Positions 1 to 62,238 of a stretch of 62,238 nucleotides of DNA are shown one piece after another (positions within the stretch are counted from its first letter, which is position 1; each line of letters opens with the position of its first letter). The translations under genes were made by a program, and so were the position numbers. The stretch lies in contig VFGE01000038.1 of the NCBI GenBank assembly GCA_009392515.1, positions 1 to 62,238 of the forward strand, in the 5' to 3' direction. Under the pieces are notes generated by a model. That model was not told the origin of the DNA. It made no database searches and was given only the letters and a program-made list of their open reading frames with translations. This DNA comes from SAR202 cluster bacterium (GTDB lineage Bacteria > Chloroflexota > Dehalococcoidia > Lucifugimonadales > UBA6952).

Positions 1-1401
1 ACCGGAACAATACACACTCTTACAGGTGGCAAAATTTCGAGACTTATAAAATCTGGTGAAATAACGGGGAAAAAGAACGAAATTACCATCATTCATACTT
101 TTGGAGAATTTAAATTCGAGAGAATAATTGTTTGCGGATTAGGAAAACAAGAAAAATTTAACTATGACTCTATTCGTCAAGTTATGGCAATTGCTATGCG
201 GCAATTACGAAAGATCAAGATAAGTAAAGTAGCTACAATTTGTCACGGAGCTGGTATTGCAGGATTAGATCCTAAATTATGTGCCGGAGCTATTACTGAA
301 GGAACACTGTTAGGAACTTATCAATTTTCTAAATATAAATCCTCATCAATTACTGAAACAATTGAAGATTTACAAATAATTGAAAATGACGATCAAAAAG
401 TTCAACTTATTGAAGATGGTATTAATGATGGCTTAATATTAGCAGAATCTGCCATCATTGCTAGAGATTTAGGAAATGAGCCCGGCAATATTCTTCCTCC
501 AAGAGAGCTTGCTGATAGAGCTAAGGGTTTTTCAAGTGAGATTAGTTTAGATTGTACGATTCTTGATAAATCAGAAATTCAAAAATTAGGTATGGGGGGT
601 ATCTTAGGGGTATCTGCAGGAAGCCATGAAGAGCCAAGATTGATAGTAATGGAACATGTTGGTGATCCTAGCTCAGCCGAAAAAATCGCACTATGTGGTA
701 AGGGTATAACTTTTGATACGGGAGGTATTTCTCTAAAGCCCCCACTAAATATGGGAGCTATGAAAGGAGATATGGCGGGTGCAGCAGCAGTAATTGGTGC
801 AATGATTGCTATTAAAAAATTGAATCTTCCTATAAATGTTTTAGGAGTTGTCGCTTCTGCAGAAAATATGCCTGGAGGTGGTGCTATGCGTCCTGGAGAT
901 ATTATTACCATGATGAATGGAAAACATGTTGAAGTTGATAATACCGATGCTGAAGGACGGTTAGTTTTAGGAGACGCTATTGAATACTCCATACAGCAAG
1001 GATGCACATCAATAATTGACGTTGCAACATTAACTGGTGCAGCTGTGGTTGCTTTAGGAAATGATTCTGCTGCAGTAATGGGTAATAACCAGGAGCTTAT
1101 TGATCAACTAATAGCTACTTCTATAATTACTGGTGAACAATATTGGCAACTCCCGATATTTGATAATTATAGAACTCAATTAGATAGTATATATGCAGAT
1201 ATGAAAAATACAGGTGGTCAACCAGCAGGTAGTATTACTGCTGGGAAATTTATTCAAGAATTTGTGGGAGATACACCGTGGATTCATTTGGACATAGCAG
1301 GTATGGCAAGATTAGCATCAACAAAAGATTATAAAGTTGCTGGACACACAGGTTTCGGGGTTAGGTCTTTAGTAAGTTTAATTGCCACACTATCTAGATA
1401 A
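1..1401 (+). CDS. pepA: Leucyl aminopeptidase, M17 family (5' end cut by window edge)
   Basis: Cytosolic dinuclear-metal exopeptidase that removes N-terminal residues from peptides. The open frame runs from the first base of the window with no stop, and the upstream codons look like the M17 N-terminal domain. The ATG at 184 is therefore internal and the true start lies outside the window. 466 residues are visible, against about 490-500 for the family. The catalytic domain shows GKGITFDTGG (metal-binding Lys and Asp) and the signature NTDAEGRLVL near base 940, with the metal-binding Asp and Glu and the catalytic Arg. The stop is 13 nt before mtaB, so the two are probably co-transcribed. Family assignment is firm; substrate preference is unknown. 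Confidence 0.95.
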   Translation, partial: TGTIHTLTGGKISRLIKSGEITGKKNEITIIHTFGEFKFERIIVCGLGKQEKFNYDSIRQVMAIAMRQLRKIKISKVATICHGAGIAGLDPKLCAGAITEGTLLGTYQFSKYKSSSITETIEDLQIIENDDQKVQLIEDGINDGLILAESAIIARDLGNEPGNILPPRELADRAKGFSSEISLDCTILDKSEIQKLGMGGILGVSAGSHEEPRLIVMEHVGDPSSAEKIALCGKGITFDTGGISLKPPLNMGAMKGDMAGAAAVIGAMIAIKKLNLPINVLGVVASAENMPGGGAMRPGDIITMMNGKHVEVDNTDAEGRLVLGDAIEYSIQQGCTSIIDVATLTGAAVVALGNDSAAVMGNNQELIDQLIATSIITGEQYWQLPIFDNYRTQLDSIYADMKNTGGQPAGSITAGKFIQEFVGDTPWIHLDIAGMARLASTKDYKVAGHTGFGVRSLVSLIATLSR

Positions 1402-1414
1402 CATAGGTATTTAA

Positions 1415-2683
1415 TTGAATATATATATTGAAACACATGGATGTAAATTAAACCAAGCAGATACACAAAATATTTCAAACGAATTTTTGCGTAAGGGATT
1501 CTATCTGACTGATAATATTATAGATGCAGATGCATGTATTATTAATACTTGCACCGTAACACATATTGCAGATAGAAAGGCTCGTAATGCTTTGAGAAAA
1601 GCTAAAAGTAATAATCCTAATTGTTTAATTATAGCAACTGGATGTTATGCGGAATGGGCCCATGAAAAATTAAATAATATGCCTGAAATAGATTTGGTTT
1701 TGGGTAATTCCTCAAAAAGTGATTTAGTAGAAAATGTTATTAATTTACTAGATCAAAATAACAACGAAGTAAATACTTTTTCTCTGTCTACTATCGGTCA
1801 AATCCATAGGACAAGGGCGATGCTGAAAATTCAAGAGGGGTGTGATCAAATTTGTGCTTATTGTATTGTTCCGACAGTTCGTGGGAGAGAGAGAAGTGTG
1901 AGTTTAATCGATCTTATAAATAAAATAAATCAGCTTTCATTAGAAGGTTACAAGGAAGTGGTACTAACTGGAACTCAATTAGGCACTTATGGTTTTGAGT
2001 TTACTAATATTAACCTTCCTATATTGATTAAGTCCATTTTGAGAGAAACTTCAATGGAGAGAATTCGACTTTCATCAGTTCAACCACAGGAATTTTCTGT
2101 AGACTTATTAAGTTTGTGGGAAAATGAACGATTGTGTCCGCATTTTCATATTCCTTTACAAAGCGGTGATGATTATATACTTAAAAAAATGAGAAGACGT
2201 TATACTTCGGAAGAATTTTTAAAGTCATTGGAATTTGTAAGAGAAACAATACCAAGTGCATCAATAACTACTGATATTATTGTTGGTTTTCCTGAAGAAA
2301 ACGAAGATATGTTTCGAAATACAATTCTAACTTGCAATGATGCTATGTTTTCAAAAATTCATATTTTCCCTTATTCCAGAAGACCTAGAACATCTGCGTA
2401 TTACTCAGATAGTTTCGTGGATAATAAAGTAATAAAAGAGAGGTCAAAACGCCTTGAAACACTTTCTAGGCAGTATCAACAACAATATCTTAATGAGTTA
2501 GTAGGGACCTCTCTTAAAGTTTTATGGGAAAATGCTAAAGTTATGAATTCTGAATTGTATTGGACGGGTCTTTCAGACACCTATTCCAGAGTTTATACTA
2601 AATCTGAACAACTACTTCAAAACTCTATCTCTTACATTAATATAGATCGTGTAGAATCTGATTATCTTATTGGAACTGTTTAG
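1415..2683 (+). CDS. mtaB: tRNA (N6-threonylcarbamoyladenosine-37) methylthiotransferase
   Basis: Radical-SAM enzyme that adds a methylthio group to t6A37 of ANN-decoding tRNAs. The N-terminal UPF0004 domain supplies the auxiliary [4Fe-4S] ligands Cys10 (THGCKLNQAD), Cys46 and Cys77. The radical-SAM motif is C143-x3-C147-x2-C150 (CDQICAYC). A C-terminal TRAM-like region follows. The start is TTG and no strong ribosome-binding site is visible. 422 residues fits MtaB; THGCKLNQ is more typical of MtaB than of MiaB. Its stop overlaps the stop of the convergent metallo-hydrolase by 4 nt. MtaB is favoured over MiaB or RimO by motif only. Confidence 0.88.
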   Translation: MNIYIETHGCKLNQADTQNISNEFLRKGFYLTDNIIDADACIINTCTVTHIADRKARNALRKAKSNNPNCLIIATGCYAEWAHEKLNNMPEIDLVLGNSSKSDLVENVINLLDQNNNEVNTFSLSTIGQIHRTRAMLKIQEGCDQICAYCIVPTVRGRERSVSLIDLINKINQLSLEGYKEVVLTGTQLGTYGFEFTNINLPILIKSILRETSMERIRLSSVQPQEFSVDLLSLWENERLCPHFHIPLQSGDDYILKKMRRRYTSEEFLKSLEFVRETIPSASITTDIIVGFPEENEDMFRNTILTCNDAMFSKIHIFPYSRRPRTSAYYSDSFVDNKVIKERSKRLETLSRQYQQQYLNELVGTSLKVLWENAKVMNSELYWTGLSDTYSRVYTKSEQLLQNSISYINIDRVESDYLIGTV

Positions 2684-3528
2684 TTATTAGTTCCAAATTG
2701 GATAGGCCTAAATAAAGTAGACCCTTTTCTTGTTTCAATATACCCGGATTTTGGATCAACACCGTGAGAAAAAACAATTAACCAACCTTCTTCTTCGGCT
2801 TTAGTTATTAATGACTCTTTGCCATATAATGTTTCTTCAGGGAATCGGTCTATTGATGAAATTAATCCTTGGTCAAGATGCATATGAGTTGGAATTAAAT
2901 CGCCAAGATATGCAATTTTTTCACCACCATAATTAATTAGAACTACCTGGTGTCCACTGCTGTGGCCTCCTGTAACCTTGACTGATATGCCTGGAACTAC
3001 ATTTTGATCCCCATCTAGAAATTCTATTTGATTTCTTTCTTCTAAAGGCAAGAAATCATCTTGATGGTAGTAATGTTTTGTTCGTTCATTAGGAGAAATA
3101 GCTTCTTCCCAAGCATTCCTTTGAACATAATATTTAGCATAAGGGAAAGTAGGTACAGCTTCACCTGATCTATCAATTCGAGTGCTGCCGCCAGAGTGGT
3201 CAAAGTGTAAACTTGTTAATATAACTGTTGATACATCTTTAGGGTTTATTCCGCGTGATTTCAGTTCTCTATTTAAACGACTAGCGCCAAGGCCATAACT
3301 ACTTTTAACTGGCTCAGGTTCTTTTGTGCCTATGCCAGTATCGATAAGAATACATTCTTTTCCATTTTGTATAAGTAGACAGTTTAATCCTAAACTTACC
3401 CGGTTTTTTCGATCGACTGCGGTCATTTGATCCCATCTAGATTTAGGTAGTTGTCCGAATATAACTCCACCATCTTCCTTATAAGTTCCGTCACTAATAA
3501 TTGAAACCTGAGTTACACAAGACCTCAT
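2680..3528 (-). CDS. MBL-fold metallo-hydrolase (lactonase-like)
   Basis: Metallo-beta-lactamase-fold hydrolase of 282 residues, of the type that includes N-acyl-homoserine lactonases and other quorum-quenching or esterase-like enzymes. The zinc motif HFDHSGG (His108, Asp110, His111) is intact, and a later GGHSSGH and a YLGD segment supply the remaining ligands. There is no signal peptide, so it is probably cytosolic. The start ATG is preceded by AAGGAG at good spacing. It is convergent with mtaB and monocistronic, and its upstream region holds a palindrome and a hairpin. The substrate cannot be told from sequence. Confidence 0.82.
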   Translation of the reverse strand: MRSCVTQVSIISDGTYKEDGGVIFGQLPKSRWDQMTAVDRKNRVSLGLNCLLIQNGKECILIDTGIGTKEPEPVKSSYGLGASRLNRELKSRGINPKDVSTVILTSLHFDHSGGSTRIDRSGEAVPTFPYAKYYVQRNAWEEAISPNERTKHYYHQDDFLPLEERNQIEFLDGDQNVVPGISVKVTGGHSSGHQVVLINYGGEKIAYLGDLIPTHMHLDQGLISSIDRFPEETLYGKESLITKAEEEGWLIVFSHGVDPKSGYIETRKGSTLFRPIQFGTNN

Positions 3529-3556
3529 TGCAATCTCCTTTCCAAACCTAAGGTAA

Positions 3557-3575
3557 TTGTTAAAATTTTTAACAA
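3557..3575. promoter_or_regulatory. 19-bp palindrome upstream of the MBL hydrolase
   Basis: TTGTTAAAATTTTTAACAA is a perfect 9-bp inverted repeat around one central base. It lies 29 nt upstream of the MBL hydrolase start and is operator-like in size and symmetry. No adjacent regulator gene was identified. AT-richness raises the chance of random palindromes. Confidence 0.4.
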
Positions 3576-3589
3576 AAGACCTTGATATT

Positions 3590-3619
3590 TAGCAAGTTAC
3601 AAACCATTAAAACTTGCTA
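3590..3619. repeat. Inverted repeat in the 3529-3846 intergenic region
   Basis: TAGCAAGTT (3590-3598) and AACTTGCTA (3611-3619) are perfect 9-bp arms separated by 12 nt. They could form a leader hairpin in the MBL hydrolase transcript or act as a protein-binding site. The rest of the 318-nt gap between the two divergent genes holds only AT-rich sequence, with no clear gene or RNA. Confidence 0.4.
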
Positions 3620-3846
3620 GAAAAACATTTAATTTACATGATAAAATCTACAAACAAAATGTAATTCCTGAGAGGTTATCATGCTGTAAAATAATGATCA
3701 AGTTATTAGATACAGTTTTGGTAAAGTTTCTTTTTTGGTTCGATTAAACAGAAATAATTTATTAGTTTTGTTATTTTTTCTTTACCTTGAATAGGATAAA
3801 ATTATACCTTCATTTTAGAATATATATAGAAAACAAAGGAATAAAA

Positions 3847-4671
3847 ATGGGAATCAATTTACCTCGAGAGAGATATATAAATTCAGATAATATAAACATA
3901 CATATTGTAGAATGGGGAGATCCTAAAAACCAACCTTTAATTTTGTTACACCATGTTAGTAGTCAGGCTAGAACTTGGGATAGTTTTGCATCGTCTATGA
4001 GTGATAATTTTTATGTTATAGCAATAGATATGCGAGGCCATGGCGATAGTGATTGGGCTAATGAAGGAGAATACACTACAGAACATTATGCTTATGATGT
4101 TGAACAGATAGCAAATAATATGGGTTTAAAAAACATAATAGTTCTTGGAGGTTCATTAGGTGGCAGAGTAGGGTTGGTTTTTGCTGCAAAAAATCCTTCT
4201 TTGGTTCATTCAGTAATTATGGAAGATGTAGGTGCAGTAAGGCCTGCTACAATAGCACAAGGTTTTGCTGATCGTATAGCCTCAGGAGATCCTGAATTTG
4301 CAAATTTAGATGAGTGTGCGAATTCTTTAAAAGGTAACAATACTTTAGCTCCATACTCTGTTTTTCAACATCAAGCAAAATACTTAACGAAACTTAATGA
4401 GCAAGGCAAATACATATACAAACGAGATCCAAATATACAAAAAGACTTTGTTCCTTTAGATCTTTGGGAGTATGTAAAAATTTTACAAGCACCTTTATTA
4501 TTATTGATCGGTGATCAAAGTTCTATTGTTGGAGAAGATCAACAAAATATTTTCAAAGAGTTGTTACCTAATATTGTTATAAAAGTTGTGAAAAATGCAG
4601 GCCATATTATTGTACATGATAACTTTGACGCTTTTACGAGTGAGGTAGTAGAATTTATAAAAAGTATTTAA
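3847..4671 (+). CDS. Alpha/beta hydrolase
   Basis: Alpha/beta-hydrolase-fold enzyme of 274 residues. The oxyanion segment is LLHHVSS, the nucleophile elbow is GGSLGG (Ser nucleophile), the acid is probably in LLIGDQSS, and the catalytic His is in NAGHIIVHD. The start at 3847 is chosen over an upstream in-frame TTG at 3787 because AAAGGA precedes this ATG at 6-7 nt and similarity to the fold begins here. The gene is followed after 3 nt by the J-domain gene, suggesting an operon through the rhomboid gene. Substrate is unknown; esterases, lactonases and dehalogenases share the pattern. Confidence 0.85.
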   Translation: MGINLPRERYINSDNINIHIVEWGDPKNQPLILLHHVSSQARTWDSFASSMSDNFYVIAIDMRGHGDSDWANEGEYTTEHYAYDVEQIANNMGLKNIIVLGGSLGGRVGLVFAAKNPSLVHSVIMEDVGAVRPATIAQGFADRIASGDPEFANLDECANSLKGNNTLAPYSVFQHQAKYLTKLNEQGKYIYKRDPNIQKDFVPLDLWEYVKILQAPLLLLIGDQSSIVGEDQQNIFKELLPNIVIKVVKNAGHIIVHDNFDAFTSEVVEFIKSI

Positions 4672-4674
4672 AAA

Positions 4675-5043
4675 ATGGTATTGGTTATGGAGATAGTTTT
4701 AAGCATGTTTAGATTTATTATTATTTACTGGGTTCTTGGAAAAATATTTCAGTACCTATTTGGAAGAATGGGCAAATCTGGTTATAGTAGCAATTATAAT
4801 AGGTCAAGAACAGGATTTGGATTTGCGCCAAAAGACCCTTATAAAGTATTAAATATTTCTCCATTTTCGAATGATTCAGAAGTTGAAACTGCTTATAAAA
4901 AACTTGTAGTACAATTTCATCCTGACAAAACCTTAAATATGGGGCCAGATTTAAGGAAACTATCTGAAGATAAAATGAAAGAAATTAATGCAGCCTATGA
5001 CGATATAAAAAAACAAAGGAAGAAGTACAATGCCAAATTCTAA
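4675..5043 (+). CDS. Membrane-anchored J-domain protein
   Basis: Small DnaJ-type co-chaperone of 122 residues. Residues 3-29 form a hydrophobic membrane segment, residues 31-52 a Gly/Ser/Arg-rich linker, and residues 54-116 a J domain with the HPD motif at 82-84 that stimulates DnaK ATPase. There are no Gly/Phe, zinc-finger or C-terminal DnaJ domains, so it is not the general DnaJ. The J domain appears cytosolic at the C-terminal end, as in DjlA/TerB-like anchors. It starts 3 nt after the hydrolase stop and overlaps the next gene by 14 nt. Its client is unknown. Confidence 0.82.
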   Translation: MVLVMEIVLSMFRFIIIYWVLGKIFQYLFGRMGKSGYSSNYNRSRTGFGFAPKDPYKVLNISPFSNDSEVETAYKKLVVQFHPDKTLNMGPDLRKLSEDKMKEINAAYDDIKKQRKKYNAKF

Positions 5044-5221
5044 TTATGATGAGTTAACCGTCGCAGATCTTAAGGTTTTTTCAAAAATAACGGGTATAGA
5101 TATTACTGAGGACCGAATAGAAAATACAATTAAAGATGTTAATAGAATAAATCAGAATTTTTCCGAAGTAGATATTTCTAGCTTGGGGAATATTGATCCT
5201 GCATTTACTTTAAAGTTGTAA
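5030..5221 (+). CDS. Small AtzG/GatC-like protein
   Basis: 63-residue ORF overlapping the J-domain gene by 14 nt, with AAGGAAG in front of the ATG. The pattern is an N-terminal helix pair (LKVFSKITGIDITEDR), a spacer, and a C-terminal ending DPAFTLK. This resembles small AtzG-like/DUF4089 or GatC-type subunits that wrap around amidases, but no amidase gene lies in the window. Coding status is supported by the tight overlap and ribosome-binding site; the family guess is weak. Confidence 0.5.
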   Translation: MPNSNYDELTVADLKVFSKITGIDITEDRIENTIKDVNRINQNFSEVDISSLGNIDPAFTLKL

Positions 5222-5257
5222 TTTATTAGGGTTAAAATTAATCATAGAGATTGAAAA

Positions 5258-5965
5258 TTGTTACCAGTATCAGATCCAGATTTAATTGTTCGAAAAACAG
5301 CTTATGTTAATATAGCATTCGTAGCGATTTGTTCAATAGTTTTCTTATATGAATTGTTAATTGGTACTATGGGTAAATTTGTATTGTTTTATCAATATGG
5401 ATTGTTACCTTCTGAAATCGTTACAGGAAATAGCTTGCAAATATTAGATACAGGTATAGCCTCATATAAAATAGAAACACCTTTTTCTGATTTAATTACA
5501 TTTATAACTTCTATGTTTCTTCATGGCGACTTTGTCCATTTTGCTTCTAACATGGTTTATCTTTGGGTATTTGGAGATAACATAGAAGATAGATTTGGTC
5601 ATGTTGGCTATGTAGTTTTTTATATTACTGCAGGGATATTTGCTTCAGTTTGCCACTTATTAACTGATTTGGCCTCACAAAACCCAACAGTTGGAGCTAG
5701 TGGTGCAATAGCTGGTGTATTAGGTGCATATTTTGTATTCTATCCCAATAGCAGGATTAATACACTTGTTTTTACTTTTTTTATCACTGTAATACAAATA
5801 AAAGCTCTATGGTTATTAGGATTTTGGATGCTTTTACAATTTTTTCAGACTGCTATTGGTAGTTCAGGTGTTGCATATTGGGCCCATATAGGTGGATTCA
5901 TCTTTGGTGTATTAATAGCTTATTTATTAAAGAATTTTAAAATTAAATTCAGATCAAAATCTTGA
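5258..5965 (+). CDS. Rhomboid-family intramembrane serine protease
   Basis: 235-residue polytopic membrane protease with about six membrane segments. The rhomboid signatures are present in order: HGDFVHFASNMVYLWVFG (loop 1/TM2 region), the catalytic Ser148 in GASGA, and the catalytic His210 in AHIGG. The start is TTG at 5258 with AGAGA 7 nt upstream, and the gene ends with TGA. It closes a hydrolase, J-domain and small-protein run with short gaps. Rhomboids cleave membrane-anchored substrates within the bilayer; the substrate here is unknown. Confidence 0.92.
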   Translation: MLPVSDPDLIVRKTAYVNIAFVAICSIVFLYELLIGTMGKFVLFYQYGLLPSEIVTGNSLQILDTGIASYKIETPFSDLITFITSMFLHGDFVHFASNMVYLWVFGDNIEDRFGHVGYVVFYITAGIFASVCHLLTDLASQNPTVGASGAIAGVLGAYFVFYPNSRINTLVFTFFITVIQIKALWLLGFWMLLQFFQTAIGSSGVAYWAHIGGFIFGVLIAYLLKNFKIKFRSKS

Positions 5966-5984
5966 AATGATGAAGGAGAATTGA

Positions 5985-6842
5985 ATGAACGACACAGAAA
6001 AAAGACTAAAATTTCGAGAGATAATGAAAAGGGAGCAAATTACACGACCAGCTTCAATTCATGACTCCATTTCAGCGAATATAGCAGATCATTATCAATT
6101 CGAATTAGGAATGTTTGCAGGCTCTATTGCGTCTGCGACAGTTTTGGGAGCTCCTGATTATATTTTGTTAACTATGGATGAATTTGCTGACCAAATACGA
6201 AAAATCACAAGATATTCTAAATTAGCTGTTCTCGCTGATGCTGATCATGGTTATGGAAATGCAATGAATATTTCTAGAACTACTGAAGAGCTTGAAAATG
6301 CCGGTATTTCTGCATTTACTATAGAAGATACCCAATTACCTCTACCTTATGATGCTTCAAATAGTAATAAATTAATTGATTCTAATGAAATGGTAGGCAA
6401 GATAAAAGCTGCATTAAGTACAAGGCAGGATAGTACTATGTCCATTATTGCAAGGACTAGTGCAATAAATTTTGTAGGCATAGATGAAGCAATCAAAAGG
6501 GTAAAGAAATATTCCCAATTAGGTATAGATGGGATATTTCTTACTGGTGTTGATTCTGTGGATACTTTAGCTGCAATTTCTTCTGTCACTAACCAACCAT
6601 TAATATTGGGTAGCGCTCCTTCTTTTGAAAAAGTTTCAGAAGAGGATTTGGCTAAAAAATATAATGTAAGAATAATTTTAGCTGGCCATGCGCATTTTTA
6701 TGCAGCTATGAAATCACTTTATGATAGCTATGGTAAACAGGCCAATGGCCAATACACTGAGATTGAAGTTTTAGACCAAGATAAGATTGATTTATTTACT
6801 AGAAAACAGTATTACGACACGATTACTAAAGAACTAATGTAA
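5985..6842 (+). CDS. Oxaloacetate decarboxylase, PEP mutase/isocitrate lyase superfamily
   Basis: 285-residue (beta/alpha)8 enzyme close in pattern to the Pseudomonas PA4872-type oxaloacetate decarboxylase (EC 4.1.1.112). Landmarks are RPASIHDSISANIA, FAGSIASA with a Ser near residue 47, the metal-binding LADADHGYGN (Asp85, Asp87), and TIEDT (Glu114). The Cys of the isocitrate lyase KKCGH motif is absent; a GHAHFYAAM segment contributes a His, as in the decarboxylase branch. The start ATG has AAGGAG upstream. Alternatives in the superfamily include 2-methylisocitrate lyase and phosphonopyruvate hydrolase, both less likely by motif. Confidence 0.82.
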   Translation: MNDTEKRLKFREIMKREQITRPASIHDSISANIADHYQFELGMFAGSIASATVLGAPDYILLTMDEFADQIRKITRYSKLAVLADADHGYGNAMNISRTTEELENAGISAFTIEDTQLPLPYDASNSNKLIDSNEMVGKIKAALSTRQDSTMSIIARTSAINFVGIDEAIKRVKKYSQLGIDGIFLTGVDSVDTLAAISSVTNQPLILGSAPSFEKVSEEDLAKKYNVRIILAGHAHFYAAMKSLYDSYGKQANGQYTEIEVLDQDKIDLFTRKQYYDTITKELM

Positions 6843-6953
6843 TATATATGTGGAATAGAATTCAAACTCCATAATTTTATTGACATATTAAGTATAAAAA
6901 ATTAGTCTTAAGATTAGCTTTTAAATTGAAATTTTATTTGTTAAGGTTTTAAA

Positions 6954-7916
6954 ATGCGTGGATATATTATAAAAAGATTATTACTTGGTATACCTACAAT
7001 ATTGGGAGCAATGCTACTAATATTTACAATTATGCGGGTAATTCCAGGTGATGTTGCAGTTCTTATTGCTGTGGGTGGTAGTGAAGGTGAAGAAGTTGTT
7101 GCCGAGGAAAAAGTAGAAAAAATACGAGTTCAGTTAGGTTTAGATAGACCTGTTTATGAACAATTTGGTGAATGGGTATGGCAGGTCGCAACATGGGATT
7201 TGGGAGACAGTTTTATTTTACGGCAGCCTGTTACAGAGATGTTGGCGCGCAAATTACCCATGACATTGCAGCTAGGTCTTATGGCCTTATTGCTCTCATG
7301 GATTATCGCTATTCCTATTGGTATTTTAAGTGCAGTTAAGCAAGATACTCCATTGGATTATATCCCGAGATTCATAAGTATTATAGGTTTAGCTATCCCA
7401 AATTTTTGGTTGGGTATTTTAATTTTAACATTTGCCGCAGCTTGGTTTAATTGGTTTCCTCCAATAATTTATCAAACCCCCTGGGACGATCCAGTAGTAA
7501 ATATGACGCAATTATTTTTTCCTTGTTTGGTATTAGGAGCTTCACAGGCTGCTATTCAAGTTAGAATGATGCGAACAACAATGCTAGAGGTACTTCGTGA
7601 AGATTATATCCGAACAGCTAATGCTAAAGGTTTAAAGAAAATTAGTGTTCTTTGGCGTCATGCTATGAAAAATGCCTTAATACCAGTAGTTACAATTTCA
7701 GGCAGTCAATTAGCTAATTTGATTGGTGGAGCATTGGTAACAGAAACGGTATTTAATTTGCCAGGAATTGGTGCTGCAACAGTAGACGCAGTAAGACTAA
7801 GAGATTATCCAGTAATACAAAATTTTGTGTTAATTATTACTACGGGACATGTCGTGGTAAATTTATTCATAGATCTCCTATACGGCTGGCTTAATCCAAG
7901 GATACGTTATTCATAA
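6954..7916 (+). CDS. Peptide/nickel-type ABC transporter permease (DppB-like)
   Basis: 320-residue inner-membrane permease of the DppB/OppB class. It opens with RGYIIKRLLLGIPTILGA, and shows the large extracellular loop and membrane segments of the class. The EAA motif that contacts the ATPase is in the region reading YIRTANAKGLKKISVLWRHA. It is followed 24 nt later by the partner permease. No ATPase or substrate-binding gene is adjacent, so the importer must draw those parts from elsewhere. Substrate class (peptide, nickel, glutathione, sugar) cannot be resolved from the permease. Confidence 0.93.
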   Translation: MRGYIIKRLLLGIPTILGAMLLIFTIMRVIPGDVAVLIAVGGSEGEEVVAEEKVEKIRVQLGLDRPVYEQFGEWVWQVATWDLGDSFILRQPVTEMLARKLPMTLQLGLMALLLSWIIAIPIGILSAVKQDTPLDYIPRFISIIGLAIPNFWLGILILTFAAAWFNWFPPIIYQTPWDDPVVNMTQLFFPCLVLGASQAAIQVRMMRTTMLEVLREDYIRTANAKGLKKISVLWRHAMKNALIPVVTISGSQLANLIGGALVTETVFNLPGIGAATVDAVRLRDYPVIQNFVLIITTGHVVVNLFIDLLYGWLNPRIRYS

Positions 7917-7940
7917 AGTATAAGAATATTAGGTTTATAT

Positions 7941-8918
7941 ATGTCGATAAATGCAAAAACATCAGAACAAGAAATCGGAATCGAGTTTAAGGTTTCAAAA
8001 TTTAAATTGTGGAGACAAGGCTTTATAAGGTTTTGTAAAAATAAGCCTTTTGGGGCAGTTGGTGGATTTATAGTGTTTGCAGTGGTTGTAATTGCAGGCA
8101 TTTCATATATAGAAGAATTGATAAACGATTGGTTTATTGATCCAAGTAAGGGAGAAGAATATTTCAAAATAATTTCACTCCATGATCCTCTCTATATGAA
8201 TATTTTTCAAAAATTTGATGCTCCATCTTGGAAATATTGGTTAGGTACAGATGAGTTTGGAAGAGATTTGCTAAGCATGACAATAGCAGGCTCTCAGATT
8301 TCAGTTTATGTAGGTTTTGTTTCTGTTGTTATCGGTACAGGTATAGGTGCCTTTTGGGGTTTAATTAGTGCATATTTAGGTGGTTGGTTTGATTTAATCA
8401 GCCAACGTTTTGTTGATATAATGCAAAGTATCCCAACTCTAGCTTTTGCTTTGGTTATAATTGCATCTTTTGGTTCTAGTTTAAACAATGTGGTTTTAGC
8501 TATCAGTATTGGTTTAATTGGTGGCTCAGTTAGAGTGGTAAGAGCTCAAGCTTTATCAATTAGAAATACAACATATATTGAATCTGCGTATTCAATAGGC
8601 GCCAGTTGGGCTAGAATAGTATTTAGGCATATAATGCCCAACTGTATAGCCCCTTATTTAATTATTGCTACAGGTTCATTGGCAGCTGCAATATTGTCGG
8701 AAGCATCTTTGAGCTTTTTAGGAGTTGGTGTTCCACCTCCAGATCCTTCTTGGGGGCGAATGTTGGCGGGACAGGGTAGGCATTATTTAACTGTTTATCC
8801 TTGGTTATCATTTGTTCCAGGATTAGTAATGACAGTAGTTGTTCTGGCATTTAATATGTTTGGTGATGCTTTAAGAGATATTTTAGATCCACGACTCAGA
8901 GGATCTGAGAGACGATAA
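7941..8918 (+). CDS. Peptide/nickel-type ABC transporter permease (DppC-like)
   Basis: 325-residue permease of the DppC/OppC class. An N-terminal cytosolic stretch with the FKLWRQGFIRFCKNKP motif precedes the first membrane segment. The class signature LGTDEFGRDLLS follows, then the EAA loop (ESAYSIGASWARIVFRHIMPN) and LSFLGVGVPPPDPSWG. It pairs with the upstream permease to form the channel. The 44-nt gap to the next ORF contains the ribosome-binding site of the glutaredoxin-DinB gene, which may be co-transcribed. Confidence 0.93.
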   Translation: MSINAKTSEQEIGIEFKVSKFKLWRQGFIRFCKNKPFGAVGGFIVFAVVVIAGISYIEELINDWFIDPSKGEEYFKIISLHDPLYMNIFQKFDAPSWKYWLGTDEFGRDLLSMTIAGSQISVYVGFVSVVIGTGIGAFWGLISAYLGGWFDLISQRFVDIMQSIPTLAFALVIIASFGSSLNNVVLAISIGLIGGSVRVVRAQALSIRNTTYIESAYSIGASWARIVFRHIMPNCIAPYLIIATGSLAAAILSEASLSFLGVGVPPPDPSWGRMLAGQGRHYLTVYPWLSFVPGLVMTVVVLAFNMFGDALRDILDPRLRGSERR

Positions 8919-8962
8919 TAGATAATCACTTTTATAGCTAATGTTTGAAAAATGGAGTTGAT

Positions 8963-9742
8963 ATGGAAGTCAAAGTTTTTTTTAGACAGGGTTGATTTAC
9001 TTGCGGTAGGACGAAAGAGTATCTTTCGCAAAACAATATTGATTACATTCCTATGGATGTGGCAAAAGATCCACAAGCTTTAAAAGAATTAGACGATTTG
9101 GGGTTAAAGGTTATACCTGTTACAACTATTACTTTAGCTCCTGGTACTAAATCTTTTGGAGATAAAGTAATAATAGGATTTGATCGCGCTTCTTTATCTG
9201 AAGCTTTAAATTTAGGAGAAGTAAGTATAACTGATTCTGATGCTGAGTGGATGTTAGGCAAATTCATGAAAGTACTATCTGCGGCTAGAAGAGCAACATT
9301 GCAAATTCCAGACGATTCTATTGATTGGGTTTCTCCTGAACGTGATAGAACACTTAGACAATTCACCTTTCACCTTTTTGATAGACCTTATATGATGATT
9401 TCTGCATATGAACAAGGTGAATATAAAGCAGAGGACCGTCAAAGGTATATAACTGATGCTTTAAAGACTCAAGATGTACGATCTATAGTTGAATTTGGGG
9501 AGTCGGTAATTAATAGAATTGAGAAATTTTTCGAAAATATTCAATTAGAAGTCCTTAAAACTCCAGTAAAAACTTACATGGGAACTATGCCTTTAAATCA
9601 GTTAATGGATTTGGGGTTAGGGCACTCTGTACATCACTTGAAACAATTATATTTTTACATGAGCAAACTCGATATCGTACCTGACAACCCACTTACCGAA
9701 GAAGACTTTGATGGAATTTCAGTTCCTTCCGAGTTATTCTAA
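8963..9742 (+). CDS. Predicted selenoprotein: glutaredoxin-like domain (UxxC) fused to DinB-fold domain
   Basis: Read from ATG 8963 (GGAG 6 nt upstream) this frame has one TGA at 8993-8995 and then stays open to 9742, giving 259 residues. The N-terminus reads MEVKVFFRQG-U-FTCGRTKEYL, so the TGA sits at the first position of the CxxC redox motif (U11-F-T-C14). The cis-Pro (Pro52 in VIPVTTI) and the closing KVIIGFDRASL segment are typical of glutaredoxin. Residues about 95-250 look like a DinB four-helix domain, with His137 and GHSVHHLKQL (His221, 224, 225) as metal-ligand candidates. TGA is a normal stop elsewhere (rhomboid at 5965, btuC at 36063), so a general recode is unlikely. A shorter start at 9053 would lack the active site. 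Sec rather than sequencing error is inferred, supported by the hairpin that follows. Confidence 0.72.
8996..9031 (+). promoter_or_regulatory. Candidate bacterial SECIS element
   Basis: Sixteen nucleotides after the in-frame TGA lies a perfect 6-bp hairpin, CGAAAG-AGTAT-CTTTCG (9012-9028), with TTG/CAA (9001-9003/9029-9031) able to extend it across an asymmetric bulge. The apical loop AGUAU has G at its second position, as in the published bacterial SECIS consensus, and begins 22 nt after the TGA, inside the usual window. The element lies within the coding sequence, as bacterial SECIS elements do. Confidence 0.65.
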
Positions 9743-10684
9743 GTTCAAATTTTTCTTTATCGATTGTGCTAACAATGGATATTTACAGATAAATCCTGTT
9801 TGAAATAGTTTAGAAGGGTTTATTTTTCGGCTATATAGAACCTCTGCAGACACTCCTCCTAAAATTATTTTTATGGCTAATTTGTATAAGTTACCTAAAA
9901 AAGGAATCCAGGTAGTATTCGGTCTATGTAAATGTTTAGAAAGAGTACTCACAAATTCTTTTTGTCTTACAGGATTTTGAGTGGTTACATTAAATGTACC
10001 AGTGTGTTTATTTTCTATGAAGAAAGCAATGCAATTGTATATATCTTCAATATCCATCCAAGACCACCACTGGTTACCGGTTCCAAATTTTCCTAAAACA
10101 CCAAATCGAGAAGGCAAGAGCAATCTTTTTAACCCGCCACCATCCTTTCCTAAAACAATACCAGCTCTAAGGATTACGTTTCGAATATTATTAGGCAAAT
10201 TTTCAGTAATTGAATTTTCTGACTCTAATACAAGATCAGCTAACCATTCATTACTAATTTCAGAATTTTCATCTAGCTCCTTTTCTCCTGAATCAGGATA
10301 GCAACCAATGCCACTGATCATACCTATAAATGTATTGATTTTATGATCAGACAGAGATAGAGAGTTAATTAAATTGCGAGTTCCTAAAACTCTACTCTCG
10401 TATATTTTATTTTTTTTGGACTTAGTCCATCGTCCAATTATCGGGGGCCCGACCAAAGGTTCTCCAGCTAAGTGAATAAGAATTTCTGAGCTTTCTAAAC
10501 CTTTCAATTCAAATTCGGGATCTTTTGGGTTCCAGGGAATGTAATCAACCTTAGGTATTGGGTTTTTAATATGATTTGGATTTCTTGTAAGAATTACAAC
10601 TTGATGATTATTTTCGACGAATTTAGTAGTTAAAAAATTTCCTATGAATCCTGTTCCGCCTGTTAATGCAATATGCATATTCAT
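9734..10684 (-). CDS. TIGR01777/SDR39U1-family NAD(P)-dependent epimerase-like protein
   Basis: 316-residue extended short-chain dehydrogenase. The Rossmann motif GGTGFIG is at residues 9-15 (MNMHIALTGGTGFIG). A family-typical LIHLAGEPL segment, an SR(V/E)xGT-like ESRVLGTRN segment and a C-terminal DUF1731-like end (KINPSKLFQTGF) follow. Members are often annotated YfcH or cell-division-inhibitor-like, but the chemical role is unsettled. It overlaps the Grx-DinB gene by 9 nt at the convergent ends and is divergent from the B12-binding regulator. Two starts (10684, 10678) are possible; AGGGGAT fits the first. Confidence 0.87.
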   Translation of the reverse strand: MNMHIALTGGTGFIGNFLTTKFVENNHQVVILTRNPNHIKNPIPKVDYIPWNPKDPEFELKGLESSEILIHLAGEPLVGPPIIGRWTKSKKNKIYESRVLGTRNLINSLSLSDHKINTFIGMISGIGCYPDSGEKELDENSEISNEWLADLVLESENSITENLPNNIRNVILRAGIVLGKDGGGLKRLLLPSRFGVLGKFGTGNQWWSWMDIEDIYNCIAFFIENKHTGTFNVTTQNPVRQKEFVSTLSKHLHRPNTTWIPFLGNLYKLAIKIILGGVSAEVLYSRKINPSKLFQTGFICKYPLLAQSIKKNLNLE

Positions 10685-10712
10685 CCCCTAATCTTTACAG
10701 AAAAAGTGATTT

Positions 10713-10766
10713 AATGTAGATTATAAATCACTAATGTTTAATTATATGTTATAATAATTCTACATT
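10713..10766. promoter_or_regulatory. Symmetric divergent promoters with an inverted operator-like repeat
   Basis: For the plus-strand regulator gene, TG-T-TATAAT (10747-10755) is an extended -10 and is followed by TCTACATT (10759-10766) at the expected start of transcription. For the minus-strand SDR gene, TATAAT (10725 down to 10720) is followed directly by CTACATT. AATGTAGA (10713-10720) and TCTACATT (10759-10766) are exact inverted copies. The same half-site therefore sits just after each -10, which suits a shared repressor such as the adjacent B12-binding regulator. Binding is inferred. Confidence 0.5.
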
Positions 10767-10791
10767 GTATTGGATAATTTAATCAAGCTGA

Positions 10792-11697
10792 ATGTCTGAG
10801 GTGCATGTGACATCCCTATCAAATAGTGTCAAAAATAATGAATATAATTTGTCTCGCTATATTACCCTAGCTGTTGAAGGTGAGATTGATCAGGTAAGCG
10901 AACTTGTTGATTCTTATATTAATGATGGCAAAAGTGTTAAAGACGTTTTGTTGAAGATGTTTATGCCTTCATTAGTTAATATTGGTGATTTATGGAAGAA
11001 AGGGTTGTTAAATATAGCAGAGGAGCATTTAGCTGTAACTGTTACCCTCTCTCAAATTGAGAGATTAACACAATCGCTAGTTCCAAATGGAGAAATTATT
11101 GGAACTGCTGCTATATGCACGCCAGTTGGGGAGAAACATTTTATAGGTCCTAAGGTTGTTTCTGAATTAATGAGACTTTCAGGTTGGAATGTGCACTTTC
11201 TGGGTACAGAAATGCCCCCAGAGGATCTCATACAATTTCTTGGAGAAAAAGAAATTGATTTATTAGTATTATCAATAACTTTGGAAGAAAACCTACCTGC
11301 TGTTTTAGAAATAGTCAAAGCGGTAAAATCAATGGATAAATCTGTAGTAACTATGCTTGGTGGCTCCGGAGTTGATAATATAGATGAAAACTTAATAAGC
11401 GATGTGGATATAATATCATCTGATGTTTCAAGCGCTATAATCGAAGCTTCACGCTTGGTTTCATCAACTACTTTAAACGGTAATTTAGAAGACTATCTTT
11501 CTTTTATTGGTGAGAAAGTCAAAAGAACGAGAATATTAAAGGGCTGGAATCAGCAAAAACTTGCTGACGAATCTGGTCTCGACAGAACTTATATAAGTTC
11601 TGTCGAAAATGGGAAACAAAATCTAACATTAGGTGTGCTTTTGCGAATTGGCAATGCATTTGGTATAGATATACAAACGTTAATAAATCGTGAATAA
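10792..11697 (+). CDS. CarH-like cobalamin-binding regulator with C-terminal XRE helix-turn-helix
   Basis: 301-residue putative B12-sensing transcription regulator. Residues about 18-100 are a helical B12 cap domain containing W68-x9-E78-H79, the arrangement found in CarH photoreceptors. Residues about 101-225 are a Rossmann B12-binding domain with E114-x-H116-x-x-G119, where His116 is the candidate lower cobalt ligand, followed by LVLSITLEENLPAV. Residues about 242-298 form a Cro/C1-type helix-turn-helix (QQKLADESGLDRTYISSVENG). Known CarH/LitR proteins place a MerR-type domain first, so both the position and the fold of the DNA-binding part differ. It is divergent from the SDR gene and 54 nt upstream of an ABC transporter operon. 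Light sensing is inferred; a non-light B12 sensor is the alternative. Confidence 0.85.
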   Translation: MSEVHVTSLSNSVKNNEYNLSRYITLAVEGEIDQVSELVDSYINDGKSVKDVLLKMFMPSLVNIGDLWKKGLLNIAEEHLAVTVTLSQIERLTQSLVPNGEIIGTAAICTPVGEKHFIGPKVVSELMRLSGWNVHFLGTEMPPEDLIQFLGEKEIDLLVLSITLEENLPAVLEIVKAVKSMDKSVVTMLGGSGVDNIDENLISDVDIISSDVSSAIIEASRLVSSTTLNGNLEDYLSFIGEKVKRTRILKGWNQQKLADESGLDRTYISSVENGKQNLTLGVLLRIGNAFGIDIQTLINRE

Positions 11698-11700
11698 GAT

Positions 11701-11709
11701 TGTTATAAT
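11701..11709 (+). promoter_or_regulatory. Extended -10 promoter for the ABC/FtsX operon
   Basis: TGTTATAAT lies 42 nt upstream of the ATPase start. It is the same nine bases as the extended -10 of the B12-binding regulator at 10747-10755. No good -35 is visible at 17 nt. It suggests the ABC genes have their own promoter in addition to any read-through from the regulator. Confidence 0.4.
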
Positions 11710-11750
11710 TTAAAGTTAATTTTTAGTGAAATTAGAAATGAGGATTTGTA

Positions 11751-12440
11751 GTGTCTAATAATGAAATAATTGTTGCTAACAATGTCTACAAAACTTATCA
11801 ATCCAAAGATGTAAAAGTCGAGGCGCTTAAAGGTGTTTCGTTATCCGTTAATCAAGGTGAAATCGTTACCATTATGGGGCCTAGTGGTTGTGGCAAAACT
11901 ACATTGTTAAATTGTCTTTCTGGACTTGATGAAATAGATTCAGGAGAAATTATCATAAGAGACTCAGATATAACTCAGATGTCGGATAACCAGCTGACAA
12001 ATTTCAGGGGCAAAAATATGGGGTTTGTATTTCAAGCATATAATTTATTACCAGTGTTAACTGCGCGTGAAAATGTCGAATTACCTTTAGTATTAGCTGG
12101 CACTTCACAGAGTAAGTCCAAAAATATAGCCGAAGATCGCCTTGATTTAGTTGGACTTGCCGATCGATATACTCATTTACCTACTGAATTATCTGGAGGA
12201 GAACAACAAAGAGTTGCAATAGCTAGGGCATTTGCAAACGATCCTGCCATCATATGGGCTGATGAATTGACAGGTAATTTAGATTCTAAGACACAAGATG
12301 AAGTAATAGATTTAATAAGAAAAATGAACAAAGAAAACAATCAGACTTTTATTATTGTTACTCACTCTGATGAGGTTGGTTCTATTGGCCATAGAACTAT
12401 ACGTATGAGAGATGGATTAATTGAAGATGATGGAAAATAG
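11751..12440 (+). CDS. ABC transporter ATP-binding protein, LolD/MacB type
   Basis: 229-residue ATPase of the family that pairs with FtsX-type permeases. It shows Walker A GPSGCGKTT, the Q-loop in FVFQAYNLLPVL, the signature LSGGEQQR, Walker B AIIWADE and a switch His in VTHSDE. After Walker B it reads ADELTGNLD where ADEPTGNLD is usual, a single Pro to Leu change of unknown effect. The start is GTG with GAGGA upstream. The permease follows 10 nt later. Such systems act as mechanotransmission or lipoprotein/toxin extrusion machines rather than classic importers. Confidence 0.93.
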   Translation: MSNNEIIVANNVYKTYQSKDVKVEALKGVSLSVNQGEIVTIMGPSGCGKTTLLNCLSGLDEIDSGEIIIRDSDITQMSDNQLTNFRGKNMGFVFQAYNLLPVLTARENVELPLVLAGTSQSKSKNIAEDRLDLVGLADRYTHLPTELSGGEQQRVAIARAFANDPAIIWADELTGNLDSKTQDEVIDLIRKMNKENNQTFIIVTHSDEVGSIGHRTIRMRDGLIEDDGK

Positions 12441-12450
12441 AGACTTATAA

Positions 12451-15400
12451 ATGGAAGAGTTATTTGGCGTAGATATAGACATATTAGCTGGTGTATCAAC
12501 TAGTATAATGATAGTAGCTGTATTAATAGTTGCTGTGCTGGGATTCAGGAATAAGTTACTAGTAAAAATGGCAATTAGGAATATTCCACGTAGACCAGCT
12601 CAATCAGTAGTTATCATGTTTGGTCTAACTTTAAGTACAGCAATAATTTGTGCGGCTTTAAGTATAGGTGATACCGTTACAACTTCAATTCGGTACGCTG
12701 TTCTTCAAGGGTTGGGTAATTCAGATATATACATAACTTCAACGCAATCATCTGTTTTTGGGGACAATTACCTTGATAAAGAAGATTTCAATACAATCAA
12801 GTCTAAGACAATTCAATACGATGAAATTGATGGTTTTGCCCCATTTATTCGCGAAGATTTTTCTGTATATCTTCCTGCAACAGAAAAAACAAATTCACAA
12901 ACATTAATTCTTGGACTGGATAAAGAATACTTAAGTGGATTTGGGGATATTAATCTACCTGATGGAAACACTTATTCTCTAGCTCAATTAGGTGAAGGAG
13001 AAGTTGTCATATCTGGTGCTCTTTCCTCAAAAATAGATGCTGAAGTTGGTGACATATTAAATATAGTAACACCTACAGGTAAATATCCTTTTGTGATAAC
13101 TGTAGTTGCTGCAAGAGGAAATCTTGCTGCATCTGATCCAAGAGTCCTTATGAACATATCAGAGCTCCAAACAATACTCAATAGACCCGATCAATTTAAT
13201 AATATCGCAATTTCTACGACTGGTACTCAAGACGAGGGTATTCAAAGATCAAAGGAATTGAGTGAAAAATTGTATTTAGCTTTTTCAAATAAAGAGATGG
13301 CTGCTGATATATTTAATATTCTTTCAACAACTGAAGTAACTGACTCTCTGAGCAAATATATTTTGGATAATGAAAATTTACCTCAGAATATAAAAGATGA
13401 TATTGATAGTTTAACTACGGAACTAGATTCAGGCACAATGAGTGATGAATTTATAAAATTAATGGGGGATCAAACAAATCGTGGGGTAGTTTTAGGTGCG
13501 TTAGAAGATGCAAAACTAACTAATGAAATACAGTCTGTTGGGCCATTATTATACACATTTCAAGATTATAATGTAGATCCTATTAAATATAGATTAAATG
13601 AATTAGCTAATACAGTCGGAACATCTATAACTACATTTTTTAGTATTTTTGGAACGTATTCTATAACAGTAGGTTTATTATTAATATTTTTAGTGTTTAT
13701 TTTACTTGCAGCTTCGAGAAGCACAGAGATGGGAATATCCCGGGCTATAGGTATGAAGAGAACTCATCTCACTCAGATGTTTACTTTTGAAGGAACAGCA
13801 TATGCTTTAGCTGCAGCATCTCTTGGTACACTTATCGGGGTTCTAGCTAGTTATTCTTTAGTATCGATTGGATTATCCGCCCTTAGTAGTGAGGATGACG
13901 GATTTGTGATCAAATATTCCTTAAATATAAGAGCATTAGCCTTAGCATTTTCATCTGGAATGTTATTAACATTTATAACTGTTGTGATTTCCTCTTATCG
14001 TGTCAGTAAGCTCAACATTGTAGTAGCTATTAGGAACTTACCTGAACAGTTTGCAAAAGATAAGCAAATATCAACCAAAACCTTATTCTTGAGTTCAATT
14101 AAATGGTTACTAGGACCAATATATCTTGCACTTATTATGCTTCGTGACAGAAGAGTACTTACAATGACTAATGTCATCTTAGGTTTGATTTGGATTGGAT
14201 TAATCTCTTCGGTTGTAGCTCCTGTTTTACAAGATACAACTGTGGCAGCTCAAGCAGTACAAAGTGGAATTTTTTTATGGTTATTGGTTACATTATGGAA
14301 ATTACTCACTATTATATTGAGATTCTTTAAAACCGGTTGGCCACTGTTAATTTTAGGTCCAATTGTACTGTTCACAGTTTTTGGATTAGAAAATGCACCC
14401 GTGTACAAGGATGCTGCATTATTCGGTTCAGGAATTAGCTTAACATTATTAGGTATAGGACTAACCATAAGATGGATGTTAAATTACACATCTTTACTTC
14501 CTAGAGTTATAGACAGGTTATCAGCAAGTATCACAGGTTTAACCTTGGCAATCTTCTGGGGTATGCCTTTCGATACACTGGAGAGTATAACTGGGAAACT
14601 GGAAGATTCTCCACTTACATTTGTATTGCCTGGTCTTTGGTTGGTGGTTTCAGTTATGACAGTTATCATGTACAACGCTGAAATTATAGTCTGGGTAGGC
14701 AACAAAACATTTGGAGTTATCAGTAGTTTTAAAGCAGTATTTAAGATTTCTGTTGCTTATCCTATGGCATCTCGTTTTCGTACTGGTCTAACAGTTACTA
14801 TGTTTGCATTAGTAATTTTTACCTTAGTAATATTCGCTACCTTAAATAACCTTGGAAATGAGATACAAGATAATCCAGAAAGAGTTAGTGGCGGATATGA
14901 GATCAGGGCAAATATTAATAGAGAAACTCCTATTGAAAATGTTTATACCACGATAAACAATTCTGATATAGTTGTGTCTTCAGATTTCGAAGTTATAGCA
15001 AGTCAAACAAACTTTAGAGCGCAAGCTCGCCAAGAAGGTACAGATAATTCTAGATTTAAAAATGCTTCTATAAAAGCTCTTGATAATCCCTATTTGGAAA
15101 CAAATCTATTGCAAATTACTCACTATGATCCAGCCTATGGTACTGATTCTAGAGCAATTTGGAATGCTTTAGCTAATGATTCAACTCTAGCTTTGATACG
15201 TGGCGATGCTTTATCAACAGCGAATCAAGGTGGCCCAGGTGCTCAATCTTCAGACGCTTTTAGATTAGATGGTGTAGAAGCTGCTGAACAAGGAGAAATG
15301 ACTAGTCAATTTATTGAATTACAATTACCTTTGGGCCAAGGTGTTTATGGAGATGTCGTCAAACGAAGAGTTATAGGAGTAGTAGATCCAATAGCTGGTG

Positions 15401-16029
15401 GATTAGATGGATTTGAGGGACAAGGTAGTTCAACTATTTATACCAATACCAAAATAGTGCAAGACATTTCACCAATTGATATCACGCCAAATGTTTATCG
15501 ATTTAAATTAACTGATCCTTCTCAAGATGAGGAAATAGCAAGAAAACTCGAAACTGTTTTCTTAGAAAATTCTATGCAAGCGACAGCAATTGTTACCCAA
15601 CTTGCCGAGCAACGAGAACAGGATGATGCGTTTAATCTTCTATTTCAAGGCTTTCAAGGCTTAGGTCTAATAGTAGGAGTAGCAGCTTTAGGTGTTATAT
15701 CTTTTAGGGCAGTGGTTGAACGACGAAGAGTTATTGGAATGATGAAAGCAATGGGCTATTCACGCAAAATGATACAATATCAATTTCTACTCGAATCAGC
15801 GGTTATAGCGATACTAGGTTCAATCGTAGGAATAGGTTTGGGCACTCTAGTTTCTTGGAATATAGTTCAAGAAATTAGAAAAACCGTAGAAGATTTAACA
15901 TTTGAAATGCCATGGATTAACCTTATTGGAATTACAACAATTACTGTTTTATTTGCCCTTATTGCAACGTGGGTCCCTGCTAGACAAGCTTCAAAAATCT
16001 ATCCTGCCGAAGCTCTAACTTATGAATAG
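12451..16029 (+). CDS. Large FtsX/MacB-type ABC permease
   Basis: 1192-residue integral membrane protein. An N-terminal membrane segment (about 15-32) is followed by a second at the IRNIPRRPAQSVV motif. A MacB-like extracytoplasmic domain (about 75-385) and a first FtsX transmembrane triplet (about 390-530) come next. Residues about 560-745 hold roughly six extra hydrophobic segments. Then comes a second extracytoplasmic domain (about 790-1060) and a second FtsX triplet ending with WVPARQASKIYPAEAL. The double-FtsX layout means one polypeptide can pair with two ATPase copies. The cargo is unknown. Confidence 0.9.
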   Translation: MEELFGVDIDILAGVSTSIMIVAVLIVAVLGFRNKLLVKMAIRNIPRRPAQSVVIMFGLTLSTAIICAALSIGDTVTTSIRYAVLQGLGNSDIYITSTQSSVFGDNYLDKEDFNTIKSKTIQYDEIDGFAPFIREDFSVYLPATEKTNSQTLILGLDKEYLSGFGDINLPDGNTYSLAQLGEGEVVISGALSSKIDAEVGDILNIVTPTGKYPFVITVVAARGNLAASDPRVLMNISELQTILNRPDQFNNIAISTTGTQDEGIQRSKELSEKLYLAFSNKEMAADIFNILSTTEVTDSLSKYILDNENLPQNIKDDIDSLTTELDSGTMSDEFIKLMGDQTNRGVVLGALEDAKLTNEIQSVGPLLYTFQDYNVDPIKYRLNELANTVGTSITTFFSIFGTYSITVGLLLIFLVFILLAASRSTEMGISRAIGMKRTHLTQMFTFEGTAYALAAASLGTLIGVLASYSLVSIGLSALSSEDDGFVIKYSLNIRALALAFSSGMLLTFITVVISSYRVSKLNIVVAIRNLPEQFAKDKQISTKTLFLSSIKWLLGPIYLALIMLRDRRVLTMTNVILGLIWIGLISSVVAPVLQDTTVAAQAVQSGIFLWLLVTLWKLLTIILRFFKTGWPLLILGPIVLFTVFGLENAPVYKDAALFGSGISLTLLGIGLTIRWMLNYTSLLPRVIDRLSASITGLTLAIFWGMPFDTLESITGKLEDSPLTFVLPGLWLVVSVMTVIMYNAEIIVWVGNKTFGVISSFKAVFKISVAYPMASRFRTGLTVTMFALVIFTLVIFATLNNLGNEIQDNPERVSGGYEIRANINRETPIENVYTTINNSDIVVSSDFEVIASQTNFRAQARQEGTDNSRFKNASIKALDNPYLETNLLQITHYDPAYGTDSRAIWNALANDSTLALIRGDALSTANQGGPGAQSSDAFRLDGVEAAEQGEMTSQFIELQLPLGQGVYGDVVKRRVIGVVDPIAGGLDGFEGQGSSTIYTNTKIVQDISPIDITPNVYRFKLTDPSQDEEIARKLETVFLENSMQATAIVTQLAEQREQDDAFNLLFQGFQGLGLIVGVAALGVISFRAVVERRRVIGMMKAMGYSRKMIQYQFLLESAVIAILGSIVGIGLGTLVSWNIVQEIRKTVEDLTFEMPWINLIGITTITVLFALIATWVPARQASKIYPAEALTYE

Positions 16030-16030
16030 T

Positions 16031-16579
16031 TTATTTTGGTTGGTTTTGTAAGAGGAATTTCTGCAATTTAGGATTTATTATATAGATGCAATAGGGATTC
16101 ATAGGATTATTTGCAAAGTAATCTTGATGATAATCCTCTCCGGGATAAAATATATCAAGCTCTGATATTTGGGTTACAATGGGATTTTCAAAAATATTAT
16201 TTTCTGTCAGCATTTTAATTTTATTACTCGCAATATTTTTTTGATTATCATTGTGGTAAAAAATTTCTGATCTATATTGAGTGCCTGTATCAGGGCCTTG
16301 TTTGTTCAAAGTAGTAGGGTCATGAATATCAAAAAATATATCTAATATATTTGAATAACTGATCACATTAGGATCATATTCTATTTGTACAACTTCAGCA
16401 TGTCCTGTATTTCCACTACAAACTTCTTCATAAGTGGGATTTACAGTTTCCCCTCCAGCATAACCAGATATTATCTTATTGATACCTTGGACTCTAAGGT
16501 AAATCGTTTCTAAACACCAAAAACATCCTCCACCGAGTGTTGCTATTTCAGTTTGTGCGTTATTTTTTTGTCCCACCAT
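16031..16579 (-). CDS. msrA: Peptide methionine (S)-S-oxide reductase
   Basis: 182-residue cytosolic repair enzyme that reduces methionine-S-sulfoxide. The catalytic motif GGGCFWCLE is near residues 16-24, followed by SGYAGG, GHAEVVQIEYDP, and the C-terminal GEDYHQDYF that binds substrate. A second Cys follows at the family position (NPYCIY). It is convergent with the FtsX permease (stops 1 nt apart) and divergent from the FAD oxidoreductase. The start ATG has AAGGATT upstream. MsrB is not seen in the window. Confidence 0.96.
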   Translation of the reverse strand: MVGQKNNAQTEIATLGGGCFWCLETIYLRVQGINKIISGYAGGETVNPTYEEVCSGNTGHAEVVQIEYDPNVISYSNILDIFFDIHDPTTLNKQGPDTGTQYRSEIFYHNDNQKNIASNKIKMLTENNIFENPIVTQISELDIFYPGEDYHQDYFANNPMNPYCIYIINPKLQKFLLQNQPK

Positions 16580-16663
16580 GATTGAATCCTTTGAATCGTG
16601 TAAGTATTTTTTGTAGTATAATGAAGTAGTTAGGTGCTTGCAATAAATTAATAAGGCTGATTT

Positions 16664-17821
16664 ATGACGCTCAATAAAAACCAGTATGAAGTTGTCATTA
16701 TTGGAGGCGGAATTGTTGGATGTGCTACATCCTATTTTTTAGCTAAACAAGGTGTACGTTCGTTAATTTTAGAAAAAGATACAGTAGCAGGTCATGCATC
16801 GGGATTTGCTTTAGGAGGACTAAATCCTTTAGGAGGGTTTGGGATACCAGGACTGCTTAGTGAATTCAGTTTAAAATCCTTTGATCTTCACACTGATATA
16901 TATCAAGAATTGTTTGAAAATACCGGAATAGATACCGAGTATGATACTCATTTACATATTACCTTAGCTATGTCTGACCAAGAGTCAGATGCAATTAAAA
17001 ATAAATTAAAATGGCAACAAACAGTTAATAAATTTAACGTTGAATGGAAATCAAAAGACGATATATTAGCTATTGAGCCTAGAATTTCTCCAAATATAAT
17101 TGGTGGTTCCATAATACAAAATGTTGCAACTGTTGATCCATATAAAAATACATTAGCTTTTTTAATGGGTGCAGAAAAACTAGGTTCGCAAATAAAATAT
17201 ACAGAAGTTATATCAGTAAATTTAGAAAAAGAAGGTTACTATAGAATAAAAACCAAGTCAGATAATCTCATTGCCGAAAAAGTTGTTTTTGCTATGGGGC
17301 CTTGGACTCAATTCACAAAAGAATGGACTGGGATAGATCTACCTGTAGAACCATTACGTGGACAAATATTAAAAATGAAAATTGATGGTCCACCACTTAC
17401 ATACGTTTCTTGGGGATCAAATTATATCGTAACAAAATCTGATGATTTAATTTGGTTAGGTACTACTGAAGAACGTGTGGGATTTAATGAAAAAACCACT
17501 AATGATGCTAGAAAATCTATGCTTGACTCTGTTTTATCTCTTTTCCCGTATTTACTAGATGCACAAGTCGTTGGCCATACAGCTTGTTTAAGACCTTTAA
17601 GTCTTGATGGATTACCAATATTAGGACCTATAAAAGAGTTTGAAAATTTGATTGTTTCTACCGGTGGTGGGAGAAAAGGCATACTATATGGACCACTTAT
17701 GGGGAAGCTTACCTCGGAATTGATTACTGGTACAAATATTGATATAGATATATCTATGCTTACTCCGAATAGAGTTTTTGAATATTCACAAGAATCAGAT
17801 AATGATCCTTTTAGGTTTTAA
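16664..17821 (+). CDS. FAD-dependent oxidoreductase, DAO (glycine/D-amino-acid oxidase) family
   Basis: 385-residue flavoenzyme. The N-terminal dinucleotide-binding motif is VVIIGGGIVGCATSYFLA, followed by LILEKD, where the acidic residue binds the FAD ribose. The closing FAD motif is TACLRPLSLDGLPILGP and STGGGRKGILYGPLMG. Members oxidise secondary or primary amines (sarcosine, glycine, D-amino acids) or dehydrogenate related acids. There is no signal peptide. A TATAAT at 16617-16622 may be its -10. It ends 5 nt before the convergent TPP-enzyme stop. Substrate cannot be assigned. Confidence 0.88.
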   Translation: MTLNKNQYEVVIIGGGIVGCATSYFLAKQGVRSLILEKDTVAGHASGFALGGLNPLGGFGIPGLLSEFSLKSFDLHTDIYQELFENTGIDTEYDTHLHITLAMSDQESDAIKNKLKWQQTVNKFNVEWKSKDDILAIEPRISPNIIGGSIIQNVATVDPYKNTLAFLMGAEKLGSQIKYTEVISVNLEKEGYYRIKTKSDNLIAEKVVFAMGPWTQFTKEWTGIDLPVEPLRGQILKMKIDGPPLTYVSWGSNYIVTKSDDLIWLGTTEERVGFNEKTTNDARKSMLDSVLSLFPYLLDAQVVGHTACLRPLSLDGLPILGPIKEFENLIVSTGGGRKGILYGPLMGKLTSELITGTNIDIDISMLTPNRVFEYSQESDNDPFRF

Positions 17822-17826
17822 TCAAA

Positions 17827-19479
17827 TCATGAAAAAGCTCTTCTATTAGAAAAGTCTTGTTCTTCACTTGTGATAAATTCCAATAAAGCAGCTTGGCCAT
17901 TTTCTGTGGCAGATTTAGCTCTCATAAATGCATTTTGTATATCTTCTGGGTCAGTTACTTTTTCAGCCCATCCATCCATTGCTTTCGCAAGAGCAGTGTA
18001 GTCTCCTTTGAGGTCTCGAGTGTTATATATATCATGAGATCCTTGCATATTATTTATTTCTATAGCCATTGTATTGTTATTGAATACAACTGTAAGTGTT
18101 GGGATATTAGATCGAACAGCGGTTTCAAAATCTAAACCTATCATTCCAAATGCAGCGTCACCCATAAAGTTTACACAAAACTTCTCAGGCTCTGCTAATT
18201 TGGCACCAATAATTAATCCAAGCCCAGTACCTAATCCATGAGATTTCCCCCAACCAATATAAGTTCTTGGGCCGTTAGATTTATAAAAAGGCATTATTTG
18301 ATCACGAGGGCTACCTGAGTCATGAGTAACAATTGTGTTGCTAGGATCAGTAACTTTCATAAACTCATTGATAACACGATATGGTGTCATGGGTACTTCT
18401 TTTGAATTTAGTTTATGTTCCCATTTTTTTAACCAATCGGTTTTAAGTTGGCTTATATTTTGCACTGTTTGATTATATTTATCTGAATTTGTATTTTTTT
18501 GTAAATCTTTAATTGCATCAATTAATTGTCGTAAAACCAATTTGCAATCTCCGATTACTGCATTTTTTATATCGTAACTTTTTGAAATATCTCTAGGGTC
18601 GTTTGTTATTTGTAGCAAAGTTTTACCTTGAGGAATAGTTGTTGTCATACCATGCTTTGTAAAACTTGTTCCAATTCCTAATACTACGTCTGATGTATCA
18701 ATATAATGATATACTGCATCATTCATAACACCTGATGAACTACCGAGCGATAAAGGATGAATTTCAGAAAATGCACTTTTGCCAGCCATAGTTGTAGTTA
18801 CTGCTATACCGGAAATCTCTGCTAATTCTTCTAATTCAAGAGTTGCTTCCGAATACAATACTCCTTGACCAGCGTATATAACAGGATTTTTGGCTCCTAA
18901 AAGAATCTTAGCTATTTTATCAATATCGGATGGATTTCCTTGAGAGATTATTGAAGGAGTAGTTGAATAACCTTTTAATAATTCAGCAGAAACTTCAGCT
19001 TCTCCTACATCTGTTGGTATTTCTACAAGTACAGGGCCAGGCCTTCCCATCCGTATATTAGCGAATGCTCTTCGCATCGTATCAACGACTTTCCCAGGAT
19101 AATTAATTTGTTCTGCATATTTTGTGATAGACGCAAAACTTTCTATAGAACTAAAGTTGGGAAATATTCTATCTCGATCTGTCGGGTGCCCTAAAGGTAG
19201 TAATAACATTGGTACAGAATCTGAGTATGCAGTTGCTATGCCTGAATACGCATTTTCAGCACCAGGGCCATATTGCATTGCAAACACTCCCAATGGAGAT
19301 CCATTATTTATCCTTGAAAATCCATCGGCTATACCTACTCCTGCACGTTCTTGCCGACAAATAATAGGTTTTATACCTATTTTTGCAGCTGATTCAATCA
19401 TATTTGTTGTTGGGAATGCTGAAAGATAATTTATTCCTTCTATTTTTAATATTTCTGCAATTATATCTAAGGTTTTCAC
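17827..19479 (-). CDS. Thiamine-diphosphate-dependent enzyme (acetolactate synthase-like), copy 1
   Basis: 550-residue member of the pyruvate oxidase/acetolactate synthase superfamily. The catalytic Glu that protonates the thiazolium N1' is in ICRQERAGVGIADGFSR (about residue 44). The middle FAD/ADP-type domain begins near AKNPVIYAGQG. The TPP/Mg motif runs from GDAAFGMIG to FNNN. The start is GTG with AAGGAG upstream. Sequence around the active site differs from anabolic IlvB, and no IlvN small subunit is adjacent, so a catabolic decarboxylase or lyase is more likely than branched-chain synthesis. It is one of three TPP enzymes in the window. Confidence 0.83.
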   Translation of the reverse strand: MKTLDIIAEILKIEGINYLSAFPTTNMIESAAKIGIKPIICRQERAGVGIADGFSRINNGSPLGVFAMQYGPGAENAYSGIATAYSDSVPMLLLPLGHPTDRDRIFPNFSSIESFASITKYAEQINYPGKVVDTMRRAFANIRMGRPGPVLVEIPTDVGEAEVSAELLKGYSTTPSIISQGNPSDIDKIAKILLGAKNPVIYAGQGVLYSEATLELEELAEISGIAVTTTMAGKSAFSEIHPLSLGSSSGVMNDAVYHYIDTSDVVLGIGTSFTKHGMTTTIPQGKTLLQITNDPRDISKSYDIKNAVIGDCKLVLRQLIDAIKDLQKNTNSDKYNQTVQNISQLKTDWLKKWEHKLNSKEVPMTPYRVINEFMKVTDPSNTIVTHDSGSPRDQIMPFYKSNGPRTYIGWGKSHGLGTGLGLIIGAKLAEPEKFCVNFMGDAAFGMIGLDFETAVRSNIPTLTVVFNNNTMAIEINNMQGSHDIYNTRDLKGDYTALAKAMDGWAEKVTDPEDIQNAFMRAKSATENGQAALLEFITSEEQDFSNRRAFS

Positions 19480-19515
19480 TGTTTAACTCCTTAATATAAG
19501 TCATATTTTTAAAAT

Positions 19516-19530
19516 AATACTAGTAGTATT
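19516..19530. promoter_or_regulatory. 15-bp palindrome upstream of TPP enzyme copy 1
   Basis: AATACTA-G-TAGTATT is a perfect inverted repeat 37-51 nt upstream of the TPP-enzyme start. Read on the minus strand it contains TAGTATTAT, whose TATTAT can serve as a -10. A related TAGTATTAT lies upstream of TPP enzyme copy 3 at about 46499-46507. Promoter role is plausible; operator role is uncertain. Confidence 0.35.
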
Positions 19531-19598
19531 TCTTTGATAAATCTAGTAACTTTTTGTTACAGTTGTGGTCAATACTTAAAATAATTATAAGGTGAAAA

Positions 19599-20498
19599 AT
19601 GAAACAACCAGTAATAATAGATTGTGATCCTGGAACAGATGATGCAATAGCACTGTTTCTGGCATTAAATAACCCGAATTGGAATATACTTGGTATAACA
19701 ATTACTGGTGGAAATGCTTCTTTGTCAGATTGTGTAAAAAATGCGTTATATTTACTTGATGTAACAAATAATTCACATATACCTGTCATACCAGGCGCTT
19801 CTAAAGCAATCGTAAGGGAATTTAGATATGGATACGATTATCATGGTTTAAATGGCATGGGGTTGAATACTGATGGATATGAACCAGATTTCAAAGTAGA
19901 TGCTATTAGTTTCATATCTTCTCAAATAGAAAAGAGTATTGATCCAGTTAAAATTATTGCACTAGGCCCTTTGACTAATATAGCTAATACATTCAAACAA
20001 AATCAAGATTTATTGACAAATATTGATGAAATAATTGTTATGGGGGGTGGGTTTGGAAAAGGTAATATCACGCCTTATTCAGAGTTTAATTTTTACAATG
20101 ATCCTGAAGCAGCTAGTTTTGTACTAAATTTGAATATAGATATTACCTTAATTACTTTAAATTCGTTAGAAAATGTTTTCTTAAATAGAGAACAATGCAA
20201 ACTTTTAATGACTGAAAGTTTATATGGGAAAGCGACTGACATAATATTAACTAAATGGTTTGAATTTAGGGGCGAATTAAGTAATAAAGGATATGAACCA
20301 TGCGATGTAATAGCAGTTGCTGTAGCCACGATTCCAGATATTTGTGAATATCAATATGGTTCTGTGATTATTAGCTGTACCTCAGATGAACATGCAGGAG
20401 AATCTGATTTAATAATTGGACAAGGAAAAATTAGACATGCAATTAATGTGAATTTGAATAGATTTATAAAATTAATTCGTGATTCTTTTTCAAATTAG
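19599..20498 (+). CDS. Nucleoside hydrolase (IunH/RihA type)
   Basis: 299-residue N-ribohydrolase-like enzyme. The family signature IIDCDPGTDDAIALFLAL near the N-terminus carries the calcium-binding DxDxxxDD cluster. ALGPLTNIA, IIVMGGGFGKGNITPYSEFNFYND, split by the usual core, supplies the ribose-binding Asn/Glu. The C-terminal Asp is probably in PCDVIAVAVA. It overlaps the convergent enolase-superfamily gene by 4 nt. It could cleave purine or pyrimidine nucleosides; some marine relatives act on other ribosides. AAGG precedes the ATG. Confidence 0.9.
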   Translation: MKQPVIIDCDPGTDDAIALFLALNNPNWNILGITITGGNASLSDCVKNALYLLDVTNNSHIPVIPGASKAIVREFRYGYDYHGLNGMGLNTDGYEPDFKVDAISFISSQIEKSIDPVKIIALGPLTNIANTFKQNQDLLTNIDEIIVMGGGFGKGNITPYSEFNFYNDPEAASFVLNLNIDITLITLNSLENVFLNREQCKLLMTESLYGKATDIILTKWFEFRGELSNKGYEPCDVIAVAVATIPDICEYQYGSVIISCTSDEHAGESDLIIGQGKIRHAINVNLNRFIKLIRDSFSN

Positions 20499-21676
20499 CT
20501 CACAAGGTGGCTTTTAATAACATTTTCATCCAATTCAACACCTAACCCAGGACCTTCAGGTATTTGAATAAATCCATCTTTAAATACGATCGGTTCTTTG
20601 AATATTTTTTTATGTAATGGGCCTTGATTTGCTTCAGTTATCATGAAATTTGGAGAACATGCAGCGACTTGTAAAGCAGCAGCAGCAGCTATAGGACCGC
20701 AGTACATATGTGGTGCAATTACGGCATAACTGGCTTCTGCAATCCCTGCGACTTTTTTCCCAACCATAATTCCACCGCACTGTCCAATATCAATTTGTAT
20801 TATTTGCGCGGCTTGTTTCCTAATTATTTCTGAAAATTGGAAAATTGTAGCAAGTCTTTCACCAGTAGCTATAGGAATACTTGTATGAGCTGCCACTCTT
20901 GCCATTTCATCAATATTCTCTGGTGGAACTGGTTCTTCAAACCAAAAAGGTTGGTAAGGTTCTATAGCCTTAGCAACTCTAATAGCACTATAAGTAGTAA
21001 GCTGTCCATGGGTTCCAAGACCAACTTCTAATTCATTACCTACAGCAGATCTGATACTTTTAAATATGTTTTCACAATAAGTTATTTCTGATAAGCCAAT
21101 ATCCCTTGCCGGTCCTTGAATTGGGTGAAAAGGGTCAAATTTACAAGCCGAGTTACCGTTTTTTAATAAGTTTTCTGCAATTTTTCCAGCATTTTCTGCT
21201 TTCCCTTCTGGTATTGGAGGCATATAAGCATAAGCTCTTAGTTTTTCCCAGTATTTTCCACCTAGTAGATTATAAATTGGTTGATTAGTAGCCTTACCTA
21301 CTATATCCCAAAGTGCCATTTCTATTCCTGATAAAATCATTCCGTAATGCATACTTGGTAATCGATAATCATGACGGCCTGCATACATGTCGTACCAAAT
21401 TTTTTCGATATTAAATGGATCTTGACCTACAACAAAAGCTTCTACAGTTTCATGTACTAATTTTATTTGAGATTCAAATGTATGCCATGTCATATCACCA
21501 GTAAAAGAACTTCCAGTTACTTTTTCGCCGATACCTATAATTCCTTCATCTGTCATGAGTTCTAAAATCAGAAAAAATTTACCACCTACATACCATTTGA
21601 TTGTTGGGTCTCCTCCACCTGATCTTTCTCCAGGTTCATTTTCAACAACATAGGTTTTTACGCCAGTAACCTTCAT
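20495..21676 (-). CDS. Enolase-superfamily (mandelate racemase/muconate lactonizing type) acid-sugar dehydratase-like protein
   Basis: 393-residue enzyme of the MR-like branch. It has an N-terminal capping domain, then a barrel with ACKFD (Lys179 as candidate base), GTHGQL, WFEEP (Glu247 metal ligand), ATGER (Glu273 metal ligand), and the IQID...GGI segment followed by APHM (His323 base). By alignment to galactonate dehydratase, the first metal-binding Asp of the VDFHG-type motif is Gly221 here, while the neighbouring His223 is kept. This may be a subfamily trait or loss of a ligand. The reaction is probably dehydration or epimerisation of a sugar acid. Confidence 0.82.
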   Translation of the reverse strand: MKVTGVKTYVVENEPGERSGGGDPTIKWYVGGKFFLILELMTDEGIIGIGEKVTGSSFTGDMTWHTFESQIKLVHETVEAFVVGQDPFNIEKIWYDMYAGRHDYRLPSMHYGMILSGIEMALWDIVGKATNQPIYNLLGGKYWEKLRAYAYMPPIPEGKAENAGKIAENLLKNGNSACKFDPFHPIQGPARDIGLSEITYCENIFKSIRSAVGNELEVGLGTHGQLTTYSAIRVAKAIEPYQPFWFEEPVPPENIDEMARVAAHTSIPIATGERLATIFQFSEIIRKQAAQIIQIDIGQCGGIMVGKKVAGIAEASYAVIAPHMYCGPIAAAAALQVAACSPNFMITEANQGPLHKKIFKEPIVFKDGFIQIPEGPGLGVELDENVIKSHLVS

Positions 21677-21736
21677 TTTTCTCTCCTTATATTATTACTA
21701 GAAGCAAACTTATTATAAACCATTAAATTATATAAT

Positions 21737-22981
21737 CTATGGTTTTTCTTTTAATAAGTTTATAGCTTTTATTCTGTCTAAAATAGGAGGGTGGGAATAT
21801 TCCAGAAAGACTAATAGTGGATGAGGTGATAAATTAGAAAGATTTTTTGCAGCTAATTTTTTTAATCCAGAAATTAGATTGTTTTTATCTGTAGTAGTTT
21901 CTATAGACCACTTATCTGCTTCGTATTCATTTTTTCTAGATATAAATTGTAGAGTTGGTGAAAGTAGTAAATTTATAGGAGTAAACAGTAAGCCAAAGAA
22001 TATTATACTCGCATAGATTGAAAGTTTTTCCATGTAAAAAACTTCAAAAAGTAGATTATTTTCAATAAATAATGACAGAAGGAAAAACATTAACCCAGTA
22101 TTTATTATGCTCAATATTGTTGATGTTATTATATGTTTCTTTTTACTATGTCCAACTTCATGAGCAATAACAGAAACGATTTCTTGTTCATTTAATTGTT
22201 CTAGTAAAGTATCAAATAAAGCTATACGTTTTGTTTTTCCAAACCCAGTAAAAAATGCATTAGAATGATTACTTCGTTTAGAGCCGTCAATTATAAATAT
22301 ATTACCAAAGGTAAAATTAACCGAATCAGTGTAGTCAATAATTAAATTTCTCAATTTACCCTCTTCTAACGGAGTGAATTTATTGAAAATTGGCATTATC
22401 CAGATAGGGGCAATAACTTGTATGATCAGTGAAATAATTATAATGAATATCCATGCATACAACCATGCTAATGTGCCCGAGTATGCAAAGAAAAATAAAA
22501 TGCCCGCAATTAAAGGCGTTCCAATAACCAATGAAAGAATTAGACTTTTTAAAGTATCTATAAAATAAGTAGACAGTGTTGTTTTATTGAATCCAAATCT
22601 TTCTTCGATAATAAATGTTCCATATAAATCGAAGGGTAAATTTAGTAACATACTGAGACCACTTAATATAAATATGAAAAGAATCCCATTAATAATTTCA
22701 TGAAATTCCAAAGCACGAATAATTTGGTCAATAAAATTAAAGCCACCACTAAACCAAAAAATCATCAAGGCTGTAATTTGTGCAAAATTGATTACTAAAG
22801 AGAACTTCGATCTTGTTAATGTATATTCTTGTGATTTTTTGTAATCAGAAGCATCGTATATATCATTGATACCTTCTGGGAGGGTAGTGTTAAGAGAACG
22901 AATGTTTAAAATCGTTACTATCACTCCAAGAATAAATTCAAAGAGAATTGCTATAAAAATAATCCAAAACAAAATATTCAT
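21737..22981 (-). CDS. M48-family membrane metalloprotease (Ste24/CAAX-protease-like)
   Basis: 414-residue polytopic zinc protease. An N-terminal run of membrane segments (four to five in residues 1-210) is followed by a cytosolic catalytic part with the HEVGHSKKKH motif (HExxH). The third ligand is in KNEYEADKWSIE. The length and the N-terminal ERFGFNKTTLSTYFID segment match Ste24 rather than HtpX. In bacteria such enzymes are membrane quality-control proteases. There is a 22-nt gap to the M42 peptidase, which is transcribed toward it, so the two may be an operon. Confidence 0.92.
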   Translation of the reverse strand: MNILFWIIFIAILFEFILGVIVTILNIRSLNTTLPEGINDIYDASDYKKSQEYTLTRSKFSLVINFAQITALMIFWFSGGFNFIDQIIRALEFHEIINGILFIFILSGLSMLLNLPFDLYGTFIIEERFGFNKTTLSTYFIDTLKSLILSLVIGTPLIAGILFFFAYSGTLAWLYAWIFIIIISLIIQVIAPIWIMPIFNKFTPLEEGKLRNLIIDYTDSVNFTFGNIFIIDGSKRSNHSNAFFTGFGKTKRIALFDTLLEQLNEQEIVSVIAHEVGHSKKKHIITSTILSIINTGLMFFLLSLFIENNLLFEVFYMEKLSIYASIIFFGLLFTPINLLLSPTLQFISRKNEYEADKWSIETTTDKNNLISGLKKLAAKNLSNLSPHPLLVFLEYSHPPILDRIKAINLLKEKP

Positions 22982-23003
22982 TTAATAAAAAACCTTTAAT
23001 AAA

Positions 23004-24086
23004 TTAATCAAAAGATTTAATTGATTTGACTGTAGTTGTATCTAAATTTTCAACTAAGCTTTTAACCAACGTTTTTGCTTTAATAAAGTCATTAAGATCA
23101 ATTATTCCATTATGGCTGTGTAGGTATCTTGTAGGAATGCCTATGTTAATTGCAGGAATACCTCCAAAAGACTTTTGGGCTGCTGCACCATCTTCTCCAT
23201 AACCTGAAATTACAGAAAATTGAATAGGAATACTAAGTTTCTTTGCAGTATCAATACAAAAATCGCGGAGTTTTAAATTGGGTATCATAGAACTATCATG
23301 TAAAAATATTGAAGGCCCAGAACTCAATTTCTCTTGTGCTAAATTTGGATTCATACCAGGGTAATCTCCCGCTACTCCAACTTCTAGGTTAATATTTATA
23401 TCTGGAGCTATAGTATAACTACTTGTAATAGCTCCTCTAAGGCCTACTTCTTCCTGTACTGTACATGAACCAAAAACATTATTGGGTAAATTTTTTGTAT
23501 CCAAAGAATTTAATGTTTCAATTAGTAAAGCAACACCAACTCGATCATCCCAAGCTTTTCCTAATAACATATTTTCACTGTTAAGGAATTCAAATGAACT
23601 ATCTGGGCTTATTGGATCACCCGGCAATATTCCTAATCTCTCTTCAGCGTCTTTTTTATCTTTTGCACCAACATCAATGAATAGATTATCTTTTGGAAAG
23701 ATTTGTTTGCGTTCTGTCTCATTCATTACATGCACGGTCTTGATACCTGTTACGCCTTTAATATTTCCTGATTTGGTCATAATGATCCATCGTTGATTTA
23801 CTATTGATTGGTCTAACCAACCACCTAATGTTTGAAATTTTATAAATCCTTCTTCAGTTATATACCGAACCATTAAACCTAATTCATCCATGTGGGCAGA
23901 AAGCATGATTTTGGGAAACTGTTTGTCTTTTTCAATTTTACAAATTAACGAACCAAGGCCGTCAGTATCAATATTAATTTCAGGATTTGTTATTTCTTCT
24001 CGTATAATTTGTCTAATTTGACCTTCAAATCCAGTAGGACCATGACCATTTGATAATTTTTCTAATAATTTAATAGTTTTGTTCAT
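23004..24086 (-). CDS. M42-family aminopeptidase
   Basis: 360-residue dinuclear metallo-aminopeptidase of the tetrahedral TET/glutamyl aminopeptidase family, often misannotated as endoglucanase. Metal ligands appear in order: SAHMDELGLMV (His, Asp), WDDRVGVA (bridging Asp), VQEEVGLRGA (catalytic Glu pair), EVGVAGDYPG (Asp), and RYLHSHNGIIDLND (His). The ATG is preceded by AAGGAG. It is first in a minus-strand pair with the M48 protease. A 34-bp palindrome sits 73 nt upstream of the start. Confidence 0.93.
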   Translation of the reverse strand: MNKTIKLLEKLSNGHGPTGFEGQIRQIIREEITNPEINIDTDGLGSLICKIEKDKQFPKIMLSAHMDELGLMVRYITEEGFIKFQTLGGWLDQSIVNQRWIIMTKSGNIKGVTGIKTVHVMNETERKQIFPKDNLFIDVGAKDKKDAEERLGILPGDPISPDSSFEFLNSENMLLGKAWDDRVGVALLIETLNSLDTKNLPNNVFGSCTVQEEVGLRGAITSSYTIAPDININLEVGVAGDYPGMNPNLAQEKLSSGPSIFLHDSSMIPNLKLRDFCIDTAKKLSIPIQFSVISGYGEDGAAAQKSFGGIPAINIGIPTRYLHSHNGIIDLNDFIKAKTLVKSLVENLDTTTVKSIKSFD

Positions 24087-24158
24087 TTTGAACTCCTTGT
24101 AATAAAAAGTAAAAATTATTACATTTAGGTTTACATTTTATAGTTAATAAAATAACAC

Positions 24159-24192
24159 ATTATGGCAAAATTAAATTTAATTTTGCCATAAT
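24159..24192. promoter_or_regulatory. 34-bp perfect palindrome between divergent M42 and MDR genes
   Basis: The arms are ATTATGGCAAAATTAAA (24159-24175) and its exact reverse complement (24176-24192), with no spacer. There is no T-run on either side, so it is not a standard terminator. It ends 23 nt before the GTG start of the MDR gene and just before that gene's AGAAAGG site. It could be an operator for both directions, a cruciform, or an RNA hairpin next to the ribosome-binding site. Confidence 0.6.
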
Positions 24193-24215
24193 CTCAGGTA
24201 AGAAAGGTGATTATT

Positions 24216-25229
24216 GTGGATGAATTAAAAAACAGAGCATTGATATTAAATTCTCGCCCTAATGGATATCCTGATGACTCTAACTTTAAGTTAATTGAAA
24301 TTGATATTCCTGATATAAATCCTGGAGAATTTATTGTTAAAGTGCTTTGGTTATCTGTAGACCCTTACATGAGAGGAAGAATGAGTGATAAGAAATCATA
24401 TGCTCCTTCTGTTGAAATCGGCGATATTATGGTTGGAGGCGCAGTAGGTAAAATTATTTCAAGTCGAAATTCTGAATTTGAAGTTGGAGATTTGGTTGAA
24501 GGTAGATTTGGATGGCAAGAGTATGCTATTTCAAATGGGAGTAATGCGAGAAAATTGACAATTCAAGAGGCTGACATCTCAAAAGCCTTAGGTGTTTTAG
24601 GAATGCCAGGACTAACGGCATATTTTGGATTGTTTTCTTTAGGTAAACCTATTCCAAATGATACTGTAGTTATTTCTGCAGCTTCTGGTGCGGTTGGGGC
24701 AGTTGTTGGGCAATTAGCAAAATTGGCTGGTTGTAAAGTTGTTGGTATTGTTGGTTCAGATACGAAAGCGTCATACATAAAAGATGAATTGAATTTTGAC
24801 CATGCTATTAACTATAAAAAAGAAGACGTATGTAATAGATTATTAGATCTTTGTCCTTATGGTATTGATATATATTTTGATAATGTTGGGGGTGAGATTT
24901 TAGAAGCTGTTTTAGAAAACCTTGCATTTAGAGCTCGTATTGTTGTTTGTGGACAAATAGCTCAATATAATTTAGCCAATGATGAAGTCGCTTATGGAAT
25001 AACTAATTTTCGGAATATACTTACTAATCAAGCTACTGTTGAAGGATTTATTGTAAGCAGATTTGCGCCAGATTTCCCTCAAGCACTTTCTTACTTAGAA
25101 AGTTTGTTTATTGAAGGCAAATTAAAAACTAAGGAAGATATTACATATAAATTAGAAAACACTCCTGAGGCATTATTAAGAGTATTAACTGGAAAAAATT
25201 TTGGTAAGCAAATTGTAAAAATAGCATAG
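24216..25229 (+). CDS. Zinc-independent NADP-dependent MDR oxidoreductase
   Basis: 338-residue medium-chain reductase of the leukotriene-B4 dehydrogenase/CurA type. It shows SVDPYMRGRM near the N-terminus, VSGASGAVGAVVGQ-like cofactor motif (SAASGAVGAVVGQLAKLAG), DIYFDNVGGEILE and CGQIAQYN. No zinc-ligand cysteines are seen. An upstream GTG at 24207 overlaps the AGAAAGG ribosome-binding site, so the GTG at 24216 is the better start. It heads a four-gene run. Members reduce enones or enals with NADPH. Confidence 0.9.
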   Translation: MDELKNRALILNSRPNGYPDDSNFKLIEIDIPDINPGEFIVKVLWLSVDPYMRGRMSDKKSYAPSVEIGDIMVGGAVGKIISSRNSEFEVGDLVEGRFGWQEYAISNGSNARKLTIQEADISKALGVLGMPGLTAYFGLFSLGKPIPNDTVVISAASGAVGAVVGQLAKLAGCKVVGIVGSDTKASYIKDELNFDHAINYKKEDVCNRLLDLCPYGIDIYFDNVGGEILEAVLENLAFRARIVVCGQIAQYNLANDEVAYGITNFRNILTNQATVEGFIVSRFAPDFPQALSYLESLFIEGKLKTKEDITYKLENTPEALLRVLTGKNFGKQIVKIA

Positions 25230-25238
25230 GAGAAAAGG

Positions 25239-25796
25239 ATGACTAGGGTTAAGGAAATTAGAGAAAAAGAAGACACATCTGAAGATGTGCATCAAATTAT
25301 AGATAGATTGAAAGAATCGTATAATGGTCGTATTGTTGGTCCATATAGAGTTTTGTTATATAAACCTAACTTAGCAGAAGTTGTTTGCAATACTGCTGAC
25401 CAAATTAGAAAAGAGACAACACTAGAGGGTGAAATAAGAGAATTGGTGACAATAATCATTGCTCGTCAAATTGACTGTGTTTATATTTGGTCTGCACACC
25501 AACCAGGAGCATTACAATCAGGTGTTCCTATTGAAGTAATTGATGCGATAGAAAAAAAACGAGAAATTGATTATAAATTATTATCAAATAGACAAAAGAT
25601 AGCCGTAGATTTTACAATTGAATTAATTAAAAATAATAGGGTTAGCGATGAATTGTTTGAAGATGCTCAAAACGCTTTTGGAGTTGAAGGTGTAGTAGAT
25701 TTAGCTTCAACTATTGGTCAGTATTTTATGCTTGGTTCTGTGTTAAACTCATTTGAAGTTGATCCTGACCCAGAAAGACCTGTTTTATCAGTTTAA
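25239..25796 (+). CDS. Carboxymuconolactone decarboxylase-family protein
   Basis: 185-residue helical protein of the CMD/AhpD fold. The core shows the ELVTIIIARQIDCVYIWSAH stretch, where the single Cys and the His sit at the family's active-site positions. The second Cys of the AhpD CxxC is absent, so a peroxidase-reductase role is less likely than a decarboxylase or hydrolase-like one. It starts 9 nt after the MDR stop with AGGAG upstream of the ATG, and the NHL gene follows after 21 nt. Confidence 0.86.
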   Translation: MTRVKEIREKEDTSEDVHQIIDRLKESYNGRIVGPYRVLLYKPNLAEVVCNTADQIRKETTLEGEIRELVTIIIARQIDCVYIWSAHQPGALQSGVPIEVIDAIEKKREIDYKLLSNRQKIAVDFTIELIKNNRVSDELFEDAQNAFGVEGVVDLASTIGQYFMLGSVLNSFEVDPDPERPVLSV

Positions 25797-25817
25797 AACC
25801 ATTGAAAGGGGAAAGTT

Positions 25818-26762
25818 ATGGCACAAGTATTTGGAAGTGGTTCGTTTACGTATGAACATGTTGAAGGATGGCCTCATATTCCTGCAGAAATAACACTTTT
25901 AGAGTGTCCAGGTGTAGGTATAGATTCTCAAGATAATGTTTTTCTGTTAACAAGAGGTAAAGATCCAATTGTTGTATTTGATAAAGAAGGAAACTTTTTA
26001 AATACTTTTGGCAAAGGTTTATTTAGTGAAAATAGAACTCATGGATTATATGTTGCTCATGACGATACATTACTTGTAGCAGATGATGGTATACACACAA
26101 TACAAAAAATTTCTTCATCAGGAGAAAAAATTATGGAAATAGGAGAAAGAAACAATCCTAAACCAATTTGGAGTGGTGAGCCATTTAATAGGCCTACTTC
26201 TGCAGCAATTAACCCTAGTAATGGTGATATTTATGTTTCCGATGGATATGGTAATTCTAGGATCCATGTATATACAGGCAATGGAGACTATAAATTTTCT
26301 TGGGGAAGCCCTGGAATTGATGCAGGTCAGTTTATGCGGCCACATAATATTGCAGTTGATGAAAAAAGTAATATTTATGTTGTAGATAGAGAAGCACATC
26401 GAGTTCAAATTTTTGATCAGCAAGGGAATTTTTTACGAATGTGGAATAATATACATCGACCAGATTCTATGGTTTTGTGGCAAGATCATATATACATTGG
26501 AGAATTGAATGGTATGGGAGGGTTAGACGATGCTCCTGGAATGGGACATAGAGTCGGGATATATGATCTTGATGGCAATTTAGTATCCCGATTTGGCGAA
26601 GCAGAAGAGGGTGATGGGCCCGGACAGTTTTTTGCACCACATGGAATTGCAGTTGATTCAGAAGGTTCTATATATGTTTCTGAGGTTTCATATACTATAA
26701 GAGGTTCGCGTATGGATCCTCCTCGTGAACTTAGGAGTATTTCAAAATATAAGAGAGTTTAG
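25818..26762 (+). CDS. NHL-repeat beta-propeller protein (PAL-like)
   Basis: 314-residue six-bladed propeller related to peptidyl-alpha-hydroxyglycine alpha-amidating lyase. NHL repeats are visible as GVGIDSQDNVFLL, SAAINPSNGDIYVSDGYGN, RPHNIAVDEKSNIYVVDRE and APHGIAVDSEGSIYVSEV. There is no signal peptide, so it is likely cytosolic. AAAGGGG precedes the ATG. Its place between a CMD protein and a CoA transferase suggests a metabolic rather than scaffold role; SMP-30-like lactonases share the fold. Function is not assigned. Confidence 0.85.
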   Translation: MAQVFGSGSFTYEHVEGWPHIPAEITLLECPGVGIDSQDNVFLLTRGKDPIVVFDKEGNFLNTFGKGLFSENRTHGLYVAHDDTLLVADDGIHTIQKISSSGEKIMEIGERNNPKPIWSGEPFNRPTSAAINPSNGDIYVSDGYGNSRIHVYTGNGDYKFSWGSPGIDAGQFMRPHNIAVDEKSNIYVVDREAHRVQIFDQQGNFLRMWNNIHRPDSMVLWQDHIYIGELNGMGGLDDAPGMGHRVGIYDLDGNLVSRFGEAEEGDGPGQFFAPHGIAVDSEGSIYVSEVSYTIRGSRMDPPRELRSISKYKRV

Positions 26763-26768
26763 GATATT

Positions 26769-27968
26769 ATGTCGTTACCTTTAGCTGATATTAAAGTATT
26801 AGACTTTTGCCAAGTATTTGCTGGGCCAGCAACAACTATGCATTTAGCTGATCAAGGAGCACAAGTCATAAAAATAGAAACACCTGAAGGTGATAATTCT
26901 AGAAATTTTGTTCCATTCCCAAATTCTAATGATTTAAGTAGGGGTTTTGTTGCACTAAATAGGAACAAACGGACTATAGCTTTAGATTTAACAAAACCTG
27001 AAGGACTGGAAATAGCATATAAATTAGTTAAATGGGCTGATATTGTGGTTTGTAATTTAAGACCTAGTGTTCCTGAAAGATTAAAAATTTCGTACGATCA
27101 TCTTAAACTAATAAACTCAAAGATTATATATGCAGGTATTTCTGCTTATGGTGAAAAAGGCCCAGATGCAACGTTGCCTGGGTACGACTTAATAGCTCAG
27201 GCTAAGTCGGGTATTACAACAACTCGAAGGAATGCTGATGGAACACCAATTGGATCTTTTATATACTATGCAGATATGGCAGTTGCTATGTTAGGTGCAT
27301 ATGCAATAATGGTTGCATTGCATGAAAGAAATACTACGGGCGTAGGACAAAAAATCGAGTTAAATTTATTACACAACTATTTAGCTTTGCAAGCAGTTCA
27401 GATGGTTAAAACTGAAAATGACAATCCTACAGACCAAGGTCGAGTTTTAACTGCATTAGCTACATCCTATTTGGCAAGTGATGGGAAATATATTCATGTG
27501 CATTCGGCATCAGGTCGTCAATGGGTTAACTTATGTAAAGCGTTAGATTTAGAACATTTGATAGATGATCCACAATTTGATACTCACCAAAAACGAGGGG
27601 AAAATGCCGAAAGTCTATTTCAAGTTATTGCTGCAGTAATAAACACAAAACCAGCTAAGGAATGGGAATCTATTCTAAAAGAACACAATTCTCCAACTAG
27701 TGTGATACAAGAATGGCAAGAAGTTTGGATTGATGATCAGGTTGTTGCTAATGATATGATTATTTCATACGAGCAGCCAGGAGTTGGTGTAGTCCAATCA
27801 GTAAATACACCATTTAAACTTTCAAACAGCAATATTAATAACCGTGTATATCGGGCAGCACCACATTTTGGTCAGCATAATGAAGAAATACTAATCGAAT
27901 TTGGTTATAGCTCAAATGAAATAGATAGATTTAAATCCCTAGGTGTGATAAAAGATTCTATAGAGTAG
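26769..27968 (+). CDS. CaiB/BaiF family (class III) CoA transferase
   Basis: 399-residue family III CoA transferase that moves CoA between carboxylic acids. It opens with the family pattern LADIKVLDFCQVFAGPATTMHLADQGA, then VIKIETPEGDNSR, LNRNKRTIALDLTKPEG, and the active-site Asp region in FIYYADMAVAMLGAYAIM. It starts 6 nt after the NHL gene. The four-gene run (MDR, CMD, NHL, CaiB) suggests activation and oxidation of a carboxylic acid. It ends 2 nt before the stop of the convergent CapA-like gene. The substrate is unknown. Confidence 0.93.
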   Translation: MSLPLADIKVLDFCQVFAGPATTMHLADQGAQVIKIETPEGDNSRNFVPFPNSNDLSRGFVALNRNKRTIALDLTKPEGLEIAYKLVKWADIVVCNLRPSVPERLKISYDHLKLINSKIIYAGISAYGEKGPDATLPGYDLIAQAKSGITTTRRNADGTPIGSFIYYADMAVAMLGAYAIMVALHERNTTGVGQKIELNLLHNYLALQAVQMVKTENDNPTDQGRVLTALATSYLASDGKYIHVHSASGRQWVNLCKALDLEHLIDDPQFDTHQKRGENAESLFQVIAAVINTKPAKEWESILKEHNSPTSVIQEWQEVWIDDQVVANDMIISYEQPGVGVVQSVNTPFKLSNSNINNRVYRAAPHFGQHNEEILIEFGYSSNEIDRFKSLGVIKDSIE

Positions 27969-27970
27969 TA

Positions 27971-29299
27971 TTAAGAAACTTTAATTTTGCCGACTCCATC
28001 TTCTATAGTAATTTCTGTACCATAAGGCTTGGACATATCTTGAAATCTTTTTAAAACACGTTCATTTACTTCACTTCCTGGTTCTGCTAATACAGGTCTT
28101 CCAGCAATAGATCTAGGCAATCCCATACCTAAATCAATAGGATATAGTGAAATTTCTCTGAGCTTTTTTTCTGTAAATTTACATGTGGCTATAGCACTTT
28201 CCCATCCTTCTACTCTAGAATTCCATCCTCTTTTTTTTCTTTCTTCATGAAAGTCAGAAGGGGTATCGGAATGTCCTAATCCAAATCTTTTCATTACATC
28301 ATATGGTATCCACTGAGGAGTATCATTTTGTAAAATGAAGTCACCCAAACTATAAAAAATAGGCTTGCCATTATATATTTCGATACCACGGTCTCTATGT
28401 GGGCCATGACCTATAAATATATCTGCTCCATTATCAATTAGTCCTTTTGCAAGTGTGCGAGTATGAGAAGATGGAAGTTCTGGAGAATTACTAGCACCAT
28501 GATTGTGAAAACTAAAAATGGTCCAATCTGCCATTTTAGTGGCATCTCTCATCCATTTATAGTTTTCCTCTAAATCTTCTTCTTCTGCAATTGTTTCCAT
28601 TGAGAATTCTTTCCCAACAACAAATGTTGAACCAAATAAATTTATTTGTTGATTTTGTTCAATAACATTAAACAGGCTTTCTCCTAATTTTTTAAGTTCA
28701 TTATATACAGATTCAGTTACCGTAAATTTTGTTTTATGGCGAACTAGATTACAACCAGGTCTGCCAATAGAATAAGGTGATTGTTCACCGGCCATAACTC
28801 CCATAGGAAATGGCCATGGTTCTGCACCAGTTCCTCTAGGTCCCCAGTCAGCCGCTGCCATCAGAGCAATTCTCCCCTTTGGATTATCAAGATAAGCAGG
28901 AGCCCTTGCTTCCGCTAGGTTCATTCCTGTGCCAGCATGAGGCATTCCTGATTCTTCCAAAAACTCTAAATTAGAGATTATCCCTTGGTCACCAAAGTCT
29001 GAAGCATGATTATTTGCCGTAGATACAATATCAATTCCTAACCATCGTAATTCTTCAATACTTTCGGGCGGCGCGGCCATGTAGGTACCTTGCCCACTTC
29101 CTCCACCTGCATAAGTGTTAGGATAATCAGCATAGTCTTGAAATAAACATTCAGCATTTGAAAAACTCACATCAGCATTTAAGATTATTTCTCGTAGCTT
29201 AAGAAAATATTCTTCTCGAAAAACAGAAAGTTTACGAGATATCAGAGATTCTCCTGTCAAGCAAATTTCTATATCTCCGGATTCAGCTTCATAGATCAT
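27971..29299 (-). CDS. CapA-like metallophosphatase-fold protein, copy 1
   Basis: 442-residue protein of the CapA (poly-gamma-glutamate synthesis) family with a calcineurin-like fold. Landmarks are ICLTGESLI, SNAECLF, STANNHASDFG (metal-binding Asn-His), FSFHNHG, and FIGHGPHRDRGIEIYNGKPI followed by YSLGDFI. No signal peptide or membrane anchor is seen, unlike Bacillus CapA, so a cytosolic hydrolase is likely. It is a clear paralogue of the gene at 47392-48741. No CapB or CapC is adjacent, so capsule synthesis is not implied. Confidence 0.85.
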   Translation of the reverse strand: MIYEAESGDIEICLTGESLISRKLSVFREEYFLKLREIILNADVSFSNAECLFQDYADYPNTYAGGGSGQGTYMAAPPESIEELRWLGIDIVSTANNHASDFGDQGIISNLEFLEESGMPHAGTGMNLAEARAPAYLDNPKGRIALMAAADWGPRGTGAEPWPFPMGVMAGEQSPYSIGRPGCNLVRHKTKFTVTESVYNELKKLGESLFNVIEQNQQINLFGSTFVVGKEFSMETIAEEEDLEENYKWMRDATKMADWTIFSFHNHGASNSPELPSSHTRTLAKGLIDNGADIFIGHGPHRDRGIEIYNGKPIFYSLGDFILQNDTPQWIPYDVMKRFGLGHSDTPSDFHEERKKRGWNSRVEGWESAIATCKFTEKKLREISLYPIDLGMGLPRSIAGRPVLAEPGSEVNERVLKRFQDMSKPYGTEITIEDGVGKIKVS

Positions 29300-29397
29300 T
29301 TCTGGCTCCTTATTAAATTTTAGAAATTAGTGTAAGTTATTCAGTTCTATAATAAAATAAATATATAGTAATTAATGAATTAATAGTACATAAAAAT

Positions 29398-30078
29398 ATG
29401 AAAAATACACTTATAAAACTTAATCATGTATCTAAACATTATGAAGAAGGTTCTGATAATCGAGAAATATTAACTGATATTAATGCTGAAATCAAAACAA
29501 CTGAGGTTGTATCATTTATTGGCAAAAGTGGTATAGGTAAATCTACTCTGTTAAATTTAATTAGTGGGATTGATGTTTGCGATTCTGGTGATATCTCTAT
29601 AGACGGAGTGTTTATCAATAAATTATCTGATACTAAAAGAACTTTATTTAGAAGAAAAAATATTGGTTTTGTTTTTCAATTTTTCAATTTGGTTTCAACT
29701 TTAACCATTGAGGAAAATATAGCTCTTCCTCTTAAATTAAATAAGTTTGATCCAGAGACAACAAATCAAACTGTTGATAGATTATTAGAACATGTAGGCC
29801 TATTAGATAGAAAAAAAAGTTTCCCCGACAAACTATCTGGTGGAGAGCAACAACGAATAGCTGTAGCCAGGGCGCTTTCTCATAATCCTAAACTTATTAT
29901 TGCGGACGAACCTACGGGAAATTTAGATACTAACAACAGTTCTATGCTTATGGGGTTATTAGTATCTCTAGCTAAAGAATATGGAACTACAATTATAATC
30001 GCTACTCATAGTGATGAAGTTTTGAAATATTCTGACAGGATTATGTCTATAGAGAGTGGTATTTTAATTGAAAAGTAA
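29398..30078 (+). CDS. ABC transporter ATP-binding protein, LolD type, copy 2
   Basis: 226-residue ATPase with Walker A GKSGIGKST, FVFQFFNLVSTL at the Q-loop, signature LSGGEQQR, Walker B LIIADEPTGNLD and switch His in IATHSDE. The permease begins inside its 3' end with an 11-nt overlap, so translation is coupled. No clear ribosome-binding site precedes the ATG. It forms an operon with the FtsX permease and the AttH-like protein. Confidence 0.93.
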   Translation: MKNTLIKLNHVSKHYEEGSDNREILTDINAEIKTTEVVSFIGKSGIGKSTLLNLISGIDVCDSGDISIDGVFINKLSDTKRTLFRRKNIGFVFQFFNLVSTLTIEENIALPLKLNKFDPETTNQTVDRLLEHVGLLDRKKSFPDKLSGGEQQRIAVARALSHNPKLIIADEPTGNLDTNNSSMLMGLLVSLAKEYGTTIIIATHSDEVLKYSDRIMSIESGILIEK

Positions 30079-32671
30079 ACATATTTTTTCGTTTCCTCCT
30101 TATATTCTATGGATTAATGCCTTTCGATATTATTTTCGTAGTTTTACTCAGAGTATTCTTGCAGTTTTAGGCGTAGCGGTAGGAATAGCCGTTTTTGTAG
30201 CAGTAGACCTCGCTAATGATAGTGCTAAACAGTCATTTAGAAACTCAGCTGTTAGTATTTTTGGCGACACAGAGTTTCAATTAATGGGAAGTACATCTGG
30301 TATATCTGAAAACGTTTATTCAGACGTAGTTAAATCTGCAGAATTACAACCTTTATTAAATATAATCAGACCTATTATCGATAAACAAATTACGTTAACC
30401 GACAGTAATGGAGTAGAAGATAAATATCGATTGTTGGGTATAAATGTGATTAATGAAAATGTATTATCCGGAAATAATAAGTATGGAATAGATTTTTTAA
30501 ATTCTTCACAAACAAGTTTCAATATTTTTGCCGAGAACCAAGTCTTTGTTTCATCAATTCTCGCAAGCAAAAAACAATTGACTATTGCTGATGAATTTTT
30601 AGTTAAAGATAGTAATAATAAAATAAGTATTGTTGGTTTTTTTGAAGGTGATAATTCTTTACAAAGAGAGTTGATGCAAAATGTAATAATTACTGATATT
30701 TCTGTAGCACAAAATATCACCAATAGTAATGGTATTCTTACAAGAATAGATATATCTAGTGTATATGACCAGAATGAAAAAATAGCTTTGGATAAATGGT
30801 TTTCTTTACTGCCTTCAGGAGTCCAGTTAATACCAAGTTATACGTATTCTGAAGCAAGAAAATCCATTACTAAGTCATTTGATACAAATCTACTTGCTCT
30901 AAGTTTACTAGCTTTACTTGTAGGTTTGTATTTAATTTACAACATGATGACATTCTCGATACATAGAAGAAAAAATCTTTTTGGAACTTTAAGGGCAATT
31001 GGAGTTACAAAAAATGAAATATTTTTCTTGGTTCTTGTAGAAGGATTACTTATAGGGCTTATAGGTGCAATTTTTGGAATTATGTTAGGTATATTATTAG
31101 CATATTTTCTTTTAGGGCTTATAAGTTCAACTATAAATTATCAATTTTTTTCAAGTTCACCGAACTCAATAGCTTTAGATATAACTATTATTTATCAAGC
31201 ACTTATCTTGGGAATTTCTGGTTCAATTGTTTCAGTATTGATTCCTGCTTGGAGTGCATCAAGAATTCAGCCCCGTGAACTTATAGATATTTATGGTAAA
31301 TACTCTACATATAATAAGTATCATATGGTTTTGTTTTTCTTAGGGTTACTGCTTTGTTCTATTGGTTATTTAATTACTTTAGCCCCAATAACAAATCTTA
31401 TTATTGGATTTATAGCTATGTTCTTGGTAATTGTTGGCTTATCTTTAACTGTACCAACGACAACTCAAATAGTTCTTTTAATTATTAGCTCAATTTTAGA
31501 GAAAATAGGGAGACCTACTATAGTTACTCTTTCAGTAGAGACAATCAAAAATTCTCTTAACACAATAGCCATCTGTATAGCTGCTTTAAGTGTTAGTATA
31601 GCTATGACAATAGGAATAGGCTGTATGATTCAGTCATTTCGTGCGACAGTTGAAGAGTGGTTAAATCAATCATTGGTAGCTGATATTTATATAGCACCAC
31701 CTACACTAAGTTTTGGACAAGACCCTAAAGGAATTGATGATGAATTTATTAAATATGTTAGTGATATACCTGAAATAGAGTATATTAGCCAATTAGGCTC
31801 TTTCGAAATATTCAAAGATGGATATTTATTAAATTTAATTGTGGTGGATTCTGCTGAAAAGATTTTTGATGAAGTTATCCAATTAAAAGAAGGTGAAAAA
31901 ATAGATATTTGGAACGACTTTGTACAAACAGATTCAATATTGATTTCGGAACCTCTTGCTTTTCAGAAGAATATTCAAATAAACGATACTTTTGACATAC
32001 TGACTGATAGTGGTTTGAAAAGTTTTACCGTAAGAGGCATATATTATGACTACAGTTCTACTTCAGGAATTGCAATGGTTAGTAAACAGGTTTATGACAA
32101 TTATTGGAATAATTCAAAAGTTACTTCTTTGGCACTTTATTTAAATGATTCACAAAACTCAGAGGTAGTATTTAACAAACTTTTAGATAAATTTGATACT
32201 GACTGGGATTTACAAATCATCTCGAGTAAAAAATTAAATAATGCTTCCATGGAAATTTTCGATAAAACTTTTGAAATAACTTTTGTATTGCGATCAATTA
32301 GCCTCATAGTTGCATTTATAGGGATATTAGGTGCTATAAGTGCCATTATTTTGAGTAGAGCCAGAGAATTTTCTATACTCAAATCTATTGGATTTACAAA
32401 TAATCAATTAAGAACAATCATAGGTAACCAAACATTCATTATAGGGGTAATTTCAGGACTGATTTCCATACCATTAGGAATAATAATTACAAACCTTCTT
32501 ATTCAAATAATTAATAAACAATCTTTTGGTTGGTCAATCCCCATGCAACTTTTACCTTCAGTATTTGTAGAAGGGATAATGGTAGCTATTTTATCGTCTG
32601 TATTAGCAAGTATTTATCCTAGTATAAAAATTAGTCGCAATAATATCCGTAAAGCACTGATGGGGGAATAA
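30068..32671 (+). CDS. FtsX-type ABC permease, copy 2
   Basis: 867-residue double-FtsX permease starting at TTG within the ATPase gene. Order: membrane segment (about 25-45), MacB-like extracytoplasmic domain (about 50-275), FtsX triplet (about 280-410), a pair of membrane segments (about 420-480), a further segment (about 500-520), second extracytoplasmic domain (about 525-740), and a final triplet. It is shorter than the copy at 12451-16029 and lacks the long insert of extra hydrophobic segments. With the downstream AttH-like gene it matches the arrangement of att-type export systems. Confidence 0.9.
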   Translation: MKSKHIFSFPPYILWINAFRYYFRSFTQSILAVLGVAVGIAVFVAVDLANDSAKQSFRNSAVSIFGDTEFQLMGSTSGISENVYSDVVKSAELQPLLNIIRPIIDKQITLTDSNGVEDKYRLLGINVINENVLSGNNKYGIDFLNSSQTSFNIFAENQVFVSSILASKKQLTIADEFLVKDSNNKISIVGFFEGDNSLQRELMQNVIITDISVAQNITNSNGILTRIDISSVYDQNEKIALDKWFSLLPSGVQLIPSYTYSEARKSITKSFDTNLLALSLLALLVGLYLIYNMMTFSIHRRKNLFGTLRAIGVTKNEIFFLVLVEGLLIGLIGAIFGIMLGILLAYFLLGLISSTINYQFFSSSPNSIALDITIIYQALILGISGSIVSVLIPAWSASRIQPRELIDIYGKYSTYNKYHMVLFFLGLLLCSIGYLITLAPITNLIIGFIAMFLVIVGLSLTVPTTTQIVLLIISSILEKIGRPTIVTLSVETIKNSLNTIAICIAALSVSIAMTIGIGCMIQSFRATVEEWLNQSLVADIYIAPPTLSFGQDPKGIDDEFIKYVSDIPEIEYISQLGSFEIFKDGYLLNLIVVDSAEKIFDEVIQLKEGEKIDIWNDFVQTDSILISEPLAFQKNIQINDTFDILTDSGLKSFTVRGIYYDYSSTSGIAMVSKQVYDNYWNNSKVTSLALYLNDSQNSEVVFNKLLDKFDTDWDLQIISSKKLNNASMEIFDKTFEITFVLRSISLIVAFIGILGAISAIILSRAREFSILKSIGFTNNQLRTIIGNQTFIIGVISGLISIPLGIIITNLLIQIINKQSFGWSIPMQLLPSVFVEGIMVAILSSVLASIYPSIKISRNNIRKALMGE

Positions 32672-32675
32672 AATT

Positions 32676-33818
32676 TTGAAGAAGTTTTTAAAATACTCTT
32701 TGATGATTGTCATTAGTTTTACTATTGTAATAATGGTTTACTTTTCTGTTATTGCAACTGATAAACCCAAAACAATTGAGTCATCAAATCTATCCTTATT
32801 AAATCTTCTTAGTGATAATTCCAGTATCTCTGCAGGTGAAATTCCCGAACCAAATAAAGAGATTTTGTTTCCTCAAGATCATTACGATCATCCAAGCTTT
32901 AGAAATGAATGGTGGTACTTTACAGGGAATCTTAAAGATATAAATCAACAAGAATTTGGATATCAGTTCACAATATTTCGATTTGATAATAATGAAGGTG
33001 ATTCTATTTCCTCATGGGCAGCTTCTGATATATATTTAGGTCATTTAGCGATTTCAGATATTAATAATTCAGAGTATTTACACAAAGAAATATTTTTTCG
33101 AAAAAGTGATTTAGGGCTTGCTGGATCTGATATAGATAACAATAAAATATGGATTAGTAATTGGACAATAGAATTTGACGGTAATGATGTTCATTTATAT
33201 GCAAGACAAGATGAAATAGTATTAGATTTAATATTGAAAAGCAACACTACTCCTATTTTTCATGGCAACAAAGGTTATAGTAAAAAAGGAGCTGAGAGAT
33301 CTAACGCTTCTTATTATTATTCAGTTACTGATTATGAAACAACAGGTGAAATTGTTATCGACAAAAGTGCTTTTGAAGTGACTGGGAATTCATGGTATGA
33401 CCATGAATGGAGCTCTGGTGTGTTACCAAAAAATGTAATTGGCTGGGATTGGTTTTCAATAACCTTTAGTGATAGTTCACAATTAATGATGTATCAACTA
33501 AGAAATAAAGAAGGTTTACCTACAGATTTTAGTGCTGGAACATTTATTGATAAAATTAATAAAGTTACAAGCTTAAAAGAAAATCAGTTCAAATTGAATC
33601 CTATAAAATACTGGGAAAGCGAAGCTACAAAAATTGATTATCCTTTAGAATGGGAAATTGAGATTGCAGAATTAGATATATATATACGAATTATCCCTAA
33701 AATTAATAAACAAGAGTTTAATAGTACAATTACATATTGGGAAGGAGCTATTGATATTGTAAATAAAAGTAATGATCTGATAGGAGAAGGATATATGGAA
33801 TTGACTGGATATAACTAA
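32676..33818 (+). CDS. AttH/CrtC-like lipocalin-fold protein
   Basis: 380-residue exported or membrane-anchored protein. A TTG start is followed by a basic patch and a hydrophobic segment (about 8-27). The domain has the AttH/CrtC hallmarks DHYDHPSFRNEWWYFTGNL and WYDHEWSSG followed by GWDWFSI. CrtC is a carotenoid 1,2-hydratase, while AttH of Agrobacterium lies in an operon with ABC-FtsX genes, as here. That operon context favours an AttH-like role in handling a lipidic cargo. It starts 4 nt after the permease. Confidence 0.85.
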   Translation: MKKFLKYSLMIVISFTIVIMVYFSVIATDKPKTIESSNLSLLNLLSDNSSISAGEIPEPNKEILFPQDHYDHPSFRNEWWYFTGNLKDINQQEFGYQFTIFRFDNNEGDSISSWAASDIYLGHLAISDINNSEYLHKEIFFRKSDLGLAGSDIDNNKIWISNWTIEFDGNDVHLYARQDEIVLDLILKSNTTPIFHGNKGYSKKGAERSNASYYYSVTDYETTGEIVIDKSAFEVTGNSWYDHEWSSGVLPKNVIGWDWFSITFSDSSQLMMYQLRNKEGLPTDFSAGTFIDKINKVTSLKENQFKLNPIKYWESEATKIDYPLEWEIEIAELDIYIRIIPKINKQEFNSTITYWEGAIDIVNKSNDLIGEGYMELTGYN

Positions 33819-33830
33819 GATCTAAATGTA

Positions 33831-33859
33831 TTGAAGAGATATTTATTATTTAATATACT
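33831..33859 (+). promoter_or_regulatory. Promoter of the cobalamin uptake operon
   Basis: TTGAAG (33831-33836) and TATACT (33854-33859) are separated by 17 nt and match the sigma-70 consensus well. Transcription would start near 33866, just before the riboswitch aptamer. Confidence 0.65.
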
Positions 33860-33881
33860 AACTTGTAGAAAAATTAATATC

Positions 33882-34034
33882 AATATAGGTGCTGTTTCTA
33901 CAGAGAATAGGGAACCTGGTGAAAATCCAGGACGGTAGCGCCGCTGTAAACTGAGAAAAGAAATAAATAGACATTGATGTATATCGAGAAGTCTATTTTG
34001 TAACATTCAGTAAGTCAGAAGACCTGCCTATATT
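33882..34034 (+). ncRNA. Cobalamin (B12) riboswitch aptamer
   Basis: P1 is a perfect 8-bp stem, AATATAGG (33882-33889) with CCTATATT (34027-34034). Inside are the conserved GGGAACCTGGTGAAAATCC core, GACGGTAGCGCCGCTGTAA, a variable stem closed by AATAGAC/GTCTATT, and the B12 box AGACCTGCC (34020-34028). It sits directly upstream of a terminator and a BtuFCD-type operon, so B12 binding is expected to lower importer expression. Confidence 0.96.
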
Positions 34035-34087
34035 AAGTCAGCGACTCTCTTCGCTTAAAGAGGCAGCTTATTTAATTAAAATAAATA

Positions 34088-34123
34088 AAAAGGTCTTACG
34101 TAGAAGTCGTGAGACCTTTTTTT
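34088..34123 (+). terminator. Riboswitch expression-platform terminator
   Basis: A 13-bp stem, AAAAGGTCTTACG (34088-34100) with CGTGAGACCTTTT (34108-34120), has a 7-nt loop and runs into a T-tract. AAGACCT in the aptamer's B12 box (34019-34025) can pair with AGGTCTT (34091-34097), giving a ready antiterminator when B12 is absent. Confidence 0.9.
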
Positions 34124-34152
34124 ATTTGACTTTATAAGGAGAAAAGTACGAA

Positions 34153-35025
34153 ATGAAAACCCGTTTCACTTTTATGATAACTATGATGTTTTTTCTCTTA
34201 TCGTGCTCATTGATGGAAGATTCAAATGAAGTGCAAACTGTGAATTTTAATATTCAAGATAGTAATGGACAGACAATTGCATTTGAAAGCCATCCAGAAA
34301 AGATGGTGGTCTACGATGCAGCAGCTGTAGAGATATTACTTGCAATGGGTGAAGAAAATAAAATTATTGGAACTCATGAATTTGTTGAATTACCTGAAAA
34401 CAGTTCTCCAATACGAAGAGTTGGCGATGCTTTCAATGTTAATTATGAAAAAGTAGTTGAATTAGATCCTGATTTATTTTTTGTATTTTATGACACTTTT
34501 ACAAAAGAGTTAGAAGATTTAGGAGTCAAAGTATTATATTTAAATTCATTGGATAGCGATTTGGAAGATATTCGGGCACATATAAAAATTTGGGGACTTA
34601 TAACTGGAAATGATGAAGGCGTTGAAGAACTTATAGAAACTTTTGACAATAAACTTAATGCGGTAACAGATACTATTCCTACTGCATCGACAAAACCCAC
34701 TGTTTATTATCATACTTTTGATTATTGGACACCTGGAGGAGATACTTTAATTGGAAATATTTTTGAGTTACTTAACACTGACATGGTTTCACAAAATCTA
34801 TCTGGGTATACTCAAATAAGTCTTGAAGAGTTAGTTGCAAAAGATCCTGAATACATTTTTACTGACGCGTGGGGCATAGATCAAATTAAATCCGAACAAG
34901 CATTACAATCTGTCTCTGCTATAAAAAATAATCATGTGTATGTATTGAAAAACGGTTCGTTAAGTATAGCCAGTCATAATATAGTTCTTGCTATAGAGGA
35001 AATTAGTAGCATAATTTACGAATAG
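34153..35025 (+). CDS. btuF: Cobalamin-type ABC importer substrate-binding lipoprotein
   Basis: 290-residue lipoprotein with a signal peptide and lipobox LLSC (lipidated Cys18). The class III binding-protein fold covers residues about 35-288, with AAAVEILLAMGEENKIIGTHEF and VGDAFNVNYEKVVELDPDL near the N-lobe. It captures substrate outside the membrane for the BtuCD-type transporter. The class also serves iron-siderophores and haem; the B12 riboswitch upstream points to cobalamin or a precursor. The start ATG has AAGGAG 13 nt upstream. Confidence 0.87.
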   Translation: MKTRFTFMITMMFFLLSCSLMEDSNEVQTVNFNIQDSNGQTIAFESHPEKMVVYDAAAVEILLAMGEENKIIGTHEFVELPENSSPIRRVGDAFNVNYEKVVELDPDLFFVFYDTFTKELEDLGVKVLYLNSLDSDLEDIRAHIKIWGLITGNDEGVEELIETFDNKLNAVTDTIPTASTKPTVYYHTFDYWTPGGDTLIGNIFELLNTDMVSQNLSGYTQISLEELVAKDPEYIFTDAWGIDQIKSEQALQSVSAIKNNHVYVLKNGSLSIASHNIVLAIEEISSIIYE

Positions 35026-35028
35026 GGC

Positions 35029-36063
35029 ATGCAAAAATTAGATATATATAGAACTTATAGTTTATTAATAGCCACGCTATTAATAACTATAGTTCTGTCT
35101 ATTAGTATTGGGTCAGTAATAATTTATCCAAAAGATATATTTTTCTCTTTGTTGAATTTGATACCATTTTTTGATTATCAAGCCGATATTTCACAAAGCC
35201 TAATTGTTATAATTAATCAGCTCAGATTACCTCGAATACTACTAGCCGGAATTGTAGGTTTTTCAATAGCATTGTCAGGAGCCACATTTCAAGCTATATT
35301 CAAGAATCCTCTAGCAGATCCATACCTAATTGGAGCAGCTTCCGGGTCTGCTTTGGGTGCAACGATTGTTTTAATGCTAATAGGCCCTATTATTCTTATG
35401 CAAATTTCTATTTTACCGTTAGCTTCTTTTTTAGGAGGTGTGATTGCTGTTGGTATTACAGTAATGATTTCTTTTTCTTCTCGTTCTATGAGTTCAAATA
35501 CGTTAATTTTATCCGGTATAGCAGTAGGTGCTTTAGCTAATGCTATAACAAGTTTAATTATTATAAGTTCTGATCCTGACGTTAGACCTTTACTTAGCTG
35601 GCTTTTGGGAAGCTTTAATACTGCTAATTGGGATGAAGTTTTAATTACTATACCTTATGTATTAATTTCAACAATATTATTATTTAGGTATCGTAGGATC
35701 ATGAATATTATTCAATCTAGCGATTCAGAAGCACAACTTGTTGGTGTTGAAGTAAAGAAAACGAAATATATATTAATTCTTATTAGTACTTTATTAACGG
35801 CCATTGCTGTATCTGTAAGTGGGATTATAGGTTTTATCGGTTTAGTTGCACCACATGCCGTAAGGTTAATATGGGGTTATGATTATAAGTATTTGATTCC
35901 ATTTAGTGCATTATTAGGATCGATAATACTTATATTAGCTGACACAATCGGAAGAACAATTCTATACCCTCAAGAGTTACCTGTGGGTGTCATAACAGCA
36001 TTTATTGGTGCTCCCTTTTTTATTTTTTTAATTATCAAAGGTCGAAGTTCGTTTTATGGATGA
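35029..36063 (+). CDS. btuC: Cobalamin-type ABC importer permease (FecCD family)
   Basis: 344-residue permease with about ten membrane segments. FecCD hallmarks are LRLPRILLAGIVGFSIALSG, FKNPLADPYLIGAASGSALG, LGSFNTANW, and GFIGLVAPHAVRLIWG, followed by LPVGVITAFIGAPFFIFLI. It starts 3 nt after the binding-protein stop and overlaps the ATPase gene by 8 nt, ending in TGA. Two copies form the channel. Confidence 0.92.
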   Translation: MQKLDIYRTYSLLIATLLITIVLSISIGSVIIYPKDIFFSLLNLIPFFDYQADISQSLIVIINQLRLPRILLAGIVGFSIALSGATFQAIFKNPLADPYLIGAASGSALGATIVLMLIGPIILMQISILPLASFLGGVIAVGITVMISFSSRSMSSNTLILSGIAVGALANAITSLIIISSDPDVRPLLSWLLGSFNTANWDEVLITIPYVLISTILLFRYRRIMNIIQSSDSEAQLVGVEVKKTKYILILISTLLTAIAVSVSGIIGFIGLVAPHAVRLIWGYDYKYLIPFSALLGSIILILADTIGRTILYPQELPVGVITAFIGAPFFIFLIIKGRSSFYG

Positions 36064-36847
36064 AAAATGTATTTTAAAAATCAATAATGTTACATCTTTT
36101 TTGGGCAATACTAAGGTCCTTAATAATGTTTCATTAGATATTAAACCTGGTACTCTTAATGGTTTGATTGGAGTAAATGGATCAGGTAAAACAAGTTTAA
36201 TTAATACAATAAATGGACTTATTAAACCCACAGAAGGTAGTTTGAATATTGATGATCTTTTGTTGGATTCTATATCTGATAAGGATATAGCAAAACTAAT
36301 TGCAACAGTTCCACAGAATCCTACAAATATGTTTGGTTTTTCTTGTCTTGATGTTGTACTTATGGGGCGTAATCCATATATATCTGTTGGTGGATGGCCT
36401 AGTAGCTCTGATATAGATATTGCATATAAATCAATGAAATCTACAGGAGTTGATCAGTTTGCTAAACGCACCTTAGATACATTATCCGGAGGAGAAATAC
36501 AACGTGTATTTATTGCAAAAGGATTAGCGCAAGGAACTGGTATATTACTTTTAGATGAACCTATTGCTAATTTAGATATTTCTTATCAAATACAAATTAT
36601 GGATATTTTACTATCTTTGATACATGAACAAAATTTTACAATAATTACATCTTTACATGATATAAATTTAGCTTCATTGTACTGTGATAATCTTATTGTT
36701 ATAGATAAAGGTGCTATTGTTAAAACAGGACCCCCAATAGAGATAATAGAGGAAGATTTTATACAAGGTATATTTGGAAATAGATTAAATGTAATACGCA
36801 ATCCCGAAGATAATCGTAGTATTATAATTCCTAAGTCTATAAACTAA
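36056..36847 (+). CDS. btuD: Cobalamin-type ABC importer ATPase
   Basis: 263-residue ATPase of the FepC/BtuD class. Walker A is GVNGSGKTS, the signature LSGGEIQRV, Walker B GILLLDEP and the switch His lies in TSLHDINLA. FAKRTLDTLSGGE and VLMGRNPYI are typical of the class. Translation is coupled to the permease by an 8-nt overlap. It completes the B12-regulated importer. Confidence 0.92.
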   Translation: MDEKCILKINNVTSFLGNTKVLNNVSLDIKPGTLNGLIGVNGSGKTSLINTINGLIKPTEGSLNIDDLLLDSISDKDIAKLIATVPQNPTNMFGFSCLDVVLMGRNPYISVGGWPSSSDIDIAYKSMKSTGVDQFAKRTLDTLSGGEIQRVFIAKGLAQGTGILLLDEPIANLDISYQIQIMDILLSLIHEQNFTIITSLHDINLASLYCDNLIVIDKGAIVKTGPPIEIIEEDFIQGIFGNRLNVIRNPEDNRSIIIPKSIN

Positions 36848-36918
36848 CTATTCATATACTCTATATTAATTTATAGTATGTGTATTAATTTAATTCGAAA
36901 TTTATTGGAGAAAGTATT

Positions 36919-38586
36919 ATGTCAAAAATGTCCGGCGGTGAAGCACTTGTAAATTCTTTAGTTCGAGAAGGAGTCGAAGTTATTTTTGGGCTACCTGGCG
37001 TTCAGATGTATGGTGTGGTATCAGCTATTAAAGAAAACCCAGCTATAAAAATGATAGTTCCTCGACATGAACAAGCAACAACTTATATGGCAGACGGTTA
37101 TGCTAGAGCAAGTAGAGGGATTGGTGTTGCAATGGTTGTGCCAGGTCCAGGTCTCTATAATGCTGCTGCTGGTTTATCAACTGCTTATTCAGTATCATCA
37201 CAAGTATTAATGATTGCAGGTCAAATACCACGAGCCACTATAGGGAAAAATTTAGGTGGACTCCATGAGGTAAATGACCAACTAGAAACAATAAAGCCTG
37301 TCACAAAATTTCAAAAAAGAATAATGAATTTAAAAGATATTCCTGATTCAATGGCTGAAGTTTTTTCTGAATTAAGAAACGGGCACCCTAGACCAGTAGA
37401 AGTAGAAATGCCACCTGAAACTATGGTTGAGAAAGATGAAGTCGAATTATATGAACCTGCACCTCAACTCCGTGTTGCTGCCTCTGATGAATCAATTGAA
37501 ACAGCTGCAAAATTAATCATCGATGCTAAAAATCCAATAATCTATGCTGGAACAGGAGTGGTTAGATCTCAGGCAGAGGAAGAATTGATTCAACTTACGG
37601 AATCTACAAACATTCCAGTTATAAATAGTGCAGGATCCAAAGGTGTAATTTCAGATGACCATAAACATAGTTTAGGTTCTTCATTAAGTGGAAAAGGACC
37701 AATAAAAGATTTAGTGGAGAGTTCTGATTTGATAATAGTTCTAGGTTCAAGATTTGCTCTAAGAAATCCAGCCGGTGATGGTTGTCAAATAATACATCTT
37801 GATATTGATCCTGAAGAAACAAAAATACTTGAGGGTCGAATACAAAAATCTGTAACATCTGTCAATGGCGATGCCAAACTATCTATACAGAAATTAACAG
37901 ATAAGATAAAGAGTATGGGGGGGACTTCGTTAAATTCGCCTGGAGAAATGGTTGCAAAAATACGAGAACAGGTAACCTCTGGGGACCAAATTACAGAACC
38001 TCAAAATTCAATTTTAGATTCTTTACGTGCAGGAATGCCAAAAGAAACAATTACTGTTTGGGACATGACTCAAATGGGGTATTATTCGAGGGCATTTTGG
38101 AAAACTTACTACACTTCTACATATATTGATTCAGGTTATTCTGGAAATCTAGGTTATGCTTATCCAACTGCACTAGGTGCAAAAGTCGCTAAACCAGATG
38201 TACCAGTAGTATCTATTTCTGGTGATGGAGGTTTTATGTATAACGTCCAAGAATTATCAACAGCTGTAAAATATGGAATCAATACTGTTGCTGTTGTGTT
38301 TAACGATAATCATTATGGAAATGTACGAAGAGACTTAGAAGAAGATTGGACTGGAGATTATGGGACCGAATTTGTGAATCCAAATTTTGTTCAAATGGCT
38401 GAATCATTTGGGGCTCTTGGTATTAAAGTTACTGATCCAAATAAAGTTGGTGATGCTATTGCTGAGGCAATTGCTGCTGAACGACCTGCACTAATAGATG
38501 TAGATATGATTGATACAGCTAAATTACCAAGACCATTTGTTGGCAAGGCTGCATGGGCAATTCCTCATGAGGATCTTTTGCCATAA
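36919..38586 (+). CDS. Thiamine-diphosphate-dependent enzyme (acetolactate synthase-like), copy 2
   Basis: 555-residue TPP enzyme. The catalytic Glu is in IVPRHEQATTYMADGYARA, the middle domain begins at AKNPIIYAGTG, and the TPP motif is GDGGFMYNVQELSTA followed by VVFNDNHYGNV. GGAG precedes the ATG. No IlvN-like regulatory subunit is adjacent, and pairwise it looks distinct from copies 1 and 3. A catabolic carboligase or decarboxylase is likely; oxalyl-CoA decarboxylase and glyoxylate carboligase are alternatives in the same superfamily. Confidence 0.85.
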   Translation: MSKMSGGEALVNSLVREGVEVIFGLPGVQMYGVVSAIKENPAIKMIVPRHEQATTYMADGYARASRGIGVAMVVPGPGLYNAAAGLSTAYSVSSQVLMIAGQIPRATIGKNLGGLHEVNDQLETIKPVTKFQKRIMNLKDIPDSMAEVFSELRNGHPRPVEVEMPPETMVEKDEVELYEPAPQLRVAASDESIETAAKLIIDAKNPIIYAGTGVVRSQAEEELIQLTESTNIPVINSAGSKGVISDDHKHSLGSSLSGKGPIKDLVESSDLIIVLGSRFALRNPAGDGCQIIHLDIDPEETKILEGRIQKSVTSVNGDAKLSIQKLTDKIKSMGGTSLNSPGEMVAKIREQVTSGDQITEPQNSILDSLRAGMPKETITVWDMTQMGYYSRAFWKTYYTSTYIDSGYSGNLGYAYPTALGAKVAKPDVPVVSISGDGGFMYNVQELSTAVKYGINTVAVVFNDNHYGNVRRDLEEDWTGDYGTEFVNPNFVQMAESFGALGIKVTDPNKVGDAIAEAIAAERPALIDVDMIDTAKLPRPFVGKAAWAIPHEDLLP

Positions 38587-38618
38587 CCTGACATTTCAAT
38601 TGTTTCCTCGTTTATAAC

Positions 38619-38637
38619 TATACAAACAGTTTGTATA
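38619..38637. promoter_or_regulatory. 19-bp palindromic operator candidate
   Basis: TATACAAACAGTTTGTATA is a perfect 9-bp inverted repeat around one base, 33 nt upstream of the secreted repeat-protein start. A -10-like TATAAA (38634-38639) overlaps its right arm. Size and symmetry are like TetR-type operators. No regulator gene is adjacent. Confidence 0.5.
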
Positions 38638-38670
38638 AACAGAATTTAAAAAATTAGAGTGAGGTATAAA

Positions 38671-39189
38671 ATGAGAAAAATGAAAAAATGGATTACAGGT
38701 TCAATAGTTCTTAGTGTTTTAGTTATAGGTATGACCTCTACAGCTGTATTAGCTGATAATACTTCTGATAGAATTGCGAATAATCCTTTGATTGCTCGCG
38801 TAGCTTCAATTTTAGGGATCAGTGAAACTGAATTGGTTGGAGCCTTTACTACAGCTATAGCTGAAATGAAAACCGAAAAATTAGAAGAAAAATTAGCTGA
38901 AAATATTGCCAATGGCAATATAACTGAAGAAGAAGCTCAGGCTAAGCGTGAAAGATTTGATCAGAAGTTAGATCGTAAAGGGGATAAGTTAGGTTTGGAA
39001 CATTTTAAGCCAAGACATCATGTACATCACTTCAAAGCATTCACGATTCCAGGAAAACCACGATTGATGACTCCTGAAGAATTAGAAGCAAAAATAGCCC
39101 CTGCTATAGAATCAGGAATTATTACTGAAGAGCAAGCTCAAAGTAAGAGGGATAGATTGCAAGAAAAGATTAATGCTTCTATGGCTTAA
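38671..39189 (+). CDS. Secreted protein with two helical repeats and a His cluster
   Basis: 172-residue protein of unknown function. The ATG at 38671 is preferred because GTGAGG, where an upstream in-frame GTG lies, reads better as its ribosome-binding site. A signal peptide (about 1-28, cleavage after AVLA) is followed by a segment starting LIARVASILGIS. Two copies of a charged helical motif follow, built on GNITEEEAQAKRERFDQK and GIITEEQAQSKRDRLQEK. Between them lies a His-rich RHHVHHF that might bind metal. It is monocistronic, between an operator-like palindrome and a strong terminator. Confidence 0.8.
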   Translation: MRKMKKWITGSIVLSVLVIGMTSTAVLADNTSDRIANNPLIARVASILGISETELVGAFTTAIAEMKTEKLEEKLAENIANGNITEEEAQAKRERFDQKLDRKGDKLGLEHFKPRHHVHHFKAFTIPGKPRLMTPEELEAKIAPAIESGIITEEQAQSKRDRLQEKINASMA

Positions 39190-39210
39190 TTAACAACGAA
39201 GCGTATTTTC

Positions 39211-39240
39211 AAAGAGCCCAAATTTTGGGCTCTTTTTTTT
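39211..39240 (+). terminator. Intrinsic terminator
   Basis: The perfect 12-bp arms AAAGAGCCCAAA (39211-39222) and TTTGGGCTCTTT (39224-39235) are followed by a T-run. It ends the transcript of the secreted repeat protein. Confidence 0.9.
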
Positions 39241-39296
39241 AAAAAAAGAAGTATGGTATATAATTATATTAGAATAAATAAACTAAGAGAAAATAT

Positions 39297-40106
39297 ATGA
39301 AGATAAAATTTTTCCCAGTCATTCTACTTTTTATGATAATTCTTTCATGTTCTGATAATGAAAGTAGCCAAATAGAAAATACTCAAAAAGAAACAACTAA
39401 AATAGAGATTCCTACACCCACTACTACCTTAACACCAGTCGAAACAAAAATACCAATGGAAACAAAGGTAAATGAAAATTCAGTACAAGAGGTAGCTACA
39501 CCAACACCAAATGTTTCTACTGAAGAATCTCAAATTAAAGAAGAACCTGTCAAAACAAATGTCGAAGGAAATTTATCAGTTGATATTGATCCTAATTCTA
39601 TTGCTCGTTATATCGTTTATGAACAATTGGTCCGTTGGGCTTCTCCAAGAGATGTAGTGGGTGAAACAAAAGTAACTGAAGGTAAATTAGTTTTTGATAA
39701 AGATGGGGAAATTATACCTGAAAAATCAATAATTATAGTAGATCTTAAAAATTTAAAAAGTGACTCAGATAAAAGAGATGATTATATAAAAAGAAACGCA
39801 CTAGAATCAAATAAATATCCTGAAGGTATTTTTATACCTGAAACAATACAAGGGCTACAATGGCCTTTTCCTACTGAAGGTGATCATACTTTCACTATGT
39901 TGGGGGATATGACTGTACATGGTGTAACAAAACCTGTTGAATGGACGGTACAAGCCAATGTTGTTAATAAAGAGGTAAAAGGTAAGGCAAGTACAAAATT
40001 TGATTTTTCATATTTTGATATAAATAAACCAGATCTAAGATTCATTTTAATATTAGATGATGAATTAAGGATTGAACTTGATTTTACAGCAACCGTAAAT
40101 TCTTAA
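39297..40106 (+). CDS. YceI-domain lipoprotein
   Basis: 269-residue lipoprotein with lipobox ILSC (Cys18). A Thr/Pro/Glu-rich low-complexity linker (about 25-90) acts as a stalk. Residues about 97-268 form a YceI-like lipocalin domain, with the family pattern VTEGKLVFDKDG, a long helix-loop, LGDMTVHGVTKPVEWTV and a closing ELDFTATV. YceI proteins bind polyisoprenoids or amphiphiles outside the cytoplasm. It ends 4 nt into the convergent aminotransferase gene. A TATAAT-like -10 lies about 35 nt upstream. Confidence 0.87.
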   Translation: MKIKFFPVILLFMIILSCSDNESSQIENTQKETTKIEIPTPTTTLTPVETKIPMETKVNENSVQEVATPTPNVSTEESQIKEEPVKTNVEGNLSVDIDPNSIARYIVYEQLVRWASPRDVVGETKVTEGKLVFDKDGEIIPEKSIIIVDLKNLKSDSDKRDDYIKRNALESNKYPEGIFIPETIQGLQWPFPTEGDHTFTMLGDMTVHGVTKPVEWTVQANVVNKEVKGKASTKFDFSYFDINKPDLRFILILDDELRIELDFTATVNS

Positions 40107-41269
40107 AGAGAATTTACCATGTTGTTTAATCGATCAATAGCAATATTAATATTCTCTATAGAGTTTGCGTATGAAAGTCGTATAAATCCTTCTCCATAAC
40201 TTCCAAATGCTGTACCAGAGAGAACAGCAACTCCAGCTTCTTGTAAAGATTTGGTTTCAAATTCGCTGCTTGTAATACCTGTGTTGGTTATATCTGCAAA
40301 AACATAAAAGGCGCCCTCAGGATTTGGACATTTAATACCATTGATATTTTGAAGACCAGATACTATTACTTCACGTCTACGAGAAAATTCTTCAACCATG
40401 CTTACTACTCCTGATTGATCTCCCTCTAATGCTGCAATAAGGGCCATTTGAGAAAAAGCACTTGTGCAAGAAACACTATTTACTGCCAGTTTAGTAATAT
40501 GTGGTACCAATTCTTCAGGAAATGCACCATAACCTAATCTCCAACCTGTCATTGCATAGCTTTTTGAAAGACCATCAAGAATGATTACTCTATCTTTAAT
40601 ACTTTCATACTGTGAAACACTTAAATGTTGTCCCGTATAAATAATATCCTTATAAACTTCATCGGATAGTACATATAAATTAGGGAACTTTTCAACTAAA
40701 GCTACGATAGCTTCGGTTTCTTCTTTATTTAAGACTGAGCCACATGGGTTATTAGGGGAGTTAAGAATGAGTAATCTTGTTCTGTCATTAATCAAAGTCT
40801 CTAGTTCTTCTATATCAGGATGATAGTTGAGATTTCCACGTAATGGCATAGGTACAGCTTTGCCACCACAAAAATTTATCATCGATTCATAAATAGGGAA
40901 TCCAGGATCTGGAAATACCACTTCAAAATCAGGTTCTGCTAATGCAAGAATTGTAAAAAACATGATGGGTTTTGCACCGGGAGTAATAATGATTTGATCT
41001 GGGTTATAATTAACCTGCCTTGTATTATAAATATTTTTTGAAATAGATTCCCGTACCTCTAATATTCCTGCAGATGGAACATAATGAGTAAATCCTCCAT
41101 TTAAAGCTTCTATAGCTGCATTTTTTATATGATCAGCTGTTTCAAAATCAGGTTCACCTATTTCCAAATGAACTATATTTTTACCTTCTTGTTCTAATTT
41201 TCTAGCTTTTGCTAAAACTTCAAATGCAGTTTCAGTACCTAGTCGTTCCATTCTTTTAGCAAGGTTCAT
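40103..41269 (-). CDS. Class I/II pyridoxal-phosphate aminotransferase
   Basis: 388-residue fold-type I aminotransferase. Landmarks are LEIGEPDFETADHIK near the N-terminus, NSPNNPCGSVL, and the PLP-binding Lys in LSKSYAMTGWRLGYG. The Arg that binds the substrate carboxylate is in FIRLSYANS. The length fits aspartate/aromatic-type enzymes (AspC/AAT I-gamma). The ATG follows a GGAGGA site. Substrate is undetermined; aspartate or aromatic amino acids are the usual ones. Confidence 0.9.
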   Translation of the reverse strand: MNLAKRMERLGTETAFEVLAKARKLEQEGKNIVHLEIGEPDFETADHIKNAAIEALNGGFTHYVPSAGILEVRESISKNIYNTRQVNYNPDQIIITPGAKPIMFFTILALAEPDFEVVFPDPGFPIYESMINFCGGKAVPMPLRGNLNYHPDIEELETLINDRTRLLILNSPNNPCGSVLNKEETEAIVALVEKFPNLYVLSDEVYKDIIYTGQHLSVSQYESIKDRVIILDGLSKSYAMTGWRLGYGAFPEELVPHITKLAVNSVSCTSAFSQMALIAALEGDQSGVVSMVEEFSRRREVIVSGLQNINGIKCPNPEGAFYVFADITNTGITSSEFETKSLQEAGVAVLSGTAFGSYGEGFIRLSYANSIENINIAIDRLNNMVNSL

Positions 41270-41353
41270 TTAGTCCTCCAGTTAGTTTAATCTAGTTAAA
41301 CTTTTGTTTCGTCAAATTAATACATTATACCTAATATACTTAGATAATGTGTA

Positions 41354-41382
41354 TTAGCATTTCTTACATTAATTACTATAAT
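41354..41382 (+). promoter_or_regulatory. Promoter of the flavin monooxygenase operon
   Basis: TTAGCA (41354-41359) and a perfect TATAAT (41377-41382) are separated by 17 nt, and the first gene starts 35 nt further on. Overlapping imperfect inverted repeats lie just upstream (ACATTAT and ATAATGT arms at about 41321-41349). Confidence 0.55.
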
Positions 41383-41416
41383 ATTTACAATATTCAATAA
41401 AGATTAAGAGGAAAAT

Positions 41417-42421
41417 ATGAAATTAGGAGTTTCTTTAAGTGGTATGTGCCAACAACCAGTTGGGACAGATATGATTCAAAATTTTAAAAATATTGTTACT
41501 TACTCTAAAAAAGCCCAAGAGCTAGGATTTGATTTGGTGTATCAAGGTCAACATTATTTAACACATCCATATCAACAATTACAAACAATACCGTTACTTT
41601 CAAGGTTATCAGCCGAAATCGAAGGTATGGGTATTGTCGGAACACTTGTTATTCCATTACATCAACCTGTAGATTTAGCAGAAAGAGTAGCAACTATTGA
41701 TGTGTTAACTGGAGGTAAGTTCCATTTAGGATGTGCGTTAGGGTACCGTGATCAAGAATATGATTCATTTGGAATAGATCCTAAGAAACGAGTTGCTCGA
41801 TTTTTAGAATGTTTAGATATAGCACAAAAATTGTGGACTCAGGGTAAAGTTACTTATGATGGTAAATTTTTTCAACTTAATGATGTAGAAGCTATGTTAA
41901 AACCGATTCAAAAACCGCACCCACCTATTTGGATTGCAGCTAATCATGACAATGCTATAAAGAGAGCTGCTAGAAGAGGTTATTCATGGTATGTAAATCC
42001 TCATGCTGGATATGAAACAATTAAGAGGCAAATTGAACTTTATCATGAGACTGCTGAAAATGCAGATTCTGGGGCTCCTAAAAAACTGCCTATAATGAGA
42101 GAAGTGTTTGTTCATGACGATCGAAAAACTGCATTTACAGAAGCTAATAAATTTTTGGGTGGGAAATATGAAGCTTACTCGCAGTGGGGGCAAGATAAAG
42201 CATTGCCTGAGGATGACGAGTTTAGTGATGAATTTGTAGAACTAGCCAAAGACAGATTTGTTATTGGAAACCCTGAAGATTGTGTTCAAGACTTACTAAA
42301 ATATAAAGAACTTGGCATGGAATATGGCATATTTCGCATGATGTATCCTGGCATGAGTCTAAATTCAGGTATGCAACTTTTAGAAACATTTGCTTCAAAA
42401 GTTATGCCTCATATTAAATAA
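41417..42421 (+). CDS. LLM-class flavin-dependent monooxygenase (luciferase-like)
   Basis: 334-residue F420/FMN-dependent (beta/alpha)8 oxidoreductase of the bacterial luciferase family. It opens with KLGVSLSGMCQQPVG, then GFDLVYQGQHYLTHPYQQ, LSAEIEGMGIVGTLV, and VDLAERVATIDVLTGGKFHLG, the cofactor-binding core. AGAGG precedes the ATG. The flavin reductase that could supply FMNH2 follows after 21 nt, so a two-component monooxygenase is likely. Substrate is unknown. Confidence 0.9.
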   Translation: MKLGVSLSGMCQQPVGTDMIQNFKNIVTYSKKAQELGFDLVYQGQHYLTHPYQQLQTIPLLSRLSAEIEGMGIVGTLVIPLHQPVDLAERVATIDVLTGGKFHLGCALGYRDQEYDSFGIDPKKRVARFLECLDIAQKLWTQGKVTYDGKFFQLNDVEAMLKPIQKPHPPIWIAANHDNAIKRAARRGYSWYVNPHAGYETIKRQIELYHETAENADSGAPKKLPIMREVFVHDDRKTAFTEANKFLGGKYEAYSQWGQDKALPEDDEFSDEFVELAKDRFVIGNPEDCVQDLLKYKELGMEYGIFRMMYPGMSLNSGMQLLETFASKVMPHIK

Positions 42422-42442
42422 TTTTGACAGGAGTGTAGAAAA

Positions 42443-43054
42443 TTGAAAATAAATCCAAAAACATTTGAAGGCTTTAATCGTGTATTAACTGGAGTTGTAG
42501 TACCTCGCCCTATAGCCTTTGTTTCAACTATTTCAAATTCAGGAAACGTAAATCTGTCTCCGTATTCTTTTTTCAATGCTGTATCTTATGATCCTCCATT
42601 AATTATTTTCTCTTCCTCCAAATTTACTTCAGATGGGAAATTGAAAGATAGTTTATCTAATATTGAGCAAAATGGTGAATTTGTCGTCAATATAGTTAAT
42701 GAAAATATAGTAGAAGCAATGAATAAAACTGCAGCAGAGTATCCTGAAGATGTTAATGAATTTGATGTTGCTAATCTTACACAAATTGATTCTGATTTAG
42801 TTAAACCTCCTAGATTAAGTGAGAGTCCAGTGAACATGGAATGTAAATTAGAGAGAATTATAACTCTTGGAACTGAGGCTCATCCACAAGGATTAGTTAT
42901 TGGAGAAATTATTCAGTTGCATATTGATGATGAAATTATTTCAGGTCATAGAATTAATCATGAAAAACTAAAACCAGTTGGTAGATTGGCAGGAAATATG
43001 TATACCCATACATATGATGTTTTTGAATTAATGAGACCAAGTTATGAAGGGTAG
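42443..43054 (+). CDS. Flavin reductase-like FMN-binding protein
   Basis: 203-residue split-barrel FMN-binding protein. The family core is VVPRPIAFVSTISNSG, NLSPYSFFNAVSYDPPLIIFSS and DGKLKDSLSNIEQNGEFVVNIV. It starts at TTG with AGGAG upstream and overlaps the next lipoprotein gene's earliest start. It would reduce FMN for the adjacent luciferase-like enzyme. A direct flavin-binding oxidase role is the alternative. Confidence 0.9.
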   Translation: MKINPKTFEGFNRVLTGVVVPRPIAFVSTISNSGNVNLSPYSFFNAVSYDPPLIIFSSSKFTSDGKLKDSLSNIEQNGEFVVNIVNENIVEAMNKTAAEYPEDVNEFDVANLTQIDSDLVKPPRLSESPVNMECKLERIITLGTEAHPQGLVIGEIIQLHIDDEIISGHRINHEKLKPVGRLAGNMYTHTYDVFELMRPSYEG

Positions 43055-43061
43055 TTTCAGT

Positions 43062-43664
43062 ATGAAAAAAGTAATTATACCAATAATCATACTAATGACA
43101 TTATCTGCTTGTAGTCAATTAGGATTTTCAGATCCCGAACCTATAGATTTATCTAGCATTGAATCTCAATTGGAATCTTTAGATAAAAAGGTTGAGGAAC
43201 AGAACGCTACAATAGAAAAAATGTTGATTAAACACCGAACAGAAATGAATGAAAGATTTGATGGAATGGAAGAGGACATCGATTCACTAATGACCGAAAC
43301 TAGTGATAATAATTCTCCAGTATATACTCCCATAGTTCCAGTTAATGCTACACTTTCTGGAAAGTTGGAAGCAGCTATTGAAGAGGGTGAAACCAATATT
43401 AGAATTGCTCTCATAAGCCCTGACAAATACGATTCTCAAGAAACTATATATTTGATCAAGGACGCTACTATACAAATAGGTGAAGATATTATTGGAGAAA
43501 TATTGGAATATGAAGTTACAGGAATGGGTAGTATTAGGTATGGAAATTTAACTCTTACACGGATTGAATTTACAGTTACGATTAATGGCGATATATCTAA
43601 AATTTACCCTGCAGCTACAGAAGTATTTATATATAATTTTGCCAGAGAAAAACATGTTGGTTAA
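43062..43664 (+). CDS. Predicted lipoprotein with coiled coil
   Basis: 200-residue protein of unknown function. The ATG at 43062 is chosen because it starts a canonical lipoprotein signal with lipobox LSAC (Cys17); an in-frame ATG at 43044 would add six residues inside the previous gene. Residues about 28-80 are heptad-rich (SIESQLESLDKKVEEQNA) and probably coiled coil. A beta-rich C-terminal domain (about 95-198) follows. No known family is recognised. Confidence 0.72.
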   Translation: MKKVIIPIIILMTLSACSQLGFSDPEPIDLSSIESQLESLDKKVEEQNATIEKMLIKHRTEMNERFDGMEEDIDSLMTETSDNNSPVYTPIVPVNATLSGKLEAAIEEGETNIRIALISPDKYDSQETIYLIKDATIQIGEDIIGEILEYEVTGMGSIRYGNLTLTRIEFTVTINGDISKIYPAATEVFIYNFAREKHVG

Positions 43665-43690
43665 TACAAGGTTACTAAAGAGGTGAAAAT

Positions 43691-44539
43691 ATGGAAGAAT
43701 TAATAAATCGTATGAATGCTATGTGTTCAGAATCTCCATTTCAAAGTGGATGGTATCTAAAAAACTTACAAACTAATGAAAGTGCTAATTATTATGGTGA
43801 TGTTGTCGTTCCTTCTGCAAGCACAAGGAAAATTGCTATATTAATGAATGCTATGAAATGGATACATGAAGGGAAACTCTCATTAGATCAACCTATACGT
43901 ATTGATGAAACGAATCAATATGTCGGGAATTCATCTGGTTGCTTTCAATATCTTCGCCCTGGTTTTACCGTACAACTTTATGATGTATTAACTATGATGA
44001 TTATTGTAAGTGATAATACATCTACGGGTATTGTGGCAAATTTGTTAGGTTTGGATAGTATTAATGAATTTTCCCAATCTATTGGAATGATAGGTACAAC
44101 TCATCGTCACAAATTACCACCATTAGACTTATCAATAGACCATTCTTTAGATTATACAAATAGTACTACACCAAACGATGTTGGGCTAATTTTAGAACTA
44201 ATTTTACTGGGTACAAATGATGAAAAAGTCGCAAATAAACTTGGTTCTTCCAAAGAATTATGCCAGATTGCTCTAGATATCTTACTAAATCAAAAACTGA
44301 ATAATAAACTACCAGCACTACTTCCTAAAGGCACTAAAGTTGCTCATAAAACAGGTACAGGTGCAAGAAATTATAACGATGCAGGGATAATATTTTTAGA
44401 TGATTCTCCTTTGTTTATTTTGACTGTTTTTACTGAAAATGTTCCAACTAGTTTGGCAGATGGTAGAGCAGGTCATGGAGTAGCTTGTGATTTGGTAGCT
44501 CGTTTATCATCAGAAGCATACAATTACTTTATAAACTAA
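43691..44539 (+). CDS. Penicillin-binding-fold serine hydrolase (class A beta-lactamase-like)
   Basis: 282-residue serine hydrolase. The catalytic S44-T-R-K47 tetrad, an SDN motif in IIVSDNTSTG and KTGTG follow the class A order. The omega-loop E-x-x-L-N motif that activates water in true beta-lactamases is missing; the stretch reads HKLPPLDLSIDH. No signal peptide is evident. It may be a cytosolic or unconventional transpeptidase/esterase relative rather than an antibiotic-resistance enzyme. GAGG precedes the ATG; the next gene begins at the very next base after its stop. Confidence 0.85.
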   Translation: MEELINRMNAMCSESPFQSGWYLKNLQTNESANYYGDVVVPSASTRKIAILMNAMKWIHEGKLSLDQPIRIDETNQYVGNSSGCFQYLRPGFTVQLYDVLTMMIIVSDNTSTGIVANLLGLDSINEFSQSIGMIGTTHRHKLPPLDLSIDHSLDYTNSTTPNDVGLILELILLGTNDEKVANKLGSSKELCQIALDILLNQKLNNKLPALLPKGTKVAHKTGTGARNYNDAGIIFLDDSPLFILTVFTENVPTSLADGRAGHGVACDLVARLSSEAYNYFIN

Positions 44540-44794
44540 ATGCTTCTATTAATCGTTATTATTCTCAACCTAATTTCGTTGATTTTACTATCATTGGATA
44601 AACGATATGCAATCTATAACCAACGTAGAATTCCTGAAAAGTATTTTTACCTTCTTTCCTTAGCAGGAGGATGGTTATTAGGAGTTTTGACAATATATAC
44701 GATAAAACATAAAAATCGGAAAAGATCTTTTTTATTTAAGTATTATGGTGCGTCAATTATATCGCTAGGAATGTATTTGGGATTTATATTATAA
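44540..44794 (+). CDS. DUF1294 small membrane protein
   Basis: 84-residue protein with three hydrophobic segments. The DUF1294 pattern is clear: DKRYAIYNQRRIPEKYFYLL, LAGGWLLGVL and the basic KHKNRKRSF. Function of the family is unknown. The ATG directly follows the serine-hydrolase stop, so translation is probably coupled. It overlaps the stop of the convergent TPP gene by 6 nt. Confidence 0.85.
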   Translation: MLLLIVIILNLISLILLSLDKRYAIYNQRRIPEKYFYLLSLAGGWLLGVLTIYTIKHKNRKRSFLFKYYGASIISLGMYLGFIL

Positions 44795-46459
44795 AGATCC
44801 ATCAATAACAATATCTAATAAAGCAGGTTTTCCAGATGCTACAGCTTTATCGATTGCTGGTTTTATTTCTTCTGGTTTAGTGATTCTTGTTCCTGAGACC
44901 CCCATACTATTTGCAATAGCTGCCATATCAAATGGGGTATTAAAATCAGAATACAATAGATTAGCGCCTGCAGTTTCTGGCAAATCTAATATATCTTTTT
45001 GATATACGTTAAAATTAACCTTCAAAACACGGTACATACCATTATTACAAATAATAAATACACAAGGAATATTATCGTTGGCTGCGGTCCATAATCCTTG
45101 AATAGTCATCATTGCACTACCATCACCAATAATTCCAAAAACAGTTCTGTCAGGATATGCGCATTGATTACCAATAGTAGCACCAATACCACCACCTATA
45201 GATTGACCTCTTACGGCTCTTAAATCGCCACGATTCTCAGGCTTAAAGTAGTATCGTAATGCAGCTCGATTACTAATTGAGTCATCTAAAATAACGGCAT
45301 TTTCAGGTACTGCATTTGCAATTTCATACATCATTCTTGCCGGTATCATAGGGCTTTGATTCCATTTAGCCGACAAAGATTCTTCATATGTTTTTTGACT
45401 TTCTTCAAATTCTTTTGAAATAGTATTTTTTCTTTTTGAAATTATTTCATTACTTTTGTCGTTTAATAGAGGTTTAACAGTTTTTATTAATTCATTAAGA
45501 GCAAGTTTGCAATGTGAAATTATTCCAACAGAAACAGGTTCGGATTTTCCTACTTTACCAGGAACTGGGTCTATATGGATTAATTTTACATCTTGATTTA
45601 ATATGGGGTCTCCCCAATAAAATAGTTCTTCAAATGTATCCATACCAACTGTTAGTACAAGATCAACACGTTTTAATATTTCTCTATGGTCAGCTACACG
45701 TAAAGATAAATTTCCCATGAATTGTGGATGAGTAGTAGGAAATGCTACCTCTGCACCTCTGGATTGATATACAGGTAACCCTAATAGCTCAGCAAGTTCA
45801 ATAGCTTCATTTACTGCGTGGTCATCAGAAGCTCGATCTCCAACTATCATAATGGGTTTTTCAGATTCAACTAACAGAGATGCACTTTCTTTTATTCCTT
45901 GGATGCTAGGTCTTGTTTCATCAAAAATTTTAGTTGATGGAATAATGTTCATCTCAGCAGTACCTTCTAGAGCATTAGCAGTGAATCCAACGTAAACTGG
46001 CCCTTTAGGGTGACTATTTGCTTCATTGAAAGCGCGTCTCATAGCACTAGGTATTTGATCAGGGTGAGTTAATTCAACAGCCCATTTTGTTACAGGTCTA
46101 ACAAGTTCTGCTAAGTCTGTTTTATTTTCAGTAATTTTGCGTACATCATAGTTTGCAGACGTTACAACCATAGGTGTACCCGTATTTAAAGCATCTAACA
46201 TTAATGCTATACCATTAGCCAAACCACTATCTACATGAAGGCTTACAAAAGAAGCTGTTTCAGTTGCCCGTGCGTATGATTCTCCCATACCTACAGCAAC
46301 ACTTTCTTGAAGAGCAAGAATATATTTAAATTCAGGGTAGTCACCAAGCATATCAATAATTGGCCCTTCACTTGTTCCTGGATTTCCAAAAATATATTCA
46401 ACACCCTCAGCTTTAAGCATTTCTAGCAAAGCTTTTTTACCTGTCATAATTTCTGACAT
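44789..46459 (-). CDS. Thiamine-diphosphate-dependent decarboxylase (benzoylformate decarboxylase-like), copy 3
   Basis: 556-residue TPP enzyme. It opens MTGKKALLEMLKAEGVEYIF then GNPGTSE, resembling benzoylformate decarboxylase. The catalytic Glu is in ALQESVAVGMGESYARA and an active-site His is in FVSLHVDSGLANG, as in MdlC. The TPP motif is GDGSAMMTIQGLWTAA then CNNGMYRVLK. The start at 46459 has AAGGAG at 6 nt; an upstream in-frame ATG at 46495 has no site. It probably decarboxylates a 2-oxoacid. Confidence 0.85.
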   Translation of the reverse strand: MSEIMTGKKALLEMLKAEGVEYIFGNPGTSEGPIIDMLGDYPEFKYILALQESVAVGMGESYARATETASFVSLHVDSGLANGIALMLDALNTGTPMVVTSANYDVRKITENKTDLAELVRPVTKWAVELTHPDQIPSAMRRAFNEANSHPKGPVYVGFTANALEGTAEMNIIPSTKIFDETRPSIQGIKESASLLVESEKPIMIVGDRASDDHAVNEAIELAELLGLPVYQSRGAEVAFPTTHPQFMGNLSLRVADHREILKRVDLVLTVGMDTFEELFYWGDPILNQDVKLIHIDPVPGKVGKSEPVSVGIISHCKLALNELIKTVKPLLNDKSNEIISKRKNTISKEFEESQKTYEESLSAKWNQSPMIPARMMYEIANAVPENAVILDDSISNRAALRYYFKPENRGDLRAVRGQSIGGGIGATIGNQCAYPDRTVFGIIGDGSAMMTIQGLWTAANDNIPCVFIICNNGMYRVLKVNFNVYQKDILDLPETAGANLLYSDFNTPFDMAAIANSMGVSGTRITKPEEIKPAIDKAVASGKPALLDIVIDGSL

Positions 46460-46494
46460 TAACAACTCCTTAATAATTAAGATGAACGAAGTCA

Positions 46495-46507
46495 TAGTAT
46501 AATACTA
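46495..46507. promoter_or_regulatory. 13-bp palindrome upstream of TPP enzyme copy 3
   Basis: TAGTATAATACTA is a perfect palindrome 36-48 nt upstream of the TPP start. Read on the minus strand it gives TAGTATTAT and TATACT, which can act as -10 elements. TAGTATTAT also occurs upstream of TPP copy 1. Confidence 0.35.
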
Positions 46508-46598
46508 AAAATAACATTTTATTAAGATATATTTTGTGATAAAGTAACCTGACTTTCATCTTTAGTTAGTAATTATTCTAAAAAAGGAGTCCTCTAAT

Positions 46599-47357
46599 AT
46601 GACATCAAACCAAAAAGTTGCCGTTGTAACAGGAGCAGGCACAGGCATTGGTAAAAGTGCTACACTTCATTTACTTGCAGATGGATACTCAGTAGCTTTA
46701 GCTGGCAGAAGAGTAGAAACTTTAGAAGAGGTTGTAGCAGAATCAGGAGTCTCAAACTCTAAAGCAATTATCATGCCCACTGATGTAGGAAATCCAGAGG
46801 ATGTTAAAAAGCTTTTCGATGTAATAAAGTCAACATACGGACGATTAGATGTCTTATTTAATAATGCAGGTATTGGTGCTCCTCGTGTGCCTTTTGAAGA
46901 TCTTTCATTAGAAGAATGGCAAAAAGTTGTTGATACAAATTTAACAGGAAGTTTTTTATGTTCTCAATACGCTATTAAAATTATGAAAGACCAGTCTCCT
47001 ATGGGGGGTAGAATTATTAATAATGGTTCTATTGCAGCATATGCTCCTAGGCCGGATGGTGTTGCCTATACATCGACTAAGCATGCTATATCAGGCTTAA
47101 CAAAACAAATATCACTGGATGGTAGAAAATATAATATTGCATCGAGCCAGATAGATATTGGTAATGCTGGTACACCTATGACTGCCCGCATGAAAGATGG
47201 AGTACCCCAACCGAATGGGGATACAATGCCCGAGCCAACATTTGATGTTAATCATGTTGGAGAAACTGTGCTTTACATAGCAAACCTTCCATTAGAAACG
47301 AATATACAGTTTATGACCATTATGGCTACAAAAATGCCATTTATTGGTAGGGGGTAA
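46599..47357 (+). CDS. Short-chain dehydrogenase/reductase
   Basis: 252-residue classical SDR. The cofactor motif is VTGAGTGIGKSA, the NNAG motif is followed by IGAPRVPFEDL, the catalytic Ser lies in INNGSIAAYAPRP and the catalytic Tyr/Lys in YTSTKHA. AAGGAG precedes the ATG. It is divergent from the TPP enzyme and convergent with the CapA-like gene. The absence of an Asp after beta-2 (ALAGRR) suggests NADP preference. Substrate is unknown. Confidence 0.92.
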   Translation: MTSNQKVAVVTGAGTGIGKSATLHLLADGYSVALAGRRVETLEEVVAESGVSNSKAIIMPTDVGNPEDVKKLFDVIKSTYGRLDVLFNNAGIGAPRVPFEDLSLEEWQKVVDTNLTGSFLCSQYAIKIMKDQSPMGGRIINNGSIAAYAPRPDGVAYTSTKHAISGLTKQISLDGRKYNIASSQIDIGNAGTPMTARMKDGVPQPNGDTMPEPTFDVNHVGETVLYIANLPLETNIQFMTIMATKMPFIGRG

Positions 47358-47391
47358 GAGTATTTATACCTCGTGGATTCTATTTCTATAG

Positions 47392-48741
47392 TTATATTGT
47401 GATTGTCCCAATTCCGTCTTTAATATCAATTTTTGTTCCATAAGATTCCGATAGTTTTTGAAGCCATCCTAATACTTCATTGCCAAGAGATTTTTCCATA
47501 AGTGTTGGGCGACCTCTTTGCGGAATAGGTAATCCATATCCCATATCAATTGGATATAATGAAATACTACTTAACTCACCATTGGTAAAATTATTTACCG
47601 CTACAACACTTCTCCAGAAAACTGGATCCGAAGGAAATCCTATTTGGTCAAAATTTGATCTTTTAGATAAATAATCACCTGGTGTGTCATCATGAGACAA
47701 ATTAAATCTTCTATACCCTTCATCAGGTGCCCAAGGAACCGTTTCATTTTGAAAAATAAAATTACCCAAACTATAAAAAATTGGCTTGCCTTTATATATT
47801 TCAATACCTCTTAGAAAATGCGGACCATGGCCAGCAAATACATCTGCACCTTGATCAATAACCCAATGGGCAAGCTCTTCAAGAAATTGAGGGGGGCTTG
47901 TCAAAGAAGGTCCATGAACTTCTCCTTCATTACCGCTTTCATGGCAATGTGTCCCATAAACAACCCAGTCAGCTTGTTGTTTAGCACCATTAATCCATTT
48001 TTTTGCACCTTCTAAATCTTCTTTATTCACACTTGTTGATCGGTTAAAATCTTCACCTAAAACAAATTTCCCACCCATAAAATTTATTTCTATATTCGCA
48101 TCTGTTTTTTCACTTACTCCTCCAAATCCGAATTTTTGACCTCTTTCTTGCATATCACTATATCCAAGTTCATCATTAGCTTTTGATAAAGCGTCAAAAA
48201 TCGGCCTGTCTACTGTATGAGATGTATTGTGACGAATAGCATTAATTCCTGGTTTCCCTGGAAAATCTGGTCTTCCTAATCCTGCTCTCGATTGTTCGCT
48301 AAATGTTGTAGATGAAGATAGAATAGCAACTCTACCACGTGGTGAATCTACATAAGCAGGAGATCTAGCTGCATCAAGATTTTTCCCACCTCCAGCTTGT
48401 GGCATATCAAACTCTCGGCAATGTTCTAAAGTCGTTAAAAATCCACCTTCAGAGAAGTCATAAGCATGATTGTTGGCTGTAGTTACAGCATCAATTCCCA
48501 TCCATTGTAATTCAGTGATATTTCTGGGGTCTGATCGAGTAGGTGTTCCGCCACTATATTCCCAACTATGCTCATAATCATGGAAAAGCATTTCCAAATT
48601 TACTACCGAACAGTCAGCTTTTCGTAATATATCTACGAGTTTCAAAAACTCTTTTTCATTATGTGGGCTCATTTTTCTTGTTATCATAGCGTCACCGCCC
48701 ACAGCTATAGATATATCTTTTGTTTGTGCGTTATAAAGCAT
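47392..48741 (-). CDS. CapA-like metallophosphatase-fold protein, copy 2
   Basis: 449-residue paralogue of the gene at 27971-29299. Shared landmarks are IAVGGDAMITRK, VNLEMLF, TTANNHAYDFS, YGTHCHESG, FAGHGPHFLRGIEIYKGKPI and YSLGNFIFQNE. No signal peptide is seen. AGGAGG precedes the ATG, and the acyl-CoA dehydrogenase stop is 15 nt upstream, so the two are co-transcribed. It is probably a cytosolic hydrolase in a catabolic setting rather than a capsule enzyme. Confidence 0.85.
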   Translation of the reverse strand: MLYNAQTKDISIAVGGDAMITRKMSPHNEKEFLKLVDILRKADCSVVNLEMLFHDYEHSWEYSGGTPTRSDPRNITELQWMGIDAVTTANNHAYDFSEGGFLTTLEHCREFDMPQAGGGKNLDAARSPAYVDSPRGRVAILSSSTTFSEQSRAGLGRPDFPGKPGINAIRHNTSHTVDRPIFDALSKANDELGYSDMQERGQKFGFGGVSEKTDANIEINFMGGKFVLGEDFNRSTSVNKEDLEGAKKWINGAKQQADWVVYGTHCHESGNEGEVHGPSLTSPPQFLEELAHWVIDQGADVFAGHGPHFLRGIEIYKGKPIFYSLGNFIFQNETVPWAPDEGYRRFNLSHDDTPGDYLSKRSNFDQIGFPSDPVFWRSVVAVNNFTNGELSSISLYPIDMGYGLPIPQRGRPTLMEKSLGNEVLGWLQKLSESYGTKIDIKDGIGTITI

Positions 48742-48756
48742 TTGGAACCTCCTAAA

Positions 48757-49989
48757 TTAACCTCTAGGTAAACCTAATCCTCGCCTTCCAACTTGGTCTC
48801 TCATAATCTGGACACTTCCATGATTTATGCCAGATTGAAAAGCTCCAAGTAAATTATGAGCGAATATTCCACTGTCGATTGTATTAGCTGAAGTATTTAA
48901 TAATTGACCGTAGGGACCAAGCATTTGTACATAGGCTTCTGTTGCACGCACACCATGCTCTGGAGCCCATACTTTTTCAGCAGAACCTTCATATGAAAAA
49001 TTACCACCATGTTCAACTATGGACATACTTCTCATAGTCATCAGTCTACAAACTTGAGCCTCTATCCACATTTCTGCGGTTTTGTCTCGTATAGTTTCAT
49101 TTTCTTTTATATCATATTCGCCTAAATTATTATTTTTCATCCAGTTAATAATATCTTCATCACGTCTAACTGAAAGTAGATATCGCGACGCTCCTACTCT
49201 ATCAAGATTTAAACCCATCGCTCCTACGTACCATCCCATATTCATTTCTCCTAAAAGTGCAGATTTAGGGACTCTAACATTTTCATAAAATGTTTCATTG
49301 GTTTTTTTATGTCCATAAGTTGTCCCCATTGGAGCAGGGGGGTCATTTTGTATAGAATATAAAGGCCGTATGGTGATACCAGGGGTATCCATTGGTACTA
49401 ATAAAATAGAAATTCCCCTGTGTTTAGGTGCTTCTGGATCTGTACGGACCATTAAATAGACATGAGTTGCGGCATGTGCTCCTGAGGTATAAATCTTTTG
49501 ACCATTTACTATAAAATCATCCCCGTCTACAACAGCTCTGCATTGAAGTGATGCTAGATCTGCGCCGCCACTTGGTTCAGTGAATCCTTGGCAAAAATTT
49601 ATATCACCGTTGATTATACCGGGTATAAAATAATTTTTTTGTTCTTCTGTTCCTGCAGCCATAATAGCGGCTGCAGTACCTCCGGCTCCACCTGCTGAAA
49701 TACCTATTCTCCCAAATTCTTCTTCTACTATGTACTGATCGAGCCTAGAGCCGTCTTGACCACCATATTTTTTTGGCCAACTTATTCCTTGCCAGCCATT
49801 ATCTCGGATTTTTCCTAAAAACTCTCTTAGAGCTTTTCCTTCTGAGCCTTCAATTTCAACATGAGAAATATTTTCTGTACGTTCTGATGCTTCTAGCTCA
49901 TCTTTTACTTCTTGTGTGAGATTTTCTTTAATAAATGTTTTTACTTTATCTCTTAAATCAATGTTTTGATTCATGTAACCAAAATCCAT
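48757..49989 (-). CDS. Acyl-CoA dehydrogenase
   Basis: 410-residue FAD enzyme that desaturates acyl-CoA thioesters. Features in order are an N-terminal helical domain, FCQGFTEPSGGADLASLQ in the beta domain, the GQKIYTSGAHAAT flavin loop, and a C-terminal four-helix domain ending AFQSGINHGSVQIMRDQVG. The catalytic Glu is not obvious at the standard position. It lies in a likely MFS, ACAD, CapA operon on the minus strand. Substrate is unknown; long or branched acyl groups are typical. Confidence 0.9.
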   Translation of the reverse strand: MDFGYMNQNIDLRDKVKTFIKENLTQEVKDELEASERTENISHVEIEGSEGKALREFLGKIRDNGWQGISWPKKYGGQDGSRLDQYIVEEEFGRIGISAGGAGGTAAAIMAAGTEEQKNYFIPGIINGDINFCQGFTEPSGGADLASLQCRAVVDGDDFIVNGQKIYTSGAHAATHVYLMVRTDPEAPKHRGISILLVPMDTPGITIRPLYSIQNDPPAPMGTTYGHKKTNETFYENVRVPKSALLGEMNMGWYVGAMGLNLDRVGASRYLLSVRRDEDIINWMKNNNLGEYDIKENETIRDKTAEMWIEAQVCRLMTMRSMSIVEHGGNFSYEGSAEKVWAPEHGVRATEAYVQMLGPYGQLLNTSANTIDSGIFAHNLLGAFQSGINHGSVQIMRDQVGRRGLGLPRG

Positions 49990-50068
49990 GCAAATCTCCT
50001 GACAATAGTTCCTACTTGATTAATTTTTTTCAATTGTCTGTGTAATCAATTACTCTGTCAATATATAA

Positions 50069-51340
50069 CTATTGCTTTTGAGGCGCTTTAACAAATAAAA
50101 ATGCTAAAGCACTAAATAGTGCCATTATTGCCAAGGTAGGAAAAACAAGAGTGTAGCTTTGGGTTAAGTCATATATTATTCCCGAAAATATAGCACCTAA
50201 AGCTTGCCCACCCCCAATAGATATTTCATTTATACCTCTTATTGATCCTAGAGAGTTTCTTCCGTAAAAATTTGCAATTGCTACAGATGGGACTGTTGTT
50301 AAACCTCCTAGCCCTAGTCCAAAACAGAAAGCAACCAAGTATGCTGATAAAGTTCCATTAACTAATAGATACATTAAGGATACAATTCCTAGTACTGTGA
50401 CTACCATAGCGTAGCAATAACTGATTTTTATTTTTTCTACGATAAAGCCCCATATTGCACCGCCTATACCTGTACCTATAGCAACCATAGTCAAAGCAGA
50501 TGCTGCTAATAATGGATCGATACCTTTATCAATTAATAATGCAGCCTGATGTATATTAATAGCAGAATGGATAAAATACATGAATGAGCTTACAAATACC
50601 AAAATCCAAAGTGTTCGTGTGCGCATAGCTTCTTTAACTGTCCAGATTTCTTTTGTTTCTTGTATGCCTGAGTCAATAGTAGATCCTTCTTTGGCCATTA
50701 TTTCAATATCTGGTTCTAAACCTATATCTTCTGGTTTTGAAACCATAAGAACAATAATTGGTACTAAAGCTACTATCCACACCATAATACCCATCCAAAA
50801 CCATGCTTCTCTCCATCCGACTGTTGATATAAGGAACTGAGCAATTAATGGGAAACCTCCCATTCCTATAGAATGTAGAGTTATAAGAAAACCATTTGCT
50901 CTACCTCTTCTTTTAATAAACCATTGTGAAACTACGGTGCCTGTTCCTACTTGTATAGGTGATGAAAACATCATTCTTCCAATTCCGAATAATAAGTAAA
51001 AACCTATTGGTGTAGCCCACCACCCTAAAGAAAGAGTCGTAAATCCTAGTATAGCAACAGAAATAATTAGGACAATTTGTGATCCAAATTTGTCTATCAT
51101 GCGCCCGGCAAAAGGAGCAGAGGTCATAGCAAGAAAGCCTCCAAATGTTGCCGCTCCAGATATAAAAGTGCGACTCCATCCTAGGTCATCGGCCATTGGT
51201 ATCATAAATACTGATAAGATTAAAGCAGAAGCTGTGTTACGTACAACTACCGCTGTACCTGCAGAAAAAAGAATCACCCATCCATAGTAAAATGGCAAGG
51301 ATTGAGCTAATTTTAGTTGAAATTTTTGTAATCGATTCAT
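50069..51340 (-). CDS. MFS transporter, monocarboxylate/OFA-like
   Basis: 423-residue secondary transporter with twelve hydrophobic segments. It shows FYYGWVILFSAGTAVV at the start, a characteristic of the monocarboxylate/oxalate-formate group, and the GRMIDKFGSQIVL motif between TM2 and TM3. The adjoining acyl-CoA dehydrogenase and CapA genes suggest uptake of a carboxylic acid. Its cargo cannot be decided by sequence. The divergent gap to the nucleosidase holds two TATAAT-like -10 elements. Confidence 0.88.
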   Translation of the reverse strand: MNRLQKFQLKLAQSLPFYYGWVILFSAGTAVVVRNTASALILSVFMIPMADDLGWSRTFISGAATFGGFLAMTSAPFAGRMIDKFGSQIVLIISVAILGFTTLSLGWWATPIGFYLLFGIGRMMFSSPIQVGTGTVVSQWFIKRRGRANGFLITLHSIGMGGFPLIAQFLISTVGWREAWFWMGIMVWIVALVPIIVLMVSKPEDIGLEPDIEIMAKEGSTIDSGIQETKEIWTVKEAMRTRTLWILVFVSSFMYFIHSAINIHQAALLIDKGIDPLLAASALTMVAIGTGIGGAIWGFIVEKIKISYCYAMVVTVLGIVSLMYLLVNGTLSAYLVAFCFGLGLGGLTTVPSVAIANFYGRNSLGSIRGINEISIGGGQALGAIFSGIIYDLTQSYTLVFPTLAIMALFSALAFLFVKAPQKQ

Positions 51341-51410
51341 ATGTGAAAAATTAGATTGATATGTATAATATTATAATTGATCACTTAAAGATATGCTAAA
51401 GGAGAAGAAT

Positions 51411-51947
51411 TTGGATTTATTGGTAGTTGCCTTAAAAGATGAATTTGTTCACCCAGATAAGCCTGATAATTTGGAAATTATTTATACTGGAGTTGGTAAG
51501 GTTAATGCTTCTTTTGCATTAACTAAAGCCATATATGAATATAAGCCCAGTAGAGTTTTTAATTTTGGTACTGCAGGTGCTATATCTGATAATTTACATG
51601 GTTTGATAACCGTAACTGGATTTATTGAAAGAGATATGGATGCTACAGGACATGATATGGGGTTTGAGTTAGGGCAAACACCATTTGAGGACGAAATTAT
51701 AATAGGGCATCAAGGAATTATTTGTGGTACTGGGGACTCTTTTGTAACTTCTATACCTTCAGTAAAATGTGATTTAGTAGATATGGAAGGTTATGCTTTA
51801 GCTAAAATTTGTAAATATATGAACATTCCATTTCAATGTTATAAATTTATATCTGATAAAGCTGATAATACTGCTTCTGAAGACTGGCAAAAATCTGTTA
51901 ATGATGGTCAATCGTTATTTCTTGATAAATTAAATGAAATCCTGTAA
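51411..51947 (+). CDS. Nucleoside phosphorylase-fold nucleosidase (MTAN-like)
   Basis: 178-residue protein of the PNP/UDP family, close to short bacterial nucleosidases. It shows YTGVGKVNASFALTKAI and VFNFGTAGAIS, then CGTGDSFVTS, and LVDMEGYALAKICK where Met-Glu binds ribose and the Asp is in FISDKADN. The TTG start at 51411 has AAGGAG at 7 nt; an ATG at 51393 overlaps that site and is less likely. It would hydrolyse 5'-methylthioadenosine or a related nucleoside. It is convergent with tRNA-Lys. Confidence 0.85.
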   Translation: MDLLVVALKDEFVHPDKPDNLEIIYTGVGKVNASFALTKAIYEYKPSRVFNFGTAGAISDNLHGLITVTGFIERDMDATGHDMGFELGQTPFEDEIIIGHQGIICGTGDSFVTSIPSVKCDLVDMEGYALAKICKYMNIPFQCYKFISDKADNTASEDWQKSVNDGQSLFLDKLNEIL

Positions 51948-51969
51948 AAATTAATTGAATTTAAAAAGA

Positions 51970-52045
51970 TGGTGGGCCGTGAGGGACTCGAACCCTCGAC
52001 ACATGGATTAAAAGTCCACTGCTCTACCAACTGAGCTAACGGCCC
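51970..52045 (-). tRNA. tRNA-Lys(UUU)
   Basis: On the minus strand, GGGCCGT pairs with ACGGCCC as the 7-bp acceptor stem. The D arm (GCTCAGTTGGTAGAGC), anticodon loop CTTTTAA with anticodon UUU, and T arm (GTTCGAGTCCC) are all canonical. The CCA end is encoded (51970-51972). Confidence 0.98.
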
Positions 52046-52119
52046 AAAAAATTGCACAACGATTTTCTATATTACAATACTTAAGCGTACTTTTCCATTT
52101 TGTAGAGTAATTTAAAGAT

Positions 52120-52608
52120 CTAGATGTTGATATTATTACATTTTTCGCAAGTTGATTCAGGTATGAATCCATATTTCATTAAAATTGCAAAAACATAACA
52201 ACCAGCACAGAATCCAAGTATTGATTCCAGAGCAGCAAAAATTCCTATAACCGAAATTATGAAATAAGCAGTAATTGTTGAAGATAAAACAAATTCTGCA
52301 ATAACAGCTAATAAGCTAAGTGTGAATCCAATAAGTTGCGCAAATCTTTTTGGTGGGCCAGCAACAGGTTTATTTGGTTCACCCAAAATAGGAATTATTA
52401 TTTTTGTTGCTAATAAACCCATGGGGCTTAATGTTGGACCTGTTAAAACTCGAGCTAAGAATCCATAGAGTAGTACCCAAAGAAGTACATTTTGATTAGT
52501 AAATAAGATTATTAATATTAATATAATAACCATACCTGCAACAAGGCGCGCGGCATATTCATTAACAGGATGTGGAAAACTAAATAGACCTCTCATTTCT
52601 TCACCCAA
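52120..52608 (-). CDS. DUF4395 membrane protein
   Basis: 162-residue protein with about four membrane segments. The DUF4395 features are an N-terminal PHPVNEYAAR then hydrophobic pair, a conserved GPTLSPMG, GPPKRFAQ, and a C-terminal CAGCYVF with an additional CEKC near the end. Both CxxC pairs suggest a metal or thiol role; relatives are often near thioredoxin-like or sulfur genes, not seen here. The family function is unknown. A strong promoter lies upstream. Confidence 0.85.
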   Translation of the reverse strand: MGEEMRGLFSFPHPVNEYAARLVAGMVIILILIILFTNQNVLLWVLLYGFLARVLTGPTLSPMGLLATKIIIPILGEPNKPVAGPPKRFAQLIGFTLSLLAVIAEFVLSSTITAYFIISVIGIFAALESILGFCAGCYVFAILMKYGFIPESTCEKCNNINI

Positions 52609-52631
52609 TACCCAATTTAATTAGATTATAA

Positions 52632-52660
52632 ACTATAGGTTAGCATTTTTTTGTTGTCAA
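52632..52660 (-). promoter_or_regulatory. Promoter of the DUF4395 gene
   Basis: On the minus strand, TTGACA (52660-52655) and TATAGT (52637-52632) are 17 nt apart. The start codon is 24 nt downstream of the -10. Confidence 0.7.
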
Positions 52661-52666
52661 TTACCT

Positions 52667-53242
52667 TTATATAAGACTTAATTTATTGATAGGCCAATAC
52701 AGTATCCATGCTTTGCCTATAATACTGTCATATGGGACTAACCATCCGTTTCTAGAGTCGTTACTTTCAGCTCGATTGTCCCCAAGTACAAAGAAGAAGC
52801 CATTTTCTATCGTTGTAGGGCCAATTGATTTACCTGAATAACTATTTGTTAGATATTTTTCTGTTAATTTTTCATTGTTCAGATAGACATTGCCGTTAAC
52901 TATTTCCACAACATCTCCTGGTATACCAATAACACGTTTAACAAACATTTTATTTGGATCTGGAGGATATTTAAATATTATTATATCTCCTCTTTCGGGT
53001 TTACTAAATAAGGATTTGTGTCCTTCAGATTGATAATATGGGAGAAATCTAGATAAGTTATTCAGATCGATTCTATAATATATCAAGCGGTTAACAAAAA
53101 TTCGTTCTGATTGAATTAGATTAGGTTCCATACTAGGACCTTCTACTTCATAATTACTAACTAAGATTTGTAGTAGAGCAAGTAAAATTAAAGCATATAA
53201 AACCGTTCTTAGTAATTCTTTAATGTTTTTTATGGTCAGCAA
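52667..53242 (-). CDS. lepB: Signal peptidase I
   Basis: 191-residue membrane-bound type I signal peptidase. One N-terminal membrane segment (about 13-30) is followed by box B GPSMEP with catalytic Ser37, box C RGDIIIFKYP, box D KMFVKRVIGIPGD with catalytic Lys101, and box E LGDNRAESNDSR. It removes signal peptides at the outer face of the membrane. It lies upstream of DUF4395 and downstream of xth on the same strand. Confidence 0.96.
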   Translation of the reverse strand: MLTIKNIKELLRTVLYALILLALLQILVSNYEVEGPSMEPNLIQSERIFVNRLIYYRIDLNNLSRFLPYYQSEGHKSLFSKPERGDIIIFKYPPDPNKMFVKRVIGIPGDVVEIVNGNVYLNNEKLTEKYLTNSYSGKSIGPTTIENGFFFVLGDNRAESNDSRNGWLVPYDSIIGKAWILYWPINKLSLI

Positions 53243-53281
53243 TTGTTTTAATATTCTTTGATAAATTTAATAAGTTTCATG

Positions 53282-54058
53282 TTAATCAAAAATTAATTCA
53301 ATAGCAATTGGACAGTGATCTGATCCCATAACATTATTCATTATTTCAGCACTCATTAGATTCTGTTTTAGTTGTTCATCTATAAAAAAATAGTCTATTC
53401 GCCAACCAATATTTCGATCTCGTGCTCTGGTTTTAGTATCCCAGAAAGTGTAATTCCCAGATTCTTGATTTAACTCTCTAAAACAATCTATAAATCCTGA
53501 ATTTTCGAGCTGATCCAACCATGCACGCTCAATCGGTAAAAAGCCAGAGTTATTGATATTTTCTTTTGGTCTAGCTAAATCAATTTCATGATGAGCAGTA
53601 TTAAAATCGCCGCAGATCACGACTTTTTCTCCATCTTCTTTTTTCTTCAATATTATTTTTAGAAATTCATCATAAAAATCTAATTTATATTTCAAACGCT
53701 CTACTTTTGATTGCCCGTTAGGGAAATAGACGTTGTATAAAGTGAAATTTTGAAATTTCATCATAAGAGTTCTTCCTTCGTGGTCGAATTCTTCAGTCCC
53801 CATACCGTTTTCATGGCTTTTTGGTTTAGGTTTCGTGTGGATACTCACTCCACTATATCCTGGCCTTTCAGCACTATTCCAATATGAAGTATAACCATTA
53901 ATATTAGTAATAGAATCAGGCAATTGATGAAATTGAGCTTTAGTTTCTTGAGTGCAAAATATGTCTGGTTGTTCTTTATTAATCCATTCAACAATTCCTT
54001 TTTTTATACTTGCTCGGATTCCATTTACGTTCCAGCTATAAAGTTTTAACTTTTCCAT
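53282..54058 (-). CDS. xth: Exodeoxyribonuclease III
   Basis: 258-residue AP endonuclease/exonuclease III used in base-excision repair. Landmarks are YSWNVNGIRA, FCTQETK (metal-binding Glu), VVICGDFNTAH, WRIDYFFID and the catalytic GSDHCPI. Length fits ExoA/Xth. It starts 3 nt after the pdxA stop, indicating an operon pdxA-xth. It is cytosolic and needs magnesium. Confidence 0.96.
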   Translation of the reverse strand: MEKLKLYSWNVNGIRASIKKGIVEWINKEQPDIFCTQETKAQFHQLPDSITNINGYTSYWNSAERPGYSGVSIHTKPKPKSHENGMGTEEFDHEGRTLMMKFQNFTLYNVYFPNGQSKVERLKYKLDFYDEFLKIILKKKEDGEKVVICGDFNTAHHEIDLARPKENINNSGFLPIERAWLDQLENSGFIDCFRELNQESGNYTFWDTKTRARDRNIGWRIDYFFIDEQLKQNLMSAEIMNNVMGSDHCPIAIELIFD

Positions 54059-54061
54059 AAA

Positions 54062-55072
54062 TTAATTTCCTAAATTCGAACCAGAAATTAGATTTTGAGC
54101 CAATTTAATAGCTTCAACCATGCTAGTGTTATCAGCAATACCTTGCCACGCAATATCAAAAGCTGTTCCATGGTCGACAGATGTTCTAATTAACGGAAGA
54201 CCTAAATTAACGGTTATGCTTTCTTCAAAACCATAAACTTTTACAGGAATATGGCCTTGGTCATGATACATGCAAATTACTGCATCAAATTTATCTTCAA
54301 TTGCTTGGTTAAAAATAATATCAGCAGGTATAGGGCCTTCGACATTGATATTATCTTGTTTTGCTTTTGCAATTGCTGGGTTGATTTCTTCATTTTCTTC
54401 TCTTCCTAATAATCCTCCATCTGAACCGTGAGGATTCAATGCTGCAACACCAATTCTTGGGGTTTTAAAACCCCAATTGATAAAATTAGTATTTGTTAGT
54501 TTAATCATATTATAGACATTTTCTTTAGTTACGAAATCGCATGCGATTTGCACTGATTTATGAGTTGTTAAATGTACTACTCTTAAGTTTTTAGTAATTA
54601 ACATTGTTGCAACTTCAGGACTCTTTGTAATCGATTGCAATAATTCCATGTGTCCGATTTGAATATATCCTGCCAGAGAAGCTGCCTCTTTGTTTACAGG
54701 TGCTGTGGCCATTCCTTGTATTTTATTTTCAAGACATAAATGTGCAGCGATTTCTACCCATTCCATACATGCCTTCCCTGCTTCTTTTGATAAAACACCA
54801 GGTTGAATATATTTTGTATTAATATTATCGGGGTCTAGAATCTGGATCATGGAAGTTTCTTCAGGGTCAAATTCCTCAAATTGAGTGATTTTTTTAATAG
54901 GCATATTAATTGAGAGTTTTTGATTAACAGTTGACATAGAATAATAACTACCAATAACCAAAAATTCATTCAAAGAATTAATATAAGAAGATTTTAAAGC
55001 TTTTAAAATGATTTCTGGACCTATACCACAGGGATCTCCCATAGTGATGCCTACAATATTTTTAATTGACAC
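54062..55072 (-). CDS. pdxA: 4-hydroxythreonine-4-phosphate dehydrogenase
   Basis: 336-residue NAD-dependent enzyme of vitamin B6 synthesis. Landmarks are ITMGDPCGIGPEIILKAL, TAPVNKEA, GHMELLQ (metal-binding His), ALNPHGSDGGLLGREE and the second metal site MYHDQGHIPVKV. It acts as a cytosolic dimer. The unknown 148-residue gene lies 16 nt upstream. PdxA-like homologues with other substrates (PdxA2) exist, so the B6 role is likely but not proved by sequence. Confidence 0.93.
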   Translation of the reverse strand: MSIKNIVGITMGDPCGIGPEIILKALKSSYINSLNEFLVIGSYYSMSTVNQKLSINMPIKKITQFEEFDPEETSMIQILDPDNINTKYIQPGVLSKEAGKACMEWVEIAAHLCLENKIQGMATAPVNKEAASLAGYIQIGHMELLQSITKSPEVATMLITKNLRVVHLTTHKSVQIACDFVTKENVYNMIKLTNTNFINWGFKTPRIGVAALNPHGSDGGLLGREENEEINPAIAKAKQDNINVEGPIPADIIFNQAIEDKFDAVICMYHDQGHIPVKVYGFEESITVNLGLPLIRTSVDHGTAFDIAWQGIADNTSMVEAIKLAQNLISGSNLGN

Positions 55073-55088
55073 GATTCACCTGAAAAAT

Positions 55089-55535
55089 TTAGCTAGAAAA
55101 AAGTGTTGAATTAGCCCAGTTTTGCTCGAAAGCATTGGAAAGCTTTTGTGGTTGTTTCCATCGTTCCATTTCAATTAGGGAACCATTTCTTTCTCGTAAA
55201 AATATATTTCTATCTGTGTCGATAAGATAAATACTGCCAGGCTGTTTAAATGTGGTATTATTTTGCATACAAAATTCGAAATTAACTAAATTTCTGATTA
55301 GACCTTCGATAGTAATATTTTGTTCATCAAATAAAACCGCTATAGTATTTGTATTAATTGAAGGCATCTTTTTGACGATTTTTTCAATATCAGCTGAGAC
55401 TATATATCTATTGGTTATATGAGCCTGAAGAAATAAGTCACCAGTAAGATTTTCTAGAGGTAGAACGTCTGGATTATTAATTCGAACTTGTGGGAGATTT
55501 ATATCTGCTATCCATCTCATACTTTGTTCATTCAA
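55089..55535 (-). CDS. Hypothetical protein between nrdJ and pdxA
   Basis: 148-residue soluble protein, not recognised. It has no signal peptide or membrane segment. Residues 6-50 are rich in Asn/Leu (WIADINLPQVRINNPD), and the end is aromatic and charged (MERWKQPQK). It starts 36 nt after nrdJ and ends 16 nt before pdxA on the same strand, so it is probably in that transcript. AAAGGGG lies 13 nt before its ATG, with a second in-frame ATG at residue 6. Confidence 0.7.
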   Translation of the reverse strand: MNEQSMRWIADINLPQVRINNPDVLPLENLTGDLFLQAHITNRYIVSADIEKIVKKMPSINTNTIAVLFDEQNITIEGLIRNLVNFEFCMQNNTTFKQPGSIYLIDTDRNIFLRERNGSLIEMERWKQPQKLSNAFEQNWANSTLFSS

Positions 55536-55571
55536 AGTTATACCCCTTTCATTTCTTACTTTAGTTGATTA

Positions 55572-57878
55572 TTACCCTCCACACTGTGTCCATGCACAGT
55601 AATGGCACATTACACATCCTTCCTGAAAAGTAACTGGAGAACTACATTCTGGGCAAGAAAACCCAACAGCTTCTACGGGTATTGGGGTGACGCTAGCTGG
55701 AGTTTCTGAATTAGCTATAGCCTTTAATGGTAGTCCTAATTGTTCTACTGCTGATTCTAAATTTGACTCTGGTATATTTGGTGTATCAGAGGTGTATTTT
55801 CTTAATACATGAGCTAAAGCGTCAGGGACAGAGCGGACCAATACACCTTGGTCCCAAACAGGGTTACATGTTATTCCTTGTAATTCGTCTATAACTGATT
55901 CCATGGCTATTCCTGATCTTAGTGCTAATGAGACTAATCTGCTAACAGCTTCTAAATTTGCAGAATCAATACTTCCTGCTTTACCTAATGTTGCAAACAC
56001 TTCGAAAGGCAAACCGTCTTCGTCGAAGTTAAGGGTTATATATGTATTACCACTTCCTGTGTGTATTTTTTCAGTGATTCCACGCATAGTCTGCGGACGT
56101 TGCTTAGGTGTTAATCCACCAGATGTTGTAATTTCAGTAGTTTCTTCCTCATTTGATTTATCTTTTTGCACTTCCAGTACTTGCATGGATTTAGAGCCGT
56201 CTCTGTAAATTGTAATACCTTTACATTTGTTCCAGTATGCTAACCAATAAGCTCTTTCAACGTCTTCTTCAGTTGCTGAGTTTGCCATATTTATAGTTTT
56301 ACTTACAGCTAAGTCAGTGTGCTTTTGGAAAGCTGCCTGCATTCTTACATGAGTGTCAACAGGTATTTCATTAGCAACTTTGAACACTTTTTTAACGTCA
56401 TCTGGAATTCCATCAATATTTTGGCAAGACCCTGTTTTAGCTACTTCTGCCATAAGTTCTTCAGAATAGAATCCTCTTTCTTTAGCTACTCGTTCAAAAT
56501 CAACATTTACTTCTGTAAGTGTTCTTCCGTCCAATACATTCTTTACGAAGGCAAGTGCAAATATGGGTTCAATTCCACTGCTAGCACCAGCAATAGCACT
56601 GATTGTACCTGTTGGAGCTATACAAGTTCGAGTTGCATTTCTAATAGGATTGGGGTCCATATCTGTAACCTGCCATCCAGGATATGCTCCTCTATCTTTT
56701 GCAAGGTTAATTGAAACATCTCTAGCAGCTTCATTAATGCATTGCATAACATCAGAACCTAACGTTAATGCTTCTTCGGAATCATAATCAATTCCTAATC
56801 TTATTAAACAATCGTGCCAACCCATAACTCCAAGGCCAGTTTTTCTGGTAAGATCAACTGCTTCTTTAACTTTGGTTGTAGGGAATTGATTGATTGTAAC
56901 AACATCATCTAAAAATCTAGCTGCTGTTCTTGATACAGATTCAAGTTCTTGGAAATCAAAAGAAGTATTACCATTTTCATCAGTTTTTATGAATTTACCT
57001 AAATCGATTGACCCAAGATTGCATGCTTCATTTGCAAGTAAAGGAACTTCTCCGCAAGGATTTGTGCTGTCAAGATTACCGATGTGGGGTGTAGGATTTG
57101 TACGATTTGCTTCGTCAATGAAATATAAGCCTGGATCACCTGTTTTCCATGCGGAAGAGATTATATCTTGCCAAAGTTCTCTGGCTTTGACAGTTTCGAT
57201 AATAGTACCAGCATCTTTTGCTTCACTATCTTGCGGAACAACTAGATCCCAGTCTTCATCATTTTCTACTGCTTTCATGAAATCATCAGTTATTGCAATT
57301 GATATATTAAAGTTTTGAGCAGTTTTATCATCATCTTTCATGTGGATGAAGTCTTTTATTTCAGGATGAGATATTCCTAAAATACCCATGTTGGCGCCGT
57401 GTCGTTTACCACCCTGTGTGATCATGTCGGATAAGGAGCTTAACATATTTAGCACAGCTATAGATCCGCACGCTTTACCCTGTGTGGTTTTGATTGGGTT
57501 TCCTCTTGGTCGTAACTTACTAAAGGAATAACCTAGACCTCCTCCATATTTTTGAATCATGGCAGAAGATGTAGCTGCTTCCATAATACTCTGCATAGTA
57601 TCTTCAACTGGTAAAACAAAGCATGCAGATAGTGTTCCTTGTCCTGTTCCTGCATTAAAAAGTGTTGGAGAATTAGGAATAAATACAGTCTTTGCCATTA
57701 AGTTGTAAAATTCATTTTCCCAAAATTGTTTTTCATCCCCTGTTTCTTCTGCTGAAGCAACCGCACTCGCCACACGTTCAAACATACCTTTTGGCGTTTC
57801 ATCTCCTATTAGGTAGCGCACTTTCAATATAGTAAGCGCATTATCCGAAAGTTGAGGGTCAATTTTAGATGTTGTCAT
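55572..57878 (-). CDS. nrdJ: Adenosylcobalamin-dependent (class II) ribonucleotide reductase
   Basis: 768-residue enzyme reducing ribonucleotides with adenosylcobalamin as radical source. It shows LSACFVLPVEDTM, GGGLGYSFSKLRPRG, the radical-site NPCGEVPLLANEACNLGSIDL split as NPCGE with the thiyl Cys and Glu, and a TCIAPTGTISAIAG loop. The C-terminal tail has a Zn-type Cys cluster, CPECSS and CVMCHYCAWTQCGG, that relays reducing equivalents. There is no N-terminal ATP-cone, so allosteric activity control may be lacking. It follows nrdR by 165 nt. It accounts for part of the cell's B12 demand. Confidence 0.96.
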   Translation of the reverse strand: MTTSKIDPQLSDNALTILKVRYLIGDETPKGMFERVASAVASAEETGDEKQFWENEFYNLMAKTVFIPNSPTLFNAGTGQGTLSACFVLPVEDTMQSIMEAATSSAMIQKYGGGLGYSFSKLRPRGNPIKTTQGKACGSIAVLNMLSSLSDMITQGGKRHGANMGILGISHPEIKDFIHMKDDDKTAQNFNISIAITDDFMKAVENDEDWDLVVPQDSEAKDAGTIIETVKARELWQDIISSAWKTGDPGLYFIDEANRTNPTPHIGNLDSTNPCGEVPLLANEACNLGSIDLGKFIKTDENGNTSFDFQELESVSRTAARFLDDVVTINQFPTTKVKEAVDLTRKTGLGVMGWHDCLIRLGIDYDSEEALTLGSDVMQCINEAARDVSINLAKDRGAYPGWQVTDMDPNPIRNATRTCIAPTGTISAIAGASSGIEPIFALAFVKNVLDGRTLTEVNVDFERVAKERGFYSEELMAEVAKTGSCQNIDGIPDDVKKVFKVANEIPVDTHVRMQAAFQKHTDLAVSKTINMANSATEEDVERAYWLAYWNKCKGITIYRDGSKSMQVLEVQKDKSNEEETTEITTSGGLTPKQRPQTMRGITEKIHTGSGNTYITLNFDEDGLPFEVFATLGKAGSIDSANLEAVSRLVSLALRSGIAMESVIDELQGITCNPVWDQGVLVRSVPDALAHVLRKYTSDTPNIPESNLESAVEQLGLPLKAIANSETPASVTPIPVEAVGFSCPECSSPVTFQEGCVMCHYCAWTQCGG

Positions 57879-58043
57879 TATTAATTTTACTCCTTATGTA
57901 GTTAGTGTATGGTTAAAATAAAACTAGAGTTATAATTCTATAAAAGGGGGTCGATAGATAAAAATATATCGGAATTTGATGATTATTGTTAGCCTTTTTT
58001 ATTATATTTATTTTTGCCTTTCGCCTAATAATTATTATTTTTA

Positions 58044-58559
58044 TTACTTGTTATCTTTATTTCTAAACTCAAATAGTGTTGGTTGCAAATTATCATCTGA
58101 TTCTTCCTCAAAACTATCTGTGATAGCAGATTCAAGTTCTTCCTTAAATGTTTCAAGGTCAGGGAAATCTTTATAAACACTTGCGTATCTTATGTATGCC
58201 ACCCTGTCTACTTCTTTCAATTTCTTTACAACAATCTCTCCAATAATTTTACTACCTATTTCACTTCTTCCTCGCTTAAATATATTTGATTCAACTTCTG
58301 ATACAATTTTATCCAAAGTCCCTGTAGGTAGAGGTCGTTTTGTGCATGCTAGTTTTAGACTGTACATGAGTTTTTCTTTATTAAAGTCTTCTCTTCTACC
58401 ATCTCTTTTTACTATTGCTATTACGTTGGACTGAACTTGTTCGTATGTAGTATATCTGAGGGCGCACAAAGAACATTCTCTTCTACGTCGAGTAGCTGTT
58501 TTTGAGTCTCTCGAATCTATTACTTTCGATTCTCCATGTCCGCAGTGAGGACAAAGCAT
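58044..58559 (-). CDS. nrdR: Transcriptional repressor NrdR
   Basis: 171-residue regulator of ribonucleotide reductase. The N-terminal zinc ribbon is MLCPHCGHGESKVIDSRDS with a second pair in RECSLCALRYTTYE, followed by an ATP-cone (VIAIVKRDGRREDFNKEKL). It binds NrdR boxes when loaded with ATP/dATP. Its box lies 157 nt upstream of its start, and the target gene nrdJ follows. The 165-nt gap to nrdJ has AT-rich sequence and a short CGATA/TATCG inverted repeat. Confidence 0.96.
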   Translation of the reverse strand: MLCPHCGHGESKVIDSRDSKTATRRRRECSLCALRYTTYEQVQSNVIAIVKRDGRREDFNKEKLMYSLKLACTKRPLPTGTLDKIVSEVESNIFKRGRSEIGSKIIGEIVVKKLKEVDRVAYIRYASVYKDFPDLETFKEELESAITDSFEEESDDNLQPTLFEFRNKDNK

Positions 58560-58592
58560 TTAATTAATATCTCCATATTTATATATATTTAA

Positions 58593-58679
58593 GCTCCCAG
58601 GGACAATATATGCAGAAACTTTACTGATATATTTATAGATCGGGAGCCTAATTCTCACATTAAAAGGATCTATTGTCAA
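58593..58679 (-). promoter_or_regulatory. nrdR promoter and leader hairpin
   Basis: On the minus strand, TTGACA (58679-58674) and GAGAAT (58656-58651) are 17 nt apart and form a moderate promoter. Downstream, GCTCCC (58593-58598) and GGGAGC (58642-58647) are exact inverted arms 43 nt apart that could fold the leader. The loop holds ACAATATAT, a partial match to an NrdR box. Confidence 0.4.
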
Positions 58680-58716
58680 TAGGTAAGCACAAAATAACGT
58701 ATTATTATTATCTACT

Positions 58717-58732
58717 ACACAATATATTGCGG
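58717..58732. promoter_or_regulatory. NrdR box
   Basis: ACACAATATATTGCGG matches the NrdR-box consensus (acaCwAtATaTwGtgt) at the first 13 positions. It lies upstream of the nrdR promoter, between nrdR and rsmH. A second, weaker match (58601-58616) is not at the usual 15-31 nt pair spacing. Confidence 0.6.
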
Positions 58733-58960
58733 TTTTCGCCACTTGAGCAATAAGTGGTAATTATTCTTATTAGTTATAATAATCTTTTGCAACTTTTGTA
58801 ATTAATAATATGTATAGGTTTTTAAAGAGTAGTGTTTTGTTTGAAGAGAATTTAAGCAGTAATTAGTTTGTAAAATTAGTAAAAAATAGAAAAAATAGGA
58901 ATGATCTTAAATTTAAATATTCATATTCCTAGAAAAATATCTAAAATTTACTAAATATTC

Positions 58961-58989
58961 TTGACAAGCTTCTTGTAAAATGGTAATTT
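58961..58989 (+). promoter_or_regulatory. Promoter of the rsmH-ftsA-ftsZ cluster
   Basis: TTGACA (58961-58966) and TG-G-TAATTT (-10 at 58984-58989) are 17 nt apart, an extended -10 type. The remaining 77 nt to the rsmH start contain AAGGAG at 59012-59017 with a 10-codon ORF (GTG 59020) that is spaced too closely to be convincing. The rest of the 507-nt gap between nrdR and rsmH is AT-rich with no gene seen. Confidence 0.6.
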
Positions 58990-59066
58990 TCATTCGTTGG
59001 TAAAAAAATATAAGGAGCTGTGGCTTATACCAAGGGTCGCTCGTTCGTCTAAGGCTACATTGGAAA

Positions 59067-60002
59067 ATGGTTGCATCAATCGACAGTCTCTCCTATCACA
59101 AACCAGCACTTCTTGAAGAGGTGCTAACGATCTTGGAACCAAGATCAAATAACAACTTTGTTGACGCTACTTTAGGTGACGGAGGCCACGCTCTAGCAAT
59201 ATTAAATTCTACATTACCGAACGGGCGCCTTCTTGGGTTAGATGCTGATGATCAAGGAGTTTTGAGAGCATCTGAAAGATTAAAGAAATACAGAGGAAGA
59301 GTTTGCTTGAAAAATTATAACTTTAATAAATTAGAACAAGCTGTTTCGGAAAGTCAGATTTCTCCTATCTCTGGCATTCTTTTTGATTTAGGTATTTCTT
59401 CTTGGCAATTAGACTCAGCGGATAAAGGCTTTAGTTTTAAAGATAAATCTTTAGATATGAGATTTCATTCCCAACAAGTAACAACTGCTCTTCAATTAGT
59501 AAATAATCTTGAATATAAAGAACTCTCTTCACTTATTTATAAATATGGTGAGGACCCAAACGCTAACCGAATAAGTAGAGCCATTATAAAAGCTCGACCA
59601 ATACTCACTGCCAAACATCTAACCGAGATTGTTCAGATGGCAGTACCCCGAAGAGGTAGAAAAATAAACCCGGCTACGAAAACATTTCAAAGTTTACGAA
59701 TCGCAGTAAATAATGAAATGGAAAATTTAGAATATACTTTATCTTCTCTCATGAGTTTCTTAACTAAAGGTACAAAGATAGTAGTTATTGCATATCATTC
59801 ACTCGAAGATAGAATTGTAAAAAACTTTATGAAAACTGAGTCTACTGATTGTTTATGTCCAACGACTGTCTTGGTTTGCCAGTGTAATCATACCAAAAGA
59901 ATCGAGTTAATTAACAAAAAGATAATTAAACCAAGCGAGGAAGAAATAGAGGGGAATCCTCGTGTAAGGAGTGCTCGTTTACGAGCTTGTGTGGTTTTAT
60001 AA
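59067..60002 (+). CDS. rsmH: 16S rRNA (cytosine-1402-N4) methyltransferase
   Basis: 311-residue SAM-dependent methyltransferase that modifies C1402 of 16S rRNA. Landmarks are YHKPALLEEVL, VDATLGDGGHALAIL (SAM motif I), GLDADDQG, LFDLGISSWQLD, KGFSFKDKSLDMRF and VIAYHSLEDRIVKNFM. It is the usual gene at the start of the division cluster; mraZ is not seen before it. The ATG at 59067 is set by homology start and AAGG at 59051. Confidence 0.95.
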   Translation: MVASIDSLSYHKPALLEEVLTILEPRSNNNFVDATLGDGGHALAILNSTLPNGRLLGLDADDQGVLRASERLKKYRGRVCLKNYNFNKLEQAVSESQISPISGILFDLGISSWQLDSADKGFSFKDKSLDMRFHSQQVTTALQLVNNLEYKELSSLIYKYGEDPNANRISRAIIKARPILTAKHLTEIVQMAVPRRGRKINPATKTFQSLRIAVNNEMENLEYTLSSLMSFLTKGTKIVVIAYHSLEDRIVKNFMKTESTDCLCPTTVLVCQCNHTKRIELINKKIIKPSEEEIEGNPRVRSARLRACVVL

Positions 60003-60057
60003 ACCTTGTGCTACTAGGTTAAATATTGAGGTTGAGGGGGGCTGTTGATGTATATCA

Positions 60058-60079
60058 GCGCCTCCGGCGCAAAATTTTT
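60058..60079 (+). terminator. Possible terminator after rsmH
   Basis: GCGCC-TCC-GGCGC (60058-60070) is an all-GC 5-bp stem, notable in this AT-rich sequence, followed by AAAATTTTT. The T-run begins 4 nt after the stem, so termination may be weak. The rest of the 202-nt gap to ftsA holds a 38-codon ORF (60048-60164) that overlaps this hairpin and is not convincing. Confidence 0.4.
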
Positions 60080-60204
60080 AATAATTGAATATTTTGGAGC
60101 TAAATTAAATAAAAAAGTTGGTCAAAACCCTCATGTTGATGGTTCTCCTCAATCTAATAAATAAATGGGTTCAACTTAAAATAAGTAACGATTAGGATTG
60201 AAAT

Positions 60205-61548
60205 ATGAGTATGTTAGATGAAAAACTAGATCAAGATATAGTAGGTCGTTTATCTAAGGAATTAGATTTAGGAAAAGTCGCATCTGTAGGAAATGCATAT
60301 GTCTCAATAGATGTTGGAACAACGAAAGTTTGCACTCTTGTTGCACAAATATTAGCCACCGGTGAAGTTGAAATCATTGGTGCTGGGAAATCTAAATCAA
60401 AAGGTATGAAAAAAGGACTTGTTGTTGATATAGAAGCTATGACATCTGCCGTACGGGAATCAATAGCTGAAGCTACATTAAATTTAGATATAGAGATCCC
60501 TCCAGTATGTATTGGGGTAACTGGTAGTCATATAGTTAGTGTAACGACGACGGGTAAATCATCTATTATGGATGGGAAATCTGAAAAAGTTGTTACTATA
60601 AAAGATATGGATGCTGCTGTCGATAATTCACGCCCTAAAGTAGATAATGGACAGGAATTATTACATGTAATACCAATAAGTTACGCTCTAGACGGTACAT
60701 CCGGTATAAGAAATCCTAGTGGATTAAAAGGCACATCTTTATCAGTAAAAACCCACTCAGTAGTAGGAGAAATAACCTCATTAGATAATATTGTTCAATC
60801 TGTGGAAAATACAGGTTTAAAGATGGGTGGAATGGTTTTGGAACCATTAGCTAGTGCGGAATCGGTTTTAAGTGCGGAAGAAAGAGAAATAGGAACGATA
60901 TTAGTTGATATTGGTGGCGGTACAAGTGATCTTGCATTTTTTAAAAATGGGAAAATGGTATATACCGCAGTGATTCCTGTAGGGGGCTTTAATTTTACTA
61001 ATGATATAGCTGTAACGTTAGGTATACCGTATGAAACCGCTGAAGAACTAAAAATTAATTATGGAAGAACAATGGCAGTTCCTGAAAGTAGTGATATCGA
61101 TTTTAACGAACAAATTGAAGTTTCAGTAAATGGTTTAGACGATAAAAAAATAATTACTAAAGGTGACATTTGTCGTTTACTCAATGACCGAGCTTCTGAA
61201 TTATTAAGATTCGTATTATTAAAAATAAATGAAGCTGGTTTAGATACTATGCCAGCTGGTGGGATTGTATTCACTGGAGGTGGGGCAAATCTACTTGGTT
61301 GGGAAGAGTTAACTCATGAATATATTCCAGGTAATGTTCGTATAGCTGCACCAAGAGATATATTAGGTTTGCCTGAAACATTAAAAAGTCCGACTTATTC
61401 AACGAGTGTAGGTATTCTCTTATGGGGAATTAATCATCCTGTTGAACAAGTAAGCTATGGAGGTCACCAACCTCAGAAGAAAAAAACTTTTAGTAAAGGA
61501 AGGAAATGGTTGAGCTGGTTAACTCAATTTATTTCACCAAAATTTTAG
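60205..61548 (+). CDS. ftsA: Cell division protein FtsA
   Basis: 447-residue actin-like ATPase that tethers FtsZ to the membrane. The phosphate-1 motif is VSIDVGTTKVCTLVAQI, followed by the 1C domain, the connect/phosphate-2 motif in ILVDIGGGTSDLAFF, the adenosine motif in GGIVFTGGGANLLG, and a C-terminal basic amphipathic tail (KGRKWLSWLTQFISPKF) for membrane binding. It starts 202 nt after rsmH, with no ftsL, ftsI or mur genes between. FtsZ follows 9 nt later. Confidence 0.95.
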   Translation: MSMLDEKLDQDIVGRLSKELDLGKVASVGNAYVSIDVGTTKVCTLVAQILATGEVEIIGAGKSKSKGMKKGLVVDIEAMTSAVRESIAEATLNLDIEIPPVCIGVTGSHIVSVTTTGKSSIMDGKSEKVVTIKDMDAAVDNSRPKVDNGQELLHVIPISYALDGTSGIRNPSGLKGTSLSVKTHSVVGEITSLDNIVQSVENTGLKMGGMVLEPLASAESVLSAEEREIGTILVDIGGGTSDLAFFKNGKMVYTAVIPVGGFNFTNDIAVTLGIPYETAEELKINYGRTMAVPESSDIDFNEQIEVSVNGLDDKKIITKGDICRLLNDRASELLRFVLLKINEAGLDTMPAGGIVFTGGGANLLGWEELTHEYIPGNVRIAAPRDILGLPETLKSPTYSTSVGILLWGINHPVEQVSYGGHQPQKKKTFSKGRKWLSWLTQFISPKF

Positions 61549-61557
61549 GAGGTATTT

Positions 61558-62238
61558 ATGTTAGAAAATGAAATGGATTTAAATGTAAATAATAAACGGA
61601 TTGGACGAGCTACTGTCAAAGTTATAGGTGTTGGTGGAGGAGGTTCTAATGCTGTTAATAGGATGTATAGAGAAGAACTTGATGGCATAGAATATATTTG
61701 TGTTAACACAGATGCACAACATCTTATGGGGTTAGAAGTTCCAACGAGAATATCAATTGGAGAAAAATTAACCCGAGGCTTGGGCGTTGGTGGAAGTTCT
61801 GATTTAGGAAAAGATTCTGCAGAAGAAAGTCGAGACCAACTCTATGAATGTTTACGCGGCGCTGATATGGTATTTGTTGCGGCAGGTATGGGTGGTGGAA
61901 CTGGAACAGGCGCTTGTCCTATTGTAGCTGAAATTGCTAAAGAAACAGGAGCTTTAACCATTGCAGTGGTAACCAAACCTTTTGGGTTTGAAGGGCATAA
62001 AAGGAAAAAAGCCGCTGAAGATGGAATTGCTCAATTACGTGATAGAGTGGACTCCCTAATTATCATCCCTAATGATAGATTATTACAAATAAGTGATATG
62101 GAATTAACTACTGATGATGCTTTTAAGATGGCAGATGATGTGTTAAGGCAGGGGATACAATCTATTGCTGAATTAGTTACTAAGTCTGGAACTATCAACT
62201 TAGATTTTGCTGATGTCAAAACAATTATGAGTGGCGCA
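61558..62238 (+). CDS. ftsZ: Cell division protein FtsZ (3' end cut by window edge)
   Basis: Tubulin-like GTPase that forms the division ring. 227 residues are visible. AGGAGG lies 6 nt before the ATG. The N-terminus reads [20 protein letters not shown], the T4 GTP-binding signature is [12 protein letters not shown], and [10 protein letters not shown] and NDRLLQI follow. The window ends in the nucleotide domain near the central helix, so the T7 synergy loop and C-terminal tail are missing. Confidence 0.97.

Follow-up and report, generated by a model that had tools for sequence, protein, structure and literature searches.

The locus examined here raises the question of whether an in-frame TGA at the active site of a glutaredoxin (Grx) fused to a DinB-fold domain is a stop codon or is read as selenocysteine (Sec) and, in the latter case, what such a protein might do. 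The gene lies in a stretch of 62,238 nucleotides from a SAR202 cluster bacterium, hereafter the window, and its features are collected in Table 1. The host genome consists of 1.55 Mb in 62 contigs and is 98% complete, its nearest named relative being a Dehalococcoidia MAG from station ALOHA. Our analysis suggests that Chloroflexota possess a new selenium-dependent enzyme. The protein is almost certainly a true selenoprotein, in which the UGA of codon 11 is decoded as Sec by SelB and tRNA-Sec under the direction of a hairpin just downstream.

Table 1. Coordinates of the features of the Grx-DinB locus in the window.
Feature	Position	Strand	Basis and remarks
Two dipeptide-type ABC transporter permease genes	6954..8918	+	PF00528; directly upstream, 44-nt gap; context only
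Shine-Dalgarno-like GGAG	8954..8957	+	Direct reading; 5-nt spacer to ATG; unchanged in a relative (L009)
Grx(UxxC)-DinB gene, very probably of a selenoprotein	8963..9742	+	259 aa; reading frame, homologues, selection
Glutaredoxin (NrdH/YruB-like) domain, residues 1-84	8963..9214	+	PF00462, TIGR02196, TIGR02194, invariant residues
TGA of codon 11, in frame; decoded as selenocysteine, the U of UxxC	8993..8995	+	TGA shared by the 18 fusions and stand-alone Sec-Grx; stand-alone Cys-Grx has Cys here
Resolving Cys14 of UxxC	9002..9004	+	Invariant in alignment A1
SECIS-like stem-loop	9012..9028	+	7-bp stem 9012-9018/9022-9028, apical loop 9019-9021; pairing, covariation, codon choice
DinB domain	9287..9649	+	PF12867; profile match to PDB 3dka, 6iz2, 2f22, 3gor, 3di5, 2p1a
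His137, metal ligand 1 (inferred)	9371..9373	+	Invariant in 17 fusion C-termini
His221 and His225 (HxxxH), metal ligands 2 and 3 (inferred)	9623..9637	+	Invariant in 17 fusion C-termini; align with HxxxH of solved DinB proteins

Reading frame and conservation of the TGA codon

The original prediction, made from the letters of this DNA, described a single frame with a well-placed ATG and GGAG that continues to position 9742 through one TGA at the first position of the redox pair, and direct reading bears this description out. The frame runs from ATG 8963 to TAA 9740-9742 (259 codons) and its sole break is the TGA at codon 11, in the context MEVKVFFRQG-U-FTC (U11-F-T-C14). A near-relative genome carries the same TGA independently. 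Pairwise comparison with a 94%-identical relative gave a dN/dS of 0.03, with a dS of about 1, in both domains. Across the first 30 nt of the gene there are no nucleotide differences from this relative, and third-position changes number only one in codons 1-26 (hairpin included) vs. 92 in the remaining 233 codons (Fisher p 1.3e-4). As far as comparison of sequences can establish it, purifying selection acts on both sides of the TGA.

It could be argued that translation truly stops at the TGA, or that this codon reflects a sequencing error or gene decay, and that the real start is ATG 9053, since standard ORF calling, with TGA taken as a stop, returns as its longest product a 229-aa ORF from that position, without the Grx active site. 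We regard this as very improbable. A start at 9053 would delete the active site, the hairpin is conserved, the first 30 nt are unchanged and the same TGA is found at 18 loci in 14 genomes. Sequencing error and pseudogene were both rejected on the recurrence of the TGA among the fusions and the dN/dS of 0.03. The active site of this protein is missed by standard gene calling.

Selenocysteine machinery of the host

A search of the genome for selA, selB, selC and selD had been suggested as a check on the prediction, and all four components are present. The tRNA-Sec scores 61.2 bits (gathering score 47) and is also called SeC, with anticodon UCA, by ARAGORN, while SelA was found with 434 bits, SelB with 338 bits (above the cut-off) and SelD with 354 bits. 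The SelD gene (L023, contig C37) carries one in-frame TGA of its own, at 1531, which is followed by a hairpin, and its product is itself read as Sec-containing.

A genome-wide reassignment of TGA to Trp, Gly or Cys, in favor of which one could cite the rarity of TGA as a stop in the window (3 of 47 long stop-to-stop frames), was rejected and can for practical purposes be set aside, as those three frames end normally at TGA with an extension of only 2-32 codons, the genome has a tRNA-Trp with anticodon CCA in addition to a dedicated tRNA-Sec reading UGA, and the hairpin would be left unexplained.

The SECIS-like hairpin

In the bacterial SECIS model, a stem-loop stands directly 3' of the UGA and has a G in its small apical loop (PMC1088965). 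The hairpin of the present gene, CGAAAGA-GU(U/A)-UCUUUCG, begins 16 nt past the TGA, has a G in a small apical loop and fits this model. Folding the RNA of the window sequence alone did not settle the matter (z -1.27), and comparative evidence was therefore needed. The seven stem pairs are formed in 93.8% of cells in 31 Sec sequences (30 distinct; alignment A2) vs. 39.7% at the same place in 18 Cys glutaredoxins (alignment A3). Compensatory changes were observed in the outer pair (C-G, U-A, A-U) and in the closing pair (A-U, C-G, G-C), and the covariation score was reached by 0 of 500 shuffles. In two homologues (L070 and L071) the change of the closing pair replaces amino acids (E by A, F by L or W) without breaking the stem, indicating that the constraint is at least partly on the RNA.

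The same hairpin codons are used across genomes of 33-69% GC. AAA GAG TTT CTT is retained at 60-69% GC, where AAA makes up 5-20% and TTT 5-7% of synonymous use, the exception being TTC for TTT in one relative. Furthermore, a whole-genome pattern for the TGA-hairpin arrangement matched only two genes, namely the Grx-DinB gene and its paralogue.

Distribution of the fusion and of its relatives

Homologues were sought in 393 genomes belonging to the class and in 400 from the phylum (the samples overlap, for about 800 Chloroflexota searches) and in one close-relative scan, which alone covered phyla other than Chloroflexota. Complete or nearly complete Grx-DinB fusions were recovered at 18 loci in 14 Chloroflexota genomes, and in 18/18 the frame has one TGA, which stands at the U position; one of the loci (L030) has an apparent frameshift farther downstream. 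A second copy in the host genome (L055, contig C25, about 14096) is 33% identical and has the same TGA. This paralogue is located near MmgE/PrpD and aconitase genes.

It had also been suggested that homologues be examined for Cys at the TGA position. As with the other proposed checks that were run, the outcome favors the prediction. Cys does occur there in stand-alone glutaredoxins of Chloroflexota, which exist in both Sec and Cys forms, but in 0/18 of the fusion loci, and no Cys-form fusion was found in the roughly 800 overlapping Chloroflexota genome searches. In a Grx-domain tree (83 columns) the fusions fall into two groups, and whether the fusion arose once or twice is unresolved.

Other proteins of Chloroflexota, of about 160 aa in all, consist of a short glutaredoxin followed by a PDZ-like region, recognized by eye without a domain search. 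Their first active-site residue is encoded by TGA in L077, L079, L085 and L092 and is Cys in L075, L081 and L089, and the genes with TGA have a similar hairpin 3' of it. These proteins may represent a second Sec-Grx fusion family.

The two halves of the protein

The Grx half matches PF00462 at residues 3-53 (E 1.9e-6; 28.4 bits vs. a cut-off of 22.9). Its closest NCBIfam models are TIGR02196 (E 7e-13) and TIGR02194 (E 7e-9), neither of them reaching its cut-off. Residues G10, U11, C14, K18, E19, L21, S22, P52 and G72 are invariant in a 15-row alignment (A1). Hence, the features expected of a Sec-glutaredoxin, i.e., a score above the Pfam cut-off, UxxC and the cis-Pro (P52), are all found, and the earlier statement that the glutaredoxin pattern is otherwise intact holds.

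The assignment of the second half to the DinB superfamily is likewise supported, by profile matches to DinB and by a complete metal-binding His triad. DinB_2 (PF12867) matches residues 109-229 with E 4.4e-4 and 21.1 bits, just under the cut-off of 24.8, while the paralogue of the same genome scores 29.4 bits, above it, and 14 of the 17 fusion C-termini are matched at E<=0.01. The best solved match of the family profile is PDB 3dka (E 3e-6). In the 17 C-termini the only invariant residues of the DinB half are H137, H221 and H225, which align with the histidines of most matched solved DinB proteins (DinB/Bst metal triad). In BstA-H of B. subtilis, too, full conservation is limited to the three histidines of the triad, and the activity of that enzyme is metal-dependent and abolished by EDTA (PMC5815605). 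An AlphaFold model built from a 3-row alignment (pLDDT 38) was unusable for fold or domain contact. Judged by sequence, the gene thus possesses both the signals for UGA recoding and intact catalytic residues in its two halves.

Proposed function and alternatives

We consider the protein most likely to be an enzyme of thiol transfer or detoxification that depends on a metal and has its own selenol redox module, its chemistry being inferred rather than demonstrated. H137, H221 and H225 of the DinB domain would, to judge by their invariance, bind a divalent metal, and the metal site would most likely activate a thiol (or selenol) to attack an electrophilic substrate, in the manner of the bacillithiol and mycothiol S-transferases. 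The mixed disulfide or thiol adduct so formed would then be reduced or resolved by the Sec-Grx module, the U11/C14 pair forming and resolving a selenenylsulfide. Recharging of the module is attributed to thioredoxin reductase, because the Grx half resembles NrdH and not the glutathione-type glutaredoxins; a thioredoxin reductase is present in the host genome (419 bits). Metal binding, thiol transfer, selenenylsulfide chemistry and the recharging step are all inferences, as is the detoxification or repair function put forward in the original prediction. The explanation as a whole, selenoprotein and metal/thiol-transfer mechanism together, is in our opinion probable, though by no means secure in the absence of biochemical data.

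A possible, though less likely, alternative accepts the selenoprotein and denies that the DinB half is a transferase. The Grx would then be an electron donor or reductant for an isomerase, dehalogenase or hydrolase reaction at the metal, or would serve redox sensing. DinB/STL proteins include maleylpyruvate isomerases and members of unknown activity, and the neighboring genes are of varied catabolic and transport types: PEP_mutase and the ABC permease pair at the window locus, and MmgE/PrpD, CoA-transferase III, glyoxalase_4 and MFS in relatives. The permease pair keeps the same order in L056 and L057 and is convergent in L061, and one of the pair is present in L065. However, no partner in the neighborhoods of the fusions is conserved across clades and none names a substrate, so that the context does not point to an alternative one, and invariance in the DinB half is confined to three His that are familiar from thiol transferases.

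The low-molecular-weight thiol that would serve the thiol-transfer enzyme remains open, since the host genome yielded no BshC, no EgtD and no glutamate-cysteine ligase of the GCS2 type (proteobacterial-type GshA and mycothiol genes were outside the search). Given that genes for glutathione (GCS2 type), bacillithiol and ergothioneine were not found, it is conceivable, if doubtful, that the protein is an S-transferase carrying its own nucleophile, with Sec in place of the low-molecular-weight thiol at the DinB metal site. If true, this would explain why no fusion of this kind was seen with Cys instead of Sec.

Two further elements of the window were recorded. The gene at 10792-11697 (+) encodes a protein in which B12-binding domains precede a C-terminal helix-turn-helix of the XRE type, a domain order which we take to be unlike that of the CarH type, and a cobalamin riboswitch (102 bits) is located at 33870-34045 (+).

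Comparison with known systems

Sec-containing glutaredoxins are not new in themselves. Grx and Grx-like selenoprotein families were described in the Sargasso Sea and GOS surveys (PMC1088965; PMC2398784), in agreement with the earlier remark that UxxC glutaredoxins exist, and an experimentally verified bacterial example (PF00462, UxxC) is listed in PMC13188914 (its ref. 85). The present protein shares with them the Grx domain, the UxxC motif, the SECIS directly 3' of the UGA and the G in a small apical loop. Unlike it, the known ones are listed without a fused domain, and the fusions of the GOS paper include none with DinB. Some of the short Sargasso Sea Sec-Grx sequences could be fragments of a Grx-DinB gene. 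The NrdH-redoxin/YruB models (TIGR02194, TIGR02196) are the closest NCBIfam models of the Grx half, which differs in lying below their curated cut-offs, in having Sec for Cys and in its fusion to DinB. The UXX-star glutaredoxin-like (seleno)proteins (NF041212, NF041211) are also Sec-Grx-like, but the match, 26.8 of 66 bits, is far under the cut-off, and one member is a HUGP/GUXX-star fusion, not a DinB one.

With the DinB/S-transferase-like proteins (BstA-H and the mycothiol S-transferases; PF12867) the fusion has in common the invariant H...HxxxH triad and the profile match to solved DinB proteins. Those enzymes use bacillithiol or mycothiol and are without a redox domain, whereas the Grx-DinB protein has a fused selenol redox domain and a host in which BshC was not found.

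The original prediction knew of no described selenoprotein with this architecture, and neither the literature searched, from which subscription literature was excluded, nor two catalogues contradict it. In the former we found no published DinB-containing selenoprotein and no selenoprotein reported with SAR202; none of the 119 prokaryotic selenoprotein families tabulated in a 2026 review is listed with DinB; and the NCBIfam models match only the Grx half, below their cut-offs, with no model of the whole architecture. On account of this absence, and within the limits of the search, we regard as new the fusion itself, where it occurs and the strict dependence on Sec that it appears to show. With the Grx-DinB protein, found in marine and other Chloroflexota, the catalogue of 119 prokaryotic selenoprotein families appears to gain one more, and selenium is connected with the large and poorly understood DinB superfamily. 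No Cys version having been found in the genomes sampled, what Sec does here that Cys cannot is a directly testable question. In comparison with known systems, therefore, both parts, a Sec-glutaredoxin and a DinB fold, are familiar, while their combination in an apparently always-Sec fusion is, as far as we have searched, undescribed.

Follow-up and report, generated by a model that had tools for sequence, protein, structure and literature searches.

The described systems closest to the regulator considered here are CarH and LitR, MerR-type AdoCbl photoreceptor repressors, which share with it the B12-binding fold, the W-x9-EH motif and a His residue, as well as the layout of one regulator beside a divergent target, with a promoter-overlapping operator whose sites stand in helical phase. 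In addition, the SDR, CMAS (UfaM-like), FolE and FAD oxidoreductase genes of LitR regions, as given in the available part of PMC9758184, have counterparts near the regulators of its relatives. CarH and LitR carry an N-terminal MerR domain, whereas our regulator has a C-terminal XRE domain instead; the CarH operator is described, in the portion of PMC9304148 at hand, as three or four tandem 11-bp repeats (nnnnTnnACAn), whereas here we find two 18-bp palindromes, 31–32 bp apart. Light-type B12 domains fused to other outputs are also known from the SignatureFinder fusions (PMC11796333) and the photocobilins (PMC10979010). HTH fusions at either end of the B12 domain are mentioned in general terms in PMC11796333; the accessible sections of these two papers describe no XRE/controller-type member, operator or regulon, and the open-licence literature searched yielded no publication on a B12-XRE regulator or on the operator of one.

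A second likeness concerns the DNA-binding half. The R-M controller proteins C.Esp1396I, C.AhdI and C.BclI likewise have an XRE HTH with the stretch LDRTYIS and a palindrome with outer TG and central TATA, and in both systems two dimers are expected on two sites. Specifically, C.Esp1396I contacts the outer TG and a GAC/GTC box and pinches the central TATA, with T36 reading C, R46 reading G, R35 making a base contact and Y37 located at the pinch (PMC3758141, PMC4041747, available parts); the OR site oligo of the controller protein is TGTGTGATTATAGTCAACA (PMC3758141, same part). The controller proteins are small, stand-alone, found in R-M systems and bind adjacent sites, whereas the regulator is a 301-aa fusion to a B12 domain, with its sites separated by the spacing given above.

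The regulator and its divergent neighbour

In the window (the whole 62,238-nt stretch of SAR202 cluster bacterium DNA analysed here), a 107-bp gap at 10685–10791 parts two divergent genes. The first, on the minus strand (9734–10684), is the likely target gene and encodes a 316-aa SDR39U1-type oxidoreductase (TIGR01777, 234.9 bits against an NCBIfam cut-off of 207.35); the second, on the plus strand (10792–11697), encodes the 301-aa B12-XRE regulator. The regulator's other neighbour is an ABC transporter, whose ATPase and FtsX/MacB-type permease (11751–16029) start 53 nt past the regulator on the same strand, and co-transcription is possible.

By Pfam, the regulator consists of B12-binding_2, B12-binding and a C-terminal HTH_3 domain; no MerR domain was detected, Pfam and NCBIfam giving just B12-binding and HTH_3/XRE, and the score against the CarH equivalog is 58.5 bits (cut-off 400). 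The earlier note had reasoned from CarH, and such a plain CarH model has to be set aside, as the regulator is without a MerR domain and its operator does not consist of CarH's 11-bp direct repeats. The motif residues are W68-x9-E78-H79 and H116, with LDRTYIS at 263–269. Across 61 regulator loci (the window, its sister genome and 59 others at 25–40% identity) W-x9-EH is present in 59 and E78, H79 and H116 in all 61; W-x9-EH plus an axial-type His are the residues named for light-responsive domains in the available part of PMC11796333. An AlphaFold2 model of the regulator (41 family sequences) has a pLDDT of 89.4, and its Foldseek matches comprise photocobilins, the CtMerR B12 domain, AerR and CarH; the B12-binding fold is CarH-like, with a TM (target) of 0.75–0.82 to some chains of 5c8d/8c31. 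For the HTH, the best PDB matches include the R-M controller proteins C.AhdI, C.BclI and C.Esp1396I, some of which carry LDRTYIS, together with 3vk0, an entry named just 'transcriptional regulator'. The genome of the window encodes an adenosyltransferase, one other B12-binding match (a 146-aa ORF) and, as MerR matches, short ORFs only (127 and 171 aa).

An order-wide search returned some match in 217 of 250 genomes; in many cases the match was confined to the B12 domain. Within a named collection, a Dehalococcoidia MAG from ALOHA comes closest, the others belonging to SAR202, Ca. Lucifugimonas marina, Fraserbacteria, Fimbriimonadales, Uabimicrobium and Deltaproteobacteria. Ca. Lucifugimonas marina JH1073 (CP046147; L217, L219), a cultured, light-inhibited SAR202, has two B12-XRE copies, each with a 28-bp double site.

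The inverted repeat and the family motif

The earlier note had singled out two copies of TCTACATT in the intergenic region, read as one site shared by mirror-image promoters, and had proposed looking for arrays of it at other promoters of the genome, including near 59054, before rsmH. The copies are indeed exact inverted ones (AATGTAGA at 10713–10720, that is TCTACATT on the minus strand, and TCTACATT at 10759–10766 on the plus strand), and each lies behind a -10-like TATAAT on its own strand: at 10720–10725 on the minus strand for the SDR promoter, with one base common to TCTACATT, and at 10750–10755 on the plus strand for the regulator promoter (TGTTATAAT, an extended -10 form), with 3 nt in between. 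Since the -10 register differs by 4 nt, the two promoter halves are not exact mirror images. At neither TATAAT did a consensus scan give a sigma-70 promoter with a fitting -35.

Alone, an 8-nt exact inverted repeat is at chance level: when the 107-bp intergenic region was dinucleotide-shuffled, 595 of 2000 sequences contained one, and 100 of 20000 contained one with both arms flush behind TATAAT. TCTACATT is not enriched in the window (5 seen, 3.9 expected) or in the genome (114 against 113 for the reversed pattern), which leaves the idea of arrays elsewhere unsupported, and the site before rsmH scores at most 2.8 with the operator PWM. Similarly, there was no genome-wide excess of TATAN1-5TCTACA (57 against 66 reversed) or of TGTNGNNTATANTCNACA with up to 2 mismatches (78 against 66), and TCTACATTN0-12AATGTAGA, sought as a genome-wide signal, was absent. 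Two further inverted repeats were rejected as operators. That at 10705–10732 (AGTGATTTA/TAAATCACT, 9+9 perfect), which overlaps site A described below, occurs in 63 of 2000 shuffles, has its pairing broken by T10707C in the sister genome and is out of register with the family motif; that at 10733–10745/10754–10766 (11/13) occurs in 147 of 2000 shuffles.

The idea of a family motif came from inspecting upstream regions and was then tested blind by EM on 44 homologue upstreams, leaving out the window, the sister genome, the 12 loci of clade f38 and 3 near-duplicates. From these distant-homologue promoters EM returned an 18-bp palindrome, TGTnGAnTATAnTCnACA (TGT.GA.TATA.TC.ACA), with a log-likelihood of 239.7 (80 restarts), compared to 31–36 in three 2-mer-shuffled sets (40 restarts); EM put the proportion of sequences carrying a site at 0.98, the highest value that the script allows. 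In the 41 of 44 loci whose best site scored at least 10, a PWM scan found 17 pairs of sites 30–33 bp apart, in 16 loci and seven families, compared to a mean of 0.16 and a maximum of 3 in 300 shuffles; this test reuses the PWM trained on the same loci, and spacing played no part in the training. Other spacings were also seen, namely 28 bp in one genus (5 loci), 43 bp and 54 bp. Of the 20 named-collection loci, 18 of which lie outside the training set, five (L172, L177, L179, L180, L221) have a pair at 31–33 bp, and five of the 20 give no score or one below 6 with the operator PWM. The motif is absent from several homologues outside Dehalococcoidia. In the upstreams of L202, L205, L208 and L213 (Deltaproteobacterial and related), TTTATGCAT / TTTACACC-like repeats replace the TATA palindrome, and a different operator is possible there.

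A strict form, TATA-N1-2-TCTACA, lies upstream of 10 of 47 distant homologues and of 3 of 329 control upstreams; it is one of five hand-chosen patterns picked after inspecting upstreams, and the independent evidence is confined to EM, the spacing test and the loci outside training. The exact operator consensus was found in none of 247 genomes of the order, a search that is uninformative because the control also gave 0.

A PWM trained without the window and the sister genome places site A at 10715–10732 (plus strand TGTAGATTATAAATCACT, minus strand AGTGATTTATAATCTACA; score 9.3), over the SDR-side -10, and site B at 10747–10764 (TGTTATAATAATTCTACA; score 7.2), over the regulator-side -10, with 32 bp from one to the other. 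Each is weak alone: by eye, they agree with the consensus at 11/14 and 9/14 specified bases, they rank 9 and 21 in the window with the 18-bp PWM (11 and 12 with a 20-bp one), and an 18-mer at 10602 in the SDR coding region outscores both (11.3). This operator-like 18-mer (10602–10619), 113 bp before site A, is closer still to the consensus in the sister genome. As a pair, A and B are the sole one in the 62-kb window at 30–33 bp with both scores at least 5 (0.19 expected), and they precede the regulator start codon by 77 and 45 bp, the distances in L047 and L049 being 76 and 45. Moreover, a 64-bp block spanning both operators (10708–10771) is identical in the sister genome G001, of the same genus. 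The whole intergenic region differs at 4 of 107 bp (10687, 10690, 10707 and 10772), the regulator gene at 123 of 903 positions (103 of 301 third codon positions) and the SDR gene at 171 of 948. An orthologous region keeping the -10 elements and losing TCTACATT, an outcome the earlier note had raised, is not what is seen there, both arms being identical.

The minus-strand and plus-strand TCTACATT arms are therefore not one shared site; each is the better-conserved half of an 18-bp operator of its own, A and B respectively, and, A lying over the SDR -10 and B over the regulator -10, each promoter has a separate operator. What the sequence itself shows is the motif with its pairing and spacing, its position and conservation, and the domain make-up. 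The homologue motif, the pair spacing, the unique pair in the window and the conserved block indicate that A and B are very probably operators of the adjacent B12-binding regulator, the assignment originally made for the repeat.

Aligned on LDRTYIS, the window's regulator has R265, T266 and Y267, and Q276 in place of R46 (60/61). The family operator consensus keeps TGT, TATA and TC and does not keep the G of GTC, so that the family differs from the controller proteins in both respects; the loss of R46 would predict the missing G. In f38 position 266 is A in 12/12 loci, compared to T or S in the other 49, and the SDR-SRPBCC promoters of this clade have a TTGTGYTATARTACAA-type site instead (10/12 loci in the scan; the misses are L074, whose contig begins in that operon, and L081, where the sole listed match is distant). 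We do not claim residue 266 as a specificity code, since all f38 loci belong to a single clade and the TTGTGYTATARTACAA-type site is not seen in Deltaproteobacterial homologues that share this A.

Predicted targets

In 23 of 61 loci, ORFs of cluster 1 (SDR39U1 or SRPBCC) are found at most 5 genes from the regulator. The f38 loci have an SDR-SRPBCC fusion gene ahead of the regulator within the same operon, and a variant site stands before that fusion gene. Outside the window, the best conserved operator groups of its own genome are C6 (scores 19.9 and 19.1) and C53 (16.6, 14.7 and 8.8). The operon behind the latter (G000:C53) encodes a zinc-ribbon-like protein, a 44-aa ORF and an SRPBCC-like protein, names that we assigned from sequence, Pfam PF03364 being below its cut-off. 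ORFs matching the C53 SRPBCC protein occur in 23 of 61 regulator loci, and 12 of 61 have matches, in part weak, to the zinc ribbon, both being raw counts. Thus, an operator found by sequence leads to gene families that neighbour the regulator in its relatives. The earlier proposal of the SDR39U1 gene as a target gains from this and appears likely, because, in relatives, SDR39U1 is found next to the regulator as a fusion with its partner SRPBCC, which in the window's genome stands behind the C53 operators.

A third operator-like site (L167:3000-3017, G000:C53), identical in G001, lies 41 bp past the C53 pair, possibly forming a triple array. The strongest double operator of the genome (L165:2607-2665, G000:C6; L166:3144-3204, G001:C7) has spacings of 41/43 bp, is kept in both genomes and parts a small membrane protein-MFS-DEAD helicase operon from two small divergent ORFs. 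At L265:5338-9581 (G000:C31), two CMAS genes are followed by ORFs resembling, by eye, FAD amine oxidase and DUF1365; this CMAS pair resembles the one adjoining the regulator in f38, and the operon is without an operator in front (no upstream site of at least 8).

Proposed mode of action and competing readings

We propose, with a probability of roughly 0.7, that the intergenic region is a tandem double operator of the adjacent B12-XRE regulator, which blocks both promoters and is released by light. Two dimers of C-terminal XRE domains would occupy the two TGTnGAnTATAnTCnACA-type pseudo-palindromes, whose spacing would correspond to three helical turns, and the CarH-like B12 domains would probably hold them together as a dimer of dimers. 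With site A covering the SDR39U1 -10 and site B the regulator's own, occupancy would block both promoters. By analogy with CarH, adenosylcobalamin would keep the regulator in its DNA-binding form in darkness; green light would break that form, freeing SDR39U1 and, elsewhere in the genome, the SRPBCC/zinc-ribbon operon. Regulator binding, oligomeric state, repression and light as the signal are what we infer here.

The case for light as the signal draws on the B12 motif, the fold and the neighbours of the regulator in relatives, which include GTP cyclohydrolase I (FolE), cyclopropane synthase-like CMAS pairs, FAD amine oxidase, DUF1365 and SDR. The Pseudomonas LitR light set comprises PhrB, UfaM, FolE and CryB, and the LitR region holds an SDR and an FAD oxidoreductase (PMC9758184, available part). 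With operator and regulator unchanged, the signal could be corrinoid availability, redox or oxygen, acting on lipid or oxidative-stress genes. Same-fold B12 domains do serve in methyltransferases, and the photolyase gene, often part of light regulons, lacks a convincing upstream operator in the window's genome; we nevertheless regard such a signal as unlikely, in view of the near-invariant W-x9-EH and axial-type His, named for light-responsive domains (PMC11796333, same part), and of the resemblance of FolE, CMAS, FAD amine oxidase and SDR to the light-inducible LitR set.

An activator–repressor switch of the R-M controller type, in which one filled site activates and both repress, appears less probable again. 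It would be compatible with the likeness of HTH and operator to controller proteins, which bind two sites cooperatively, and with the different strengths of A and B, but a dimer bound over either -10 would block RNA polymerase, and the 31–32 bp spacing is unlike the adjacent OL/OR sites of C.Esp1396I. Fortuitous palindromes in an AT-rich divergent promoter region would suit the shuffle frequencies of the 8-nt repeat and of the 9+9 palindrome and the unenriched TCTACATT, yet are very improbable, as a motif and a 30–33 bp spacing derived without the window recur in it at the right place and 64 bp are unchanged while 103 of the 301 third codon positions of the regulator gene have changed.

Returning to the light-released double operator, we give an even chance to the broader reading that B12-XRE proteins are a second, MerR-independent lineage of B12 photoreceptor repressors, with a new double-palindrome operator and a LitR-like light-stress regulon. 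This lineage would join a CarH-like B12 domain to a controller-protein XRE domain that reads its operator in three-turn steps, would be widespread in marine Dehalococcoidia/SAR202 and present beyond, and would govern SDR39U1-SRPBCC, zinc ribbon, CMAS and FolE. A lone inverted repeat thereby becomes a predicted regulon that includes the poorly understood SDR39U1 and SRPBCC families. If true, the green-light B12 switch would have been given a different DNA-binding chassis, together with an operator code of its own, offering a CarH alternative for optogenetics whose operators are readable from sequence. Cultured SAR202 strains are light-inhibited, which PMC10444878, in its available part, calls unexplained, and the words 'photoreceptor', 'cobalamin' and 'B12' are absent from its main text; the B12-XRE regulator of Ca. 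Lucifugimonas marina would be a candidate light sensor, and the family would give abundant ocean bacteria with unexplained light sensitivity a light-response mechanism open to testing.

Follow-up and report, generated by a model that had tools for sequence, protein, structure and literature searches.

A candidate CarH-type cobalamin photoreceptor with a C-terminal Cro/C1 DNA-binding domain in SAR202 bacteria and their relatives

The regulator gene described here lies in a 62,238-nucleotide stretch of DNA from a SAR202 cluster bacterium (contig VFGE01000038.1, hereafter the window) and encodes a protein in which a B12-binding cap and a B12-binding Rossmann domain are followed by a Cro/C1-type (XRE) DNA-binding domain (Table 1). 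All three domains score above the curated Pfam cut-offs, and the HTH_3 match (48.3 bits against a cut-off of 23) assigns the DNA-binding domain to the Cro/C1 (XRE) type, confirming the helix-turn-helix that the original prediction had placed at the C-terminus. In the AlphaFold model (mean pLDDT 91.9) the XRE helix bundle occupies the part of the protein that follows the B12 domain, and neither Pfam nor the model revealed a further domain within the 301 residues. Membership in the photocobilins was rejected, as neither method revealed the adjacent bilin-binding globin-like domain. An ABC ATPase and a large permease (window positions 11751-16029), beginning 54 bp past the regulator gene, may be co-transcribed with it, and the same order of regulator, ABC ATPase and permease is found in a sister genome.

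Table 1. Features of the regulator locus, in coordinates of the window.
Feature	Position	Residues	Strand	Remarks
TIGR01777 (YfcH/ThyD-like) oxidoreductase gene, divergent	9734..10684		-	Probable target; 234.9 bits, cut-off 207
Sigma-70-like promoter, TTTACA-17-TAGATT	10694..10722		+	Weak consensus match; toward regulator gene, overlaps predicted operator 1
Predicted operator 1, ATGTAGATTATAAATCACTA	10714..10733		.	Top site of the whole window, full model
Predicted operator 2, ATGTTATAATAATTCTACAT	10746..10765		.	Weaker; 32 bp from predicted operator 1
Sigma-70-like promoter, TTGATT-18-TAGAAT	10757..10786		-	Weak consensus match; toward divergent oxidoreductase, overlaps predicted operator 2
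B12-XRE regulator gene	10792..11697	1-301	+	301 aa; ATG start, stop codon included
B12 cap (four-helix bundle, B12-binding_2, PF02607)	10855..11043	22-84	+	Pfam E 7e-10
Wx9EH adenosyl-capping motif, WKKGLLNIAEEH	10993..11028	68-79	+	Motif definition: PMC9304148, PMC8156234
B12-binding Rossmann domain (PF02310)	11119..11397	110-202	+	Pfam E 4e-14
ExHxxG	11131..11148	114-119	+	Includes predicted lower axial ligand His116
Cro/C1 (XRE, HTH_3) DNA-binding domain	11521..11679	244-296	+	Pfam E 1e-12

CarH homologues are defined by a Wx9EH motif in the cap and a D/ExHx2G/P-x41-SxT/V-x22-27-GG motif in the Rossmann domain (PMC9304148; PMC8156234), the former being characteristic of B12 domains that act as photoreceptors (PMC8156234; PMC11796333). 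The regulator contains both: W68-x9-E78-H79 and E114-x-H116-x-x-G119 are found exactly where they had been predicted, and the full B12-binding motif E114-H116-G119-x41-S161-x-T163-x26-GG extends over residues 114-191 with spacers of 41 and 26, in agreement with the classic form. All four elements of the GxxW/EH/GxxH/GxxxP signature (SignatureFinder), which was used to find new light-responsive B12 proteins that were then tested in the laboratory (PMC11796333), are likewise present (G65-W68, E78-H79, G113-H116 and G138-P142). All 24 CarH-like reference domains contain Wx9EH (two of them proved to belong to the B12-XRE family), versus none of 14 corrinoid-methyltransferase and MetH domains. The earlier claim that both motifs shape the adenosyl-side pocket holds for Wx9EH but not for ExHxxG, which provides the lower axial histidine, is a motif that MetH-type B12 domains have as well, and is neither on the adenosyl side nor specific to CarH. 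At the position of TtCarH His132, which is next to the tryptophan and becomes the upper cobalt ligand after illumination, the window regulator has Lys69, and 41 of 55 relatives have histidine. CtMerR carries arginine at the equivalent position, yet is light-responsive (PMC11796333). Lys69 suggests that the window regulator does not adopt the bis-His light state of TtCarH but one like that of CtMerR.

Proteins with this architecture are widespread. Among 393 genomes of the same class we recovered 27 further full-length copies in 24 other genomes, and when one genome per species was scanned with a nine-sequence alignment, nearly 60 full-length matches were obtained. The search for B12-binding domains followed by HTH_3 that had been proposed at the outset thus yielded 69 (about 70) non-redundant family loci over both searches, with the domain order preserved in the full-length relatives. 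The family extends over SAR202/Dehalococcoidia, Caldilineaceae, other Chloroflexota, Fraserbacteria, Fimbriimonadales, Rokubacteria and deltaproteobacterial MAGs, and one member is encoded on the complete chromosome of Uabimicrobium amorphum; the closest named relative of the window gene comes from a Station ALOHA Dehalococcoidia MAG (95% identity). In an alignment of 55 full-length members H79 and H116 are invariant, and W68 and E78 are retained in 53 and 54 sequences, respectively, a degree of conservation that argues against a chance occurrence of the motifs. Residue 114 varies (31 D, 21 E, 3 N), and the complete GxxW/EH/GxxH/GxxxP set is found in 43 of the 55, the window regulator among them. 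The relatives also share an LDRTYISxVExGKQN block in the recognition region of the XRE domain.

In a maximum-likelihood tree of B12 domains, the B12-XRE proteins form a single clade (support 97/95) and share one side of a branch (support 96/86) with MerR-type CarH, CtMerR and other CarH-like proteins, MetH and corrinoid proteins lying opposite; photocobilin, represented by a partial sequence, fell on the non-CarH side on a long branch, and its placement is unsure. The window regulator did not fall among the B12 domains of methionine synthases or methyltransferases, a placement that had been named in advance as speaking against a CarH-like regulator. Against the NCBIfam CarH equivalog the window regulator scores 58.5 bits, below the 400-bit cut-off, which says little because none of 151 Chloroflexota genomes exceeds this cut-off either. 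Comparison of the AlphaFold model with known structures, which the original prediction had proposed for CarH, gave a Z score of about 20 for CarH and placed photoreceptors at the head of the list (photocobilin, 25.7; CtMerR, 22.6), but the score of MetH (21.8) is also high, so that fold alone does not discriminate. A corrinoid-methyltransferase or MetH-type B12 protein that had acquired its XRE domain by chance, with no dedicated regulatory role, would share this fold, and NCBIfam corrinoid models match the regulator at up to 48 bits. Such an origin was rejected, being already contradicted by the position in the tree and by the absence of Wx9EH from the methyltransferase and MetH families, and with the same fusion recurring in about 70 relatives with a common operator (see below) we regard it as highly improbable. 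The branch of the window regulator is long (1.64), which, like the replacement of the light-state ligand histidine by lysine and the precedent of CarA from Myxococcus (PMC9304148), would be compatible with a cobalamin-independent or degenerate family member whose XRE domain regulates via redox or a partner protein. CarA, however, is without the tryptophan of Wx9EH, whereas W68, E78, H79, H116 and S161-T163-GG are intact in the window regulator, and we consider degeneration quite unlikely.

The genomic surroundings of the family bear on what the B12 domain might sense. A cluster made up of TIGR01777 proteins, SRPBCC-like proteins of about 160 aa (a label that is our reading of the sequences, which matched no family model) and long proteins joining both recurs in 24 of the 69 loci and is the immediate neighbour of the regulator in 18. 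DNA photolyase genes are found in the flanks of eight of the 69 loci, including both copies in Candidatus Lucifugimonas marina, and five of ten photolyase genes in member genomes lie no more than 7 kb from the regulator, where genome sizes of 1.2-3.1 Mb would put chance proximity at about 1% per photolyase gene. A photolyase gene is also present in the window's own genome, unlinked to the regulator. Genes for GTP cyclohydrolase I (FolE), DUF2867 and amine-oxidase-type proteins recur beside the regulator in some loci, and together with photolyase they match the regulon of Pseudomonas class II LitR, in which photolyase (phrB), an SDR, an FAD oxidoreductase and folE are under light control (PMC9758184). 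Members of the L. marina group die or cease to grow under light (PMC10444878). L. marina has two regulator copies, each accompanied by photolyase, FolE, fasciclin and SRPBCC-like genes, so that an isolate which light inhibits carries a light-response cluster in near duplicate. At eight family loci a long TIGR01777 protein beside the regulator is encoded divergently from a conserved pair of unannotated proteins (about 361 and 179 aa), and those of the pair that were scanned matched no Pfam or NCBIfam model. If AdoCbl or another cobalamin were itself the signal, the regulator tuning metabolism to supply and light lability being incidental, the same pocket would serve; the window's own genome does encode a cobalamin adenosyltransferase (split across two contig ends), and a photolyase was not detected in 16 of the 25 member genomes. 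This reading is unlikely in our view, as the recurrent neighbour clusters that were annotated (a subset) include no cobalamin uptake or biosynthesis genes and resemble light-response regulons instead, and Wx9EH marks photoreceptive domains (PMC8156234; PMC11796333).

Because the XRE recognition region is conserved, we sought a DNA site shared by the family. From 34 dereplicated upstream regions we obtained a palindromic 20-bp motif, TGTnGAnTATAnTCnACA, with a log-likelihood of 117 compared to 33-37 for shuffled sequences. Sites scoring at least 13 bits number 57 in the 19 kb that precede family genes versus 28 in 811 kb of flanking sequence, an 87-fold enrichment, and many of these 28 precede genes next to the regulator that encode fasciclin or MMPL proteins or belong to the TIGR01777/SRPBCC cluster. 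A predicted operator site is present at 26 of the 34 dereplicated loci (2.2 expected from shuffles), and the two best sites of a locus are 28-33 bp apart in 17 of 29 pairs, about three helical turns, a distance that would fit an oligomer bridging two palindromes. Both predicted operators of the window are located in the 107-bp intergenic region between the regulator gene and the divergent TIGR01777 oxidoreductase gene, and with a motif trained without the window they still rank second and 13th among 62,219 positions, although they score below those of the relatives and the core of operator 2 is displaced. Sigma-70-like promoters number three, against 1.8 expected in shuffles.

A degenerate-pattern scan of the window's own genome returned hardly more matches than its reversed-pattern control (167 versus 139 at up to three mismatches), no strong operator site was found near the unlinked photolyases of five genomes, including the window's own, and operons in which the regulator follows a long TIGR01777 protein have no strong site at their head except at one locus (L111), with weak sites at three others. 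The two best pattern sites of the window's own genome (one and two mismatches, 41 bp apart) occur outside the window, at positions 2607-2665 of locus L180 (contig C6), between a gene for an MFS transporter of the lactate/oxalate type and one for a 112-aa protein without family assignment, a possible further target. At four loci operator-like sites precede fasciclin-domain genes adjoining the regulator, which suggests that a surface/adhesion protein is part of the regulon. The half-site TCnACA fits the TnnACA of the direct repeats bound by MerR-type CarH; the DNA-binding domains are unrelated, and the resemblance may be coincidence.

Based on domain order, motifs, conservation, clade, operator motif and positions, light-gene neighbours and the adenosyltransferase, all of them sequence-level evidence, we conclude with a probability of roughly 0.75 that the regulator is a CarH-type cobalamin photoreceptor with a C-terminal Cro/C1 output, acting as an AdoCbl-dependent, light-released repressor. 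AdoCbl binding, the change in oligomeric state, the light response and repression rather than activation we infer by analogy with CarH, which in the dark sits on its operator as an AdoCbl-bound oligomer and is released by photolysis (PMC8156234). In the dark, AdoCbl would be held between the cap and the Rossmann domain; His116 would serve as its lower ligand, W68, E78 and H79 would surround the adenosyl group, and the bound cofactor would promote an oligomer whose paired XRE domains may grip two TGTnGAnTATAnTCnACA palindromes about three helical turns apart. Positioned over the divergent promoters, this oligomer would repress the regulator gene itself and the TIGR01777 oxidoreductase gene until light cleaves the cobalt-carbon bond, upon which the oligomer would dissociate and the promoters open. 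Lys69 in place of His132, the weaker operators of the window, the unlinked photolyase of its genome, the 16 of 25 member genomes in which no photolyase was detected and the likeness to the MetH fold are points against this interpretation.

The original prediction had envisaged a new class of light- or B12-gated repressor. Tree, fold, operator and light-gene neighbours argue for such a repressor. Light-responsive B12 domains have been stated, in general terms, to be fused to HTH and other domains at either end (PMC11796333), so that C-terminal HTH fusions are not new in principle, and the sensor principle is known. A literature search, which was not exhaustive, found neither the B12 plus Cro/C1 architecture nor its operator or regulon described. 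We think it fairly likely that the family constitutes a multi-phylum group of cobalamin photoreceptor repressors that combine a CarH-type sensor with a C-terminal Cro/C1 domain and paired palindromes, and that may be behind the way SAR202, among them the cultured, light-inhibited Lucifugimonas, responds to light. The characterised B12 photoreceptor repressors that we found described are all of the MerR type, and a second, independent DNA-binding output would show that the sensor is modular, coupling a B12 oligomer that collapses in light to a mode of DNA binding unlike the direct repeats of CarH. If the interpretation is correct, gene control in the laboratory would gain a simple repressor that green light releases, and there would be a specific candidate for how SAR202 senses light. 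These bacteria are abundant in the ocean, and light inhibits or kills their cultured members.

Among known systems, Pseudomonas class II LitR (PplR/PmlR) resembles the family in its targets, photolyase, SDR, FAD oxidoreductase and folE corresponding to the neighbour types seen here (PMC9758184), but these regulators are of the MerR type, are thought not to bind B12 and receive their signal from a LOV protein. The photocobilins (SasPcob, 8J2W; AbDPcob, 8J2Y) provide the closest structure (Z 25.7) and also have a domain C-terminal to the B12 domain, which is, however, a bilin-binding globin-like domain that the window regulator does not have. CtMerR from Chloracidobacterium thermophilum (PDB 8JBS) has a validated light-responsive B12 domain of similar fold (Z 22.6) with a basic residue after the tryptophan (arginine, Lys69 here), but a MerR DNA-binding domain. 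With CarH/LitR, exemplified by TtCarH, the window regulator has in common the Wx9EH cap, the full B12 motif, the lower axial histidine, the fold (Z about 20), putative light-gene targets and putative autoregulation. The two fall into separate clades and differ in having His132 or Lys69, respectively, and CarH/LitR proteins bind 11-bp direct repeats (nnnnTnnACAn) through an N-terminal MerR domain, whereas the window regulator has no MerR match and a C-terminal Cro/C1 domain, the predicted operator of its family being a 20-bp palindrome.
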